Part shown: one piece after another, positions 1 to 64,000 of the stretch
Numbering within the stretch: the stretch's first letter is position 1
Layout of the letters: every line of letters starts with the position of its first letter
Origin: Mortierella sp. BCC40632
Lineage: Eukaryota > Mortierellomycota > Mortierellomycetes > Mortierellales > Mortierellaceae
Assembly: GCA_011634665.1 (NCBI GenBank)
Contig: WAEK01000001.1
Coordinates: 1 to 64,000 of the forward strand
DNA length: 64,000 nucleotides
Direction: 5' to 3'
Program-made: the position numbers and the translations under genes
The notes under the pieces: generated by a model
Databases searched by the model: none
The model's input: the letters and a program-made list of their open reading frames with translations, nothing else
Told to the model about the DNA's origin: nothing

Positions 1-1314
1 GAGGATGCGAGCAGTAGCCACGATTCAAGCCAAGAAGCAGAGGGTATTTGTCGTGCTGTTCGATGTAGCCGATTGTAAGCGAATGGCGCGCGCGGCCACG
101 GCGGGTTCTAGAGATGAGAGAGGGTCAGATGGGTCCAGGTCCACTGCCTCAATCGACCTAGGTAGAAGGGTGGTTGGCGTGGTACGGGTAGGTGTGACAG
201 GGTCGGAGTAACTGTCGTCAGATTCTTTGAAAAGTTTACATGCATGAGGAATGTTCGAAGGGGAAGTGTTTTGGTTTTGGAGCTTATTTTTTTAATTCAG
301 AAGAACTACAACTTAACTCTGGAACTAGTACACTCCCCTTGTCCAGAGAACAAGAGGAGGGGGCATCGGCAATCAGGTCCTGGACTAATCCTGATTGCCG
401 GAGACTTTTCCCGACTCTGGGGAGGAGTCCTCATTAACCGATATGTTGTTTAGTCTTGCGGGCCGGGATGGGGGTTTGTTGACGTGGCAATCTCGTTGAT
501 GGTGACCCAACTCACGGCATTTGAAGCAGCCGTTATTGTCTCGCAACCATTGGCGCTCAGAAGGTGAGAGGGGTTTGAGGCCTGTTTTATTCTGACGATT
601 ATTGCCGTTTTGCTTGAGCCTATTATTTTCCTTCCTGAGGGCATTAATCTCGAACCGAAGATTGTCCACTTCCATGGCCATGGGCGATTGGTGCTGGGGC
701 TGGAAGTTGGAAGCAACGACAGAAGGTTGGGTGTTCGTTGTATTCTTACTTTTGGTACCAGCGTGGTCTGGTTGGAAGTTGTAGATTCGGTCGAACTTCT
801 CAGCTGCAGCGAAGAGCTCGTAGACAGAGAGATCCTTGGAGATGAACAAGGCCTCCAGGAGTTGTTGGAGAGCTTTAGGGCAGCCATCGACAAATCTGAT
901 GTGGGCCGTATTCTCGATATCAGCTCTGACTTCGGCGGTTTTAGCTTCGGTCAGTAAGGCAGTAAGAAGTCTTTTTGACTCGGTAACATAGGTCTCGACA
1001 GTAGAAGTCATTCGTAGGTTGAACAACTTGGAGCGGATGGTGCGTGTGAAGTCGGCAGGGATGTACATCTCGGAGAAGTCTTTCTCAAAGTCTATGAAGG
1101 AGGCAGTGTCGCTCAATCCCTGATCCATCGAACCAACATGCCGCGTCCACATCCAAAAGTGAAACTGCGACAATTGTTTGGATGTTCTCGGGGACGGAGG
1201 TGGCGAGGAGGTAGCGTCAACGCTTTTTAACCATGCTTGTGCAGAAAATCCATCGCGACCTCCTTTGAATTTGTCTGGAAGGGGGTACTTTATGTGAAGG
1301 TGTGGTGGGAGCAA
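1..1314 (-). mobile_element. LTR-retrotransposon gag relic, CCHC zinc knuckle
   Basis: An open frame of 309 codons runs from 1314 to 385. It has the layout of a retrotransposon Gag: a helical capsid-like region, a Gln/Asn-rich linker, and near the C-terminus a CX2CX4HX4C knuckle (CFKCRELGHHQRDC) followed by a basic tail. Gag proteins of this type coat the element RNA inside cytoplasmic particles. A pol frame would be expected at lower coordinates. There I see only a short open stretch (about 208 to 25, minus) that cannot be assigned, and no protease or reverse-transcriptase motif, so the element is either cut by the window edge or decayed. I found no LTR pair. The family (Ty3-type most likely) is an inference from the knuckle alone. 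Confidence 0.7.
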
Positions 1315-1599
1315 CGGTAGACATGGTGATAGACAAACGGTCGAATGCGGCGGACAGGGGGTCGAGTAGGGACAGGGGGTCGTTTGGTAGGGGGGTGGGG
1401 GGTGGGAGAGAGCAGGGGACAGGGTTAGGGGCGGTGGACGGGGAAGACAGGGGGGGCGACGGGGAGGTCAACTTGAAAAGTAATGTTCAGGGTGTCAGGG
1501 GTGGAAAAAAATTCCTTTGCTATCATATAACAGGAACGATGGTTGAGAATGAACTGCCGTTTATTAGAGGGTGGTGAGAGGTATTTATATACTGCTGCA

Positions 1600-2115
1600 A
1601 GACTTCTCTGAACAACCCTCCCCTTCTCTGAGCAACCATAGACTTCTCTGAAAAACCAAAAACTTCTCTGAGCAACTATACACTTCTCTGAGCAACCCTC
1701 CCCCTTCTCTGAACAACCCTCCCCTTCTCTGAACAACCCTCCCCCCTTCTCTGAGCAACCATAGACTTCTCTGAACAACCACACACTTCTCTGAACAACC
1801 ACATACTTTCTCTGAGCAACCATAGACTTCTCTGAGCAACCATATACTTCTCTGAAAAACCACATACTTCTCTGAGCAACTATACACTTCTCTGAGCAAC
1901 CCTCCCCTTCTCTGAACAACCCTCCCCCCTTCTCTGAGCAACCATAGACTTCTCTGAACAACCCTCCCCTTCTCTGAGCAACCATAGACTTCTCTGAGCA
2001 ACCATATACTTCTCTGAGCAACCCTCCCCTTCTCTGAACAACCCCCCTTCTCTGAGCAACCATAGACTTCTCTGAGCAACCATAGACTTCTCTGAGCAAC
2101 CATAAACTTCTCTGG
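1600..2115. repeat. 20-bp minisatellite, about 25 units
   Basis: Tandem units of about 20 bp, of the type cttctctgagcaaccatag, alternate with a variant ending in ccctcccc. Some units are 21-24 bp because of extra C residues. As 20 is not a multiple of 3 and the unit has no stop on the minus strand, all three minus frames stay open and encode the same 20-residue motif in rotation (VAQRSLWLLREVYGCSEK type). The three overlapping frames of 67-273 codons here are a by-product of the repeat. It lies just upstream, on the minus strand, of the gag relic. Confidence 0.9.
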
Positions 2116-2994
2116 TACTTCACTGGCATAGTCTTTGAGACAAAGCAAAGTTTTGTGGTGGACGGTAGTTTAGAGTGACCCATGTTCACCTTGGGTTTGT
2201 TGAGAATCGGGGCCTCGCAAATCATGAACAGAAACGAGAGTGGCAAACGAGCAAGGTGTAGGAGCAGAGATCAAACTTTTTTTAGCGGACGCGTCTAATC
2301 TGACTCTAGCACTAAGTGAGAGCAGTTTTTCAACGGGCTTTCTCGTACCAACCCGGGAACCGCATGTGTTGGGCAAGAGTCAGGTGAAGCACCACAACCA
2401 TGCAGCTTAGCATCTAACAAATACTAAAGAAATATCTGAGTTTTCGCGTCACCTGATAGAAAATCCCCCTTTTCCTTTTCTGGTTTGCTCTGCTGTTACC
2501 TGTCCCCCTTCTTTGCTACCTGTTCTGCTGTCTGCTACAACATGCCCTTCTTTATTCGGCCGTAGGTGTCCTGCGTGTAATGTGCTACGTGCGTGCTACG
2601 AGAAGGCATACGATCGGAGTGCTATGAGAAGGCGCTATGAGAAGGCGCTATGAGAAGGCATAAGATCGGAGTGCTGTGAGAAGGTATAAGATCGGAGCAC
2701 CGGTCATTGGCCATTAACCGGAATAAGAAACTTTCTTCTATTCTTTTCCATCCTGAAGGGTACTTTTAGCAAACCTTGCAATTGCAATGTGAATAGTGGT
2801 GGTGGTGGTGGTGACTGAACATTTGTAATAGCGGCTGCAATCGTAATCATTTTCTCACTCCATGTGGGGTAGACCTTTTTAATCTTTATACATCCCAAAA
2901 AGGTATCGCAGACCCGAGAGGGGCTCCTTTCACCGAGTAGTCGGGTTCTCTCAGACATCTCTAATCGATTACTCAGAACCAACTTTAGGATCCC
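2116..2994. other. No gene seen; short tandem repeat at 2595-2700
   Basis: No convincing coding frame. At 2595-2700 a motif of about 13 bp (gctatgagaaggc) and a longer form with aagatcggagtgctgtgag are repeated several times. A (GGT)n run lies at about 2799-2813. Confidence 0.5.
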
Positions 2995-3552
2995 ATGCCC
3001 TCGCTTCGCACTGTTTCTCTATGCGTCGGCATGCTTTCTCGACCATGTACAGTAGTAGGACATGACAGGTACAGTGTCTTTCATGGAATTGATATCAATG
3101 ACCCTCAGGCAAGAAAGCAGGCAGTAGAGGCGTTTGCTCGGGCACTGGTGTGGTGGTACGACTCTAGCAGGGCGAACGATCAAGGCCGATTCAAAGCCAT
3201 TAGCGACTGCCACTCGGACCAGGACGACCAGCGACACTCACTAAGCCGAAACATGAAGAACCTGAGATGGAACTTCAAGAGTGCCATGAAGAAAAAAGAG
3301 GAGCTAGCAATCAAGGTACTGGGGTGAAGGCGATTCAAGAAAAGTACCTAATCCAATTGGTGAAACACAGACTCAAAAGGGCACATGTTGAGACACCTGG
3401 TCACCTCTTCCTATTGACCTTTTTGGCAGCAGTCTTTCTCCTCACTCCTTCCCATTGCAACAAGCAACTTGAGACATTGGTGGCCCCTAATGGGTCGATG
3501 CAAAGTTAATCAATAAACACTTGGTGTTTGAAAAAAAAAAAAAAAAAAAAAA
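2995..3552 (+). other. Unrecognised 110-codon frame ending in a polyA-tailed segment
   Basis: A frame of 110 codons (2995-3327) has no family I recognise. About 185 bp after its stop comes AATAAA at 3512-3517, then 22 A residues at 3531-3552. A polyadenylation signal followed at the right distance by an encoded A-tract looks like the 3' end of a reverse-transcribed mRNA or of a polyA retroelement. I found no flanking duplication and no intact protein, so this is probably a retroposed fragment. The name and function remain unknown. Confidence 0.35.
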
Positions 3553-4567
3553 GTAGGTTTCTGAAAAACGGTGTCCATCCCTATTCCCTCTCTCTCTCTC
3601 TCTCTCTTCATTTCATCCACTTTGGTCGGACAGACCCAAAAAAAAAAAAAAAAAAAAAAAAAAAAGGACTATTTCAGAAAAGAGGACTATTTAGAAAAAG
3701 TAGTATTTGAAAAAAGGACTATATCGAAAAAGTAGGATTTGAAAAAAGGACTATTTCGAAAAAGTAGGATTTGAAAAAAGGACTATTTAGAAAAAGTAGT
3801 ATTTGAAAAAAGGACTATTTAGAAAAAGGACTATTTCGAGGAAAAGTAGGATTTGAAAAAAAGGACTATTTCGAGGAAAAGTAGGATTTGAAAAAAGGAC
3901 CATTTAGAAAAGAGGTCAATTTGAGAAATATTCAATTCAGCAAGGGCAGGAGTTTGAATACAAGTGCTTGGTCCTGCGTGCCACAGCTATGCAAAATAGA
4001 GCTACTACGTAACGAACAGCTTAAGTCTGAGGAATGTGTGTTCAAAAGCTCTCTCTCTCTCTCTCCTCTTCTCTTTCTCTCTCTCCATACAGTTCATGAT
4101 TATGTCAGTTTGAAGACCGTGCACTGCGCATGGTCCCCCTGAAGCGTGAGGAAAAAAGAATGATTCATATTTTCCCAGCGCCATTCTGGCACCGACAAAT
4201 TAAAAGTGAGAAGATGCAAAGTGCAGCGCACTAGAGGATTCAACAATGAGAGAAGAGAGAGAAGAGAGCTCTGCTTGAACTTGACCTTTTTCTTTCCTTG
4301 CACACACACACTCCACACTCCACAATCCACAATCCACAATCCACAATCCACACTACACACACTACACACTATACACATACACTACTACACACATACACGC
4401 TCTCTCTTCCTCTTTTTATCATGGTAGGGCAAAGAATAAAGAAAGCACAAAAAAGGACCCCCAACAGTTCAACTTGACACCTTGCTAAATATTTACTACA
4501 TCGTTTTGCTCTTTAGGAGTCAACACTGAATTATTCTTTTGCAAAGAGAGATCACAGCGCAGGACTC
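3553..4567. repeat. Repeat cluster: A28 tract, 32-bp tandem array, CT and CCACA arrays
   Basis: A run of 28 A (3638-3665) leads into about seven imperfect copies of a unit of roughly 32 bp (ggactatttcgaaaaagtag followed by gatttgaaaaaa) at 3666-3910. A (CT)n stretch lies at about 4050-4086. Repeats built on tccacaa and ctacacaca lie at 4300-4400. No gene is visible between 3911 and 4567. Confidence 0.7.
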
Positions 4568-7500
4568 TTGAGAGTCTGGAGGAGCATGCTAGAGAGGCAT
4601 GACCCTGCTCTTGCACCCAGACTGGAGAGTACTCTGTCCCTTGACCACTGTCAATTGGAAAACAGGGCAAGTACGATGGAGACACTCTGCCGACAGGGCA
4701 TCGTCGTCGACATGGCTCCACTTGAAACATCTCGGGTACCAGCGACAACATCGATCGTGCAAAGTCTTCTCAATAACACTGCATCTCGAAACCCTCTATT
4801 CACTCTTACCATTGGAGACACATCAGTTGACATCCCACCCCACAGCAACCTGCATTTCCGACTATTGTCATCAGAGCTACACGTTGACATTTTTGTCTTC
4901 TCCACCCGAAAAAAGACAAAGGTCTTCAGGAGCGAAGACTCGACAATGTCAATCGGTATTCTTCAACACGTTGACTCCTACCTTGGGACGAGGGAGTGTT
5001 TGGCATTGGTGCCATCCAAGAACTACTCGGTCCAACAACATACCCCAGGAGAACCTCCAGCCCAGCCATACCATAGCCGCTACTCCCCGGCGGTCTACCG
5101 CACAGGCCCAAGAACCTATAGCGGTTTTAAAAACGGAAGTTAGACGATCCTGCGGACGCTGATATCCAGGAAGCCTTCAAAAAGCAAGGTAAATGTTTAA
5201 ACATGTACTTTTCAAGTACTCGATAGCAGAAATAGCCTCATAAAGCATGGTGTATCTAATGGCTTCTCCACTTGATACTGTGCAGGCATGACTACATAGC
5301 AAACCGCATTAAAGGAAGCATCTTAAAAGGGCAAAGACAAAGGGGAAGCCTACCAGTCTCTTATTGCAACAAAGAGACTTCCTCTATGCATCAAAAGTCC
5401 GCCTTCGATACCATAAGAGCCTCCAACGTGGCCGCCCGAGATCTTTCTAGGACTACTATGGACAAAAATTGGGGAAGGACGGCACCGTCAACCAATGGAA
5501 CAGCTACCTCGAAGCAAACTTTCAGTCACTATGGGAGGCAGAAGAAGAGGCCAAGACCAAAAGCTGTCTCTAAAGGGAAGGGTCGCGCCGACTCGAACGA
5601 TAAAGTCGATGCGGCAGCTAGAACAAGTGGAGGAGGAGGAAGAGGTAGTAGTAGTAGGAGAGGAAGCGGAAGAAACGGTGATGGCGATGATGGTGGCAGC
5701 GATGGTGATTACGAGATGGAGGAAGAGACTGGACCCGATCAGAGACAGCTCCGATCCTGCACAGCCACACACTTCAGCAAGTTCTTCGGCCTGATCTTTT
5801 GTACAGAGGACAAAGAGAGAATCCGAATTCTCCTAGAGAAAAGTCAAGAGGCTATGACGGTGGTTTGTGAGGAAATCTCGGTGCTGGCTACGAAGGCGGT
5901 TCATGAGGTAATGGCTCTGCATTTTTATTTTATTTTATTTTATTATTTTTTTTCTATTACTGACAAATGAATATCACCTCTTTTTTTCTTTTTTTTAGCT
6001 CGCATCAGGGACTCACTACATCAATCCATCTACCAAGATGGCCTTTGACATCCAGTCGGTCTTTCCGGCAGGATTCGAGTTTCGGGACAAGACTGTCCTG
6101 TCCTTGCTCCCAGTTGCGGCCCTTCCTGACCTTTTGCCAGAGCACCTGGAAGCCGAGAGAAAGAGCGACACGACAACTCTAATGTCGTATAGCTTTTTCT
6201 CCTGTTCATGTATTCTTGGTTCTTCGGAGCTCAAGGAGTTAACGCAGCGAACAAAGCCAGGCGACAGGTCTGGAGCAGTGTGGTCGGTAACCTCGTATCG
6301 GGCAAAAGCAAGTTTTCAGTAGATGTTGGAGGCCGTTCAAGTACTGTTAGTGAGCACTTGAAGCAAATGGCTACAAACATCGAGAACCTTTGGGGAGGCC
6401 AGATGTATGACAAGCTTCTCGATCACACTCTCTTGCTTCTATTGCGGCTCCATCTGGCTCCAGAGAGAGAGCGAAAGCAGAGAGAGAAAAACTCAAGTCG
6501 TCAGGCCACGAGAAAGAAAAGTCATCCCAAGAATGCAACTGTAGGCAAGAGTAGATGGAAACGGACAATCCTGGTGCTCTGCGATGATCTCAACCGTGCT
6601 CTTGACAAAGACCCAACCGGAGATGGGCAACGGATTCAATCGGTCCTGCACAGGATTGAATACATCCTGGCTCACAAGTACACAGCCCAAACCGCTGGGG
6701 CGGAATGTTTTTGAACCACTGGATGTCCGACTCGAACATCTGGATACGGACAATTTCGGAGGGGTCAATTTTGATGACTGGGATTTTAGCCAACTGGAGG
6801 GTGACCCTGTCAAAGAGCCGACAGTCGAGGCGGGCGGTGAATCCAGTATTCAAGCCCTAAGGAGAGCCGTCGAAGACCTGAATACGGACGACCTTGAAGG
6901 GATTGATTTTGACGATTGGGACATTAAAGAACCGGAGGAAGATTTTGTCAAAAGAGCCGGTGGTTGAGGTGAACAACAAGGACAATGGTGTGACCCAAAA
7001 GGAGAACTGTGTCAAAGATCAGGACTCTGACAATCTCGAAGGGTCTGATTTCGACGACTGGGATCTCGATGAGATGGAGGAAGAACTAGAAAACGAATTA
7101 GGGGATTCTCTCGCTAAAGAGCCAACAAGAGCGATCATATTGTCTTTGAGGAGACTTCTTCGTATGCTCCTAGAGTCACCCCGAATCGAGAAGGAAATCG
7201 ACAACAACTGGGTCAGAAAGTCAGCACACGGCGGAATGGATATCACCGAGGAGCAATGCAGTGTTGTAGCCAAGCTGGCTGGCCAACGCACTTCGACCCT
7301 ATGTTGCAAAACGTCGAGTTAGCCGAGAGACGAGACCCCAAGGTGGAACGGGGGCGCCCTTGGCCCACGCTACTTTGCTTGCACCTATGGCCATCATTGC
7401 CAACGCAATTCAAAGAGCGGCTGGGTATCCTCAGCACACTCGGCTTTTTTGTCACCAGAGATATCACCTTCTTCCAGTCATGCATTGATTCTTGGAGCGA

Positions 7501-9736
7501 AGGGGTTATACGAGGTGTTGTGTGCCAAGACGCCAGGCCACTTTGATATCAAGAACTCTGAAGGCACTCCTCTAATAGCCGGAGAAAGAGTCCCACATCA
7601 CAAGGACGCAGTCTTTGGGGCATTCTTCGACTTGGAGAAAGTTCAAAGGCTGTGTCGCAAGCATGGCCTCAGATTTGCGGACAGAATGATGTTCGTCGAT
7701 AGGTACACAGTCCGGATTTTGGGTGAAGTGATTCCACAGGGAGCCGAGCGTGGAGGTCGCCCGTTGTTCAGCCACTACGAGAGGCGGGTCAAGGCCAAGG
7801 TCAGGACTGATACTATGGACTGGACCAAAGAGATAGAGTATCAAAAGATGGAAGTGGAAACAATTGCTGAAGAGATCAAGAGAGTAGAGAGCAATATCAA
7901 AGACCTTGAGAGTAGAATCAAGCGAGGCCGAAAGGAACTCAAGGTGCTCGAGACGGATCAAAGCCTGACAGCCAAGAACCACCGCACAGCAGTCAGAAAA
8001 GAGAATGAGAAGGCAAACAAGGAAGGCATCGGGGGCGTAGACACGAATGAGGGCAATATTCAGAGTGTAGAGGACGGAAGAGGGAGTGAGCAAAAAAAGA
8101 CATATCGCGTTCTTCAAGAAGCAAGGAGAAAGGTGCGAGCTCTTCGAGCAACTGTACAGCCACAGGAGAGTCAGTTGCGACGCCTGCGGAAAGAGAAGAG
8201 TTACTGGAATGGGCTCCGCAGGGTAGTTACAGCAAAGACCCCAAAGAGCAAGGATGGCTCAAAGGCGGTGGAGTACACCACACCTACTGTGAAGGATTTT
8301 ACAGTCGAGGATTCAACGAGGCGGCTCGATATTTCCAAGTTGCCAGAGGACAGAATTGTCTTTGCAGGGACAGATCCAGGGATTCGAACGATGAGTGTAA
8401 CATGTGCACAGACCCTGGGTGAGATCAAGACGCATATCAACCGATATGCTGTACTTTTTATGGTAAGTTGAATGGGCAAGATGTAAGGAATAATGTCGGT
8501 CATCTGTCAAGCTCAGCGCATCTAATAGCTTTTTTTTTTAATGATGAATAGGCACAGAAGAGGATGCGGAGGGAAACCTTTGGGAGCTCTAATCCTGAGC
8601 CATGGCCACCACCTCCGGATGAGGAGTCATCAGGAGAGGCAACTGCCTCTAGAGAACAATGGACACCCCAGAGTCGTCCATTCAAGATCACGGCACCTCA
8701 GCTCAATGAAGCTTCAGGGATGCGACGGGTAGCCAAGAGGCGAGAGATGCGACTTAAGAGACCGGAGAATAGTGATGTACGCGAAGCACTGGAGAAGCTC
8801 TCAGACAAGGAACAAGTTTTGAAGACAGCACAGACGATGGAGGAGATTGACAGGGCGCATGAGCTGCATCGAGAGTCACGCAAAAGCATTGAAGGGATTT
8901 GAGAAATCCAAGGCAAGGTTGAAGGATCTGCACAACCAGCGACTTTCGCACAAGAAGGGTGTGGGGGAAGGTGGCGGCAGCAGAGAGGGAGTATGTGAAG
9001 AATCACGCATTGGAAACGTTTGGGTCAGAGAGCCCATCAGGTACAGTTGAGCAGAACAAAATCCTTTTTTTTTTTTTTTTTTTTTTATTTTTACTGAGTC
9101 TTCTTCTTTTAATGTTCTAGAGGTATCCCCGTCAGATGGATGGTGTGGTGGTTGCCAACGGCACCATATAGCGTGTACCTGGGGTAACTACCAGCACCTG
9201 GCTCGGTGTCGCAAGAATGGTCCATCACTCATCCCAGTGATGCTGGTGGGGTCGGGAGGAACGGGAGTAGGAAGCAGAATTGGAGGGCACGCTAGACGGG
9301 GAGGAGGAAAGATGAGAGAGCAGCATATGCGGTACGGAGTGGTTGGACTTACTGATGAATTCAGGACGAGCCAGACGTGTGCCGAGTGTTTTGGTCAATT
9401 GAGGAAGGCACGGTCGCGTCGGATTGTGGATGGCAAGGAGAAGATGGTTCAGGTGAATGGAGCAATGGAGTGTACGAACAGCCAGTGCGGGTCAGTCCAG
9501 CGAGGACGCATACGATCAAGTCCCGGGATGTGAACGCAGCCGTTTGTATTGCGATAGCAGGAGGGTCGACTCTACTCTCACTGGAGAGACATACACTGGA
9601 GCCATTTACAAGGACAATCCGTCCCACCAAACATACCTGTTCATATTCACAGGAGATAGCTCAACTTACTATGCCTCCAACATCAGTTAGAGATGCAATG
9701 GGGGATCCCTGCGGTACGCAGGGCAAACTAGGCTAG
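4568..9736 (+). pseudogene. Fanzor (eukaryotic TnpB-like RNA-guided nuclease), decayed
   Basis: The C-terminal half carries the published Fanzor/TnpB signature in order: RuvC-I FAGTDPGIR (catalytic D codon 8373-8375); about 275 residues later DEFRTS followed by a C4 zinc finger (Cys codons 9378, 9387, 9471, 9486); then RuvC-III SRDVNAAVCIAIAG (D codon 9527). A coiled, charged region precedes RuvC-I (about 7820-8200). Upstream is a segment with WFFGAQGVNAANKARRQVW (about 6214-6270) and three acidic repeats. Likely introns are 5909-5998, 8463-8551 and 9041-9120. The reading frame is broken near 6200, 6710, 6960, 7300, 7480, 8890, 8950 and 9500, so this copy cannot encode a full protein as read. 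Fanzors are RNA-guided endonucleases of eukaryotic transposons. The 5' end is uncertain: coding-like sequence starts near 5272, and 4568-5190 is only tentatively part of the gene. Confidence 0.8.
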
Positions 9737-9786
9737 TAAAAGGAACACCAGTATCCAGTATCTAAGTTGTATCCATCTACGTTTAG

Positions 9787-12212
9787 GTCACGGAAGACGA
9801 TGTCGTAAAGCACTTTTGGAAGGAGAAAGGGAACAATCCGAAGGTCATTAATTTGGACAAGAAGTTCAAGAAGTATCTCAAGGACTTAGGAAAGTCAGCC
9901 AATACAGTTCTTTGCGAGGGCCAGAAAGAAGCAAAGTATCCAAAAAGCAGAGAGCTGAGCCCTATAACTGACGAGAGTGATTACACGGATGTGGATAGGG
10001 ATTCAGACGACTACATTGATCATTACAACAACTTGGCCAGCTCCGATGACAACTTCGACTATGAGAGTTTGGAAGAAATCATTGTAGACACGAAAAGCTT
10101 TGCTACTGGCAGTAGGGAGCTTAACGAGAGCGAAAAGGAGCCAAGTGTCGAAGAGCTGGAAAAGACTAGAGGCCCAGACGAGGGTATCCGAACAATTGGC
10201 AAGAAAAAGTCCGACGGCGATAGATCGAACAGCCCTGATTGTCCTGAGAGTTGTACCCTCATCTTCAAGCAGCAGCGAGAGTGACAATAGTTCCACAAAG
10301 AACGAAAGTGATGAGGACGACGCTGTTTTCTCTCTGCCCCAATGAGTCGGATACATCAGAAGATCTAGAAGGCCTCAGAGGCGAGGCCTCATCTGCAAGT
10401 GGTCATGACAACAGGGACAACACGGAGTGTCAGAGCTATGGTGCGTGCGCTATTGAATCTAGCAGTTGTTGCACTTGGAGACTAGCCTACGAGTTGTGCT
10501 AAATTTGTACGCTTTCCTTTTCTAGGGAGAGCACGTGGATGCTGTTGGATGGAGCCCCGCAGTCGATGATCAATTCTCGGATTTCGAGGAGGCCAAGTCC
10601 ATGATGCTCGACTATGCCTGCCGCAATGGTTTCCGAACGAGGGCCAACTCTTCTTCGAAAAATGCTACTTATCCGACTGGTAAGTGAGTTGTTGTCAACT
10701 TTGTGTTATGTCGATATCAAAGAGGGCGTTGGCACAACGGGAGACTTAGGAGCCTTTTTTTTTTTTTTTTTTTTTTTTTTTCACCAAGGGTTAATCGTTT
10801 GCACTCGCCAGGGCACACACACCTCAAAAAAAAGGTTTTGGATCCATCCAAGCAGCGGCCAGGAAGTATTTCAGTCCGCTGTGGCTGCAAATACGCTGTA
10901 TACCTTAACAGCCCAAAGTCTATCAAGCCACGATGGCGTATTTCCAGCATCTCTGTTTTGCACAACCACGCCCTTGGAAAACCTCGTCCAGAATTTGAGC
11001 CTCTTACAGAGTATGACCTCAATTTAATCAGACAGGCTGCAGAAATGGGTTGGGGAACTGGTAAAACGATAGAGATGCTTCAGATAACCCGAAGCGCCTC
11101 TTTTACGAAATCCAAGTACTTGTTCGACCAGAAAAAAAAATAGCCAACTATATCTCGAAACAACGTGCATCGTCTAACACCATTTCTGATGCTGCCCAGT
11201 TGTTCAACTTGCTTGGAGAAATCCCAGGCCAATGGCTCTCCAGGAACAGGATTGTGGCCGGTCGTCTCCAGGCTGTCTTTTGGATGTGCCCGGCGCAACA
11301 GGATTTATACAGGAGGTATCATGACGTTGTCGTCCACGACACAACTGCATCCACCAATCGATTCGGTATGCCGCTCCATTGCTTCGTTGTAGTTGACAAC
11401 AATTTTCGGACAAGACTGGTAGCCTGTGCCCTTACCTCTGGCGAAGAGACCTCAGATTACGAATGGGTCCTTTCGCAACTGCTAGAGCTGAATGAAAATA
11501 AGCCCCCAAGACCCTCATGCTGGATAAAGATCCAGCAATGAACATTGTCAGTACAACCTTTCTCCCTGATACAACTATAGTCAATTGCCGGTGGCACGCA
11601 AACAAGAACATTAGGCTACGCCCTTTTCAAAGCCCTTGGGAAAGATTGGGATGAATTCTCACTCCGCTTTCAAGATGTCACCCGCTCTTTGATTTCCAGA
11701 GAATTCGAGGCCAAGTGGCAGAAGCTGTGCGAGAAATATCAACAAAACCCCATCGTCCTCAACTATCTTGATCGTTTGTATTCGAACCGTTTTCGATGGG
11801 CTTGGCCATGGGTGCGCACTCAGTTCACAGCTGGGATGCAATCCACTCAACGAGTAGAGAAGTCGCACCATCTTCTTAAAATGCTGAATCTCAATGGTGG
11901 TTCCTCTTTAACAAGGGTCCTTAAAGCTACAGGGGTGAAGATAGAGAAGGAACTTTTGAGGCAAAATTCAATAGCTGTCCTGAAGGTGAGGCAGCCAGAA
12001 GAGAGGCAAGTTCCAGGACTTTAGAGCCGACCATGTCAGAAAAGGCGTTCAAGCAAGTACTACAATCCAATGAGGATCTTTTTGGGTTCGTTTGCTAAGG
12101 CCAAAATGAGGCGGGAGATGGACTCATCATTTGGGTTTTCTGCGCGTCTCAAGAGTCTACAGGAGCTCTTGGAGCTCTACCCCCAGACAGTGACTCGGCA
12201 AGTATCCTATCC

Positions 12213-12248
<36 letters not shown>

Positions 12249-13032
12249 GAAGAGGATATTAATATTGCCTCGTCTCGTGTAATAGGATGAATCGGGGCGT
12301 ATATCAACTCTCGTTTCTCTGATCTCTAGGATCGGTCAAGACGATACGCGTTTCGTTTTCAGGGCAAAGGACACGTTGGGCTGCGAACAGAAGGAATACG
12401 TCATACTTCTGACCGATCACTCGTACTTCTGCACTTGTCTACTCCTCCAAAATTTGGGAGTCGTTTGCCGCCATTTTTTCTGCGTCATGAGGAAAGAGCC
12501 AGAGTGCCGATATCACATCAGTTTAGTGCACCGCCGCTGGTATAAGGAATCCATCCAAGACATCCCCGATCTTAGTGAGAGGATTGGACGCAAGTCTTTC
12601 CAGGCCGCTTCTCGGCACCACAAGTCAACCAGAATGGGGTATCCCTCGGATTCTTTCATGACCAGTGTTTCTGACCTGTTCTCCTCCGAAAAAAAATCTG
12701 TCGCTTATCACAAGGAGACCCAATCTAGGAAGAGACGGCACGCAGAAATAACAGGACTCGGAAAGAAGATCGCAGGTCTTTCGAGCAACGATCCACTTAT
12801 GCATGGGAAGATTTTGAGCAAGATGGAGGAAATTCAGGGATCTCTGGAAAAGGATATGGAAAGTGAAGCAGCTGTGCAAAACGATGGTGAGACTCCTACC
12901 GTCGGCGATCCAAGAAGAGTGAAGACCAAAGGACGACCGAGGAGTGCTAGGATTTTGAGTAGTGGCGAAAAGAGTAAAAAAAAAAGGGAAGCACAATTGA
13001 CGATGTGTCAAATCGGCATCATAGACCGATGA
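9787..13032 (+). pseudogene. Mutator-like (MULE) transposase, FAR1-DDE-SWIM, decayed
   Basis: Acidic N-terminal sequence begins just after an intron-type acceptor at 9786. A FAR1/WRKY-GCM-type DNA-binding region follows (10525-11010, with a GCKY and HNHAL pair). Then comes a MULE DDE domain: first Asp in VVVHDTTAS (codon 11338), second Asp in LDKDPA (codon 11523), Glu in QRVEKSH (codon 11857). A SWIM zinc finger follows (CTC ... CRH, about 12430-12473), and a basic Lys/Arg-rich tail ends at 13032. MULE transposases cut and paste elements with long TIRs and make duplications of 8-11 bp. Frame changes near 10280, 10340, 10830, 11150, 11515 and 12020 show decay. The T-rich stretches at 10756-10782 and 12216-12246 look intronic. 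It follows the Fanzor relic on the same strand with only about 50 bp between the two coding parts. Confidence 0.85.
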
Positions 13033-13068
13033 CATAACAGTCGTATTGAGTGGCTGAAAAGCTGGGAC

Positions 13069-13290
13069 CTCTGCCCTAGTTGTAGTCCCCCTGCCTTTGA
13101 CTTGCCCCTCTGCGGGTGCTCATTGTACCCTGGTCTTTTTCCTCTTCTCTGGATCGCCTTCCACCTATTCTCTTTTTTTTTTTTCCTTTTCCTTGGTGGA
13201 TTGAGGACTAGATAGCCACGTCTGGAAAACATGGGACGGTGCGCACAAATGAATAAAACCCCTAACGGGGCCTGTAAAAAAAGGAAGAAA
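13069..13290 (+). mobile_element. PolyA retroposon, family A, with 13-bp TSD
   Basis: The insertion is flanked by perfect copies of gaaaagctgggac (13056-13068 and 13291-13303). Its 3' end reads AATAAAACCCCTAACGGGG, then CCTG and an A-rich tail. The same 3' end occurs at 13990-14041 and, reversed, at 20311-20365. The CCCC/GGGG arms can form a small stem-loop before the tail, as in many LINE/SINE 3' ends. No coding capacity. Confidence 0.8.
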
Positions 13291-13370
13291 GAAAAGCTGG
13301 GACTGTAGATAAATGTGAGAGCAGAACGTTGAGATATGTGTGAGAGTAAGCTGGAGGCCTTTTTCAGGAG

Positions 13371-13482
13371 ATATGTGTGAGAATAAGCGTCTCACACATA
13401 TGTGAGATTAAGAAAAAAAATGAGTTTGAGAGCTATTCTCACATATGACTGAGAATAAGCCGCTCACATATATGTGAGAATA
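13371..13482. repeat. Two nested-sequence hairpins
   Basis: Arms 13371-13382 and 13390-13401 are perfect complements over 12 bp (atatgtgtgaga). Arms 13434-13446 and 13470-13482 are perfect over 13 bp (tattctcacatat). Both are built from variants of the same ctcacatatgtgag palindrome. They abut the left copy of the 550-bp inverted repeat. Confidence 0.8.
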
Positions 13483-13490
13483 TCTTCATC

Positions 13491-14041
13491 CCCGCTGGAA
13501 TTAGTGTCTAAACACACTAGACCTTGAGGCCGTAAAATCCATCTCCAATTTTGGCCCCACTGGTTTTTTTTGTCTCACTCGATAGAAACGCCTGCTCTGT
13601 GTCAGCCTGCTTGAATTTTGGGACTTGGGGCCCCAGGTTAGGCCGTGTAGAGCCGAAAGCCTTTACACCCACTAATCCCATGTAAAATTTTTCTTACAAA
13701 ATCTTCATGCCTATTCCAGTGTAAAATCTCCGCACCAACCTAATGACTGATTTTTCCGTGGTACTGCAGTTCACTGATGCCAGTTCAGTACACTACAGCT
13801 CGACACGTCCAATCCAAGCATGAATCTATCCTCCATACCGTTCGATGATTACTATCCGCCGTACCCAGAAACTTTATCTTTTTGGATGCTTATCCGCTAT
13901 ACCATGCTCTCACTTGTCCTTTGTTTTAGGATAGTGTAGTTTTGAGAACTAGTTGGCCACATCCACAAATCGTGGGACGAGTGCGCGCCGACGAATAAAA
14001 CCCCTAACGGGGCCTGTAAAAAAAGAAAGAAAAGAAAAAAA
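13491..14041 (+). repeat. Left copy of a 550-bp inverted repeat, ending in retroposon tail
   Basis: This stretch is almost identical to the reverse complement of 20311-20870, from cccgctggaattagtg at its outer end to the A-rich tail at its inner end. It encodes nothing. The last 124 bp (13918-14041) are themselves a family-A retroposon with a perfect 14-bp duplication, atgctctcacttgt, at 13904-13917 and 14042-14055. The distant copy also contains this insertion but lacks the second duplication, so the 550-bp unit was copied after the small insertion occurred. Confidence 0.85.
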
Positions 14042-14145
14042 ATGCTCTCACTTGTTCGATGTGCCTGGGTTCGTTGATTGCTTTTGTTGTCCTTGAGTTT
14101 GGCTTGCTGGAGTGCTGTGTGTGCACGGAGCTTCAGGTTGTTGAT

Positions 14146-14200
14146 TTTTTTTTTTTTTTTTAACAATCTGTTTCCGCTGGAATAGCCGTGCAGGCAAAAC
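14146..14200 (-). mobile_element. Ultra-short polyA retroposon stub, family B, 17-bp TSD
   Basis: The perfect duplication agcttcaggttgttgat lies at 14129-14145 and 14201-14217. The insert is a T-run followed by aacaatctgtttccgctgg and about 20 more bases. On the minus strand this is a body of about 38 nt ending ttccagcggaaacagattg, then tta and a polyA tail. Only the last few bases of a longer element were inserted. Confidence 0.85.
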
Positions 14201-14217
14201 AGCTTCAGGTTGTTGAT

Positions 14218-15854
14218 GGATCTACCACACTTTTCTTTTCTTTTCTTTTCTTTTCTTTTTTTCGAATGGGGTGAATATTCAATCGAAAGGTCGGCGCAAA
14301 TTTGATAGCAATCACTTTTACTCCAAAGGTGCCCCTTCTACCTTCCTTGCCCAATGAATCACCACTCTTCTGGATATCTAAAGAGGAGAAATAGGTATGG
14401 CATCGAGATGGATTCCTCTTCTCACTTCCTAGTATTGCGGATTATTGACCGAGCTTCCTGGCTCACCCCAGTCAACCTTTGTGTGCTGAGGCAACACAAT
14501 CGACGAAAGTGCCTTACATTGGACTAGGAAATGTTGCTACACTTGAGTCTGTAATTGGCTCTCCAACACTCCTTGCATTCTTTGTGTCGGAGTAACCTCT
14601 CTCAAAGGAATGCATCCCACACTTCCTCTCTCCACACAACTATATCTGAACTTCTGCAATAGAGCTTCGATGGAAATTTAGCGGAGAACTACCGCTGTTC
14701 ACCTGAAAAGCATCCGAAAGTTAGAGAAATGGAGTCCAACCATTAACGGGAGAAGGGCAAGGGGAGTATCCAGCAACTAGAAGAAAGTGGGTATCTGACA
14801 AAAAAGCGACCAGGGAAATTGGGCTACGCTCTGACGAATATCATCTGTCGGATGAAAACTGACAATTAGCTTCTCCTCTCTCAACAGAAGAGCGCGTTAA
14901 CTCTAGCTAACAACCTACAAGGACAAAGCTTTAGCTTCATTTCTTGAGAATTGGTGGTAGACTGCTATTCTTTCAACCGGGCAGCTCAAAAAAAACAGTA
15001 TCTGTGGGTCACTCCTGTATCAGACTTAGGACAGGCTGCTCTTGTCTTCAAATCAATATTCTTCTGAATTGGAACGAAGGGGAAGGTTGAAAATACCATA
15101 TCGTTCCCACAAATATATACATGGGATACTGGCCAATCTCTGGTAGACAATTATCATGGAGCGACCAGGGTAATCACCTGTCAAGTTACAATTTGACCCT
15201 TTGGGATTACTCTTCTCTTCTTCTTTTCCTTCTTCCCTCTCAGAGCGAGGCCAAATGCGTGATATGAAAGTGTAGGATAACAACGCCACAGCGAGTGAGT
15301 GGGTTCGTTTCAAGAAGCATAATCAACTAGTCAAAGTGGAGGTGTCAAGTCCCAGTCAGTGTAACAAGAACGTACAAAGATGCAATCAATTGTCGGGATC
15401 GAGTAAAGGCAAGGACTTTTTTGTTTTATTTATTTGATCTTTAACCTTCCATGCGGCAAAGACGTCTTTGCAATCAATGCTGGCGGTGTTTAGGTTCTAT
15501 AACCATCAAGGCTTTAGATTAGCACAAAAAAAAAAAAAAAAACAGCTAGCAATGCGAATCAGGCTTTGAGGGACGAAGGAACAACAGGTGTGCCTTTCTC
15601 TCCCTCGAAGTTTGCTTCACCACTAACCTCAACCATTTGAGTCTACTGGAGGGGGGGAGGGGTCCTGTTCATAAAGACGAGGCAAAAGAGTCTAGAGTCT
15701 ATGACGGATAGCCAGTGCATAAAGATCTGGCATAATACAGGTGGAAGGGGGCTCATCATGGCAGAACAAGATGCATGCGACCAAACTTCCCAAGCACAGC
15801 GATCATTGCACAGCATGAGATTGCTTGGTCCTCAGCTGACCCACCATCGGGGAA
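14218..15854. other. Intergenic, no gene seen
   Basis: I find no frame with recognisable domains or splice-supported extension. A (CTTTT)n run lies at about 14230-14260 and a 19-A tract at about 15523-15542. The left part is AT-rich and looks like decayed repeat sequence. Confidence 0.5.
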
Positions 15855-15991
15855 TATAAAAACGCTCCGCCCTCGTCTTCGCCTTTTTTTTTTTTTTTTT
15901 TTTCCTTTTTTTCTCACACTCCTCCCACCTCTCTCACCTTCAACTCCTCATTACATATCCACAAACACGTACCCCTCCACACATCATCATC
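15855..15991 (+). promoter_or_regulatory. Core promoter and leader of the IFI27-like gene
   Basis: A TATA box (tataaaaa, 15855-15862) is followed by a run of about 21 T (15883-15903) and a C/T-rich leader without ATG up to the start codon at 15992. The arrangement TATA, pyrimidine tract, CA-rich leader is typical of a strong pol II core promoter. Confidence 0.65.
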
Positions 15992-16774
15992 ATGCCAAGC
16001 AGTGACGACAGGACTTTTAGCGTAGATAAAGAGCCAGATTCGAGTCAGATACAAGGAAACAATGAGAGACAAGGGCTCGGACAAGGATTACTCGATGGGG
16101 CAAAAAGTGTCGTCTCGCACAAAACAGTTGTCGTTGTTATCGTAGGCGCTGGAGCGGCGGTGGTGGTCCCAATAGCAGTTGGTGGCCTATTGAATATTGC
16201 AGGATTTACTCCGGGGGGTGTTGTTGCGGGGTCGTTTGCGGCGAAAGGAATGACCACCTACAAAGGCTATATTGCCGCTGGTTCACTCATGGCCATATCA
16301 CAGTCAGCTGGGGCAGCTGGCCTGTCGGCTGCAAGCGTGGGGCTATTGTCCACCATTGGTGCAGTCGCTGGAGGATTAACTGCGTGGAAATTTATGGGAG
16401 AGGCTACAGATCCCTCGAGCAACCCGTCCACAATCCCATACGAGGGCAATATTGCGGTCATGGTGCGGTCGGTTGGCGCAGCGGGCTGGTCGGCAGCAGG
16501 CTCAGGACTGACTCATGCACAAGGCGGACTTGCCAAGGCATATGAATGGGGACAAGCGTTGGGGAGTGAAATGAATGATGGAGCTTCCTACAAAGACACC
16601 ATTGCGGCCAAGGCGCGATCAGTTCGCGCCGCTGGCTGGTCAGCTGCAGGCTTAGGACTGACTCATGCTCGTGATGGACTTGCCAAGGCCCATGAATGGG
16701 GGCAAATACGAAGGAATAATGAAGTCAAAGAGGAAGTTACAACTTCATCCAACCCATTTCAACCCAAGCTTTAA
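15992..16774 (+). CDS. IFI6/IFI27 (ISG12)-like small hydrophobic protein
   Basis: An intronless frame of 260 codons. Residues about 45-135 form a Gly/Ala-rich hydrophobic segment with the family hallmarks GFTPGGVVAGSFAAK, then AAGSLMAISQSAGAAGLS and a second hydrophobic stretch, as in interferon-inducible 6-16/ISG12 proteins. In animals these sit in mitochondrial or nuclear-envelope membranes and influence apoptosis; the fungal role is not known. The C-terminal third is unusual: a 107-bp stretch is duplicated 150 bp apart (16451-16557 and 16601-16707), giving two modules with RAAGWSAAG and GLAKAxEWGQ that resemble a truncated version of the domain core. It has its own TATA promoter and sits alone between the two 550-bp inverted repeats. 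The family call is by motif recognition. Confidence 0.75.
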   Translation: MPSSDDRTFSVDKEPDSSQIQGNNERQGLGQGLLDGAKSVVSHKTVVVVIVGAGAAVVVPIAVGGLLNIAGFTPGGVVAGSFAAKGMTTYKGYIAAGSLMAISQSAGAAGLSAASVGLLSTIGAVAGGLTAWKFMGEATDPSSNPSTIPYEGNIAVMVRSVGAAGWSAAGSGLTHAQGGLAKAYEWGQALGSEMNDGASYKDTIAAKARSVRAAGWSAAGLGLTHARDGLAKAHEWGQIRRNNEVKEEVTTSSNPFQPKL

Positions 16775-16808
16775 TTTCAGCAGCAAAGCCTGTTTGTGTT
16801 GACTTGCC

Positions 16809-17335
16809 AAAAAAAAAAAAAAAAAAAAAAGTCGCATTGATCCCTCTTAAAACTCGAGAACTACAGCTGCTTAAATTTGGGGCTCACAACTGCTTAGAAT
16901 TTGGGATGAAAATCGTGCCGTAATCTTCGGGAACGAGTTGACCAGTAATTCGAATCTTTTTTTGTTAATAAAGACCTCACGTGGGTATGTAGAGTTTTAT
17001 AGAAGACCAGGGCGGCACTGGTCGCCCTGTTGCCACTTAGTACCAAAATGGGATCGCACCCGCGGATAAAAACTATCTAATCAGCCTCTAGACACTCAAC
17101 AGCCATCACCCGGTAATTCGAATCACTGGAGTCTCTCTCTCAAATACTCCTGTGGCTCGCCTCTCTTACAAGAGTTGGTCATTGAGCTACTACCTCCTTT
17201 TAGTACCTTTGCGTAAGGTTTTAGTTTGTCGGTGTGCGTCCGTCTAGCCTTCTTCTTAGTATTCTCTTTTGGTTTATCAAGAACAAGATGTGAATTGCTC
17301 ACGAAGATTACAATCCCGAATTTTAAGCAGTTTTT
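16809..17335. mobile_element. Degenerate relative of the 717-bp foldback element
   Basis: After a run of 22 A (16809-16830), 16843-16935 carries worn copies of the subterminal motif cttaaaattcggga. 17283-17335 matches the right arm of the intact element (gaagattacaatcccgaatt). The inner part shares the segment ctcctgtggctcgcct (about 17147-17163) with the intact element at about 39118-39134. Ends and duplications are no longer recognisable. Confidence 0.6.
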
Positions 17336-17823
17336 TTCGCTGTTCTTGTTCCCGCTTGCCTTGAACCTGATGCAGGATGGCGACAATGGCAACAATAGTT
17401 CAAACTCCTTCTCAGCTTCCTGATCGGCCTCCTGGTTCTCCTGATCAATCCACTCACACTTGGAAGCAATATGGGTTTCGAGAGCTAGTGGTGTTTCCTT
17501 GGTGGCTGTATCCAGTGCGTTGACTCTTCCATTGGATATGCGTCCTTTGAGTTCGAGGCCATAGATTCTCGCTGTGCTTTTGGCATGAAAGAAATCCTCG
17601 ATTGTCTTCGCCACCGCAGCAAGGTGCAGCTTAAACACGACCTCGTTGACTAGGGTTGCAGGATCGTCAGCGCCATCAATGGTAGCGTCAGCAAACCCCT
17701 CTTTGTCGCCTATCATCACCGCGTAATTGGCATCGCCGCAAGCAGCTGTTGTGAACGCGAGCATGATAGGGTCTACAGTTTGGACGGCTGTTTTGATGGG
17801 TATATCGTCTAAGGAGGAGCGTC

Positions 17824-17854
<31 letters not shown>

Positions 17855-17912
17855 CTTCTAGGGAACTTGCACCGAAACTTATCGGAAAGACTTTAGCTGG
17901 AGAAGATGCCAA
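17123..17912 (-). pseudogene. Unrecognised gene fragment fused to repeat sequence
   Basis: Two minus frames (17912-17852 and about 17822-17400) show coding-like composition but are separated by a 28-base A/T tract (about 17824-17851) that disrupts the frame. The C-terminal third of the open frame runs into the degenerate foldback element, so that part of the protein is repeat-derived. I do not recognise the family. It looks like a host gene fragment broken by insertions. Confidence 0.4.
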
Positions 17913-17946
17913 GACCCTGAATGGGTTTCTTTAATTTCTCCTGTGT

Positions 17947-18612
17947 GTGTACTACTTCACGACCTATGTCAGCAAAGATTTAACTCCTGTGATCACAACC
18001 CTGTATCCCACAGTCCATGATCTCCTCGCTCAATCCAATACGCCACATGAAATTGAGACGGTGGAGAAGTTCCGAGTCATCTTTACTCGAGAAGTCAAGC
18101 GCCGATTCAATATCAGAATATTCCTGATGCTGTGTTGGTGGCAACTTACCTGAACCCGACTGTTTACAAGCATCCTTTCTTGGATGGAAAAGTAGCTTGC
18201 GGTCAATCTTCGGCAGGAAACAAGGAAGCAGGCTGTTTTGGCTCTTCAGAATATGGTCAAGGAGCGATATCACTTCGGTTTTGACAGATACGAGCTGTGG
18301 GATCCAGATTCTTGGTCTGAGATATTTCAGCGAGAACTCAATAATTATGAAGATGACGTGCAAGGTTACTCTGCCGATATCTACCAGGTAGACCCTCAAT
18401 CCTGGTGGCGTACTCGTATCCAAGCCTTTCCTTATTTGACTACTCTTGTTCGCCAACACTCCTCCATCCAGCCTTCGTCCGTGCCTTCAGAGAGGCTATT
18501 TAGCGCTGCTGGTGGATTCACCACTAAGAAGAGAAGATCCGTGAATCCGTGCTTTTTTGTCGCTCAGTCCTCATCAAGAGCATGGACAGGTTCAATACCC
18601 AAGTCGGTTTGA
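17947..18612 (+). pseudogene. hAT-family transposase relic, C-terminal part
   Basis: The first piece reads LYPTVHDLLAQ ... FTREVKRRF, then, after a frame change near 18110, LVATYLNPTVYKHPFL. Both are typical of the hAT RNase-H-like domain. A second piece (18238-18612) contains DPQSWWRTRIQAFPYL and PSSVPSERLFSAAG, the hallmark of the hAT C-terminal dimerisation domain. hAT transposases are cut-and-paste enzymes with 8-bp duplications. The N-terminal BED finger and most of the catalytic domain are missing and frames are broken, so the copy is dead. Confidence 0.85.
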
Positions 18613-18754
18613 ATCTGTAGCTCCAGTACCTTGATGAGAAGCGGACATTTGGGCACACTCTAAATTGAGCTTGTTGTTTGAATTGGGGGTATTCTAGGTG
18701 CGGTGATGCTGTTAGGGTATAAGGATGCTGAATTGCTGCACGGGGATGCTGTTG

Positions 18755-18822
18755 GGGTGCTGGTGTGCTGAAATGACTGGTCGGGTGCTGATGTACTGAA
18801 ATTCAGCACGTCAGCACACCAG
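18755..18822. repeat. Hairpin cluster built on gtgctga / tcagcac
   Basis: The segment ctggtgtgctga (about 18757-18768) pairs perfectly with tcagcacaccag (about 18811-18822), and further gtgctga/tcagcac pairs lie inside. It ends a few bases left of the 940-bp foldback element. Confidence 0.6.
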
Positions 18823-18829
18823 TGTGCGC

Positions 18830-19769
18830 AAGTAAGCGAAAATGCGTTCAAGTGTGTGGCCGACCGGTTAACCGATTCGCAGGGCTACTCTCCCACACTG
18901 CTCTGAGGGTACTATTTTCCCCTTTTTTCACTTTTTGTCCGGCGAAATGGGCATCTTCGCTCCCGCTGTGAACGCAATTTCTTCAAATATACAGCAAAAG
19001 AGTACCTCCTGCGCAGGCGCATTCGCAAATGGGAAAACAAGGTTTGAAACCCCCCACAAGAGAGAAAAGGAAATAAAATTGACTCAGTTGTTTCTGCCTC
19101 GTCGCTAGCAACTTAGCGATCTTCTGGTAGGTCAACTCTCTCAGCAAGTTCTTGGTATCAACGACATAAGTCGCATATTGCAAAGCTTGCAAGCAGAAAG
19201 TCAGGATCAAGGAATCCAACCTTACATCCAACTACCCTCATTTGACTACTACAGCAGACGTGGCCACTCGTCAGAAGCATTTGACCAAACATCGGTCGTC
19301 TAAATAATCCTTGGCAACCATCGGAGAGAATCAGCAGCAGTATGTGCTGATGATAAACGCAGGCATATCGATTTGACACCTCCAAGCTGGAGCACGCTGA
19401 GGTGGAGAAAATATTCAGACCCTTGGCATCGTTCGCAACAGTCATGTCTATAATCAAAGCGACAACCAAGAGGTGAGTGGATAAGTTGGTATGAAGAGTG
19501 TTGAGGACGTCTGAGAGGCAGAGAAATTGTAGAGTGGGAATAGTCAATTGGAAGAAAGGGGGGGAAGGAGACAGTCGACGGGACAATCAACTCAATCGCC
19601 CTGGGTTGATGTTGAAGAAATTGCGTTCACAACGGGAGCGATGATGCCCAATTTCGCCAGACCAACAGTGGGAAAAGGGGCAAATGATAGCCTCAGAGTG
19701 GTGCGGGAGAACAGACCTGCGAATCGGTTAGCCAGCCGGCCACACACTTGAACGCATTTTCGCATACTT
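18830..19769. mobile_element. 940-bp foldback element with about 157-bp TIRs
   Basis: Left arm 18830-18986 and right arm 19612-19769 are inverted copies with roughly 85% identity. They include gcgaaaatgcgttcaagtgt near the tips and gaacgcaatttcttcaa at the inner ends. Nothing inside (18987-19611) looks coding. No target duplication could be made out, so the superfamily is open. A non-autonomous long-TIR (MULE-like) or foldback element fits best. Confidence 0.75.
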
Positions 19770-19867
19770 AGGAGAGAACTTGTCCTCTTAGCCTTCCTCT
19801 TCCTCTCAAGCCATCTCTCCAACGGAACGCACATTCAGGTTCATTGAAGTTTAGTGCTTGGGCTCCT

Positions 19868-19941
19868 ACACCCAAATTTTCGAAATAGTGCATTTTCGCA
19901 TTTTCCTTACGAAAAGTCCACTATTTCGAAAATTTGAGTGT
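19868..19941. repeat. Small perfect-type hairpin, 23-bp arms
   Basis: Arms 19868-19890 and 19919-19941 match in 22 of 23 positions (core caaattttcgaaatagtg), with a 28-nt loop that itself contains a short ttttcg/cgaaaa pair. It could be a miniature MITE or a structured RNA; nothing decides between them. The rest of 19770-20310 holds no gene. Confidence 0.7.
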
Positions 19942-20310
19942 AGATAACACCAAGACACACCAAGACCACCCTGAGAGTAAGCACTAGATTGTGTTTTATG
20001 AGCCCATGCTGAATTTAGTGCTTCGCTCGATGCACAAGCACTAGACTGCGTGAAATCTAGTGTGATAACCCGTATTCCCCCTTTATTAGCCAACCCCAGT
20101 TGATCACTACAAACGGATGTGTAGGATTTGGAGGTAGTCTTTAGTGCGATATGGCCTACTTGATATTGGCTACTACTTGGCGCTGACCGGGGCTACACAC
20201 TTCTAACATTAGACAAATTGGTACCCTCGATTTGCTTGACTGAGAGCTGCCACCACTTAGGCCTTCTGCCTTAGCAGAAAAATTGTCCTTGACCTGCCTC
20301 CCTCTGATAG

Positions 20311-20870
20311 TTTTTTTTTTTTTTATTTTCTTTCTTTTTTTACAGGCCCCGTTAGGGGTTTTATTCGTCGGCGCGCACTCGTCCCACGATTTGTGGATGT
20401 GGCCAACTAGTTCTCAAAACTACACTATCCTAAAACAAAGGACAAGTGAGAGCATGGTATAGCGGATAAGCATCCAAAAAGATAAAGTTTCTGGGTACGG
20501 CGGATAGTAATCATCGAACGGTATGGAGGATAGATTCATGCTTGGATTGGACGTGTCGAGCTGTAGTGTACTGAACTGGCATCAGTGAACTGCAGTACCA
20601 CGGAAAAAATCAGTCATTAGGTTGGTGCGGAGATTTTTACACTGGAATAGGCATGAAGATTTTGTAAGAAAAATTTTACATGGGATTAGTGGGTGTAAAG
20701 GCTTTCGGCTCTACACGGCTCAACCTGGGGCCCCAAGTCCCAAAATTCAAGCAGGCTGACACAGAGCAGGCGTTTCTATCGAGTGAGACAAAAAAAACCA
20801 GTGGGGCCAAAATTGGAGATGGATTTTACGGCCTCAAGGTCTAGTGTGTTTAGACACTAATTCCAGCGGG
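20311..20870 (-). repeat. Right copy of the 550-bp inverted repeat
   Basis: Reverse complement of 13491-14041 with few differences. On the minus strand it begins cccgctggaattagtg (20870) and ends with the family-A tail (AACGGGGCCTGT plus A-rich) at 20311. No ORF. The two copies bracket 6.3 kb. Confidence 0.85.
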
Positions 20871-20915
20871 AGCTCTGGCGCGCAAAAAAAGGAGATGAAG
20901 AGCAAAAGAGAAGCA

Positions 20916-20987
20916 GGGCCGAACCGGGAATTGAACCCGGGACCTCTCGCACCCTAAGCGAGAATTATACCACTAAACCATCCGGCC
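20916..20987 (-). tRNA. tRNA-Pro (AGG)
   Basis: 72 nt without intron. The acceptor stem GGCCGGA pairs with TTCGGCC. The D arm carries TGGTTTAGTGGTAT (A box), the anticodon loop TTAGGGT gives anticodon AGG, and the T arm is CCGGG TTCAATT CCCGG (B box). A TTTT run follows within about 20 nt. The sequence is identical to the copy at 38784-38855. Confidence 0.97.
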
Positions 20988-21319
20988 AAGATCTTCGAAA
21001 GTGTTTCCAGCTCGGCGATCGCGATCCTGATTTCCGACATCTTCCGACATCGTTCTCTTTTTTCTGATCCTGACCTCCTATCAGCCCTTTTCCCCCCTCC
21101 CCCTGGGGGCTGTTGGCTTGCGAAATGCCATAGGAGTGGCGAAGACGGGGCCCGTCCACTTGCTAATGACTTCTGAAGACGAATAAGAGGGCTTACCCGT
21201 TGGAACCGATCCGTTTTTTTTTTTTGAAATGGTGCCTCCAAGCAAGTTGGCGACAAAGAGATTCGCAAATGCAGAAATCAAGGTGTATGGTGTATAGAAA
21301 GTCACTGCAGCTCTGAGGG

Positions 21320-21323
21320 ACAG

Positions 21324-21358
<35 letters not shown>
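21320..21358 (+). mobile_element. Minimal polyA stub, family B, 15-bp TSD
   Basis: ctgcagctctgaggg (21305-21319) is repeated as ctacagctctgaggg (21359-21373), 14 of 15 identical. The insert is only acagatt plus about 32 A. These 7 bases equal part of the family-B 3' end (ggaaacagattgttat). Confidence 0.75.
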
Positions 21359-21360
<2 letters not shown>

Positions 21361-21429
21361 ACAGCTCTGAGGGTGATTGTTAAAAGAAAAAGAAAGAAAG
21401 AAAGAAAAGATTGGATTGGATTAGTAGTC

Positions 21430-21489
21430 AATCTCACTATTCCAGCGGAAACAGATTGTTATAAAAAAAAAAAAAAAAAGAAAAAAAAA
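21430..21489 (+). repeat. Family-B retroposon 3' end with polyA
   Basis: The sequence ctattccagcggaaacagat is followed by tgttat and a run of A. The same end occurs on the minus strand at 14146-14200 and 38078-38115. No flanking duplication was found for this copy. Confidence 0.6.
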
Positions 21490-21839
21490 GACTATCATTT
21501 TCCAATAAAAAAAAAAATTTCCAATAAATTCATGTGTGCGGAAGAGTGCTCTTTTACACAGAACGACCAGAAGATGTGTGGTATCGAAGGTATATATTTC
21601 TAATTCTATTTTTCCCTTCTCTTTTTTCTATTCTTTTTCTTCACTTTTTGGCTGTCAATCCATAGGGTAGATGATCCAAAGCAATGGCAATAGGCAATAG
21701 GTATCATGGAACGAATACAAACACACAGGCACAAGTGCAGAGGGAGACAAAAAAAAAAAGAAAAAGAAAAAGAAAAAGAAAGAAGGACGGAGCTGTGTGT
21801 TGGGTGTAGAGAGGGAGGGAGAGATGGGGAGGATCTAAT

Positions 21840-24800
21840 TTACATGATGGTGCACACGCAGCTCACATCACTTTCTGGTTTGATTCTGGCAACCTTGTTG
21901 TCGCTGCCATACGTTCCCTCCGTTTGCGCCTTGGACATATTGGTCCTGCCATAAGACTCTTGAGTTCCAGCTCTTTCGGTGTATGTGGCCGAAGGCTCGG
22001 AGGATCCATTGGGCGTGGTGACTACTGTAGCGCCTCCAACGCTTGGTGTGGTCAGTGTTCCTGGAATAGGTCTAATTTGGATGGAGTGCACAGCTCCCGG
22101 TTTGGTATCTTTGTGCCGGTAATACAACGTTTGACGCTCCTTGACATATCGCCAGTCGCCATCGCTCACAAGAAACTCCATCTGCACATTCTCGTAATGA
22201 TATGACGGCACGAAAATCTCTGTCTCGAATGCCAACACAGTTCCATCAGGGGGGTGGCCGATCCACGAAGGGCTGTCATCAGGGCTCAAATCTGGAATTC
22301 TAGGTGTTTTTGTTTCTGTTGTACTATTACCAGTCTCGTCTGGTAGAGATACGTGAACAACTGGGACAGGAGCTTGAATGTAGTTACAGAAACGGAACGT
22401 GAACTGAAGGGTTGAAATGTTGAACTCTGTCGAGATTGGTTCTCCTGCAACTTTGGCCGCATATGGACGCTAATCGAGACCAAGATCGAGAGTTTAGAAG
22501 CTGTTTAGTAAATTTTGGAGTTCACTCGATAGAACACAGTTGGCCAGTTGTAGAGGTTAGAACGGGGGCGATAAAAAAAAAAAAAAAAAAAAACTTACGA
22601 CAACAGCATCTAATGCACGACCGCCAATATGTGCTGGACTATCGCGACCATCATCAGAACTCTCGTTCATAAAGCAAAAGTATGACCGATCAAAGGGTGA
22701 ATCTGCCGGGATCTTTTCCTCGTTCGACGATCTGATGTCAATTTCGTCCCATTTTGTATCCTGTGTTGCTTGAGGGAGTTTGTCTATCTGGGCTAAAGCC
22801 AGCGCTGACTTCTTATCGACACTATCTCCGTTGGGGCGTTGAATGTGCATTTTTTCAGAGAAATCAGCTGTTGAGCTGGCTGCTCGCTTCATGACCTCTT
22901 TGGCGAAGCTAGGCGCCTGTTGACGAAGTGTGGGTGAGCGAGAGTCGATGCTCGGTGATTTGGGTCTATTGGGATCAGGGGAGCCCTGTGGGGAATCGAG
23001 TGAAAAAATTGAAAAGTCCTCTCCATTCCAGTGATCGCCGTACCGATTGTCGTTGGTCGCATTGTAGTTCCATAGTCTAAAGCAAAATGAGTAGCATTAG
23101 GTGTCTTTGGTTAGATGATTGGGAAGTAGGTTCACAGTCCATGCGCACAACGCTATCGCAACCGAGTCTGCATTACGTGAAACTAAGAAGATTGGCTTCT
23201 AAAGAAGAGAGAACGGCATCCAGAAATCTAGTGTGGTGACTATAATCCCCGTTTGCAAAGGCCTTTCTTTGGTTGATATCCATTGGAATACCGCACTCTC
23301 CGATCAGGCATGGTTTGTTCCCGACGTTCTGTAGACCGGTGTTAAGAATGTTGGAGATTTGGCCGCGATAGTTCTTTCTTGCGCCCTTTAGTCCAAAGTA
23401 TGTAGCAGAGAAAACATTTTTGCCCTAGTGATCAATTTAATCAATTACCAAAACTAGGTTAGCCCCGATGCACATTTGTATGTCGGTCTTATCTCACGGA
23501 GAAATACAAAATAATCCTCTGGCTCAGATGGAGGAGGGGTGATGTTAGCAATCTAATGACCTTACCTTGCTAAGTCCCTGAACGTCATGCGTGATGCGAC
23601 CATCAAACGCCTTGTTAAAGAGTGAGTGAAGGTCGTACCAGTGTGGCGCATAAACAACATTTTCCTCATGATCCCCAGGTCCCCAAATAGGTGGTGGTTC
23701 GTTGGGGATGGGTTCAACAAAGACAAATGCCGATGGGATAACACTCTGAACAGCCTGTGCGTACCGTCCCATAAAGTTAAGATAGAACCGGGAAAAGTCA
23801 ATCTTTTGGCCTGTGGCAGGGTGAGTGGTAAAGTAGTCGGGTCTGTCCAGTTGAGGTTGGTTTGTCTTTGGATTGACGCTCCAGACTCCATGTTGCTTCC
23901 ACAAACACTCGCCATCGAGCCAGGCTGACACTTGCTCGGTGTTGATCATTCGTGTTCGCTGCTTCTTTGTGGGAAATGGCCATGACTTGACCCAAACCTC
24001 GATAGGCATCGCTAAACCGTCGCCCAGAGCGAATGACTCGAGGGCAGAAGGCGAGTCGCCAAAGATCAAGTTGGAGTTGAATTCATATCGTTTCATGTTC
24101 TCCAGGCCGATGTATCCAGGACTGAGTAAATGCGAGTATCAAAAAGGGATGATTAGACATTCGTGTTTGTCCGTTCGGCCACTTTAAAGTTATATGAGAT
24201 CAAAATGCAGGCTGTCGCCTCGCATCACTCCACCTACTGAGGCTCATTCATGACTTCGAAGCCAATGACCGCATCGAGATGGCGGATTCGTCTAACCAAA
24301 GGGAGTGAGGGTTGTACAAAATTCACAACACACAACGCGTTAGAGTTAAGGATCTGTATACAGTGACAAAACAAGTGAGTAGAGATGGGAACCTACTTTG
24401 CTAGATGATGGTAGCACTGAAGGTATCTGTTTTGGAGGAACTGTTGGATGGATTCTCCTTGGTACATCTTTTTAGGCGCAAAAATATCTCCAGCCCAAAA
24501 GAGAGTGAACATTGTGCTGGCAGCAAGCTTTGTGTAATTTGTTGGCCAGACCATAGGTGGTGAGTCTCCTGGGAATTGGTTTGTGTTATGGACATATGCT
24601 GCTCCTGTTGCCTTGAACTTTGTGATATCAAGGCCTGCTGCCTCGAATGTCCATCCTGGGGCACCTGAACCTCCCGAAAACCTTGACCAGCAGTCCTGGT
24701 GTGGATCGATGAAGCACTTGATGCCATACTTTGGCATTAGCTCAATGAGCTCGACGATCGAGTCGATGTATTCCTCGTCGTAGATTCCACTATTTGAGTT

Positions 24801-26204
24801 GGCAACAAGAGGGTGGTGAGTGAGGGCGCTGGTTGATCCTGTTGCAAACTGCCCTTTTTTAGGCTAGACATGGGCCATGGTGTGATAGAGTCAGCCCATT
24901 CTTCCGAGGCAGCAAGAGAGAGGCACACGCACATGCCCCTTCTGAGTCTTTTTTCTCTCTCTCTCTCTTTTTTTTTTCTTTGGAGCTCTCAGCGAACATC
25001 ACAGAGTGTAAATTATTATGAAGTATAAATAACACAGGGAGAGAAAGAGAGAGAGAGAGAGATAGAGAGAGAGGGTGACAAAAAAGATTCCTGTTCTTGC
25101 ACAGATCTGGGTTAGAGAGCAAAACGAGAATAGGCTTTTCCTCGTCTCTCACCAGATGTCCGTCATGCAGTCGGACGGTAGTGGCCCTCTGAGAAAAAAG
25201 AGTGCTCTGTCGGAGCATCTCTTGGAGCGTCTGGCGAGCAGTCTCTGGGCCACGTTTAGGTGGGGCTACAGAAACAATAATAGCCACCAGAACCAAAGTC
25301 TCGTCTGATTGTCCGCTCGTCTGCTGCGAGAGGAAGAGGAGGAAGAGGAGAAGAAGAAGGGAAGGTGTGTGCGGATAGGTGTACATGAGCAACGCCGATG
25401 CTAAACTTACGGTCCAGAGTGCTCCAGTGCCTCCCATGGCACCAGTAGACGGACAAAGGTCAGGCCCCAGCGTTTCAGGCGTGAAAAGTGTTCATCAGCC
25501 TGATCGCGAGGAAAAGGCCGACCCAAGAAGCTGACTTCCCGGTGCTTGAAGAAGCCCTCGTTCAAGTGTGTGCTTCCGTTGGGTTTTGTCGGCAGCTTAG
25601 AGTTACCGCAGAGATTCACGCCTCGGAGCATCAGGGTTCTATTCTGAGAGTCTCGGAACCATCGTCCATGGGATGTGATCCTTCCGCCAGAATACCAGTC
25701 GTGTGCCTTTCCTGCGGGACGAAGAGAAGTGCCGCCGCCCGGCCGCTGCTCGTTGCTGCGTTGCTGACGTTGGCGGTGAGGCTGAGACTCGTCCTTGAAT
25801 GATGAGAATGGTTCTGTTGTTCGTTGTTCGTCTGTGGAGGAAGGGGGAGAGTCGAGCGAATCGCTGTCATCGTTCTGGAACGAGGAAGCATACGAGGACA
25901 TGGACGAGAATGAGGTGGAGTGCTTCAGTTCCTGAGCCTTCAGGTGGTGAGGACGAAAGGCCATGATGGGGATTGGAGCGGTAGTGCCTGTGGTCTCAGC
26001 AGACGTGGGTGTGGTTGGGTTAGGGGAGCAGGCAGCATCCTCCTCGCACTGGATTGACATTGGCAGGGATGTGGATGTGGATGGAGGATGAACTGAAGGC
26101 AGAGATGGTAGGGAATGGGCAAAGGGTGGAGAAAAGATTGACCAGGGAAGGATGAAGGGATGAGGATAACTAAGAGCGAGTTTAAGTTTATGAGGTTGAC
26201 CCAA
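21840..26204 (-). CDS. GH5_12-type beta-glucosidase (EGCrP/Egh1-like) with CaaX end
   Basis: Seven exons: 26204-25411, 24789-24397, 24291-24238, 24121-23566, 23424-23177, 23076-22599, 22469-21840; 1050 codons from the first ATG, 1002 from the ATG at 26060. After a Ser-rich N-terminus comes a GH5 barrel with GRWFRD, LRGVNLCGNSKLP, FIDPHQDCWSR, the acid/base Glu in FEVMNEPH (spanning exons 3-4) and the nucleophile in LIGECGIP, then TLWNYNATND. This matches fungal endoglycoceramidase-related enzymes and ergosteryl-beta-glucosidase (Egh1), which remove glucose from sterol glucosides or glucosylceramide inside the cell. There is no signal peptide. A C-terminal beta-type domain follows, and the protein ends SCVCTIM, a CaaX box, suggesting farnesylation and attachment to the cytosolic membrane face. 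Intron 1 is 621 bp. Intron 6 has about 22 U right after the donor. Substrate is an inference from family. Confidence 0.85.
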
Positions 26205-26300
26205 TCAGGGTTGACTGATAAAACAGTGGGGGGGAGAGAGGAGAGGAGAGGAGAAGTGAGGCAGATGGTTATAGATGGATGAAGAGACAGAGACAGAGAC

Positions 26301-26337
<37 letters not shown>

Positions 26338-27242
26338 AGGAGAAGGAGAGGGAGACTGAAGAAGCAGGAGGAGAGGAAGAAGAGGAAGAAGAAAAAGAAA
26401 AAGAAAAAAAAAAGAAAAGTGCAAGAAAAGAAAAAAAAGAAGAAAATCCAACAGCCGCTACAATGGAGATGAAGAATGAGAAGGACAATGCCAAATCCTA
26501 ATCGATTCAGGGCCGTCGGCTTCCCCGACGGGCTTCCGTTACCCAATCGCGGTGGAGGTGCGTTTTGAATTCATATCAGGCTCGCGCCCAATGAGATCGA
26601 TGGGATGCAGTAATCCTCTCGCGTCCCCTCTGTAAGCCCGCAGGCTATGCTCGGACATGGACAGGCGACTGTCCAAAACGAGGAGAGTGTTGTATTCAGA
26701 CAAAAAGAGCAAACGGAGACAAACTACTCTCTCCCACCTTGCATGTCGCTGGTCATCCGGGTCACTTGAGCACACTTTTTTGAACAAAGAGGGCGGAACG
26801 GGCGTAGCGTTTCTGCCCCAGGCACAAGCCATTTTTATTTTGCGTCGGCTGTTCGTTTTTTATGCTGGTTAGAACAGTCAGCCTCTCACGCTTTGTCATT
26901 TTCCTCTTGAAGTGGCGAGTACCACATAGCCTCCTGCTTCTGCTGTGTGTCGGAAAAAACTATGCCATTAATTATTCCCTACATCTTGTTCAAACAGCCC
27001 ACATACTCATTCCCTCTCTCTCCTCTCTTGTTAAACTGTGCCTGCACGGTTGTAGAAGAGACAAGGAGAGCAGAGATCGCCCCTCGCTTCCGTCGAAAAC
27101 TGTTGTGCACATTAGGGGTGTCTGTTATTGATAAATCCGGATCTTGGTTCATGCAGCGATTGTTGGCTGCCGCTCTTGGTAGACTGGTATCTTGCCTCTG
27201 CCTACTTGTCAGTAGAGTTCCTCATAGACTGTGGCCGTCCTA
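26205..27242. other. Intergenic; GA/CT microsatellite leader region
   Basis: 26280-26335 is (GA)n on the plus strand, that is (CT)n in the sense of the GH5 gene just downstream, followed by a purine-rich stretch to 26440. No gene between 26450 and 27242. Confidence 0.5.
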
Positions 27243-29086
27243 TTACTCCCACCGCACTTGTGCCAATCGCCTCTTTTTGACAATCTCTATCGTACCAACG
27301 ACAAGGAAGATTACCCCAAGTATACAGCCTGTCGGGATCATCAGACGAGGGTTCTTGTAAAATGGTACAAACGGATGTGGTGGATACTGTCCGTCAAAAC
27401 GACCCTCGCTATCGTACCCATAGCCATAGTCGCCGTTAACTCCTGGAGTTATGTAGGGTCCCCTATGAAGTCGAGATGGGCCATAACCTGGCGGCGGCCA
27501 GGACTGTGTTGCGTTGGTTGTTGAGTCTAAGAGCCCGTAGGCATAGAAATTGTACAGCAAAGGCATTGTCCATGTTAGTTCATATAGTGTGGGCAAGACC
27601 GCAACATTCAAGCAAGCAGCAAAAGAACTAAACCATTACAGCACTGAATGTCGATATAGTCGATCAGGAGCTCATATTTTTGGTCAGGTCGCGACCAATC
27701 TGTAGGAGATCCGGCCCAGACTGCTGTGCCGTTGGAGCCTTGACCTCCATCCCAAATACCAAGCTGAATTCTGGCTGGTGTTGAAGGGAACTTTTTCCGT
27801 TTCTGGTTCATGCCAGGATCAATTACAATGGCCGACACGCCTTTTCCATAAATATCTTCGCCCTCACCAATGTCATCAAAGTCGACATCCTTTGTTTCGT
27901 TCCTGAAGAGGCTGCGGATGACTATTCCATCCACTCTCCAGATGATATGCTCTGGCATCCACTCAATTTCGTATATGTGAAAGTCCATCGCCGTGTTCAT
28001 TCCCAAAGGTACTTTGGCAATATTGTTGTAGTCGACCAGATCTGTTGAGATAGTGGGAGGAGTTCTGTAATAAAAGTTTGTCTGGGCCTCGGAAGGGTCA
28101 CGTCCCACAATCTCAAAATCAATCTCGTCCCCAGGATCTTCGTTGCGTACAATGAATGCACTGACAACTCCTGGAGAAGAGGAGCCTGTCTTTATCCGAG
28201 CTGTTACCTTTCCGTACAGCATAAATCGCGTTGTCGAAACGGCGGACCCAAGACCCTGTGGCCTTCCATACTCATTTGGGGAATGATCAAGAGACATGGA
28301 AATTCTGAGGATTGAGTCTTCTACTATTACTGCTGCAGGATTGTAATCTGCCGCTGTGGGACAATAGAAAGGTAATAATAGGGTTAGTGCTAGTATCTTT
28401 TCGTTGGGCTAAAGGCAAGCGTCGTTTTGGAGGCGAGCTCGTGATGGACATACTAAAGTCAAAGTCGAAAGGATTGCCATTGTATTCCTGGCTCCCTGCC
28501 AACTTTGGACTGATAAAATCCTAAAGGAGCGGATGTGTAGAAAAGAGGAGAATAAAGGGTCAGTTAAGACCATCACACTTGGTAACGAAAAAAAAAAAAG
28601 TCGTTGCCGTTGTTGATCTCACTCTTGGTCTTTACTTCATGCAAGTTGACGCAAGTCGCGACAGGGAAGCAGCTTGTCTCCTTCCAAGAGTTTTTTGGTT
28701 CACATCCTGTGGAGCAAAATCGCGGATTGTCTATGGACCAATTGTGTCATCGGTAACAAGTAAGCGATTAGCCTATCGTTGTTGGCTAAAGGCAAGGTCC
28801 GCGCGTTGAATGTAGTAAAGTCGAGGTAGTGTGGCTATGTACCTGAGCAATATCCGTTCAAGCAGCATGGAGCATAGTCGGGACATCTACCACCCCCTGG
28901 ATGGAACCGACATGATCCTTCTGTAGAATTTCCAGTAGTGCCATTAGCGTTATCCGAAGGATTGAAGTAAATAGGTGGAGGTGTAGGGGTATCGGCAGCA
29001 GCAGGTAAACCAAAGGAGTTTCGAATAAGAAAAGTGAGCGTAATGGGTAACGCTGCTAAGGTGATGAGGAGATGCACTCGAGTCAT
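27243..29086 (-). CDS. GH16 Crh-type cell-wall transglycosylase, membrane-anchored
   Basis: Five exons: 29086-28843, 28730-28579, 28520-28454, 28353-27634, 27526-27243; 488 codons. A signal peptide (about residues 1-26) is followed by a small Cys-rich module (CRFHPGGGRC ... CCLNGYC ... CSTGCEPKNSW) as in chitin-binding Crh proteins. The GH16 domain has the catalytic motif DEIDFE (two Glu flanking Asp) in exon 4 and IWRVDG and LGIWDGG strands. Crh enzymes join chitin to beta-glucan in the wall. The C-terminus is not a GPI signal: a hydrophobic segment (TGCILGVIFLVVGTIEI) is followed by KKRRLAQVRWE, a type I membrane anchor. The exon 2 end is the least certain border, because 12 T encode a Phe run just before the donor. 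Confidence 0.88.
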
Positions 29087-29717
29087 ATCTACGATTCAGA
29101 TGAAAGGAACATTAATTTTGATGTGTGGTCAGCAGGTCAAAGGGGAGAAAAAGAGAGAAATAGCAAACCGCAGCAACGAGTGTCTGAGGGCCGATATGCA
29201 GTGGACAGAAGCGACAGTAAAGGAATGTTTTCAGACTTCATGTATCAACAATCAATTTGTCCTATAAGGAATACGCTGGGCTGGTCGTGTGGAGATTAGG
29301 ATCCAGAGATCCAGGACAGGAACGAATGATAACCAAAGAAGAGGGAGAGAGAGCGAGAGCGAGAGCGAGAGCGAGAGCGAGAGCGACAATAACAACGAAC
29401 TAAGAGGGAACGACTAAATGCTGGCATGTCCTAGGGAGGTATACTTCCGAATGGAAAGTTGGACTCTGCGCCCAATAGCTCCGTTGAAGGGTCTTTGTAC
29501 TGCTCCGTGCTACGGGAGAACTCGTCGTCTGGGCGAAAGCCGTTTCTTACCCCAGAATAGAGATCTGTTTCATTCTTGTCTCCGTGCCTTTTAGGCACTG
29601 AGAAAAGGCTACAATCATTGAGCATCCCTCAAGAGGCTCTATTATTACTTAAGCAAAGTCTAGTAGAAATGGATGCCTCAGACACATAAGGAAGCTTGCA
29701 GTTTATTTTCATTTGGA
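29087..29717. other. Intergenic with gagagc hexamer array
   Basis: 29350-29386 is (gagagc)n, a CT-rich run in the sense of the GH16 gene about 260 bp downstream. Nothing coding was recognised. Confidence 0.5.
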
Positions 29718-31221
29718 TTAAGCCAACATCTGCAACAAGTAGTCGCCAGCAATTCCACTGAATACAAGTGCTCCGGTCCACTTGTTGCTTGCAAACTTGC
29801 TCCAGCAGTCTGCAGGCTTTTCATAGTCGACAGTTCTCAGTTGCCATGCCAAATGGGCCGCAGCACCACCCACGGACAACGCATAGAAGAGGGGTCCCTG
29901 GTCGTTCATATACCCTGCAAGGGCCAGCATTGAGACCATTCCAGTCGAGAAGGCTGCCAAGAACTCGGGCGTCTTTTCTCCAAATCGAAGAGCGGTTGAT
30001 TTAACACCCACCTTGACATCATCCCGCTTATCCTGATGAGCATAAATCGTGTCATAGACAAGAGTCCAGCAGACGCCCGATGCATACAAGGGGAGCGCCA
30101 CTTCCCAGTTAGCAGCGCCCAGCATTGCTGAGGATCCCAGGAGGGCACCCCAGTTAAAGGCAAGGCCTAGCACCACTTGAGGCCAGTAGGTAACTCGTTT
30201 CATGGCTGGATAAGTTACAACAAGTGACAGCGACGATGCTCCCAAAAGAATGCTATCGTGAACAAGCCGGTTAGCTCATAGTTCTATTATCACGGCTCTA
30301 CTGGTTTGCGGACAAACTGGAGTCCTTCGTGATCAAGAGTTGAGCATACCTATACAAGTTGAGTTGGGTCAGAACAGCCAACCCGGCTGAGAGCTGCAGA
30401 CCAAGGAAGGCTACTGCTTGGGCTGGAGTGATCGCACCAGAAGCCAAGGGTCGCACCTTGGTCCTCTCGACCATCTTATCAATGTTGCGGTCCCAGAGAT
30501 CATTGATCGTGCATCCAGCTCCACGCATAATGATGGCTCCTGTGCCAAAGAGTCCAATCGTATACAGTGTCGACGAGAGAGGCAGGTGAGCTCCATAGGA
30601 TGCCATTGTAATTCCCCATGCTATAGGACCAAACCACAATTTTAGTGTACTGGTTCATTTTGTAGACATTCATCTCTTTGGGTGTACATGGTCTGTTAGC
30701 ATCTGGAACATACCACAGGGCCAGAACAACAACCATGTTCCAATGGGTTTATCAATACGTGTCAAATATAGGTAGGGCTGGATAGAGGGAGGAAGGCGAT
30801 CTAACCACGTTCCTGGATTGACTAATGCAGGCTGCTTTTCCTGTTGGTCTTTTTCCTGGCCCTGTGTTGGTACCGAGTTACTCTGAGTAGTAAAGAGTTG
30901 TTTGGCCCCCTGAGGCTCCGAGAGGAGAGACGATCGCCAATCATGCCTCTGCTGATAGTAGTTTAAAACGGTCCTACACGAATCCGAGGTTTTGAGGTAG
31001 TTGGTACGGAGGACTGAACGAGACGCATGGCGGGCTAGCTGTCGAAATGGACGAACTTGTGTAGCTTCCGTGATGAATCCATAGGCCACTGCGAAGGATC
31101 CAGAAATGGGATGACGTTGATCAAGACTCTTGCTCACAACTTTGGATGAAAAAGCCTGTTGGATGCTGATGGCGTTAGTACCGGACCGGCGCCAAAAAGT
31201 TGATCCTGCAAAGGGCAGCAT
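29718..31221 (-). CDS. COQ2: 4-hydroxybenzoate polyprenyltransferase, ubiquinone synthesis
   Basis: Three exons: 31221-30714, 30620-30350, 30252-29718; 437 codons. The first 130 residues are basic and Ser/Gln-rich, with a mitochondrial presequence at the start. The UbiA domain follows: [14 protein letters not shown], the first Asp-rich motif [16 protein letters not shown] with RPLASG, and the second motif [12 protein letters not shown] followed by VKS. These aspartates hold Mg-diphosphate. About eight membrane helices are visible. The enzyme attaches the polyprenyl tail to 4-hydroxybenzoate in the mitochondrial inner membrane, the first membrane step of coenzyme Q synthesis. Its start lies only 95 bp after the stop of the helicase gene on the same strand. 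Confidence 0.95.
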
Positions 31222-31316
31222 TATGACGACGAGCGATTCTGATTCCGGCTGGACACAAAAGAGGGGAGGGAGGAAGAGGAGCTGAAATACAGCAAGGACT
31301 GCTGCTTCTTTTCCCG

Positions 31317-33394
31317 CTAAAGTCTCCGCTGTTTATTACGATCACCTTCTCTTTCTCCACTGCCTAGCCTTCTTTTTGGTGGCAACGGTGGCGCTGACTT
31401 TGTCTGAACCTTCGGTCCTGGGTTCTGACTATTAGTTTGCTTACTTGAACCGATTGTCGCCTTTCCTACAGAGCTCTCGATAACAAGTCTTTTCAACTGT
31501 GGAGGAAGAGGTGTTACCCGTTCTATGCCAAGACCATTAAGCATGTTTGCAAACTCGGATAGAAGAGATCGGTGATCTTCGTTAATGAATGTAATAGCCC
31601 ACGCCATACCACCGAGCTTCGGACCCTTTCGAAGACCGACCGAAGCTTTTGTTGCAATGTCTGGATTCGCTCGACCGACACGATGAATATATTCCTGAAT
31701 GGTTGGAGCCATATCAAAGTTAATGACAGTTGCTACCTGGAGATTCAGTCCTCGAGCCAAGAGACCTGTAGCCACAACTACAGATGTAGTCCCATCCGAC
31801 AGCGAATTGATGACAGAGGTTCTCTCGTCTTGACACTTCTCGCCGTGGATCGAGGTGGTAATTATTCCTGGGCATTTCAGTTGGATAGCCTTTGCCAGAA
31901 GATCGGCACCTACACGCGACTCTACAAAAATCAACACAGGAGGCCGAAAATAGTTCTTGTCACGAAGAAGAGAAAAGAGTTGATTCTTCTTGGACTTGTT
32001 CTCTACCCAGAGGATTGTCTGCTTGATCTTGGAGGAAGGTGAAAAGACATCGTCGTGTGTGTGTGCTGTCTTAGATGGCAACGGCGACGACTCTACATCT
32101 GTAACGCTCGAAGGATCAAAGACTGTGATTTGCAGCGGATCTGTTAGGTATTGCATCGTCATCTTTTGGACTTGGCGTGGAATGGTAGCCGAGCACATGA
32201 TGGTTTGTCGTCCATTGAGTGGTTCCGGAAGGATATCTAGTAGCCGTTTCACTTGCTTCCCGAATCCCATACTGAACATCATATCGACCTCATCAAGAAC
32301 CAGACAAAACACATTTGAGAATGATATTTCTGGGTGCTTCGCCATAATGTCTACCAGACGTCCTGGGGTGGCGACTGCAATTTGAATGTTTTGTCTTAGC
32401 CGATAAACCTGGTTCACCATTGCTTGTCCACCCACCAAAAGTGCGGTTAACATGTTGGGCATTCCTCGGACCATTTGTTTGATGTTGCTCTCGATCTGCA
32501 TTGCCAACTCTCTTGTGGGCGTAAAAATGATCGCAAAAGGTCCTTGGACAGGATCTGTAGACGGGATGCTCCTGCAGTAGACTTGAGAGAGTCCATAGAC
32601 ATGGTTCAGTACTGGGATAAGAAAGCTAGCCGTTTTTCCTGCTCCTGTCGCAGCTGATATCAGCATATCACGACCCAAGAGTCCTGCCGGAATGGCTTGC
32701 GTCTGTGCAGAGGTTGGTTGATTATATCCATTTTCCAGCAGGTTAAGATGAAGTCTCGGGGGGAGCTTGCATTCGTCGAAGGATTCGATTGGTGGCGGAA
32801 TATGCTTTCCTTGAACCTGGATGTGTTGCTGAGATCGAAGGTCTGCGGCTTCCTTTGCAGTCATTGCCAACATTCTTGGCGACTTGGTATATCCTGTAAT
32901 GCTACATATCATCCTTGAGCTTTGATATTGCGGCTTTGAGAGAGATCGAGGGTGGTGCTCTGCAAGAGAGGTAGGTGGAAGACCATTCTCTGCCCCCGTC
33001 TCCGTACTACATCCATTAGAAAGATAGTTTTATGCGAGGTTAAGAAAGAGATTGCCACCATTCTTCTTTAGATTCTGAGCCTCATGCCTTACCATTGGGT
33101 GAAGTGCAGTTGGCCCGCATTCGAGAAGTGCGCGTCTTTTGGCTGACTTAGAGGAACAGTTGGATTGTCATTATTCCATGTCTCGGAGACTGCCCATGCC
33201 GATGAAGTTGGAATGCCTAGGTCTTTTTGTTGTTGGGTTTCGACTGGCTGGACTGGGCCAGGTCCACAAGAAGGAAGAAGGAGTGCAGGCGCTGGAAGGT
33301 TCTGAGTAGAGGACGCTTTCCTGACTTCAGCAAGAGTCGGCAGGTTAGTCCGGATGGCGCCCTTCTGGCGACTAACGCTCCTTGGAACAAACAT
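31317..33394 (-). CDS. DEAD-box RNA helicase, DDX59-like
   Basis: Two exons: 33394-33093 and 33006-31317; 663 codons. After a low-complexity N-terminus come the Q motif (GYNQPTSAQTQAIP), motif I AATGAGKT, Ia PTRELAMQ, Ib TPGRL, motif II DEVD in place of DEAD, motif III SAT, IV VLIFVESR, V ATGLLARGLNL and VI YIHRVGRANP. The spacing and the N-terminal sequence around MICSITGYTKS resemble DDX59. I do not see the Cys/His zinc finger that vertebrate DDX59 carries. Two motifs are odd: V has Asn where Asp is usual, and VI lacks the second Arg and is followed by about 20 extra residues before GMAWAITFINED. A missed intron there was tested, but no in-phase GT-AG pair was found. Confidence 0.85.
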
Positions 33395-33926
33395 GGGATC
33401 GTATCAAAAGCATGGCTTGACTCCAGGAGGATGAGGCATTGGAAAATTGTGAAAGAGAAAGGAACAACAGAAGAAAGTGAGATCTAATGTGACCTCTTCT
33501 TGGATCAACAAAAGAAAAAAAGGCGCCCCCGTCTTCCGCACCCCTCTTTCCACTGTCTTCCCCACCCCGTGTTTTGTATTTCATTTCTTACCTCTCTTTC
33601 TCAATTCATCTGCTCCTCCCGTCGTTCCCACCCTTTTCTTACCAGACACCCATTCCCGCAACACACCGTTTTTCTCCCACCAGCTGTGGTTTGAATGCAT
33701 CGGCATTTCCTGTCCAGCTTGTAGCCGACACTTCAATTTTGCACCATCTTCAGGGCAGGACACGAGTGGTTGTACCTCTTTCTCGAACTCTGTTTCCTTC
33801 ATTGGCTCTTTTTGTGCATGGCCATTGGTCAAACGAGAAACCGGACGAACAAGCAACAACAAGCACCCAGGGCTAGCGTTCGTCTGATAGTTGTTCTCGA
33901 GCAGCTTCCCAAAGGAATAGCACCTA
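33395..33926. promoter_or_regulatory. Divergent promoter region, helicase (-) and Ser-rich gene (+)
   Basis: 532 bp separate the two start codons. The plus-strand half is C/T-rich (33530-33690), as in other leaders in this window. No clear TATA box on either side. Confidence 0.5.
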
Positions 33927-36252
33927 ATGGATCACCTTTCCTCTGCAGCTAACACAGGGCCCAAGGGTGCCTTGCTTGGCTGTGGAAGAAAAGCACACCA
34001 TGATTCAGTCTCGAATAACTCCAGCCAAATCCCGGCCCCCGTGTCGACTCACCTGGGACACTCCACAGGTGAGATCAGCAGTGCAAGCACTCGTAGCACT
34101 ATGAGTGTCAACAGTAGCACGAGCAGCAGCAGCAGCGTCGACAAGCCCGAGTCTTCTCAAGAGACTTATAGCCCATGGGATATGCCTCCAATTGTCCAGA
34201 CAGCATCTGCCAGCACCAGTGGCACCAGTAGCACCAGTGGCACCAATTCAGAAAGTCGTCTCAACGTGGGCGGACTCCGAGGCTTCTCCTCCAACCTCAA
34301 CTCTTCCTGGCCCCATTTTCGAATGAAACCACATCCCACCATCTCTGTACCAGCAACACCATCAGCTTCTTTATCCAGATCACATACGTTTGACATGGCT
34401 ACTCCTTCCACTCCACCAAGGAGCTCTTCATTCTCCAATACAGAGGACTCTGACAATGCCATGTACACGCCAACGTTTGGTTCCAGCTATTCAAGACGGA
34501 ATAGTGCAGTCAGTATAATGGCACTCGACACTCCACCGCCTTTGTCACTGATGGATCTTGAATCGTCTTCGTCGATCTCTGGTCCAAGTTTTGGGTCCTC
34601 AATGCCACTAGGGAGCAGCTCGATTGGACCGAGTGGTACCACACATTCCATGTTCAAATTAAACGAAGTGGGAGTCAGTCATGGATACCCATTCCCGTTG
34701 TTTGGGGGTCGGACCGACATGTCGTTTAGTATCTCGCGGCGCAGCTCCAGGACCAATAGTTTCTCAATGGACTCTCGCCATGTCCGTAAGCCATCCGAAG
34801 ACACCAACATGAGTGATGGAGGAAACAACTCTGGCAGCGAACGAAGTCGGAGGCACTCTCCAGCCGTGGTTCCCTTCGAACGAAGTGTCCGCCGGTCGGC
34901 ATTATTGGTATGGATGGTTAGAGTTGCGGATAATTTTCCCCGCTCCGCTTCAATGATACCGGGCAAATTCTAAGGCACTTGACTTTTATTGACTCTTTTG
35001 TCCTAGCCTAAACCAAAGGGTCTACTCAAGGTGTTTTCCCAGCTTGAGGTACATGCTAACTTTGGTTGGATATCTTTTCGTACTGAGCTCCGGATGTATG
35101 AACATTTCTAAGCTTTCATCTATTGACCCTTTCTGGGCCAATAGGAAGAAATTCACCATAATCGACACGAATATGACCATGAAAGAGAAACAACACAGGT
35201 AAGGATAGGTAAGGATGATTCAAAACATGGCTCGCTCGTAGTTACTGAATAATGTTGTGCTAATCCTTCTCGATGATAATTAATCTAGGCTGCAACTGCC
35301 CGGCACCATTCTCCTCCGTTACCATCATCATCAGGATTATCAAGTTCAAGGCGGTATTCGGCCTCACGTCTCAATCCAGAACAAGAACTGAGTGTAACAC
35401 TCATTTTGACGACTGAGCTTTGACCCGTAACCAATGTTCATGATATGATGCTCAGCTGGATGTTAATACTTTATGTTTGGGTGGCCGACTTTAACACAAT
35501 AGAGCTTCCAGAAACAACAAGAGGAGTTTGACAGAGTATACCAACCTCAGCAACCACAGCAACAACACATCCAACAGTTTCCTCAACCACAACAGCCGCA
35601 GCCCATTCAAGGGACATTGTTGATGTCAGATATCCAAGGTCTGGAGAACCAGGCTAGCAGCTCTTCGTTCATGGCTCAGCACACAGCTAGCATGGTATCA
35701 TCATCTCCATCGTCACCCATGTTGACACCCATCTCGACACGCGCCTCCAAGCGGAAATCTTCAACTTGTGAGGAACGGTTTGAACCATACAGCAGCAGTC
35801 ATCTCAAAAGGAGAGCAGTCTCTCCATCGATTGGTCCTATTGTGAGCCACCGTCGTTCGCCCTCCAGTTCTCCCGCACGGCACCAGCTTGCTTCTCATTC
35901 TCGATCCAAGTTTGGTTCATTACCCTCACCCTCGGGCATGGGTTCTTTCTTCCGAGCTAGTCATCATTCCCTTCCTCATCCTCATCCTCATCCCCATCCT
36001 CACCCTCATTCTCATCATTCTCTTCCTCATGTCGAGAGTGCCGGAGGTCAGGGGGCGAGCAGCACAACGACGATAGCCGCGACAGGGCACGAGGACATTA
36101 ACCTTAGTGACCGTGAAGGCGGCAGTAGCAGCGGAGGTGGTGGAGATGAGCGTAACAATAGCACAAGTATCTCCTCAACGCTAAATCTGCAGCACACCTC
36201 GCGATCCTTTTCCGAGCTGTCCTTGGGTCTACCAGAGAGTCATACGACATAA
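33927..36252 (+). CDS. Ser-rich, largely disordered protein, family not recognised
   Basis: Five exons: 33927-34907, 35007-35048, 35145-35198, 35289-35393, 35503-36252; 643 codons. Most of the chain is Ser/Thr/Pro-rich with many RRxS-type phosphorylation-like sites (SRRNSAVS, SRRSSRTNS). The best conserved-looking part is LLPKPKGLLKVFSQLEEEIHH, encoded across exons 1-3, followed by a charged helix. A Gln-Pro run (exon 5 start) and a His-Pro run (about 35965-36005) are low complexity. No DNA-binding domain is visible. The LLPKPKG block recalls fungal regulatory proteins of unknown function, but I cannot name it. The exon-4 donor was chosen at CTGAGT/gtaaca because the alternative leads to a stop. 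Confidence 0.7.
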
Positions 36253-36806
36253 AGAGAAACCACAATTTCAATGGAGACCAAGAAAGCTTCTGGGACTATA
36301 TCTTGAGAGGGGGAGAGGGAGAGAGGAAGAGGAGGCACAATTCCCACCTCCCTGAACAAAGAGAGAAAGTGAGAGAGAATGCCATTCCTTTTTTTCTTCT
36401 TCGTGATTCTCCCTTTATTCTCTCTCAGTCCTCCCCACCTCCCTATGATAATATACCCTTATAGGTGCGTTTTTGCAAGCGCAAGAGCCATTTGGCCCAT
36501 GGAAATGTATAAGGAGAAAGGGGAGTAGGTGGTGGTGGTGGTGGTGGTGGTGGTGGTGGTGGTGGTGGTGCTGCTGGAAGGAGAGAAGAGGGGAAGGAGG
36601 GGGAGAGCGGCCCTTTTCTGAGTGAACGGGTCAGAGCGTCGGCCCAACTCAGAAGGTTTCTTGCGCTCTGGCCTTTTTATCCATGCCCACTGTTCCCATT
36701 CATTCCATTCTCTTTATTCTTTTGCTCATCCCGCCATCCCCCCCTACCCTTCAACTCTTCTAATTGATCATCCTTCCACTCAAGCTATCTACTCCAGAAC
36801 TCAATC
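36253..36806. other. Intergenic; (GGT)n array
   Basis: 36527-36570 is an uninterrupted trinucleotide repeat (ggt/gtg). C/T-rich sequence (36660-36800) precedes the CUE gene. No other gene. Confidence 0.6.
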
Positions 36807-37605
36807 ATGTCTTTCATCAGCACCCCATTGCAATACTCTCTTCTTTTTGCAATCGGCCTCGTCTGTGTAAAGGTTTACTGGTCAAAGAGTGCTCAGAGCA
36901 CTCAGGGTGCCAAAAAGCATACTTTCGCCTCTACATCTATGCCTAGCAAGATCCTTAGAGAACCAATACAGGAGTATTACTCTGATCAGGTAGCATTGCC
37001 ATGATATCCTTCCTGCTGACCATCGTTCAGTCAAAATGAATCCTTTGAGTTCAACTTCCTGTCTACCACCTAACGTTTGGCTTGCTCTACACCTCTCTCG
37101 GCAGAAGAAGAAGGCCTTGTTGCCAAAGCCTACAATCAACGAGAGAGAAGATGGACTCGAGTCACTCACGGAGGCCAGCGAGAATGGGGATGTCGAAATT
37201 ATGAGGACACAGGAACAGCAGCCTCAGCAGCAACCACATCGCGACTCAACCGTCCTACGCAAGCAGGGTAATCGACGATCCAGCTCTGGAACCCTGACCT
37301 CAGCATCAACCATGGCCACCACGAAAACACTTCCAAGTGTGGATTTGCTTGCAAAGCCAGCCTCGACAAAGAAATCGTCAAAACGTCTCCATTCTGTCGC
37401 TCAGGAGATTCAACCGGCCCCGTCTGAAGAGGCAGCGACACGCCGTCAGTTCTTGGCCGAGATGTTTAAGGACGTACCGATGGTGGAAATTGATCGGGTG
37501 ATGCGGGCAACACATTGGGACATGGACGATGCGACAGCCATGTTGGCTAAGGAGGACTACACATGGCAGTCGGTGGTGCATCGCCGACGCAGCGTCACTA
37601 GGTAA
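36807..37605 (+). CDS. CUE-domain membrane protein, Cue1-like
   Basis: Two exons: 36807-36989 and 37105-37605; 227 codons. One N-terminal hydrophobic segment (PLQYSLLFAIGLVCVKVYW, about residues 7-25) is followed by a polar linker and, near the C-terminus, a CUE domain (RRQFLAEMF ... PMVEIDRVMRATHWDMDDA). Yeast Cue1 (203 residues) has the same order: an ER membrane anchor and a ubiquitin-binding CUE domain, and it recruits the E2 enzyme Ubc7 for ER-associated degradation. Here the usual MFP of the CUE start reads MFKDVP and the di-Leu end is weak (ATAMLA). The Cue1 assignment rests on architecture and size; no Ubc7-binding region could be confirmed. Confidence 0.75.
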
Positions 37606-38557
37606 GGGCATCTCTCTCCTCTCTCCTTCCGAAGGAGTGAGAGGAAGGGGAGGATAAGAGTCTTTTTGTTGTTGTTGCTGTTGTTTAAATTTAGCTTCTC
37701 ATTCTTGATAATATCCATTTTCTATCTCGCATAGCTTGGAAGCAACTGCATAGAGCTAGCTATTGGCTGTAGGATGGACTACGGTTCCTCGTCAACCTTG
37801 CCAACAGCGTAGATGAGACAAGACGCGTCTCAAAGAACAAACGCGCGCCCGTTTTTTTTTTTTTTTAGAGCTCAGAAATAAATTTCACCAGCGGCCAGGG
37901 ACTCAAAAAAAAAAAGCATTTGGTAGTTGCCTTTCGGGTCTAACTGGTTGTGTTCTCGCTCTCCTTTTGTCAAAATACATAGACAAGGGGGGGTTATAAC
38001 CATCTGTCTCTGCTTCGGATCCGTCTTGACCTGCCCCCCCCCTATATCTCGCCTCTACGCCCTGTCTTGATGTTTTTATTTTATTTATAACAATCTGTTT
38101 CCGCTGGAATAGTCATGTAGACTTTTTTTTTTTTTTTTCACTATGACACCACAATATTGGGGTCTATGATTTATTACAAATGGGTTGCTCTTGAGAGTTA
38201 GGATTTTCCTATTTGTCCCGGAAATCTACGGTGGTTGTGTGTTGATATATTCTCGCGTGCCCTTGCTGTAGGCCTTCCTTGGTCGTTGGAATAGTCATGT
38301 AGACAAAGGCAAAACCAGTCTAGCCGCGGCTACCATAAACCTTCATTAAAGCTAACAACCGTCTCTCTCAAGACGTCTAAAAGGTCAAAGAAATTAGACT
38401 GTTGCCAGAAAGGCATCCTCTCCATCCTTTCCATCACTTCCAAGTGTATCCGTCCTGCCAAGCTACTGAACAGAGAGGCGCCAGCCGACAAAATGTTGTT
38501 CTATGAGTCCTGGGCATCGTTGCTCTTGGTGATCAACGAGAGGTGACCCATGCTGAG
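37606..38557. other. Intergenic with family-B retroposon pieces
   Basis: 38078-38115 holds a minus-strand family-B end (aacaatctgtttccgctgg) next to an A/T-rich tail. A related gttggaatagtcatgtagac occurs at 38283-38302. T-runs lie at 37853-37866 and 38123-38139. No gene. Confidence 0.5.
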
Positions 38558-38570
38558 AGGCGTCATTTGG

Positions 38571-38601
38571 TTGTTTTTTTTTTTTTTTATAACAATCTGA
38601 T
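38571..38601 (-). mobile_element. Minimal polyA stub, family B, 13-bp TSD
   Basis: aggcgtcatttgg (38558-38570) and aggcgtcaattgg (38602-38614) agree in 12 of 13 positions. The insert is a T-run plus ataacaatctgat. On the minus strand this is about 13 bases of the family-B 3' end plus a tail. Confidence 0.75.
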
Positions 38602-38783
38602 AGGCGTCAATTGGGCACACAAACCCATGGCCATCCAGAGCATGGGCGGACGTCCAAGGTCTCTTTCGAGGCCCCCTCCTCTCAAAAAAACTGCCATGGA
38701 GGCATGAGCGGCCGATCGGGAAATATCGGATCACTCGATCTGTGGGCACGAAATTTTCGGAAGATTACGGACTATTCGTGGGC

Positions 38784-38855
38784 GGCCGGATGGTTTAGTG
38801 GTATAATTCTCGCTTAGGGTGCGAGAGGTCCCGGGTTCAATTCCCGGTTCGGCCC
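38784..38855 (+). tRNA. tRNA-Pro (AGG)
   Basis: 72 nt, no intron, identical to the minus-strand copy at 20916-20987. Acceptor, D, anticodon (loop TTAGGGT) and T arms all pair. A pol III terminator of seven T lies at about 38864-38870. Confidence 0.97.
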
Positions 38856-38932
38856 CATTGTTCTTTTTTTGCTTTTTGGCTAAGCTTCAGGGGCCCCACT
38901 TTTACATGGAGTTAGCAGGACGCCCAAGAGTA

Positions 38933-39277
38933 GGACAAAGCTAAACTTCGGGACTCCCGAACGTTAGTTATCGTTCGGGACTGTCATTTGCCACTTAAAA
39001 TTCGGGACCCACAACCTCTTAAAATTCGGGATTGCGGTCGCTTAAAATTCGGGCTGGCCAAAATTTAAAATTCGGGATCGAGGGTCGGTAACTCGCACCA
39101 CTAATACCTTTCTCAGCTCCTCCTGTGGCTCGCCTCGCCTAACAGAGTCCATCAATGGGTTGCTAGTTTTTTTAACCTGCGTCTCTCCAACCTCCTAGCC
39201 TATCTTTCGCTTCTAAACCCATCGGTTGATGGCTTTTTAGTCTTCTCTTTTGGTTTATTCTTCACAGTGTTGTTGTT

Positions 39278-39310
<33 letters not shown>

Positions 39311-39649
39311 TTTGTTTGTTTTGTCCGTTACTTTTTTTGTTTGAGAGCCCATAATCGTTACCTGGGACCTGCACTATCACCCTGGGAGTGCACAACGTCG
39401 CACTGGCAGCCAGAGCATCGCAGGAAACCCCGTAAAAAAAAAAAAAATAACGAAAGCAAGAACACGTAGACACGAAAGATGTAAATTGCTCCCGAAGTTT
39501 ACAATCCCGAATTTTATGACGTGGCAGCCCGAATTTTAAGCGACCGCAATCCCGAATTTTAAGAGGTTGTGGGTCCCGAATTTTAAGTGGCAAAATGACA
39601 GTCCCGAACGATAACTAACGTTCGGGAGTCCCGAAGTTTAGCTTTGTCC
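38933..39649. mobile_element. Complete 717-bp MULE-type foldback element, 10-bp TSD
   Basis: The perfect duplication cccaagagta flanks it at 38923-38932 and 39650-39659. The ends GGACAAAGCTAAACTTCGGG and the reverse complement begin TIRs of about 125 bp (38933-39057 and 39525-39649) that are almost identical. Each TIR contains four or five copies of ttaaaattcggga and an inner palindrome around ccgaacgttag. The interior (39058-39524) has no ORF and a T-run at 39281-39309. A 10-bp duplication with long TIRs is the pattern of Mutator-like elements. It is non-autonomous and looks young because the duplication is intact. Confidence 0.9.
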
Positions 39650-39659
39650 CCCAAGAGTA

Positions 39660-40091
39660 GATTCTCAGGCTCCAGAGGCCCCAAGTTGGTGCTTCAACTT
39701 TTTTTTTTTTTGGCTATCCAGCTATAGTGCCAAGGTGGTGACCTTGAGAACTCGCCCAATCTAAAAAGGAAAGCTCGCATTGATGAATGGTGAGCAGGTG
39801 TGTTCGGCACAGGCGAAGGACACACTCTACAGTCAACTTGCCCTACTGTTACTGCCTGTGGATGAGGAGTGTGCTCTGTGTCACGACCTGGTTCTGTGGA
39901 TGCAGCTTTGACTTCTTCCATGTCATGATCCCGTAGGATGGCGGCGCGGTAGAGAAAAAGGTGTGTGGGTGAATAGAACAGAAAGTCAGCTTATGACTGT
40001 CGTTTTCTTCGAAGCCGTTGAGATGAGTTAAAGAATGGTTCTTCCTCACTCTCTTTCTCTCTCCCTCTCTCTCCCCCCCTTTTTTTTGCCC
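39660..40091. other. Intergenic; C/T-rich leader of the YbaK-domain gene
   Basis: 40048-40087 is a dense pyrimidine run ending just before the ATG. Otherwise nothing recognisable. Confidence 0.5.
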
Positions 40092-41250
40092 ATGACAGAT
40101 CAGGAAAAGTCTCAACAGCAACCAATCGAGAACATGGCGGTTCCTTCAGGAACTGGAGCAGGATTGAGAACACAGCTCATGGCTGATGCCTTTCCTGTGC
40201 CTGTTCAGTCGCTCGAAGACTTTTTAGATCGGGCAAAACAAGATGTCATGCCAGACATTGTCCCCGAGGCGACCATGCAAGTAAGGAGAACATTCTGGAG
40301 TCTCTGAGCTAAAGACTCCTCCTTCTCCCCCACCCCCACCCCCAACAGCAACAACACCCAACAATTGGTTTTATGAGGCTGCTGTTCTTGCGGAGGAAGG
40401 AGAGAGGAATAGTTTCTCACCATGAACTGGAAACGTTGGCTTTTCTTCATTCCCTCAGATCTACAATGATGCCAAAGCTCGACTCGATCACGAATTCCGG
40501 TTCTTCCATGTTGCGAGTGACTACTACAGTTGGTCTTTTGAGCAAAGAATCCGAGTCATGGCAGCACCCTCAACCTTCCATCTCTGCAAGACGTTGGTTT
40601 TTGAAAACACAAAGCATCGACAGGACGAAACGAAGGCCCAGGATCAAGATCGATACTGGTGTGTCATTGTCCAGTATGAGGGTGCTGTCAACATCACAAA
40701 GCTTGAAAAGGCCGTCCGTGAATGGACTGGAGCGAGTCGAAAGGCGATGCATTTGAGGATCGCACCTGCAGAAAAGTCGCTCGAGTTGACTGGATTTGAG
40801 AATGGAGCTGTTAGTCCTGTCGGTAAGTGACCAGGGAGGAGTGTTGGTCTCACTTTTTTTTTTTTCGCATCTTTTCACTTTTGTTCCTGTGAAAAAAAAA
40901 AGAGGGTTGAGGGACTAACTCCACAGACTTTGACTGAAAATCTACATTGATCGGTACTAGGATTGAAGACGGACTTGCCCATCATTCTTTCAAGCGCAGT
41001 TATGGACCTTTCGGTATGGGAACATTCAATCATTCAATCTAACTACGATTTGTCAGGGAAGAGAAAAAGAAAGAGAGGAAGACGAACATTTTTATTCAAG
41101 TGATATTGATACTATGTCTTCTCTCTTACCCCCCTTCACCACTAGCCACCATTACTCTATCTGGGTGCAGGACATGTCGACTGGAAAGTAGCATTGTCTG
41201 TCCAGTCTTTTGTCGAAAAATGGAATGTTCGAGTCGTGGATTTCTCTTAG
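40092..41250 (+). CDS. YbaK/ProX-type aminoacyl-tRNA-deacylase-domain protein
   Basis: Four exons: 40092-40280, 40459-40822, 40961-41013, 41146-41250; 236 codons. The N-terminal 60 residues are polar. A YbaK fold follows, with FRFFHVASDYYSWS, the helix LEKAVREWTGASRKAMHL, the pocket signature ENGAVSPVGLKTDLPIILSS, and the end LYLGAGHVDWK. Prokaryotic members hydrolyse wrongly charged Cys- or Ala-tRNA-Pro; fungal stand-alone members are little studied. The catalytic-type Lys of YbaK enzymes could not be placed with certainty, so activity is open. An upstream in-frame ATG (40035) lies within the C/T-rich leader and was not chosen. AATAAA follows about 40 bp after the stop (near 41289). Confidence 0.85.
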
Positions 41251-41624
41251 ACATCCATGGCCCTGCTAATTGTATCAAAAATCACTAGAATAAATAGAAA
41301 CGCCAAGGACAGGCATAAGAGAGAGAGAAAGAGAGAGAGTGTGTGTGCTGGACACTAACCAATGCTCTAATGTTAACTTGCAAGGATGCTAGAACAAGGG
41401 AGTGACAAGAAGCTCAACGCGTTATCGCTTCTATTGTCTGGCTCCTTAGAGATCGTCTGAAACGACACGACTGAGTGTCCATGGAAGTACGACAGTCTTC
41501 TTTTATTGTTACACGGAATAAAATATTAAAGAGTAAGGTGAAACACCATGGACGGATCAAGAGCTAGAGATGCATGTAGAAAAGATATAAAAAAAATGCG
41601 ATGGAAACAAGAGAAAGAGGACTC
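41251..41624. other. Short intergenic region between converging genes
   Basis: A (GA)n stretch at about 41317-41340. Nothing else seen. Confidence 0.4.
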
Positions 41625-43610
41625 TTATGATGACGACTTGATCGGATGGGATTTCTCCGAATGGAGCTTGTTCGAATGGAGTTTACCACCATGAGTGCTC
41701 ATAGTTCCCGATCTGTGCGTGACCATCTTGGAGTCTGTGTGGTGCGAGGAAGTGGATGATGACCCTTCTGAGTCTAATTCCTTCTCACTATCGTCTTCGA
41801 CAGAAGCCTCTCCTTCACCAGGAGTATAGTAGTCATCATCGTCATCATCTCCTTTATCGATCAGAATAGTGGATCCTGGAGGTAAGGGTGGGAGATCGAA
41901 TGGCGGTTGAGGCGATGTAGGCGGAGGCGCTGGTTGGACGACTGGGACCGAGATTGGGGGCGGAGGCTTGTGATCGTTCAGGAACGACGTTGGCTCATAA
42001 TTCCGATCGAGCATCGCGGTTGTTTGGATGGTTTTTTTTTTACAAGCACAAGAAAGATTATCGTTTCGACGTTAGTTTTGCGGAATGACCCACCAAGCTA
42101 TCAACTCCAAGTCTTTCCAAACAACAAAACCTGACTTACAGATAACGTTAATCGAATAGGTGATCAACAACGCCAAAGTCAACACTGTGGGCCCGACCCT
42201 GTCAAAGTAACGACCATCAGCCTTGCCGCGGACAACTCCAATATGACGCCAATGGTAGATTGCGGCCGAGTAAGCGAGGCAAAGTAAACAAATCACCATC
42301 AATCCAACACCCACCCATTGACCAATTCTTGCAGCCGCATTGGCTATGTTACCATCCACTCCCTTTTGAAGACTTGGATTGCCAAAGTTAAGAAGTGTCA
42401 TAGCAAGAGCTCCAAGTAACATGCCAAACTTGATCCAATGGATAAATGTCCGTTCGTTCGAGAACAGGGTCTTTGCAGCCTTGAAAGCCTCTTTACGCTC
42501 CCGTCTTTCCGTTCGAGCATCCACATAACGCTTTCCTGGCGTCAATGGTGTCTGAGGGGTGCCAATCACTGTGGCAGGGGATGTACTGGAGTTCTGTGTA
42601 GACAATTTGGTCTTGATAGCTAGTGTCGACAGGGGAGTGCGTGACAGGAAACGATTTAGACGGGATGGCCTCCTTGCTTGCGGGGTAAAATCCCCGCCTC
42701 CATGGGTGGTATCCCCTTTGTCCTTTGAAAACCTGCGAGTTAAGGTAGAGAGGGAAAGAGGACCCGTTCCTGAGGGTGAGGAAGGGCGGTCGGCATTTGA
42801 GGAGCCTTGTCGTGATCGAGCAGTATTCTCGGAGGTTTGTGGGACATTCACAACGGTCTGCAACGCTGACCTTGACGACAAGAGTGTCTGAGGAACAGAT
42901 GGCGGGGAAAGGACTGAGTTTACTGAAGCTGCAGGTTTAGGCGAGAGGTTTTTGGGAGTCCCTAGCCCTTCGAGTCCACCTTCTTCAGAGTCTTTCAGGT
43001 CTTCACGAACAGTTTGAAGACCACCCATGAGCGTTCTATTGCTGTCCTTATTCTCCTGACCAAGATGGGCCATGTATACCTGCCCCGTCCCTTGTCCTTG
43101 TACATGCTGTCGACGAGATGTCGCCTCCTCTCCATCCTCCTGGGGCTGACGTTGTTCTCGCGAGGAGGTGGAGGTTTGACTGGCCCGCCGTCCAAGGGCA
43201 AGGCTCTTCCAGCTTAGCCTTTTGCTATTCGAATCAGATCTCTGTCGAGGAAGCACAGTCTTGGCAGAAGAGGAGGATGGAGCAGCCGACGAATCGATAC
43301 TGCGGCTATCGGTATCCTGAGCTGGACCATTCTCAGAGGCCCCAGCCTTGCCTAGGTATTCTGGCATATCTACGGTCTGATCCGCAGACCGCTCTGGAGT
43401 TTTTTCACCCGATAAGGCCAAAGCTGGTGTCAGAGTCAGTGCTGATGTCAGTGTTGGATCTAGCGGGGTAAAGTCGAGAGAGGGGAGAGAGTCTGAAAAC
43501 TGGATGATGGTCTCTGCCTGGCAACTGCTACTCCCGCTGGCGGTGTTATAAGGAGCCACTGTGGCATCTGGATGAGTGTCCTTGCTAGAAAGAGGCTGAC
43601 GATGATCCAT
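41625..43610 (-). CDS. VTC1-like (DUF202) membrane protein with long disordered tails
   Basis: Likely exons are 43610-42140 and 41929-41625, giving 591 codons. Residues 1-370 are Ser/Pro/Gln-rich. The conserved part is RTFIHWIKFGMLLGALAM, then two more membrane helices with AIYHWRHIGVVR and YFDRVGPTVLTLALL. This three-helix domain is that of Vtc1, the small subunit of the vacuolar polyphosphate polymerase. Classic Vtc1 is only about 130 residues, so the long N-terminus and the acidic tail (DKGDDDDDDYYTPGE) are unusual. The splice joining the tail (donor gtaagt at 42139, acceptor at 41930) keeps phase, but several other acceptors fail. If the intron is not used, the protein ends 22 codons after the last helix at 42072. 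Confidence 0.75.
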
Positions 43611-44787
43611 GTTGACGATGAACTTTTGCTATGTTCTACCTCCCACGCGAGCACTTTTGGTGATGATGACCCTGTAAAACGAGACCGCACTTTTTTTTTT
43701 TTTTTTTTTTTTTGAATAAAGGCTGGATGGAAGGTGTGTTGTTCCTGCTGTCAGTGTGGCTGGATAGAACGAAACTTAAGAGCAAGACCAGGAGCGGAAG
43801 GGAGGAGTCTTGAAAAGAACTCAAGGGATGGTCACCAAAAGCTGAAATGACAAATGAAGGTATGAAGGGAAGGAAGCAAAGGAAAAAAGAGAAGAGCTCT
43901 CAACTGAGGCAAAGCTTGGCTAGCACCAGGAACAGGCCGATGAGAATAAAAGTGTTGGAGAGTCAACGACAAGGGTAGAGTGGAGAAGCAGGCAGCTGGG
44001 CATGCAATGTGCGAGGAAAAATGGTTGGAGGGTGTAAAGCCAAAAGAGAAAAGAGCAGGTTGAGGAAAAAAGGGAGAAGAGGGAGCGAGAGAGCAAGGGA
44101 ACACGGCATGAGTATTCAGAAGCGTTAGGATTCTTGAATGCCTGGGTGTGCATCTCACAGATTGAGCACCCGATACAGAGATACGCAGGTCGCTCGCGCG
44201 GTGGGTGCTCCTGCCTGCATCTCCACTTGCGACAAAATTGCACTTGACGGTGTTTGGGGAAACTGAGGACAAGTAAAAATGGTGCAAGTAAAAAAAAAAA
44301 AAAGGGGGGCCCCGGCATTTAGCACTAAAGGGCTCGACATGGTGCACGCGACTAGTCGCAAGGGCCATTTGAGCGATGAGGTGCCAACCATTTGGTCTTT
44401 GTTTTTTGTTTTTTTGTTTTGTTTTTTTTTTGAGGTCATAGTCAGTGAGGGTCCATTTTCGTACCAGTGAGTGGGTCTATTGAGCTAACTTTGGACACGG
44501 TGGTGTGCTTTTATCCGGCCCATTGAGCACAGAACAGTAGAGAGGGTGTTGCTCCATCTCTTGCTCTGCACTGTCACTACTGTCTACGCTTTTTTAGTTG
44601 CAAATCTGGTAGGCATGGATGCGCCAAATTTGGTTCCGGACGGACTTGTCAAGCAGCACACGAGCAAAAAGAAAAAGAGAAAAATAAAAAAATAAAAAGA
44701 AAGGAGACGCGACTCCTGGACATTCTCCTTGACCTTGGTCTTTTCCACCTTGGCTAGCCATTGCCTCTCCTCTTTCCCCCCCTCTTT

Positions 44788-44825
<38 letters not shown>

Positions 44826-45197
44826 CACACTCTCATCTTCATCCCTTGTTCTTTGCTCACTTTCTTTCTCTCCTAATCCTTTCCTCTCTGTTCTGTGGCG
44901 TGGAAGAAGAGGAGGTGTTGGCGGGGCTTCAGGTTTCGATATGCGTCTGACAACGGGTATGCAGTGCGTAAGGATCCTGAGGAAGGAGTGGAATGGACAC
45001 TGAACGATGGGGTATTCACTATGAATAAACAGCTGAAGGTTCCTCTCTTTCGATAACACGGGCACGCGACCAGTGATCAAGTGTATTATTTGGGGCATAC
45101 TTCTCTAGAACAATTGCTTTTCTTTTTTCTTTTTCTTTCTTTCTTTCTTTCTTTTTCCCTGTCTCATTTGGAGACGGCAAGTAGATCGAGAAGCGAA
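43611..45197. other. Intergenic, no gene seen
   Basis: T24 at about 43690-43713 lies in the VTC1-like leader (A-run in sense). An A13 run lies at about 44289, (CT)n at 44790-44822, and (TTTC)n at about 45125-45155. Frames here are low complexity or lack any domain. Confidence 0.5.
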
Positions 45198-46532
45198 CTA
45201 CAGAGCAAAGAAGGCAGAGGCAGCAACGAACGCAAGGGCCGTACCAGCGGACCAGGCAACCTGAGCAGCGCCACTGGGGTGCTGAGATTGCTTGGAGATA
45301 TCTGTTGCCTCGCTTGGCTCTTGTGCTTGAGGTGTCTTGGGCGCAGCTGGAGCAGCGGCGGGAGAAACCTCGTCGGGCTTCTTCTCCGCTGGGGGAGGCG
45401 CGGGCTTCTTGGCAGGTGGAGCAGGGACGGGCTTCTTGGCAGGTGGAGCAGGAGCAGGTTTCTTCGCAACCAACGAGTTTTGATAGGGGTGGGGGTCGCT
45501 GAGGCATCGAGCAATATCCATAGGCTCAAGACCCTTCTTCATACCCATATCAAGTAGAGGACCGGCAACATTAACTGTCTGCGTAAAGAGATCGTGTTCG
45601 AGGGTGATAACACCACCCTTCAACTTGGGGACAGTTGAAAGGGCCCACTTGAAGTTCCTGAAGACCTCCTTGTTGGTGATGGTCTTGTCTGGGATCTGCC
45701 AGTCGTTCGAGTCCCATTCCTTGGTCCAGATCACAGTGATATATCCAAGTTGCCGGGCAATCTCGCGAACACGATTGTCTACATCGCCATAGGGTGGTCT
45801 CCAGTACTTAGTCTTGAGTCCTGTCACATCAAAGACGATCTTCTCTGCCCACTTAATCTCGGACACGATCTGTTCATTCGAAAGAGATGTCATTCCTGCA
45901 TGTGACCAGGCTAAAAAAACAATGCGAATCCGTCAACGTGGTCAGTGGTCAATGGTCAGTAAAAAAAAAAAAAAAAAAAAAAAAAGAGAGAGGCCCTGTC
46001 AATCGTTCAAGACGCCACCAGTGTGCTAACACATACTGTGAAGACCGATATGGTGACCATCATGGATCTGCTTGAGCAGCGTCTCGGGGTATTCAAGGAC
46101 ACGGCTTCCAACGACAAAGAAGGTGCTCGTAACGTTGGCTTGTTTAAGCTTCTTGAGTAGCCTTGGGGTGTCCTCGGAGGGACCATCATCGTAGGTCAGA
46201 CCCCAGGCTTTCTCTTGTGGACAGACTTCAATGTCATCCTTGGCAACACAACCATTACAGGTCCACCAACAGGAGTCCTTGGGGATATCCTTCTTTGCAG
46301 GACACTCTGGACAATTAGGGATTTCGGCCTTTGCGATAGGCAACTTGGGGACTTTGGACCAATCGATCAACTTGAGCCATTCTTTGACTTGAGGTGAATT
46401 CACATCCGCAAGTTGATCCTTGGGAGGGTAAAGCTTTTGTTGCTTCTTGGACATTGCAGCCTCGGTGTCGATTGGAAGGAGGAGTGCCACGGCGGCAGCC
46501 AAGGCGATACTCGCCAACGAGAATGTGCGCAT
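45198..46532 (-). CDS. Chitin deacetylase (CE4), GPI-type
   Basis: Two exons: 46532-46037 and 45910-45198; 402 codons. A signal peptide (about 1-26) and a Cys-rich spacer lead to a CE4 domain. Motif 1 is TYDDGP. Motif 2 is HTWSH, created exactly by splicing, and its two His bind metal. Motif 3 is RPPYGD, then DSNDW and TLEHDL. The enzyme removes acetyl groups from chitin at the wall or plasma membrane, giving chitosan. The C-terminal linker has three copies of KKPxPxPPA, then a Ser/Ala region and a final hydrophobic segment (AGTALAFVAASAFFAL) with no basic tail, as in GPI precursors. The 126-bp intron contains about 25 U. A TATATAT at 46765-46771 is a possible TATA box, 233 bp upstream. Confidence 0.95.
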
Positions 46533-47831
46533 TTTGTTCCGTGGTAGGGAGTAAGGAAGTCGGGGGTTTTCTTGTCCTCGATCCGTTCTAAAGGCGTTTT
46601 AAGCGAGGTACTGCTGGATATGTTAATGGAGCACCAAGGGGGAGATGGGGTAGGGTGCGCCGAATTTAGGGCGGAGGTAGGGGGAAAGAGCTGGAAGTGA
46701 GTGCTGACAGGAGCAGAGACAAAAAGAAATAGGAAGAAGAGACTGAGAGAAGGGACAAGTAGACTATATATGCAGATGCGGCCGTGAGAGTGGTTCTTTG
46801 TTGAATACTAGGGGAGTGGAGAGGGGAATGCGGGCGCGTGGAGAGTGAGAAAAATAGAGAGTACTGCACAATGGCAAGCCGAAGACCTAATTGGGGGAGG
46901 GGAGGTAGAAGGAGAGGATCATTCCTCTGTTCTGTTGGCACTGTCTGAATGCATGCTGTCCCAAGCTACACGATCTTGATCTCGACCGAGGCAGGGTATC
47001 CTTCCAGCCTTTCGTGTCTAGAGAAGGGCACGACAGGATGCACGCGATTTCATATCAAACTGAATGGCCTCAAGGGCGTCCTCGCTCTCCTACCCCCTAG
47101 GGCACTTTTACTGCATTGGTCGTCCTGCGATCCGCATCTGCCCTACGTATTCGCCTCTCCTACCCAGCCATTGGAGAGTGGAGGGATGGATTATATTCTA
47201 TGTTGACTAGTACGGTAACGGGTGACGCGCGGTAGTGAGGAGATTGCAGTGGCTCGTTTGCAAGCAATCTGGAAACATCAAGATCCAGCGGGTAACAAAG
47301 CCTAGCGGATAACGGCTCGATGTGGATTGTCTCGTGCTCGTGCCTCGGGTGGGGCCAGTCTAAGTCTAGCATGTTGTCTAGATCGAGCGCGCTAGATGAA
47401 TACTCCTAGTCGTGACTCTTGCGAGGGCAGTTGTAGGTGCATGCGATGATACATGGATAAACAGCATTAGCACGAACGGAGCTAGATCCGTGGGCGAATA
47501 TCTATCTCGATGACACATTTGTCTACGTGTGACAGAACCCTATTGGGAGATTGTTCCTCCGGCCATGCAGTCTCTCCCGCCAGGGGTTCACGACCAACCA
47601 AAAGCGTTTTTTTATCTCTAAGAAGGAAAAAAAGCTCCATTCGATCGTGTCTCATTCATCCTCTCTCTTTCTCTTTCTCTCTCCACTCTCCACTCTCCAC
47701 TCTCCACTCCATTCTCAAGCATCGGTACTCCTCATCCGATTCCTCATTCTCATTCCTACTCCCGAGCAAGGTGTCACCTTAGCCGATTAATAGCCAAAAA
47801 AAAAAAAAAAAAAAAAAAGAGCCTCTTCAGA
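46533..47831. other. Divergent intergenic region, deacetylase (-) / carrier (+)
   Basis: 1.3 kb without a recognisable gene. Before the carrier gene a CT/ACTCTCC array (47660-47715) and then 23-24 A (47796-47818) end about 13 nt before its start codon. Confidence 0.5.
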
Positions 47832-50085
47832 ATGTCTGCATCGGCCCCCATCACGCCATCAGCTGCAGGATCCACCGTCGCTGTCTCATCTGCAACAATG
47901 ATCACTAAGACCACTGCCGCTGCAGCCGCCATCACAACCGATGACAAGTCGAAACAGAAAAAGTTTCACGGTTTCGTTGCTGGTGTGTTCTCAGGCGTCA
48001 CCAAACTCGCCGTAGGACATCCTTTTGGTAAGTGCTTTCTTTGGTAGATGATTTTCTCATTCTCGTTGCCTCGGAGTTGACCAAACTTATCTTTTTTTTT
48101 TTTTTTTTTTGTCTCTTTTGTCTTCTTGACATAGATACGATTAAAGTGCGCATGCAGGTATGATGAACACTCTGGAGAATGCTCTATCTTTGTATTTTGT
48201 TTACACATTTTCTTTGGATCTAATGGGACTAATCCGCATTGCTTTCCCTTCTCTACTAGACATCTGGTCATGATAGGTTCAGGGGACCACTTCATTGTCT
48301 TACGGAAACTCTCAAAAAAGAAGGCCCGAGGGCTCTCTACAAGGGTAGTGTGCATGACCAGATCCTTTTCTCTCTTTTTTTTTTTTTTTTTTTTTTTTGT
48401 CGATCCAACTTCACTGCACCGGGTCCCAGTGTTCTGTGGGCGAAAAAATTTAACAAATAGTCTTTTTACGCTGTAATAGGGGCTACTCCACCACTCATCG
48501 GTTGGGCCTTTATGGATAGTGTCATGTAATGTTCAGATCCAAGGATAATGTCTCGCTGAACTGTCTATAATAGGACGAGAGAAAGAAAGAAAAAAAGAAA
48601 GAAAGAGAGAAAAAGGCCATCAAGCACATCAATTAATTATCTACATTTTTCGTTTTTTTTGCTTGACTTCAACAGGCTCGGATCACTGTCTATCTACAAG
48701 CTGTTCTTGCAGGGTGGGGATCCTAATGTAAAGTTGACACCATTCTGGAGCGGTATCGCAGGAATTGGTAAGTATCTGATGCCACCTCATCATATTTTGG
48801 CAATAGTGTTAGGGATACTTTTGTCCAGGAATGAGAAGAAAACAGATCGTCTCCAATACGAACAACTCTGATGAAACTTGAACCATCTCATTACTCTTTA
48901 TTAGGAGCGGGTGTTACAGTGTCGTTCATTGCGGCACCGATCGAGCATGTTAAAGCTCGACTTCAGGTCCAATATGATGCCAAGACAAAACTCTACTCTG
49001 GACCGATTGATTGCGCTAGACAGCTGGTATGCTTACTTGTTTTTCATTTTCTATGGCGATATTGTCATAACTGAGAGGATATGTGAGGCATTAGCACTGC
49101 GGAAGAAATAGGATAGGGTCTGTTTGGTTCTCGGCGAGGTCATTGCCTGCTTGAATTCATCTAGCTGATTTCGTTTGTTTTGTGTCTAAACCCGGATAGG
49201 TGCGGAACAATGGAATCACTGGCCTGTGGAAGGGCCTTGTAGCCACACTCTGGTTCAGGAGTTGGTTCTTTATGTGGTGGAGTAGTTACGAGGTAACATC
49301 TATCGTAGCAATAAGGGCGATCCAATGCGGAAAGTCTGCCGAGCTCTGAAGTATACACATGAACTGGACTGCTGAACTGTTTTTGCCCTTGTGAACCTTT
49401 GATTAGATCTATGCGGACCAATTCAGGAAGCACACCAATATGTCCGAGGCAGCAATTAACTTTTGGGCTGGAGGACTCGGCGCCAACACATTTTGGGTTT
49501 TCTCTTTCCCCTGTGGTAGGTTCTATTTCTGGCTCCCTCCTGGGCTGTTGACCAGCGCAATTAATTTGTCGCTCATACACGTGGCGTCCAGCACAGGAGG
49601 GACTAAACGGTTCTCCCAGGGTCGAATGAATCTGGAACCAAACAGGATGACTTCTCTCTCCCTGGATCGTGTCTCATCGGTGTTTTCCTCTTTCTGCTAT
49701 TGTACCTGGATAGATGTTGTCAAGAATAAGATCATGACGCAGCCCGATGTCAAGAACCCACCATTCCCTACGATTATTAGCTGTTTTAAGCATGTTTACC
49801 GGACAGATGGACTGAAGGGCTTCTATCGAGGTATGCCAAGAGACAAAACGGGGGAGGAGAGAAGGACTGAAAAGAGGGAAGATGCCCTAATTCCTCCCCT
49901 CCTCTTCTTTTTAAATATCCGTAATTCCATTGCATGAAGCTCTGTTGACTAATATGGGTGTTTTCTACCATCCGAACTGTTTCTAGGTTTTCTGCCATGC
50001 TTGCTTCGAGCATTCCCTACCAACGCCTGTGCACTTACATCCTTCGAGTTGACCATGCGCTGGCTCAGAAAGATTGACGAATGAG
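47832..50085 (+). CDS. Mitochondrial carrier family protein (SLC25)
   Basis: Ten exons: 47832-48027, 48135-48157, 48260-48344, 48480-48525, 48676-48767, 48905-49026, 49200-49292, 49407-49515, 49714-49830, 49988-50085; 326 codons. Three carrier repeats each have the signature: PFDTIKVRMQ, PIEHVKARLQ, and PCDVVKNKIM in repeat 3, where the usual Pro-x-Asp reads Pro-Cys-Asp. Each is followed by a matrix helix and a G-rich link (ALYKGATPPLIGW; GLWKGLVATLWF; GFYRGFLPCLLRA). Six membrane helices span the inner mitochondrial membrane. It is closest in style to the amino-acid/carnitine subgroup, but the substrate cannot be read with confidence. The N-terminal 40 residues are Ser/Ala/Thr-rich. Introns 1 and 3 contain runs of about 20 U. 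Confidence 0.93.
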
Positions 50086-50378
50086 ACCTTTATCAATGAC
50101 CGAGTAGCCTTCCGTTCAGTCCTATTGTTATTTTTTGTTCTGGCACAGAGTTCTTGGAAAACGCCCAGTTCTTGTTATCTAGTTGGATATATAAATGTCT
50201 ATAAATATACGCGTGTATCACATACACGACTATACCCGGATCAATTTTGGTGTTACCGTTCCTTTCTTAGCCCTTTGCCTATTCTGAGGAAAGAACACTC
50301 TAGACTCATTAATGATTCCCCGTTGTTTTGGATTCCCAGTATAGAATGAAAAGCTCCTAGGCTTGAGAAGCAACAGGC

Positions 50379-50412
<34 letters not shown>

Positions 50413-50758
50413 CAACAGGATGCTAAAGGTATGACGTGAGAACAGGGAGAAGTATGAAGCTTGAAAGAGAGAGAGAGAGAGTAGAAAATAGGAGGGGTTT
50501 ACACATACAGGGATAAAAAGGACAAAGCTTTTTGTCCATAAATATTATTGCAACATGGGTGGGAAGAGGAGCGAGCGAGCGAGGAGATATACTCATGGTG
50601 TTGAAAAACTGGAAAAAAAAAAGAAGAGTGGTCATGAAAGGAGAGAGAGAGGAGGCGTATGATAGGAAAGAGGGAAGTGGAGGGTATGGAGGGCTGCCGA
50701 TTGTGGTTGTAATAAGACCAAGAAAGAGCGAGGGAAAGAGCCCCCTTCTCCCCCTCCC
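50086..50758. other. Intergenic; T28 tract with imperfect flanking duplication
   Basis: caacaggctac (50371-50381) and caacaggatgc (50413-50423), 9 of 11 identical, flank 28 T plus aat. This may be another polyA stub in minus orientation. No gene in the interval. Confidence 0.4.
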
Positions 50759-52252
50759 TTATGATCGAGTTCCCTCTGCAGAGAAGAGTTCAGCGGCACG
50801 ACGACGGCGAATAGCCTCAGGGCTATTTTCATTTTCTTCAGCCTCATCCTCGTTGTCGCGGCGTTGGCCCTGGAGGTTCGAGGGACTATGGACGCCTCCA
50901 CGGGCCATGTTCAGGCCAGTGACCGACCCACGATCTGACCCACTATTGCGTCGTTCTCGTTCCCGCTGTTCAAAACTTGGACGTTCGAAATCATCTCTGT
51001 ATGATTGAAAGTTGGCTCTAGGTGGTGTCATGGACCGACGACCGGCCAAGTACTCTTCGCGATCATTCCTGAATCGGTCCCGGGCCCTTGGAGGTTCCAA
51101 CGGCTCAAACTCGTCGTATTTGAGTCCTGCAGCAATAGCAGCAGAGCCTGTAGTGCTAGGGTGATTATGGTATCCTAGGTCATCATCCGACTCGTCCAAG
51201 GCGGCCTTGTCATTCCGATCCAGCAAGATATCTCGTGAGACGAGAACGGAAGCGAGTTCGTGTTGTTGCTGCAGCTGTTGCTGGTGAAGGTTCTCATCCC
51301 AGTCCTTGGGCTTTGCACGAAGGCTCTGTGGCATTGAATCCGATGGCCGTGGGGATCCCAGGGGTGGCAGTGCACCAATGCCTCCAATCGCACCTGTGCC
51401 CACTACAACGGCGTTAATTCCTGCAGGCGGCGGCGAAATAGAAGAGGCGGCGGCGGGAAGAAAGCTCGAACGCTTCGGGCTCTGAAGACTGTTCATCAGC
51501 ATGACATCGTTCGGCTCCGAGTCAAAGGTGAGATTGCTCTGGTTATGGTTGTAATCCTGGTAAGGATAGCGATCGTGTGGCACATTCTCGTAGCCACCAT
51601 GAAGATTGTTGTTGTAGTCGGGGTTATGATAGTTGTCTGCACCGCCGCTCTCCTCGTGATGGGCGTTGTAGTGAGTAGGATTGGTCGAAGTCGAGGTATA
51701 GGGCCGCTCAAAGATGTTGCGGCGGCGCTTCTTCCGGTTGTTCTTGAACACATACACAAACACAGCACCCAGGGCGGCCACGCCTGTCAGCGCACCGATC
51801 GTTATACCGATGATGGCCCCAATCCCGAGCTTGCCCGCGTCTGCTGTTGGTCCATCGCCACCCTTGGTTGGGAGAGTAAAGTTGATAGGTGAGGCAGTGT
51901 AGTTGAAGCCATAGTCCTTGCAGTGTGCTTGCCATTGGTCCTGACCCTCGATTTGTGGATAGGCCTGGCCCTTCTGCGAGGCAATGCAGGCAAGGCAACT
52001 CGAGAAAGAGTTGAAGAATTCGAAATTGCATTGGCATGAGCCCAGGATCGGCGTTGGTGTGTACACAAGGTCGTGTTGCAGCGAAGTGTTGGTTGCTCCG
52101 CCGCCGCAAGGTTCAAGAATGGTCATGACAGAAGAGCAGCTGCCTGGGAGACAAATGTCCATGACTGGATCCGCATGGATGACGGAGAGTGTTGCTACTG
52201 CGACCACAATGTGGGCGAGTAGACGAGGTAGAGGAGGACGCAGGACGAGCAT
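50759..52252 (-). CDS. Single-pass membrane protein with Cys-rich ectodomain
   Basis: An intronless frame of 497 codons. A signal peptide (about 1-27, hydrophobic, ending at IHADP) precedes a short ectodomain with eight or more Cys (CLPGSC, CGGG, GSCQCNFEF, SCLACIA) and N-glycosylation-type sites. One membrane helix follows (GIGAIIGITIGALTGVAALG, about 143-168), then KNNRKKRRR as a stop-transfer. The roughly 320-residue cytosolic tail is rich in Asn, Ser, Pro, Gln and charged residues. The layout recalls fungal wall-sensor-like proteins, but the ectodomain is not a WSC domain I can recognise. Function unknown. The (CT)n leader lies 80-165 bp upstream. Confidence 0.8.
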   Translation of the reverse strand: MLVLRPPLPRLLAHIVVAVATLSVIHADPVMDICLPGSCSSVMTILEPCGGGATNTSLQHDLVYTPTPILGSCQCNFEFFNSFSSCLACIASQKGQAYPQIEGQDQWQAHCKDYGFNYTASPINFTLPTKGGDGPTADAGKLGIGAIIGITIGALTGVAALGAVFVYVFKNNRKKRRRNIFERPYTSTSTNPTHYNAHHEESGGADNYHNPDYNNNLHGGYENVPHDRYPYQDYNHNQSNLTFDSEPNDVMLMNSLQSPKRSSFLPAAASSISPPPAGINAVVVGTGAIGGIGALPPLGSPRPSDSMPQSLRAKPKDWDENLHQQQLQQQHELASVLVSRDILLDRNDKAALDESDDDLGYHNHPSTTGSAAIAAGLKYDEFEPLEPPRARDRFRNDREEYLAGRRSMTPPRANFQSYRDDFERPSFEQRERERRNSGSDRGSVTGLNMARGGVHSPSNLQGQRRDNEDEAEENENSPEAIRRRRAAELFSAEGTRS

Positions 52253-52332
52253 GGCGGGAACAACAGGTCCTGCAAGGGCTTGATGTTCGACTAGACGAGG
52301 GGGATGATGGATAACGCCAGGGCTCGAGGAGG

Positions 52333-52414
<82 letters not shown>

Positions 52415-53136
52415 GAAAGAGAAAGAGCAAGGAGGTCAGGATGCTAAGAATCCGGAAAGAAAGAAAGAAAGAGATGGCCAAGCACAAGTAAAAGTAGGGG
52501 GGAGGGAGTAAGAGGAGGAGGAGGAAAAGGGGGGCCAAGTGGGATGGAAGCAGAAAGAAAGAAAGAAAGAAGAGAAAAGGGCGGAGACTGGACCCGGTGC
52601 GCCCAGGTTTTCTTTTTTCTTTTTTTTCTCAACACGCCGCCTAACGGCATCGCGCCGGGGCACACGCCCGACTGTGCCCTGCTCTGCCCTGGAAGCACCG
52701 CTTGTTGTTTTACTGAGAGAGAAAGTGAAAGAGAAAGAGGCGGTGTCTGCTGTCTGTCACTTTTCTCTCATTCTGCAGCCCAATGGCAAAAATAGAACCC
52801 ACAACCCCAAGCGGACACACACACACACGCACGATGAAAGGTCCGCCATTCGACTGATGTTGGTGCGTGTGTGGTCCTGTCCTGTCTTGCTCTTCCCTCG
52901 CTCACGCGCTGGCCCAAAAAGGGCCGACAGGACAGGCAGCGCTTGGGGCATGTGTTGCTGGGCAAAAGAGAGCAGCAGGGTGCAGTGCAGCGTGTACTGG
53001 ATAAGGTCCCTTTTTGGGAAGTGCACAATGAGAGCGGGCGGGAGAGGCGAGAAAAGTGGGGAGAGTGGAGAGGTGTTTATTGTTGCTGACTTTTTATCTT
53101 TTCTTTTGTTTTTTCTACTTTTCTTCTTTGCTCATT
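52253..53136. repeat. (GA)n leader array and gene-free interval
   Basis: 52331-52410 is an almost pure (GA)n run, (CT)n in sense for the membrane-protein gene. Further GA/GAAA runs reach 52570. 52570-53136 shows no gene. Confidence 0.6.
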
Positions 53137-55720
53137 TCACAGTCCGAGGAGAGTCTTGGACCGCTCACGCATGACATTCTTCTGGATCTTGCCCGAGGGC
53201 GTTGTTGGGAACTCGTTTGCTTCAACGACCACCACATACCGCGGCACCTTGTAGTGAGCGAGCTTGCCTTCACAGTATGCCTGCACATCATCAAGTTTCA
53301 GGTTGTAACCCTTCTTGTTCGTGATCCATGCACAGACCTGCTCACCATACCGCGCATCTGGCACGCCGATCACAGACACGTTTTGGATACCATCCATCTC
53401 GAATAGACAGTTTTCAACCTCAACAGGGTGAATTTTTTCGCCTCCTCGGATCACTAAATCACAGGCACCATCAAGCCAAAAGAAGAAGAATCGCTCTCAG
53501 TTAGTCTCTCCTTTCCTTTGCGAGTCGAGTCCAGCCCCTGGTTGCCAGAATAGCCAACAGAGCAGTCTCTTACCCATATCTTTAATACGTCCGTCAATGC
53601 GACAGAATCCACGGTCATCAATAACTGCCGTGTCTCCCGTGTGCATCCAGTTATCTGCATCAATGACTTCGTCGGTCTGCTTCTTGGATTGCCAGTAACC
53701 ACCTTCCATTGTCGCATAAGAGCGTGTGCACAGCTCTCCCGAGACGCCAGTCGGAAGTGTCTCTCCAGTTACAGGGTCCACAACTAAACAAAGATGCAAC
53801 ATGTTTAAATCGATCGACGAGTTAAAATACAAACAAACAAACAGGCAAGGGGCACGGCAAAAAGGTTAGTCTGCAAGAATACATACCCTTAGCTTCCACA
53901 TGAGGCATGACCCGTCCCACAGTCTCGCATCGGTCATTAAGCGAGTCGGTTGTCAAGGACATGAACGTGACAGGAGATGTCTCTGTCATGCCATAGCAGA
54001 TGGTCAGCTCGCCGAGGTTCATCTTTTCCTTCACACTCTTCATCACCTCAATCGGTACAGGCGATCCAGCGGCAATGCCTGTCCGAAGGGTCGAGAGATT
54101 GTACTGGTCAAAGTTGGGGTGGTTCAGCTCGGCCAAGAACATAGTTGGAACTCCATGCAGGGCTGTTGCACCTTCCTCAGAGACAGCTTTCAGCGTTGCC
54201 TCGGCATCGTACGATTCCGAAGGGTAGATGATGGCCGAGCCATGGGTCATCGCTGCCAAACTGGACAAGACGAGACCAAAGCAATGGAAGAGCGGTACTG
54301 GGCAGCAGAGTCGGTCCTTTGCTGTCAACTTCATATTGTCTCCGATGTAGATACCGTTGTTCAAGATGTTGCGATGCGACAGCGATACACCCCTATTGAC
54401 AACAATCCAGCCGACGTTCCCATTCAAGAGATTGGGTACAAACGAAAATTAGTGCCGAGTCGGAGAATGGGATCCGCTCCCGTTCACCTCATTGTATCTT
54501 TTGTGGCTCTTTTTACGCCAGCCCCCCAATAAGAGAGAGAGAGAGAGAGAGATGGAGCGAGAAAAGGAGAGAAAACGCGAGAAAGTCCGGTACTCACTTG
54601 GGCAATCCTGTAGTACCACTGGTAAACTGGAGGTTGATAATGTCGCGGTTCGAGATCGTAAGACGCTCCTGCTTCAGTGCATCAGCAATTGATAGGCTGG
54701 GCTCCTTGATCAGGAGATCGCGGTAAGGGGTGATACCCTTCAACTGGCTTGCTTCCGGTACTTGGGCCATTGTGCCGTTGTCGTAGAGAATGACCTGACG
54801 CAGCGACGGGAGCTTCTCTGACAAAAGGTTGTTTGGTTCCTGATAAGCAAGTTCAGGAACAAGCTCCAGCATAATCTGGGCGTAATTGGATGACTTGAGA
54901 GCAGGCACCATCACCAAGGACTTGCATTCCACCAGAGAGAGAGTCTGCTGCAGTTCATGCGTGCGATACCTAAGTGTAGAATTGGCATGAAGAGAGCGGC
55001 AGTAACAATAGATGTAAAAATATGTGAAAGGGAGGCTTTTGGCAGGCTCGGCTCGGGACTTACGCAGGATTCAATGTAACAAGGATGATTCCGCTCTTGG
55101 CAGTCGCGTATTGGAGCGTGGCCCAGCCGCTGTTGTTGGGCATCCAGACGCTAAAAAAGCGAAAGATTGTGAAAAAAAGCGTGAGTATTTGTCCGCCAAC
55201 ATTCTGCTCAAAAACGGGCGCCGATCACACCAAGACATCCACGCAGTCTCAACACACAGGCACACATTCCACCCATCCTTTCTCTTTCTTCTCTCCTCCT
55301 CCTCCCCCCCCTCCTTCCCTTTCTTCTTCTCCAAACTCAATCTTACGCGAGCCGGTCGCCCTTTCGGAGTCCCGAGGCATAGAGTCCGCGGCAGAGAGCA
55401 TCGACCTGTTCGCCAAATTCGCGAAAAGTCCAATGCAGATCCTGTTCATGCTTGACAACAAGTCCGAGCTCGTCTCCGAATCGGTCAACCTGACGATCCC
55501 AGAAGTGTCCAATCGAGTCCTCACAGAGAGGCTTCATGGCTTCGACCAGAGAATCGCCACGAACATAGGATGATTTACGTGGTTGTTGGTTGGGCGTGTC
55601 AATTTTGGCCTCCGGTGCGGCAGTGGTGAGTGACCGGTGAAGAAAGACAGGTGCCGCAGGACGGAGGTGTTTGGCACCAAGGTGAAAAGACTTGTGGAGA
55701 ACGCGAGGAACTCTGAGCAT
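53137..55720 (-). CDS. Acyl-CoA ligase, ACSF2-like, mitochondrial
   Basis: Six exons: 55720-55347, 55150-55064, 54969-54598, 54393-53885, 53783-53574, 53453-53137; 622 codons. A basic, Ser/Leu-rich presequence ([17 protein letters not shown]) suggests mitochondria. AMP-binding landmarks in order are the P-loop [13 protein letters not shown] (split by intron 3), [21 protein letters not shown] (adenylate binding), [22 protein letters not shown] (hinge) and the Lys in [10 protein letters not shown]. These enzymes activate fatty acids to acyl-AMP and then to acyl-CoA. The order and motifs match medium-chain ACSF2-type ligases. There is no peroxisomal SKL end (ends TLLGL). A (CT)n leader lies about 140-190 bp upstream. 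Confidence 0.93.
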
Positions 55721-55860
55721 GACGATAGAGAGTAGGGAGTGGGGGGAGTAGGAAGAGGCAAGAGGGGGGGGAGGAGAAGAGGGTAGTGGGAGAGAGAGAA
55801 AAGGAGGAGGAGTAGGGTGTGGGGAGTGGAGGTGGAGAGTGGAGTGAAGAGTGGAGAGAA

Positions 55861-55891
<31 letters not shown>

Positions 55892-56088
55892 AAGAGAGAG
55901 AGAGAGGAAGGGGAGGAAAAAAAAAAAAAAAAAAAAGAAGTCGATGGGAAAGAAAAAAAAAGGTAAGGTGCAAGTGTGGGAAAACACCAGGCGGATGTTA
56001 GGATGGACCGGATGGATGAAAGAGATGTGCAATGGAGAAATAAGATTAGGGTTGAGTGAGAGGATGAGCCGTGGAGGCTCCTTGTTGC

Positions 56089-56144
<56 letters not shown>

Positions 56145-56529
56145 GAATGGCTCGCTCCGAATGGCGCGCTCGGCGTCCGTGTTTCCTGCTCGGCTAAAGG
56201 TCCCGTGGCTGCCTCTGATCCCTTCCTTTTCCCCAATCAAGGTTGCGACTGCATCTCCTTCCCCCACAGCGCCGATCGTGTGTGTCTGAGAGAGAGAGAG
56301 AGAGAGAGAGATGCGGGGAGTGCGAGGGCTACATAACCCCAATCCTCCTCTGTGTTTTGGATACAATCGGCGCAGTACGTGGCGCATGCCCGGTTCAGGT
56401 GTGGGAAAAGCCATGTGTTGTCCCGGCTTTATTCTTCTGTTTACACAGGGATTGCATGCAGCAGCCTTCTATATAAATCAATGGGGAGAAGGGCCTGCAT
56501 TATAGGTTCCTACCACATTATTAGCTATC
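55721..56529. other. Gene-free; two CT/GA microsatellites
   Basis: (GA)n at 55858-55910 with an A18 run at 55919-55936, (CT)n at 56092-56142 and (GA)n at 56288-56312. No coding region recognised. Confidence 0.5.
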
Positions 56530-57455
56530 TCAGGCTAGGGCCTTGCCCTGTTGCACAGATTCCGGTAACGGCCGGCCTTCCTTCTTTCTCTTCTCAATCG
56601 TTTGTTCCAGCTGCAGCTGTCGACCCTGTGAAAACTTGGGGCGAAGACTCTCGACAGACAGCTTTTCTGCGCTTGTCGAAGGTGTCTCTCGTCCAAACCA
56701 GTCGTCATCTGTGATCGAGTAAAAGAGGGTATTTCGCCAGGTCCCATCGCAATGGATCATATGCTTACGATGGATACCATCCAGGTCAAAGCCCAGTCGA
56801 ATCGCAGCCTTTTGCGAAGCAAAGTTCTGGTGATGTGTCTTCCACTGCACACGACCCGCTTCCAGGATCTCGAAGCAAAATCTCAACAATGCATAGGTAG
56901 TCTCGACCATCACATATGTAGAGTGGACGGAAGGATGGAACCAAATGCTTCCAACCTCAAACCGACGGAATTGGAGGACAATATCCAGAAGACAGATTGA
57001 TCCGCACAAGATCTTTGTCTTCTCGCCGTTACTGTTGTCGATAAGCAGATAGACTGCCCAATTGAAAAATCCGGGATTGGAGCAAAAGCCCGCTTGGATC
57101 GCATAGAACGACTCATAGGTCAGGCAAGGGCCGTGAGGCATATATGCAAAGAGTTCCGGGTGGTTCTTGTAGATTTCCCACAGCTTGGGCACATCCCGCT
57201 CCAACTAAGGTATGCAGGTCCAGAGTATAAGGTGGTTTCAGTTAGAGGTGGGCGATCAATCAGTCTGACAGTGTCTGAGATAATCGCAACCAAACAAGTC
57301 ATCTTAGTGTGCGAGTAGAGTATTCTTACCAGGATGGGCTCGAGATGGATCAAGTCCGTCTCAATAGCATATCCGTTGCCTTCGCCTAGAGTCCTTTGGG
57401 TGTACTCGGTAGGCTCACGCTTCGTATACTTGATCTTTTTGCTGATGACTGTCAT
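56530..57455 (-). CDS. GNAT-family N-acetyltransferase, RimJ/RimL-like
   Basis: Two exons: 57455-57330 and 57204-56530; 266 codons. The acetyl-CoA fold is recognisable: LERDVPKLWEIYKNHPELF at the start of the domain, then VGSIWFHPSVHSTYVMVET (beta-4 and the CoA loop, here without the usual Q/RxxGxG), then WKTHHQNFASQKAAIRLGF, the Asn-Ser-alpha motif of RimJ/L-type enzymes, and W.NTLFYSITDDDW. These enzymes acetylate proteins or small molecules, or modify nucleotide-like substrates. The target is unknown. The C-terminal 60 residues are charged. Confidence 0.88.
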
Positions 57456-58388
57456 TATCCTTGATGTGATGGAATGAAATGCAGAGATGCTGAGTAATGG
57501 ACAAGGGGTGAGATGACAAAACAGAAAGGCTGATCCAGATTAAAGAAAAAAAGAAAGAAAAAGAGAATGAACTGGCGGAGCAGAATATATGTTGTTTCTG
57601 GCTCCAACGGGCTGTATCCAGGGCTACGGCCAAAGGGCCTTGCATAGCCAAATTAGGACATATTCTTTCTTAAATCGATACAGGGTGACTCGAAGCAGCG
57701 ATGCCTTGTGCCTGAAACGGCGGTGCATTCCGTCACAACGGCGCTGATGTCAACGTAGCTGAGAAAATATACTATCTCATCGCGTTCAGTCGCTCAATCC
57801 TTTTGACCTACAAGGGTTCTCTCTCTCTCTTTCTCTCCTTTTCTAGTCCCGAGTAGACTAGTGTCAAGTGAGGCAGAAAGATACCTGGCAGCAGGCAACA
57901 GTAAACAGTGAGCAGATTCCTAGGTGCAGTGTCTCATGCTCTTTCACAGTGGCTGGAGACGACCAGCCACCGATTCATGGAGTGCCCACTTTGCAGTTTG
58001 GTTGACCCCTTCCTTCTTGCTCGCCATTAATAAGCCTATTGTCGTGCTCCGTCGTCGTTCTCTTTCTTTGCTTAGACATATTCCGTTTTATAAATGCGTC
58101 CTCCACTTCGCCCTTTTCTCTTCTCCATCCAACCTTTCTTTTACCCACCATCCATCTCTGTTTCTCTACTCCCACGCTCTCCAAGCTCTCCACTCTCTCC
58201 ACTCTCTCGACTCCTTTACACAAGGTAGTTTAGATTTGTTAACAGCCATAGCGGAGCGCCAAGCAGCGTTGTCCCTGAAAACCCCCTACTTGCGTACAAA
58301 ACCCAGACAACAGAAGTCTAACAGGCATATTTTATCTCGTTCTTTGATCACCCCCTTCCTTTCTTGCAGTAAAATACAAAGCCTAAGA
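57456..58388. promoter_or_regulatory. Divergent promoter region, acetyltransferase (-) / dioxygenase (+)
   Basis: About 930 bp. The plus-strand side has a long C/T-rich leader (58110-58215) with ctctccact repeats. A tatat sequence near 57586 might serve the minus gene. Confidence 0.4.
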
Positions 58389-59567
58389 ATGACATCCGCT
58401 ACCTCCGCAAAGCTTCCCGTCTACTTTATCTCCCATGCTGGTATGGATAAAAATTGCCCCTCTGGGGTGCAGCTCATTTTGGTTTATGATAAAGACAGTA
58501 TGCTGAGTCTTCGTAACTTGACTCCGCTCTAACAGCAATGGTACTCTTTCCCTTCTCTCCCAAATAGGCCCTAACCAGGCAGTGGACGAGTCCGTTACAG
58601 CAGACTTTTTTGCCAATCTTGGTCATCAGTGGACAGCTCTCGCCCCTTCTGCGATCCTTGTCATCAGTGCTCATTGGGAAGGTGCGGGTGGTGTCATCCG
58701 TGTCCGGACCTCAGATAAGAACCCACTCTACTACGACTTTTACGGATTTCCCGACTTTATGTATAAACTCCAATACCCTTCCAAGGGATCTCCACAACTC
58801 GCCAACCAAGTCTTGGATCTTCTTGGCAAAGTAAGTCGTTTAAACTTCTGCAAAATTTTTTTTTTTTTTTTTTTTTTTTTTAGCATAACTGACCTTCATC
58901 CCTTTCACAACAGGCAGGAATCCCAGCAGAGGCAGAGACAAAGCGAGGCATTGATCATGGAGTCTGGGTACCACTCCTCCGGATCCTACCCAATCCCACC
59001 GTCCCCATTGTACAAATGTCAATTGCCGATATGAGGACCCGACCAGCAGAGGAGGCATTTGAATACCATCTTAAATTGGGTCAGGCTCTTCAATCGCTCC
59101 GAGAACAAAACGTTTTGATTGTCGCCAGTGGAACTGCTGTTCATAACCTACGCGATTTGGGCACGTACATGCGTTCTGGCAAGGTTGCACCTTATGTCGA
59201 GCCCTTCGACAAGTTGCTAAACCAGGTTGCATTGACAGAGGTAAGCGAGAGCCACTATCTCTTCTTTTCTTTTTCTCCGCGTCAAAGGATCTGAAAAAAA
59301 AAAAAGGATTCGTATCGTGTCCAAAGACTCATGCATGTCTTCGCTTTTACTATCTCAACCACTATCTAGTCGGAAGAGGCTCGACACAAGGCCTCGGTCC
59401 AAGATTTGGCCACATCCCAATACCTTCGATCTGCCCATCCAACAGTGGAGCATCTCTTGCCATTCCACGTAGCCCTTGGAGCCGCAGGAGGAGATAAGGC
59501 CAAGTTGCTTCACAAGAACTTTTTGCTTAGTCTCTCAGAAAGTGCCTTCTCGTTTGGCGAGCTTTAA
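58389..59567 (+). CDS. Extradiol ring-cleavage dioxygenase, LigB/DODA type
   Basis: Four exons: 58389-58440, 58568-58830, 58914-59240, 59370-59567; 279 codons. This is the class III extradiol fold. The first metal His is in YFISHAGPNQ, completed by splicing. The second His is in VISAHWEG. IDHGVWVPLLRI carries the catalytic-type His, and LLPFHVALGAAG lies near the end. Enzymes of this group open catechol rings with Fe(II) or Zn(II). Plant DODA makes betalamic acid, while fungal and bacterial relatives act on varied catechols. Intron 2 holds about 26 U. The AATAAA signal (59567-59572) overlaps the last base of the stop codon. Confidence 0.93.
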
Positions 59568-59709
59568 ATAAACAAAAAGAGTAGCAAAATCAATCGCTCA
59601 AGAAGAGTCATTTTTTATTTATTTATTTATTTTTTCTCTCGTCTCTTGCATTTTTTCTTTCTGCTGATTCATGTACATGCTTGTTAATACAAATGCTGGT
59701 TCATTTCCT

Positions 59710-61075
59710 TTATGTCGATCCAGGATGTTCCGATATGACGTGCGTTGGATCGATTCCTTGTAGACCACATGCATCCAGATAGGCCAACCTGACGGACTTG
59801 CGTCGCTTGGGGTTCCAACTCTGTTTCAGATGAACTCGCTTCCGGTCTTCTTCCAAATCCACCCCCAACGGAGTCACTTGTGTGGATGAGACCCAGTACC
59901 AGGATCGACCTCGTTCTCCTCGTTCTTGAAGGTCAAAAAATTGGACTAGATACATCTTGCCCACACCTGCATGATTATTGCTACTGCTACTGCTGATGTT
60001 GTAGTTGTTGCCGTTGCTTCCACCTCCAGTGCCGTTGTTGATACCATTGTAATCGATGTTGAGTTCGCGTTGCATTTCCAGGACTTGTTCCGGTACGAGA
60101 GGACCTTTTGGATCCATAACCTATTTTGAAAAGAATATAGGCGGGAGAATCAGCGACCACAAAGATTAGAGTCGCTTCATATCAAGGAGGATGTTTAGTT
60201 TTTGTATCGGGCTTTCTAACCACCGCAAGAATCCTCTTACCTCGGCTGGAAACCATGGATATCCTTCCATCTTGGCCCAAACCAATGAGCCGTAGGCAGG
60301 TTTTCCTTTGCCAATCCCTGTGGCAGTGGCGGGACTACCATTGTTGTCTCGACCACCTTGTTTATCTAGCTTCAACTTCTTGACGACTCCTTCAGAGATG
60401 GAACCAATACTCCTTCTCTTCTTGTTGACTATTTATTCCCCACCACCGTCCCCCCATATCCCATTTTCACATACACATACACGCACACAATCAAGTCCCC
60501 CCCACCCCCACACACATATCACCAAGCACCATCATCCCATACACAACGGACCGTCGTCAAGAGAGGGCACATTGGACGTCCATTGTGGTCCGAGTTCGTT
60601 TTTTGGCCGGCGAGATCATTGTGCCGGTCGCATCGCCAATATGACGCCCGAAAGGATGGCGATGGTCGGTATTAGGGGAAAAAAAATAGAGTAATTCACA
60701 TTTGTGAAATGGTTGTTGGACGAGCGCACAAAAGGATAACGAATCAAAAGGGGAAAAAAAGAAAAAAAGAAAAAAAGAAAAAAAGAAAAGAAAAGAAAAA
60801 AAAGGAGAGGAAAAGGGAGGAAAGGGATACCAACGAGAGAAACAACATAACATAACAAGAAAGAGAAAAAAAAAAGAAAAGAGAAGAAAAGAGACTGTTA
60901 TTAAGAGAACACAGTATACAAGCTCTGTCACTTTTTTTTTTTTTTTTGTTGCTGCTGTTGTTTCCTCAACGAACATGTGTGTTGGATTAAGAGACCAGAA
61001 GGTGTCCATAAATAAAAAGGTCGAGATTTCTTTTGTTCCGCTGCTCGAGAGACGAAGAGGAAGCAAAACAAATAT

Positions 61076-61110
<35 letters not shown>

Positions 61111-64000
61111 TAGAGAGAGAAGGGGTGACTCAGAAAGTTGGTTAGGCTTCCATTATGATAGACTCACCAGCAGCGTCACTAGGATTTCCTTTGGGGACGC
61201 TCGTGCTGCCTCGCCTCGATCCTCCAGACCCGGGGGGTTCCTGGGAAGGTGTATCTGCGGACCGTAATCGTCTAGGAACCGATGATGTTTCTGTACTTTC
61301 ACCATTCTCGGCTTGGCTGCTTCTCCTAGATTCGGAGCGGCGAGGCCGCTTCTTGGGCCGCTCATCCATATCTGAGGTCCCTTCGCTTGGCTGGTCAGGA
61401 TCCAGGTCCTTATCAGCAAGCTTCGAATCCCGTCCGTGCTCGAGCCTGTGGCCAATCGCCTTTTCCTCCATATCACTTAACCCATTATCCTTTCCTGCTT
61501 CCTTCCTTGAACTAGAGTCAGGTACATCCGCCAAGGTCGTAACTTGGACCTCACTGCTGAGGCTGTCACTCGATGGTGATGCGTGTCCATTCGTCTTAAA
61601 ATGTTCATTTTCTATCGTGCTGGTTCTGTGTGATTTTGACCCTGCCGCTTCCTTGTCATTCGATCCTGTCAATGTCAATGCAGAACCATCGCTGAGTATG
61701 GACAAACCGTAGCTTTGGTCAGGCAGTACTTTTTCTTGGCTTGGTTTTGCATCGCTTGACCTGTTTTGAAGACTACTATCCGGTCGTTTATCTGACGCAG
61801 CCAGTCGAGAGCCGGTATCGGATTCCTCACGGTTTTGTCGACTAGATCGCGTTACCCTTGGTTTTGGTGAAGTGACAGATTCAGGCTTTGGGGGAGGTGG
61901 AATAGGAGAGGTTGCAGTTACGCCTTCCGCTTTCTCCATTTCTCTCTGCAAAAGCTTCAGTGCCTTGGATCTCGCATAGGCCTCCGCTCTAGCTTTGATC
62001 TTGGCGGCTTTCAGCTCCTTTTGGAGTCTTCTCTCTTCCCGGCGACGTTGATTGCTGATTTCTCGTTGTCGTTCTTTAGCAGAGAAATCTTTTGGTTCTT
62101 TAGCGACATTATCGTTCGTCCCTGAATGCTGGCCAGCCTTTTCCGAGCCCACTTCTGTTTCTTCCACCTCTTCAACCACCTCCTCCACTTCCTCTTCCTC
62201 TTCTTCCACTTCCTCTTCTTCCTCATCATCTTCATCATCATCGTCGTCCTCTCCATCCACAACGACATAGGCCCATCCTTTGGGAGCGGGTTTGTTAATA
62301 ACCTTGGCTCGGTCTACAATAGAAGGCTTTAGCCGTGATTGCAAATTGACGGCCACCGCTTTGGATTTCTTTGACTTTTGCTTCAGCTTTTCCAGCAGTT
62401 CATCGTTCTCATCCAGTCGGATCGTCGGGGCGCCATCTCCAGCCATTTGTTTTGCCTTGGCTATATCTGCCCTTGTTAACGTTGCTGTCTTTAGTTTTGG
62501 CACCTCAGGTCGAATTCGGGATCGCGATCTTGCCATGTTGATCTCCTGTGATAACAGCTGCGATGGCAATGCACGGAATCCTGGAGACATATCAAGACGG
62601 TTCTGTTTGGATGCCCCTACAGCATTAGCGACAGCAGCCGTCCGGTCTTTGGTGGCTCTTAGCGATCGTGAGGTCACGAAAGGAATGCTCGGTAGCTGTG
62701 GTCCGACTGATGAATCCCTTCGTTTCGATTTCCGGGAGCTACTGTTGTTGATTCCGATTCCTGACTTGGACACACCCGATTGTAAAAGAGTACCGTCCTT
62801 AGCGATCCTTTCTCCTGAACCCGTTCCCGAGACCATGGAGCCTTCTTCATCTCCCCCATCATCTTCATCTGGCTTATGGAATGGAACAATATTGTAAGAA
62901 AAGATCTCGGGATCGATCTGTATGTTTAGAAATCCAGTCAAAGGGTTCACATCCAGGCTTTCGTAATCCTCCATTGCCTTTTGAAGAAGAGGCTCTGCTT
63001 GTTTCGACTGTCGACTAGCAGCGCGATAATAGGTAGTATCGACCTTGTTGTAGGTCAGGCAGTTTTGGTATATACGACGCGCATCCCCCTAAAATAAGCA
63101 TTGAACATGAAGTAGATCAGAATGAGCACCTTGTAAGTTTGACCTATATGTACTATACCCCGCATGAGCTGTTCCAAAGAAAAGCAAATCCTGAGCAACA
63201 TACAGCAAACTCTTCAACTGTCTGGTACTTGTGTGCATTCAGTTTCTCGCTCATCGTCTGGAAGCTGATTGGGTCCTTGATCACCTCATGGTAGTCCCGG
63301 ACTTCTTCTGCAGAGATTGGATATGCGAAATACTTTTGTCGATCAAGCCTAGTGACCAAATTAGAATCATGGACGAGACGATTAGACCTACTATCTACTG
63401 ATCAGTATCTTTTGCTCGACAAAGAAAAGACTTGACAATTACCTCTCAAGCTCTCCTAAAGTGTCCTCCAGAATGGTCTTTAGAGGGAACATGATCTTGC
63501 ACAAATACCGGTTCTGAATTTCTTGTCGCTTCAGCTTGGCCCGCTCTCGCTTCCGAACTAGCTCTGCCAACATGCGTACTTTTTCGAGATCGCCTCGGAG
63601 CATTAACTGAGTCTGAAGCTTCTTCATTTTTTCTTCTTCTGTTTGACGATGAGCAGATGCCGAGGCCGTCCAGGGTTCGAGGTGAAGTCGTTTCAGTAGA
63701 GGTGCTCCCCGTCGAGATTCTCGCTTCAGTGACCAATATTTGCAAATCGTATACAAAAACTGAAGCGCCGTAGATTTCTTCAAAGCTGTCGTTTTGGCGC
63801 CAAGTCTGCTCACATAGGGCAAGAGTCGTTGAACAATCAATGCCGGTGCAAGGGGAGCCCCAGGGCTATAGTGTTTCTGATGAGCCAGCGCCGCCTTGGA
63901 TGTCCTGGCACTATTCAACGCCGCCGCTGCTGCTGCTACCGAAGCATCTGATGCGCCCTTGTCACTGTTAGTCATGGAAGGTCGTCGTTGGATGGAGTGG
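59710..64000 (-). CDS. BRPF-like chromatin scaffold, bromodomain plus PWWP, 5' part outside window
   Basis: Exons in the window: 64000(open)-63443, 63348-63204, 63088-61168, 60428-60241, 60120-59710. Reading from the right edge: ICKYWSLKRESRRGAPLLKR, typical of the region after the PHD fingers of BRPF proteins, and a charged helix. A bromodomain follows (LDRQKYFAYPISAEEV, DYHEVIKDPISF, NCLTYNKVDTTYY with the acetyl-lysine Asn). Then a long disordered part contains an acidic run (DDDDEDDEEEEE) and basic clusters, and a C-terminal PWWP domain (LVWAKMEGYPWFPAEV, VQFFD, SWYWVSSTQVTPLG). Animal BRPF1-3 hold MOZ/MORF or HBO1 acetyltransferases on chromatin; yeast NuA3 uses Nto1. The 739-bp intron (60429-61167) joins the PWWP in phase. 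Without it the protein would stop at 61142. The ORF stays open at the right edge, so the PHD part lies beyond. Confidence 0.9.

What the first reader, a model, noticed from the sequence alone, without database searches (positions are those of the whole stretch)
4568..13032. Fanzor relic in tandem with a MULE transposase
The sequence shows the full C-terminal Fanzor signature (D, about 275 residues, TS-x2-C4 finger, RD) and about 300 bp later a MULE transposase with DDE and SWIM parts on the same strand. Fanzor proteins are known passengers of eukaryotic transposons. A MULE-linked copy in an early fungus suggests a composite element that carried its own RNA-guided nuclease. Both copies are dead here, but intact relatives may exist elsewhere in the genome.
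Basis: partly seen in the sequence, partly recalled or inferred. Interest (0 to 1): 0.82.

Follow-up and report, generated by a model that had tools for sequence, protein, structure and literature searches.

The report
RNA-guided nuclease Helitron nested in MULE
In a fungal genome, a jumping gene that carries an RNA-guided DNA cutter (Fanzor) sits inside a second, unrelated jumping gene (a MULE), in the place where sister copies keep a protease gene, and the double element occurs at several places.

Summary
In detail: a frame-broken Fanzor with the full C-terminal signature lies upstream of a MULE transposase on the same strand. The interpretation needs correcting. The Fanzor is the passenger of a separate 7.3-kb element with Helitron ends (window 2413-9736): 5' TC, 3' hairpin plus CTAG, inserted between A and T. 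All 34 distinct right flanks read begin with T. The Fanzor stop codon is the Helitron's last three bases (TAG in 39 of 41 ends read).

This Helitron sits inside a MULE whose 3' TIR ends at 13491. One copy (C12:702444-718240) shows the whole thing between two MULE TIRs. Eight close loci share the Fanzor/MULE junction. Ten other loci of the same MULE subfamily have an Ulp1-type protease block at that junction instead. So the Helitron took the place of a MULE gene, and the composite multiplied.

Fanzors in Helitrons and in MuDR-like fungal elements are already reported; the nested, gene-replacing composite is the new part. No empty site was found (4 searches), guide-RNA function is untested, and how dead the copies are is uncertain, because indels are about as common as substitutions.

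The parts
1600..2412 (+). Truncated left arm of the MULE (includes a 20-bp tandem array 1602-2114); shared with Ulp1-type MULE C4 and with composites C12, C19, C44
2413..9736 (+). Fanzor-carrying non-autonomous Helitron, 7,324 bp, inserted between A (2412) and T (9737)
   Evidence: A|TC at the left and CTAG|T at the right; copies elsewhere begin and end at the same points with other flanks
5417..9736 (+). Fanzor1-like gene in several frames with poly-T-rich introns; the 5' limit is approximate, set by similarity (by eye) to the N-terminus of P0001
4517..5143 (+). 208-codon open frame upstream of the Fanzor frames, inside the Helitron; identity unknown
   Evidence: not searched on its own
9707..9723 (+). 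Helitron 3' subterminal hairpin CCCTGCG-GTA-CGCAGGG
   Evidence: 7/7 paired in 34 of 41 ends, at least 6/7 in 40 of 41
9734..9736 (+). TAG: at once the Fanzor stop codon and the end of the Helitron (CTAG)
9737..13491 (+). MULE right arm: acidic N-terminal frame 9787-10284, FAR1-like 10688-11143, MULE/DDE 11065-11541, C-terminal SWIM-like 12286-13032 (frame-broken), then TIR
13180..13491 (-). MULE 3' terminal inverted repeat, about 310 bp; the 5' partner is missing from the window but present in C12 and C4 (96-97% identical)

Best explanation
A non-autonomous Helitron that carries a Fanzor1-like gene (window 2413-9736) is nested inside a MULE DNA transposon, at the place where sister MULE copies carry an Ulp1-type protease gene, and the composite has multiplied. 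Shown: element ends, the multi-copy state of each element alone and together, the Ulp1/Helitron alternation at one junction, one complete composite between MULE TIRs, and different flanks at different copies. Inferred: the Helitron is moved in trans by a RepHel protein from another Helitron; Ulp1 was lost by exchange between two Helitron insertions on either side of it (both borders of the Ulp1 block in C4 read A|T) or by an equivalent deletion; MULE transposase then spread the composite into A/T runs. Also inferred: when intact, the Fanzor worked like known Fanzors and TnpB, with an RNA ending at the Helitron 3' hairpin (overlapping the end of the reading frame) and the flanking DNA as guide, cutting sites that lack the element.
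For: Homology of MULE-free Fanzor loci stops at 9737-9742, while composites run on. 48 matches to the 31-bp 3' end at up to 3 mismatches, 29 exact, against 0 for the reversed control. 34 of 34 distinct right flanks start with T; the 5 distinct left sites among 16 left ends all end in A. Helitron1 features are 5' TC, 3' hairpin (PMC3627910 section 9); the CTRR end and A|T target are recalled. C12 composite 15,797 bp with two TIRs and T runs on both sides; C4 Fanzor-free element 9,382 bp with A runs on both sides. 8 close composite loci versus 10 Ulp1-type loci. dN/dS between the C8 lineage and the main family is 0.24, 0.23, 0.23 and 0.44 in four segments (codons in poorly aligned stretches dropped: 392 of 419, 255 of 390, 189 of 189, 164 of 164 kept).
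Against: Four empty-site searches found nothing. No RepHel gene lies in the element, and none of the 23 RepHel matches lies within 20 kb of a listed 3' end, so no autonomous partner was identified. The 9-bp MULE duplication cannot be delimited in homopolymers. The 5' TIR of a composite was seen in C12 only; in C19 it was not found in the stretch fetched, and in C44 the 3' end is 12 bp short. The Ulp1-side left border was read in C4 only. Pfam's TNB score is below its cut-off. The nested copies in C9 begin TT, not TC.
Confidence: 0.85

Rival explanations
1. One reading: the Fanzor is a true gene of the MULE, carried between its TIRs as its own RNA-guided nuclease.
For: One TIR pair encloses both in C12; eight close loci keep them together; MuDR-like Fanzor elements are reported from Rhizopus, Phycomyces and Mucor (PMC3627910, passages).
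Against: The Fanzor block has its own precise ends and occurs at many other sites; ten loci of the same MULE subfamily lack it.
Confidence: 0.08
2. Fanzor homing: cutting of Ulp1-type MULEs guided by the MULE sequence beside the Helitron's 3' end, with repair from a composite, converted Ulp1 copies into Fanzor copies.
For: The composite's right flank (putative guide) recurs in Ulp1-type copies with one mismatch before the short CCAGTATC difference. Two sites near the junction split the types perfectly, while distal sites are mixed (6 composites, 3 Ulp1 copies).
Against: Only ten informative sites; plain exchange between near-identical repeats gives the same pattern; no guide RNA or adjacent motif shown; the target side would need a motif in AAGA where the composite has AGCA.
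Confidence: 0.1
3. The eight composite loci are segmental (for example subtelomeric) duplications rather than transpositions.
For: Several lie on short contigs or near contig ends (C1 start, C35, C44 twice).
Against: Sequence changes exactly at the 3' TIR end in C12 and C19 with different flanks; both flanks of the other loci were not fetched.
Confidence: 0.15

Closest known systems
CRe-1, 2, 3 Fanzor1 Helitrons of Chlamydomonas (PMC3627910, sections 8 and 9 read)
   Same: Fanzor1 in a non-autonomous Helitron; many copies keep the 3' end but lack the 5' end; truncated copies start at T-rich places
   Different: Those are Helitron2 type and insert after TTTT; this one has Helitron1-like ends and an A|T target, is fungal, and is nested in a MULE
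MuDR-like Fanzor1 elements ROr-4, PBl-3, MCi-4 of Mucoromycota (PMC3627910, passages)
   Same: Fanzor1 between MuDR-type TIRs in early-diverging fungi
   Different: The paper says those encode no MuDR transposase; here the transposase is present and the Fanzor has Helitron ends of its own
MULEs that carry an Ulp1-type protease (plant Kaonashi type; recalled, no paper read)
   Same: MULE transposase with a Peptidase_C48 gene beside it in the C4 copy
   Different: Fungal, and the protease block is replaced by a Fanzor Helitron in eight close loci
SpuFz1 of Spizellomyces punctatus (PDB 8gkh; PMC10432273, passages)
   Same: Zinc-finger/RuvC-III region aligns weakly in a profile search (E 0.33); the alternative glutamate and RD motifs are shared with Fanzors as described
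   Different: Sequence otherwise too divergent to match; function of this one untested

Membership tests
Fanzor1 | D-X(125-275)-[TS][TS]xx-C4 finger-X(5-50)-RD motif (PMC3627910, abstract) | tested here: met
   Window: D in GTDPGIR, TS before the C4 finger, RD, across several frames; E, finger and RD conserved in most of the relatives aligned
Fanzor1 | DPG in RuvC-I and glutamate six residues before the finger (PMC10711439, passages) | tested here: met
   GTDPGIR and TDEFRTSQTC in this family; relatives and the divergent family in this genome read DYG instead
Fanzor1 | Match to the Pfam zinc-ribbon/TNB model over its cut-off | tested here: not met
   17.5 bits against 26.3 in the C7 copy; E 2.4 in the window. 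A model hit is an aid, not a defining trait
Fanzor1 | Similarity to a solved Fanzor | tested here: inconclusive
   Profile to SpuFz1 E 0.33, ranked after a chance hit at E 0.26; structure model too poor to search (pLDDT 55.5)
Fanzor1 | RNA-guided cleavage with guide from the 3' flank | not testable with these tools
   needs RNA sequencing and biochemistry
Helitron | 5' TC and 3' CTRR ends with a subterminal hairpin (CTRR recalled; hairpin and TC in PMC3627910 section 9) | tested here: met
   TC at 2413, CTAG at 9733-9736, hairpin 9707-9723; some copies begin TT
Helitron | Insertion between A and T without target duplication (recalled) | tested here: inconclusive
   A at the 5 distinct left sites, T at 34 of 34 distinct right flanks; no empty site found
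Helitron | RepHel protein (autonomous members only) | tested here: not met
   No PF14214 match on C1; so at most a non-autonomous member
MULE | MULE-type DDE transposase | tested here: met
   PF10551 E 1.9e-9 in the window, E 1.2e-16 over the full model in C4
MULE | Long terminal inverted repeats | tested here: met
   About 310 bp, 96-97% identical, both ends in C12 and C4; only the 3' one in the window
MULE | About 9-bp target duplication | tested here: inconclusive
   A or T runs on both sides in C4 and C12; a homopolymer cannot be delimited

The most novel reading that the evidence does not exclude
The Helitron's Fanzor homes: with the MULE sequence next to its 3' end as guide it cuts sister MULEs that still carry Ulp1, and repair from a composite swaps in the Helitron. 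An RNA-guided nuclease would thus convert a host transposon family from within, replacing its protease gene.
Probability: 0.1. Interest if true: 0.85.

Novelty: new variant of a known kind. Interest (0 to 1): 0.48.

Why it matters
The same MULE exists in one genome with a protease and with an RNA-guided nuclease element at one junction, so what a Fanzor does for its transposon (retention, homing, nothing) could be asked on natural near-identical pairs. It also predicts where this Fanzor's guide RNA should end, because the stop codon is the last codon of the element.

Tried and rejected
Rejected: the Fanzor as a plain MULE gene (it has its own ends). Rejected: multi-Fanzor tandem elements. In C9 the flanking Fanzor pieces are the two halves of a divergent Fanzor gene whose intron holds the Helitron; protein P0003 joins the two halves. 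The same right flank is read in C2, C6, C9 and C12, the same left flank in C1, C2, C6, C9, C12 and C18.

Led nowhere: NCBIfam, single-sequence PDB search, structure model (pLDDT 55.5; no fold search made on it), four empty-site searches, search for an autonomous partner, tRNA scan beside two truncated copies (none), paper searches on fungal Ulp1 MULEs, Mortierella Helitrons and nested elements (listings only).

Not resolved: whether frameshifts are decay or assembly error. Between copies indels are about as many as substitutions and lean to homopolymers, while a host helicase at 31320-33029 is one unbroken 570-aa frame. The fall of dS toward the 3' end (0.95, 0.35, 0.15, 0.10) could be constraint or exchange.

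Full report
Host. The window is the start of contig C1 of a 49.9-Mb genome in 62 contigs. The two proteins found for the Fanzor come from Lunasporangiospora selenospora (best: 60% identity over 68% of the 844-aa frame of the C25 copy). The 16 found for a second, divergent Fanzor include Lunasporangiospora (85%), Mortierella, Benniella and Actinomortierella, and some without a named source. I infer a Mortierellomycota fungus; the species was not identified.

The observation. The Fanzor signature and the MULE domain are there. Own-genome searches gave 138 matches to the Fanzor exon, 150 to the zinc-finger exon, and 60 and 76 to two MULE pieces. These are matches, not loci.

Two elements, not one. 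I compared window 1-16000 with stretches around C12:712k, C19:524k, C44:35k and C4:2893k. The first three match across Fanzor and MULE at about 98% with gaps counted. C4 matches 9737-13491 (98.6%) and the left arm up to about 2413, but nothing of the Fanzor block. Of the Fanzor loci returned by the searches that reach that point, those without MULE stop matching the window at 9737-9742, and the composites continue. The stop point has the shape of a Helitron 3' end: hairpin CCCTGCG-GTA-CGCAGGG, then CAAACTAGGCTAG, then T. The left end is A|TCTAAC in the MULE and A|TTTAAC in copies inside another Fanzor gene. The 31-bp end pattern has 48 matches at up to 3 mismatches (29 exact), the reversed control 0; the 5' end pattern has 16. 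Besides the window I read 40 fetched 3' ends: 34 distinct right flanks, all beginning with T, second base C or T in 30 of 34. Counting the window, the stem is 7/7 in 34 of 41 and at least 6/7 in 40 of 41, and the terminal codon is TAG in 39 of 41. Of the 40 ends, 17 are in loci that came from protein hits without any condition on the flank. The others were picked from the lists, and the pattern includes the T but allows mismatches. L018 (C3) was left out by my motif filter; it too reads CTAG|T.

The Fanzor stop. The last Fanzor frame runs through the hairpin and stops on the TAG of CTAG. Protein end and element end thus coincide, which recalls Fanzors whose guide RNA overlaps the C-terminal coding part (PMC10432273, passages). 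The last 150 nt fold somewhat better than shuffles (z -2.25; 6 of 200 shuffles as good). Guide-RNA function is inference.

The MULE. The window's 3' TIR is 13180-13491. The 5' TIR is absent: homology of the left arm stops at about 1600, and the contig begins at 1. In C12 the composite is 15,797 bp (702444-718240) with 11 T before and 12 T after. In C4 the Fanzor-free element is 9,382 bp (2891109-2900490) with about 15 A before and 9 A after. In C19 no 5' TIR was found in the stretch fetched; in C44 the 3' end is 12 bp short. Between the arms C4 has an Ulp1-type protease (Peptidase_C48, E 4.9e-5, above its cut-off). I grouped the matches into 22 loci of this MULE subfamily, leaving out two more distant MULE families. 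Eight have the Fanzor block joined to the MULE (C1, C3, C12, C35, two on C19, two on C44). Ten have the Ulp1 block at the junction: L052, and nine stretches in which about the last 530-590 bp of the block were read. Four more (C54, C55, C56, C61) are full of stops, with Fanzor matches upstream, and were not fetched. No locus read had both blocks.

How the swap may have happened. In C4 the Ulp1 block starts after GCA|TT and ends before AGA|TAAAAGG; the composite reads GCA|TC...CTAG|TAAAAGG. Both borders are A|T, so two Helitron insertions followed by exchange between them would delete Ulp1 exactly. A contiguous empty site was not found. The first 2.3 kb of the right arms of 6 composites and 3 Ulp1 copies differ by 0.09-0.86% substitutions. 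Of ten informative sites, two near the junction separate the types, while distal ones do not (C35 goes with the Ulp1 copies C4 and C11 at several; the Ulp1 copy on C2 goes with composites). So the two types appear to exchange sequence, by ordinary recombination or by nuclease-driven conversion.

Other nests. The same Helitron sits in an intron of a divergent Fanzor gene (left flanks at C1, C2, C6, C9, C12, C18). Another copy lies in a MULE C-terminal coding region; its right flank matches the window MULE just after GACA (L093). In C19 the composite's 3' end abuts the inverted A run of another Fanzor Helitron. Six 3'-only copies begin at the poly-T tract corresponding to window 9066-9087. In five of them the upstream sequence matches neither the others nor the Helitron; in the sixth (L045) inverted pieces of the same Helitron lie upstream. 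This resembles the 5' truncation described for Chlamydomonas Fanzor Helitrons (PMC3627910 section 8).

Alive or dead. The window Fanzor is split over frames. The C25 copy has 844 open codons but its later exons are in other frames. The C4 MULE has 548 open codons with a full MULE domain. The C8 lineage and the main family show dN/dS of 0.24, 0.23, 0.23 and 0.44 over four segments, so the protein was under selection at some time. Copies differ by about as many indels as substitutions, mostly in homopolymers, and I cannot exclude unpolished repeat sequence.

Literature. Fanzor1 in Helitrons (Chlamydomonas), and in MuDR-like elements without transposase (Rhizopus, Phycomyces, Mucor), is in PMC3627910 (abstract, sections 8 and 9, and passages). 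Searches for Fanzor with MULE and fungi, with MuDR, and with Helitron listed 2, 1 and 4 papers. Nothing I read describes a Fanzor Helitron nested in a MULE; the library lacks most subscription papers.

Noticed in passing
window 388-1467 (-): Retrotransposon gag-like frame (PF03732 E 3.8e-4, below cut-off) just left of the truncated MULE arm.
   Followed up: no
L052:4356-4952 (-): Ulp1-type protease (Peptidase_C48) in the Fanzor-free MULE; the 3' part of the same block is next to the MULE in nine more loci.
   Followed up: partly
L058:1-9991 (C9:776900-786890): The Fanzor Helitron inserted in an intron of another, divergent Fanzor gene; the same left flank is read at six loci.
   Followed up: partly
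window 13207-13282, 13942-14038, 20327-20417: A short dispersed repeat shared with the MULE TIR; the C12 composite lies next to a T run joined to a copy of it, and the C4 MULE, by eye, next to another.
   Followed up: partly
L039, L041, L042, L043, L045, L048: 3'-only Helitron copies that all begin at the intron poly-T tract.
   Followed up: partly
C54, C55, C56, C61: Composite-like loci on short contigs with very many stops in both genes; decay or poor sequence.
   Followed up: no
L007, L008 and L048, L099 (C14, C25): A second MULE family with a long open frame (687 and 548 aa) about 5 kb from Fanzor-Helitron 3' ends that share one right flank.
   Followed up: no
L014/L046 versus L012/L010: Synonymous divergence between two Fanzor lineages falls steadily toward the 3' end (dS 0.95 to 0.10).
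   Followed up: no
window 20916-20987 (-) and 38784-38855 (+): Two tRNA genes with identical Rfam scores.
   Followed up: no
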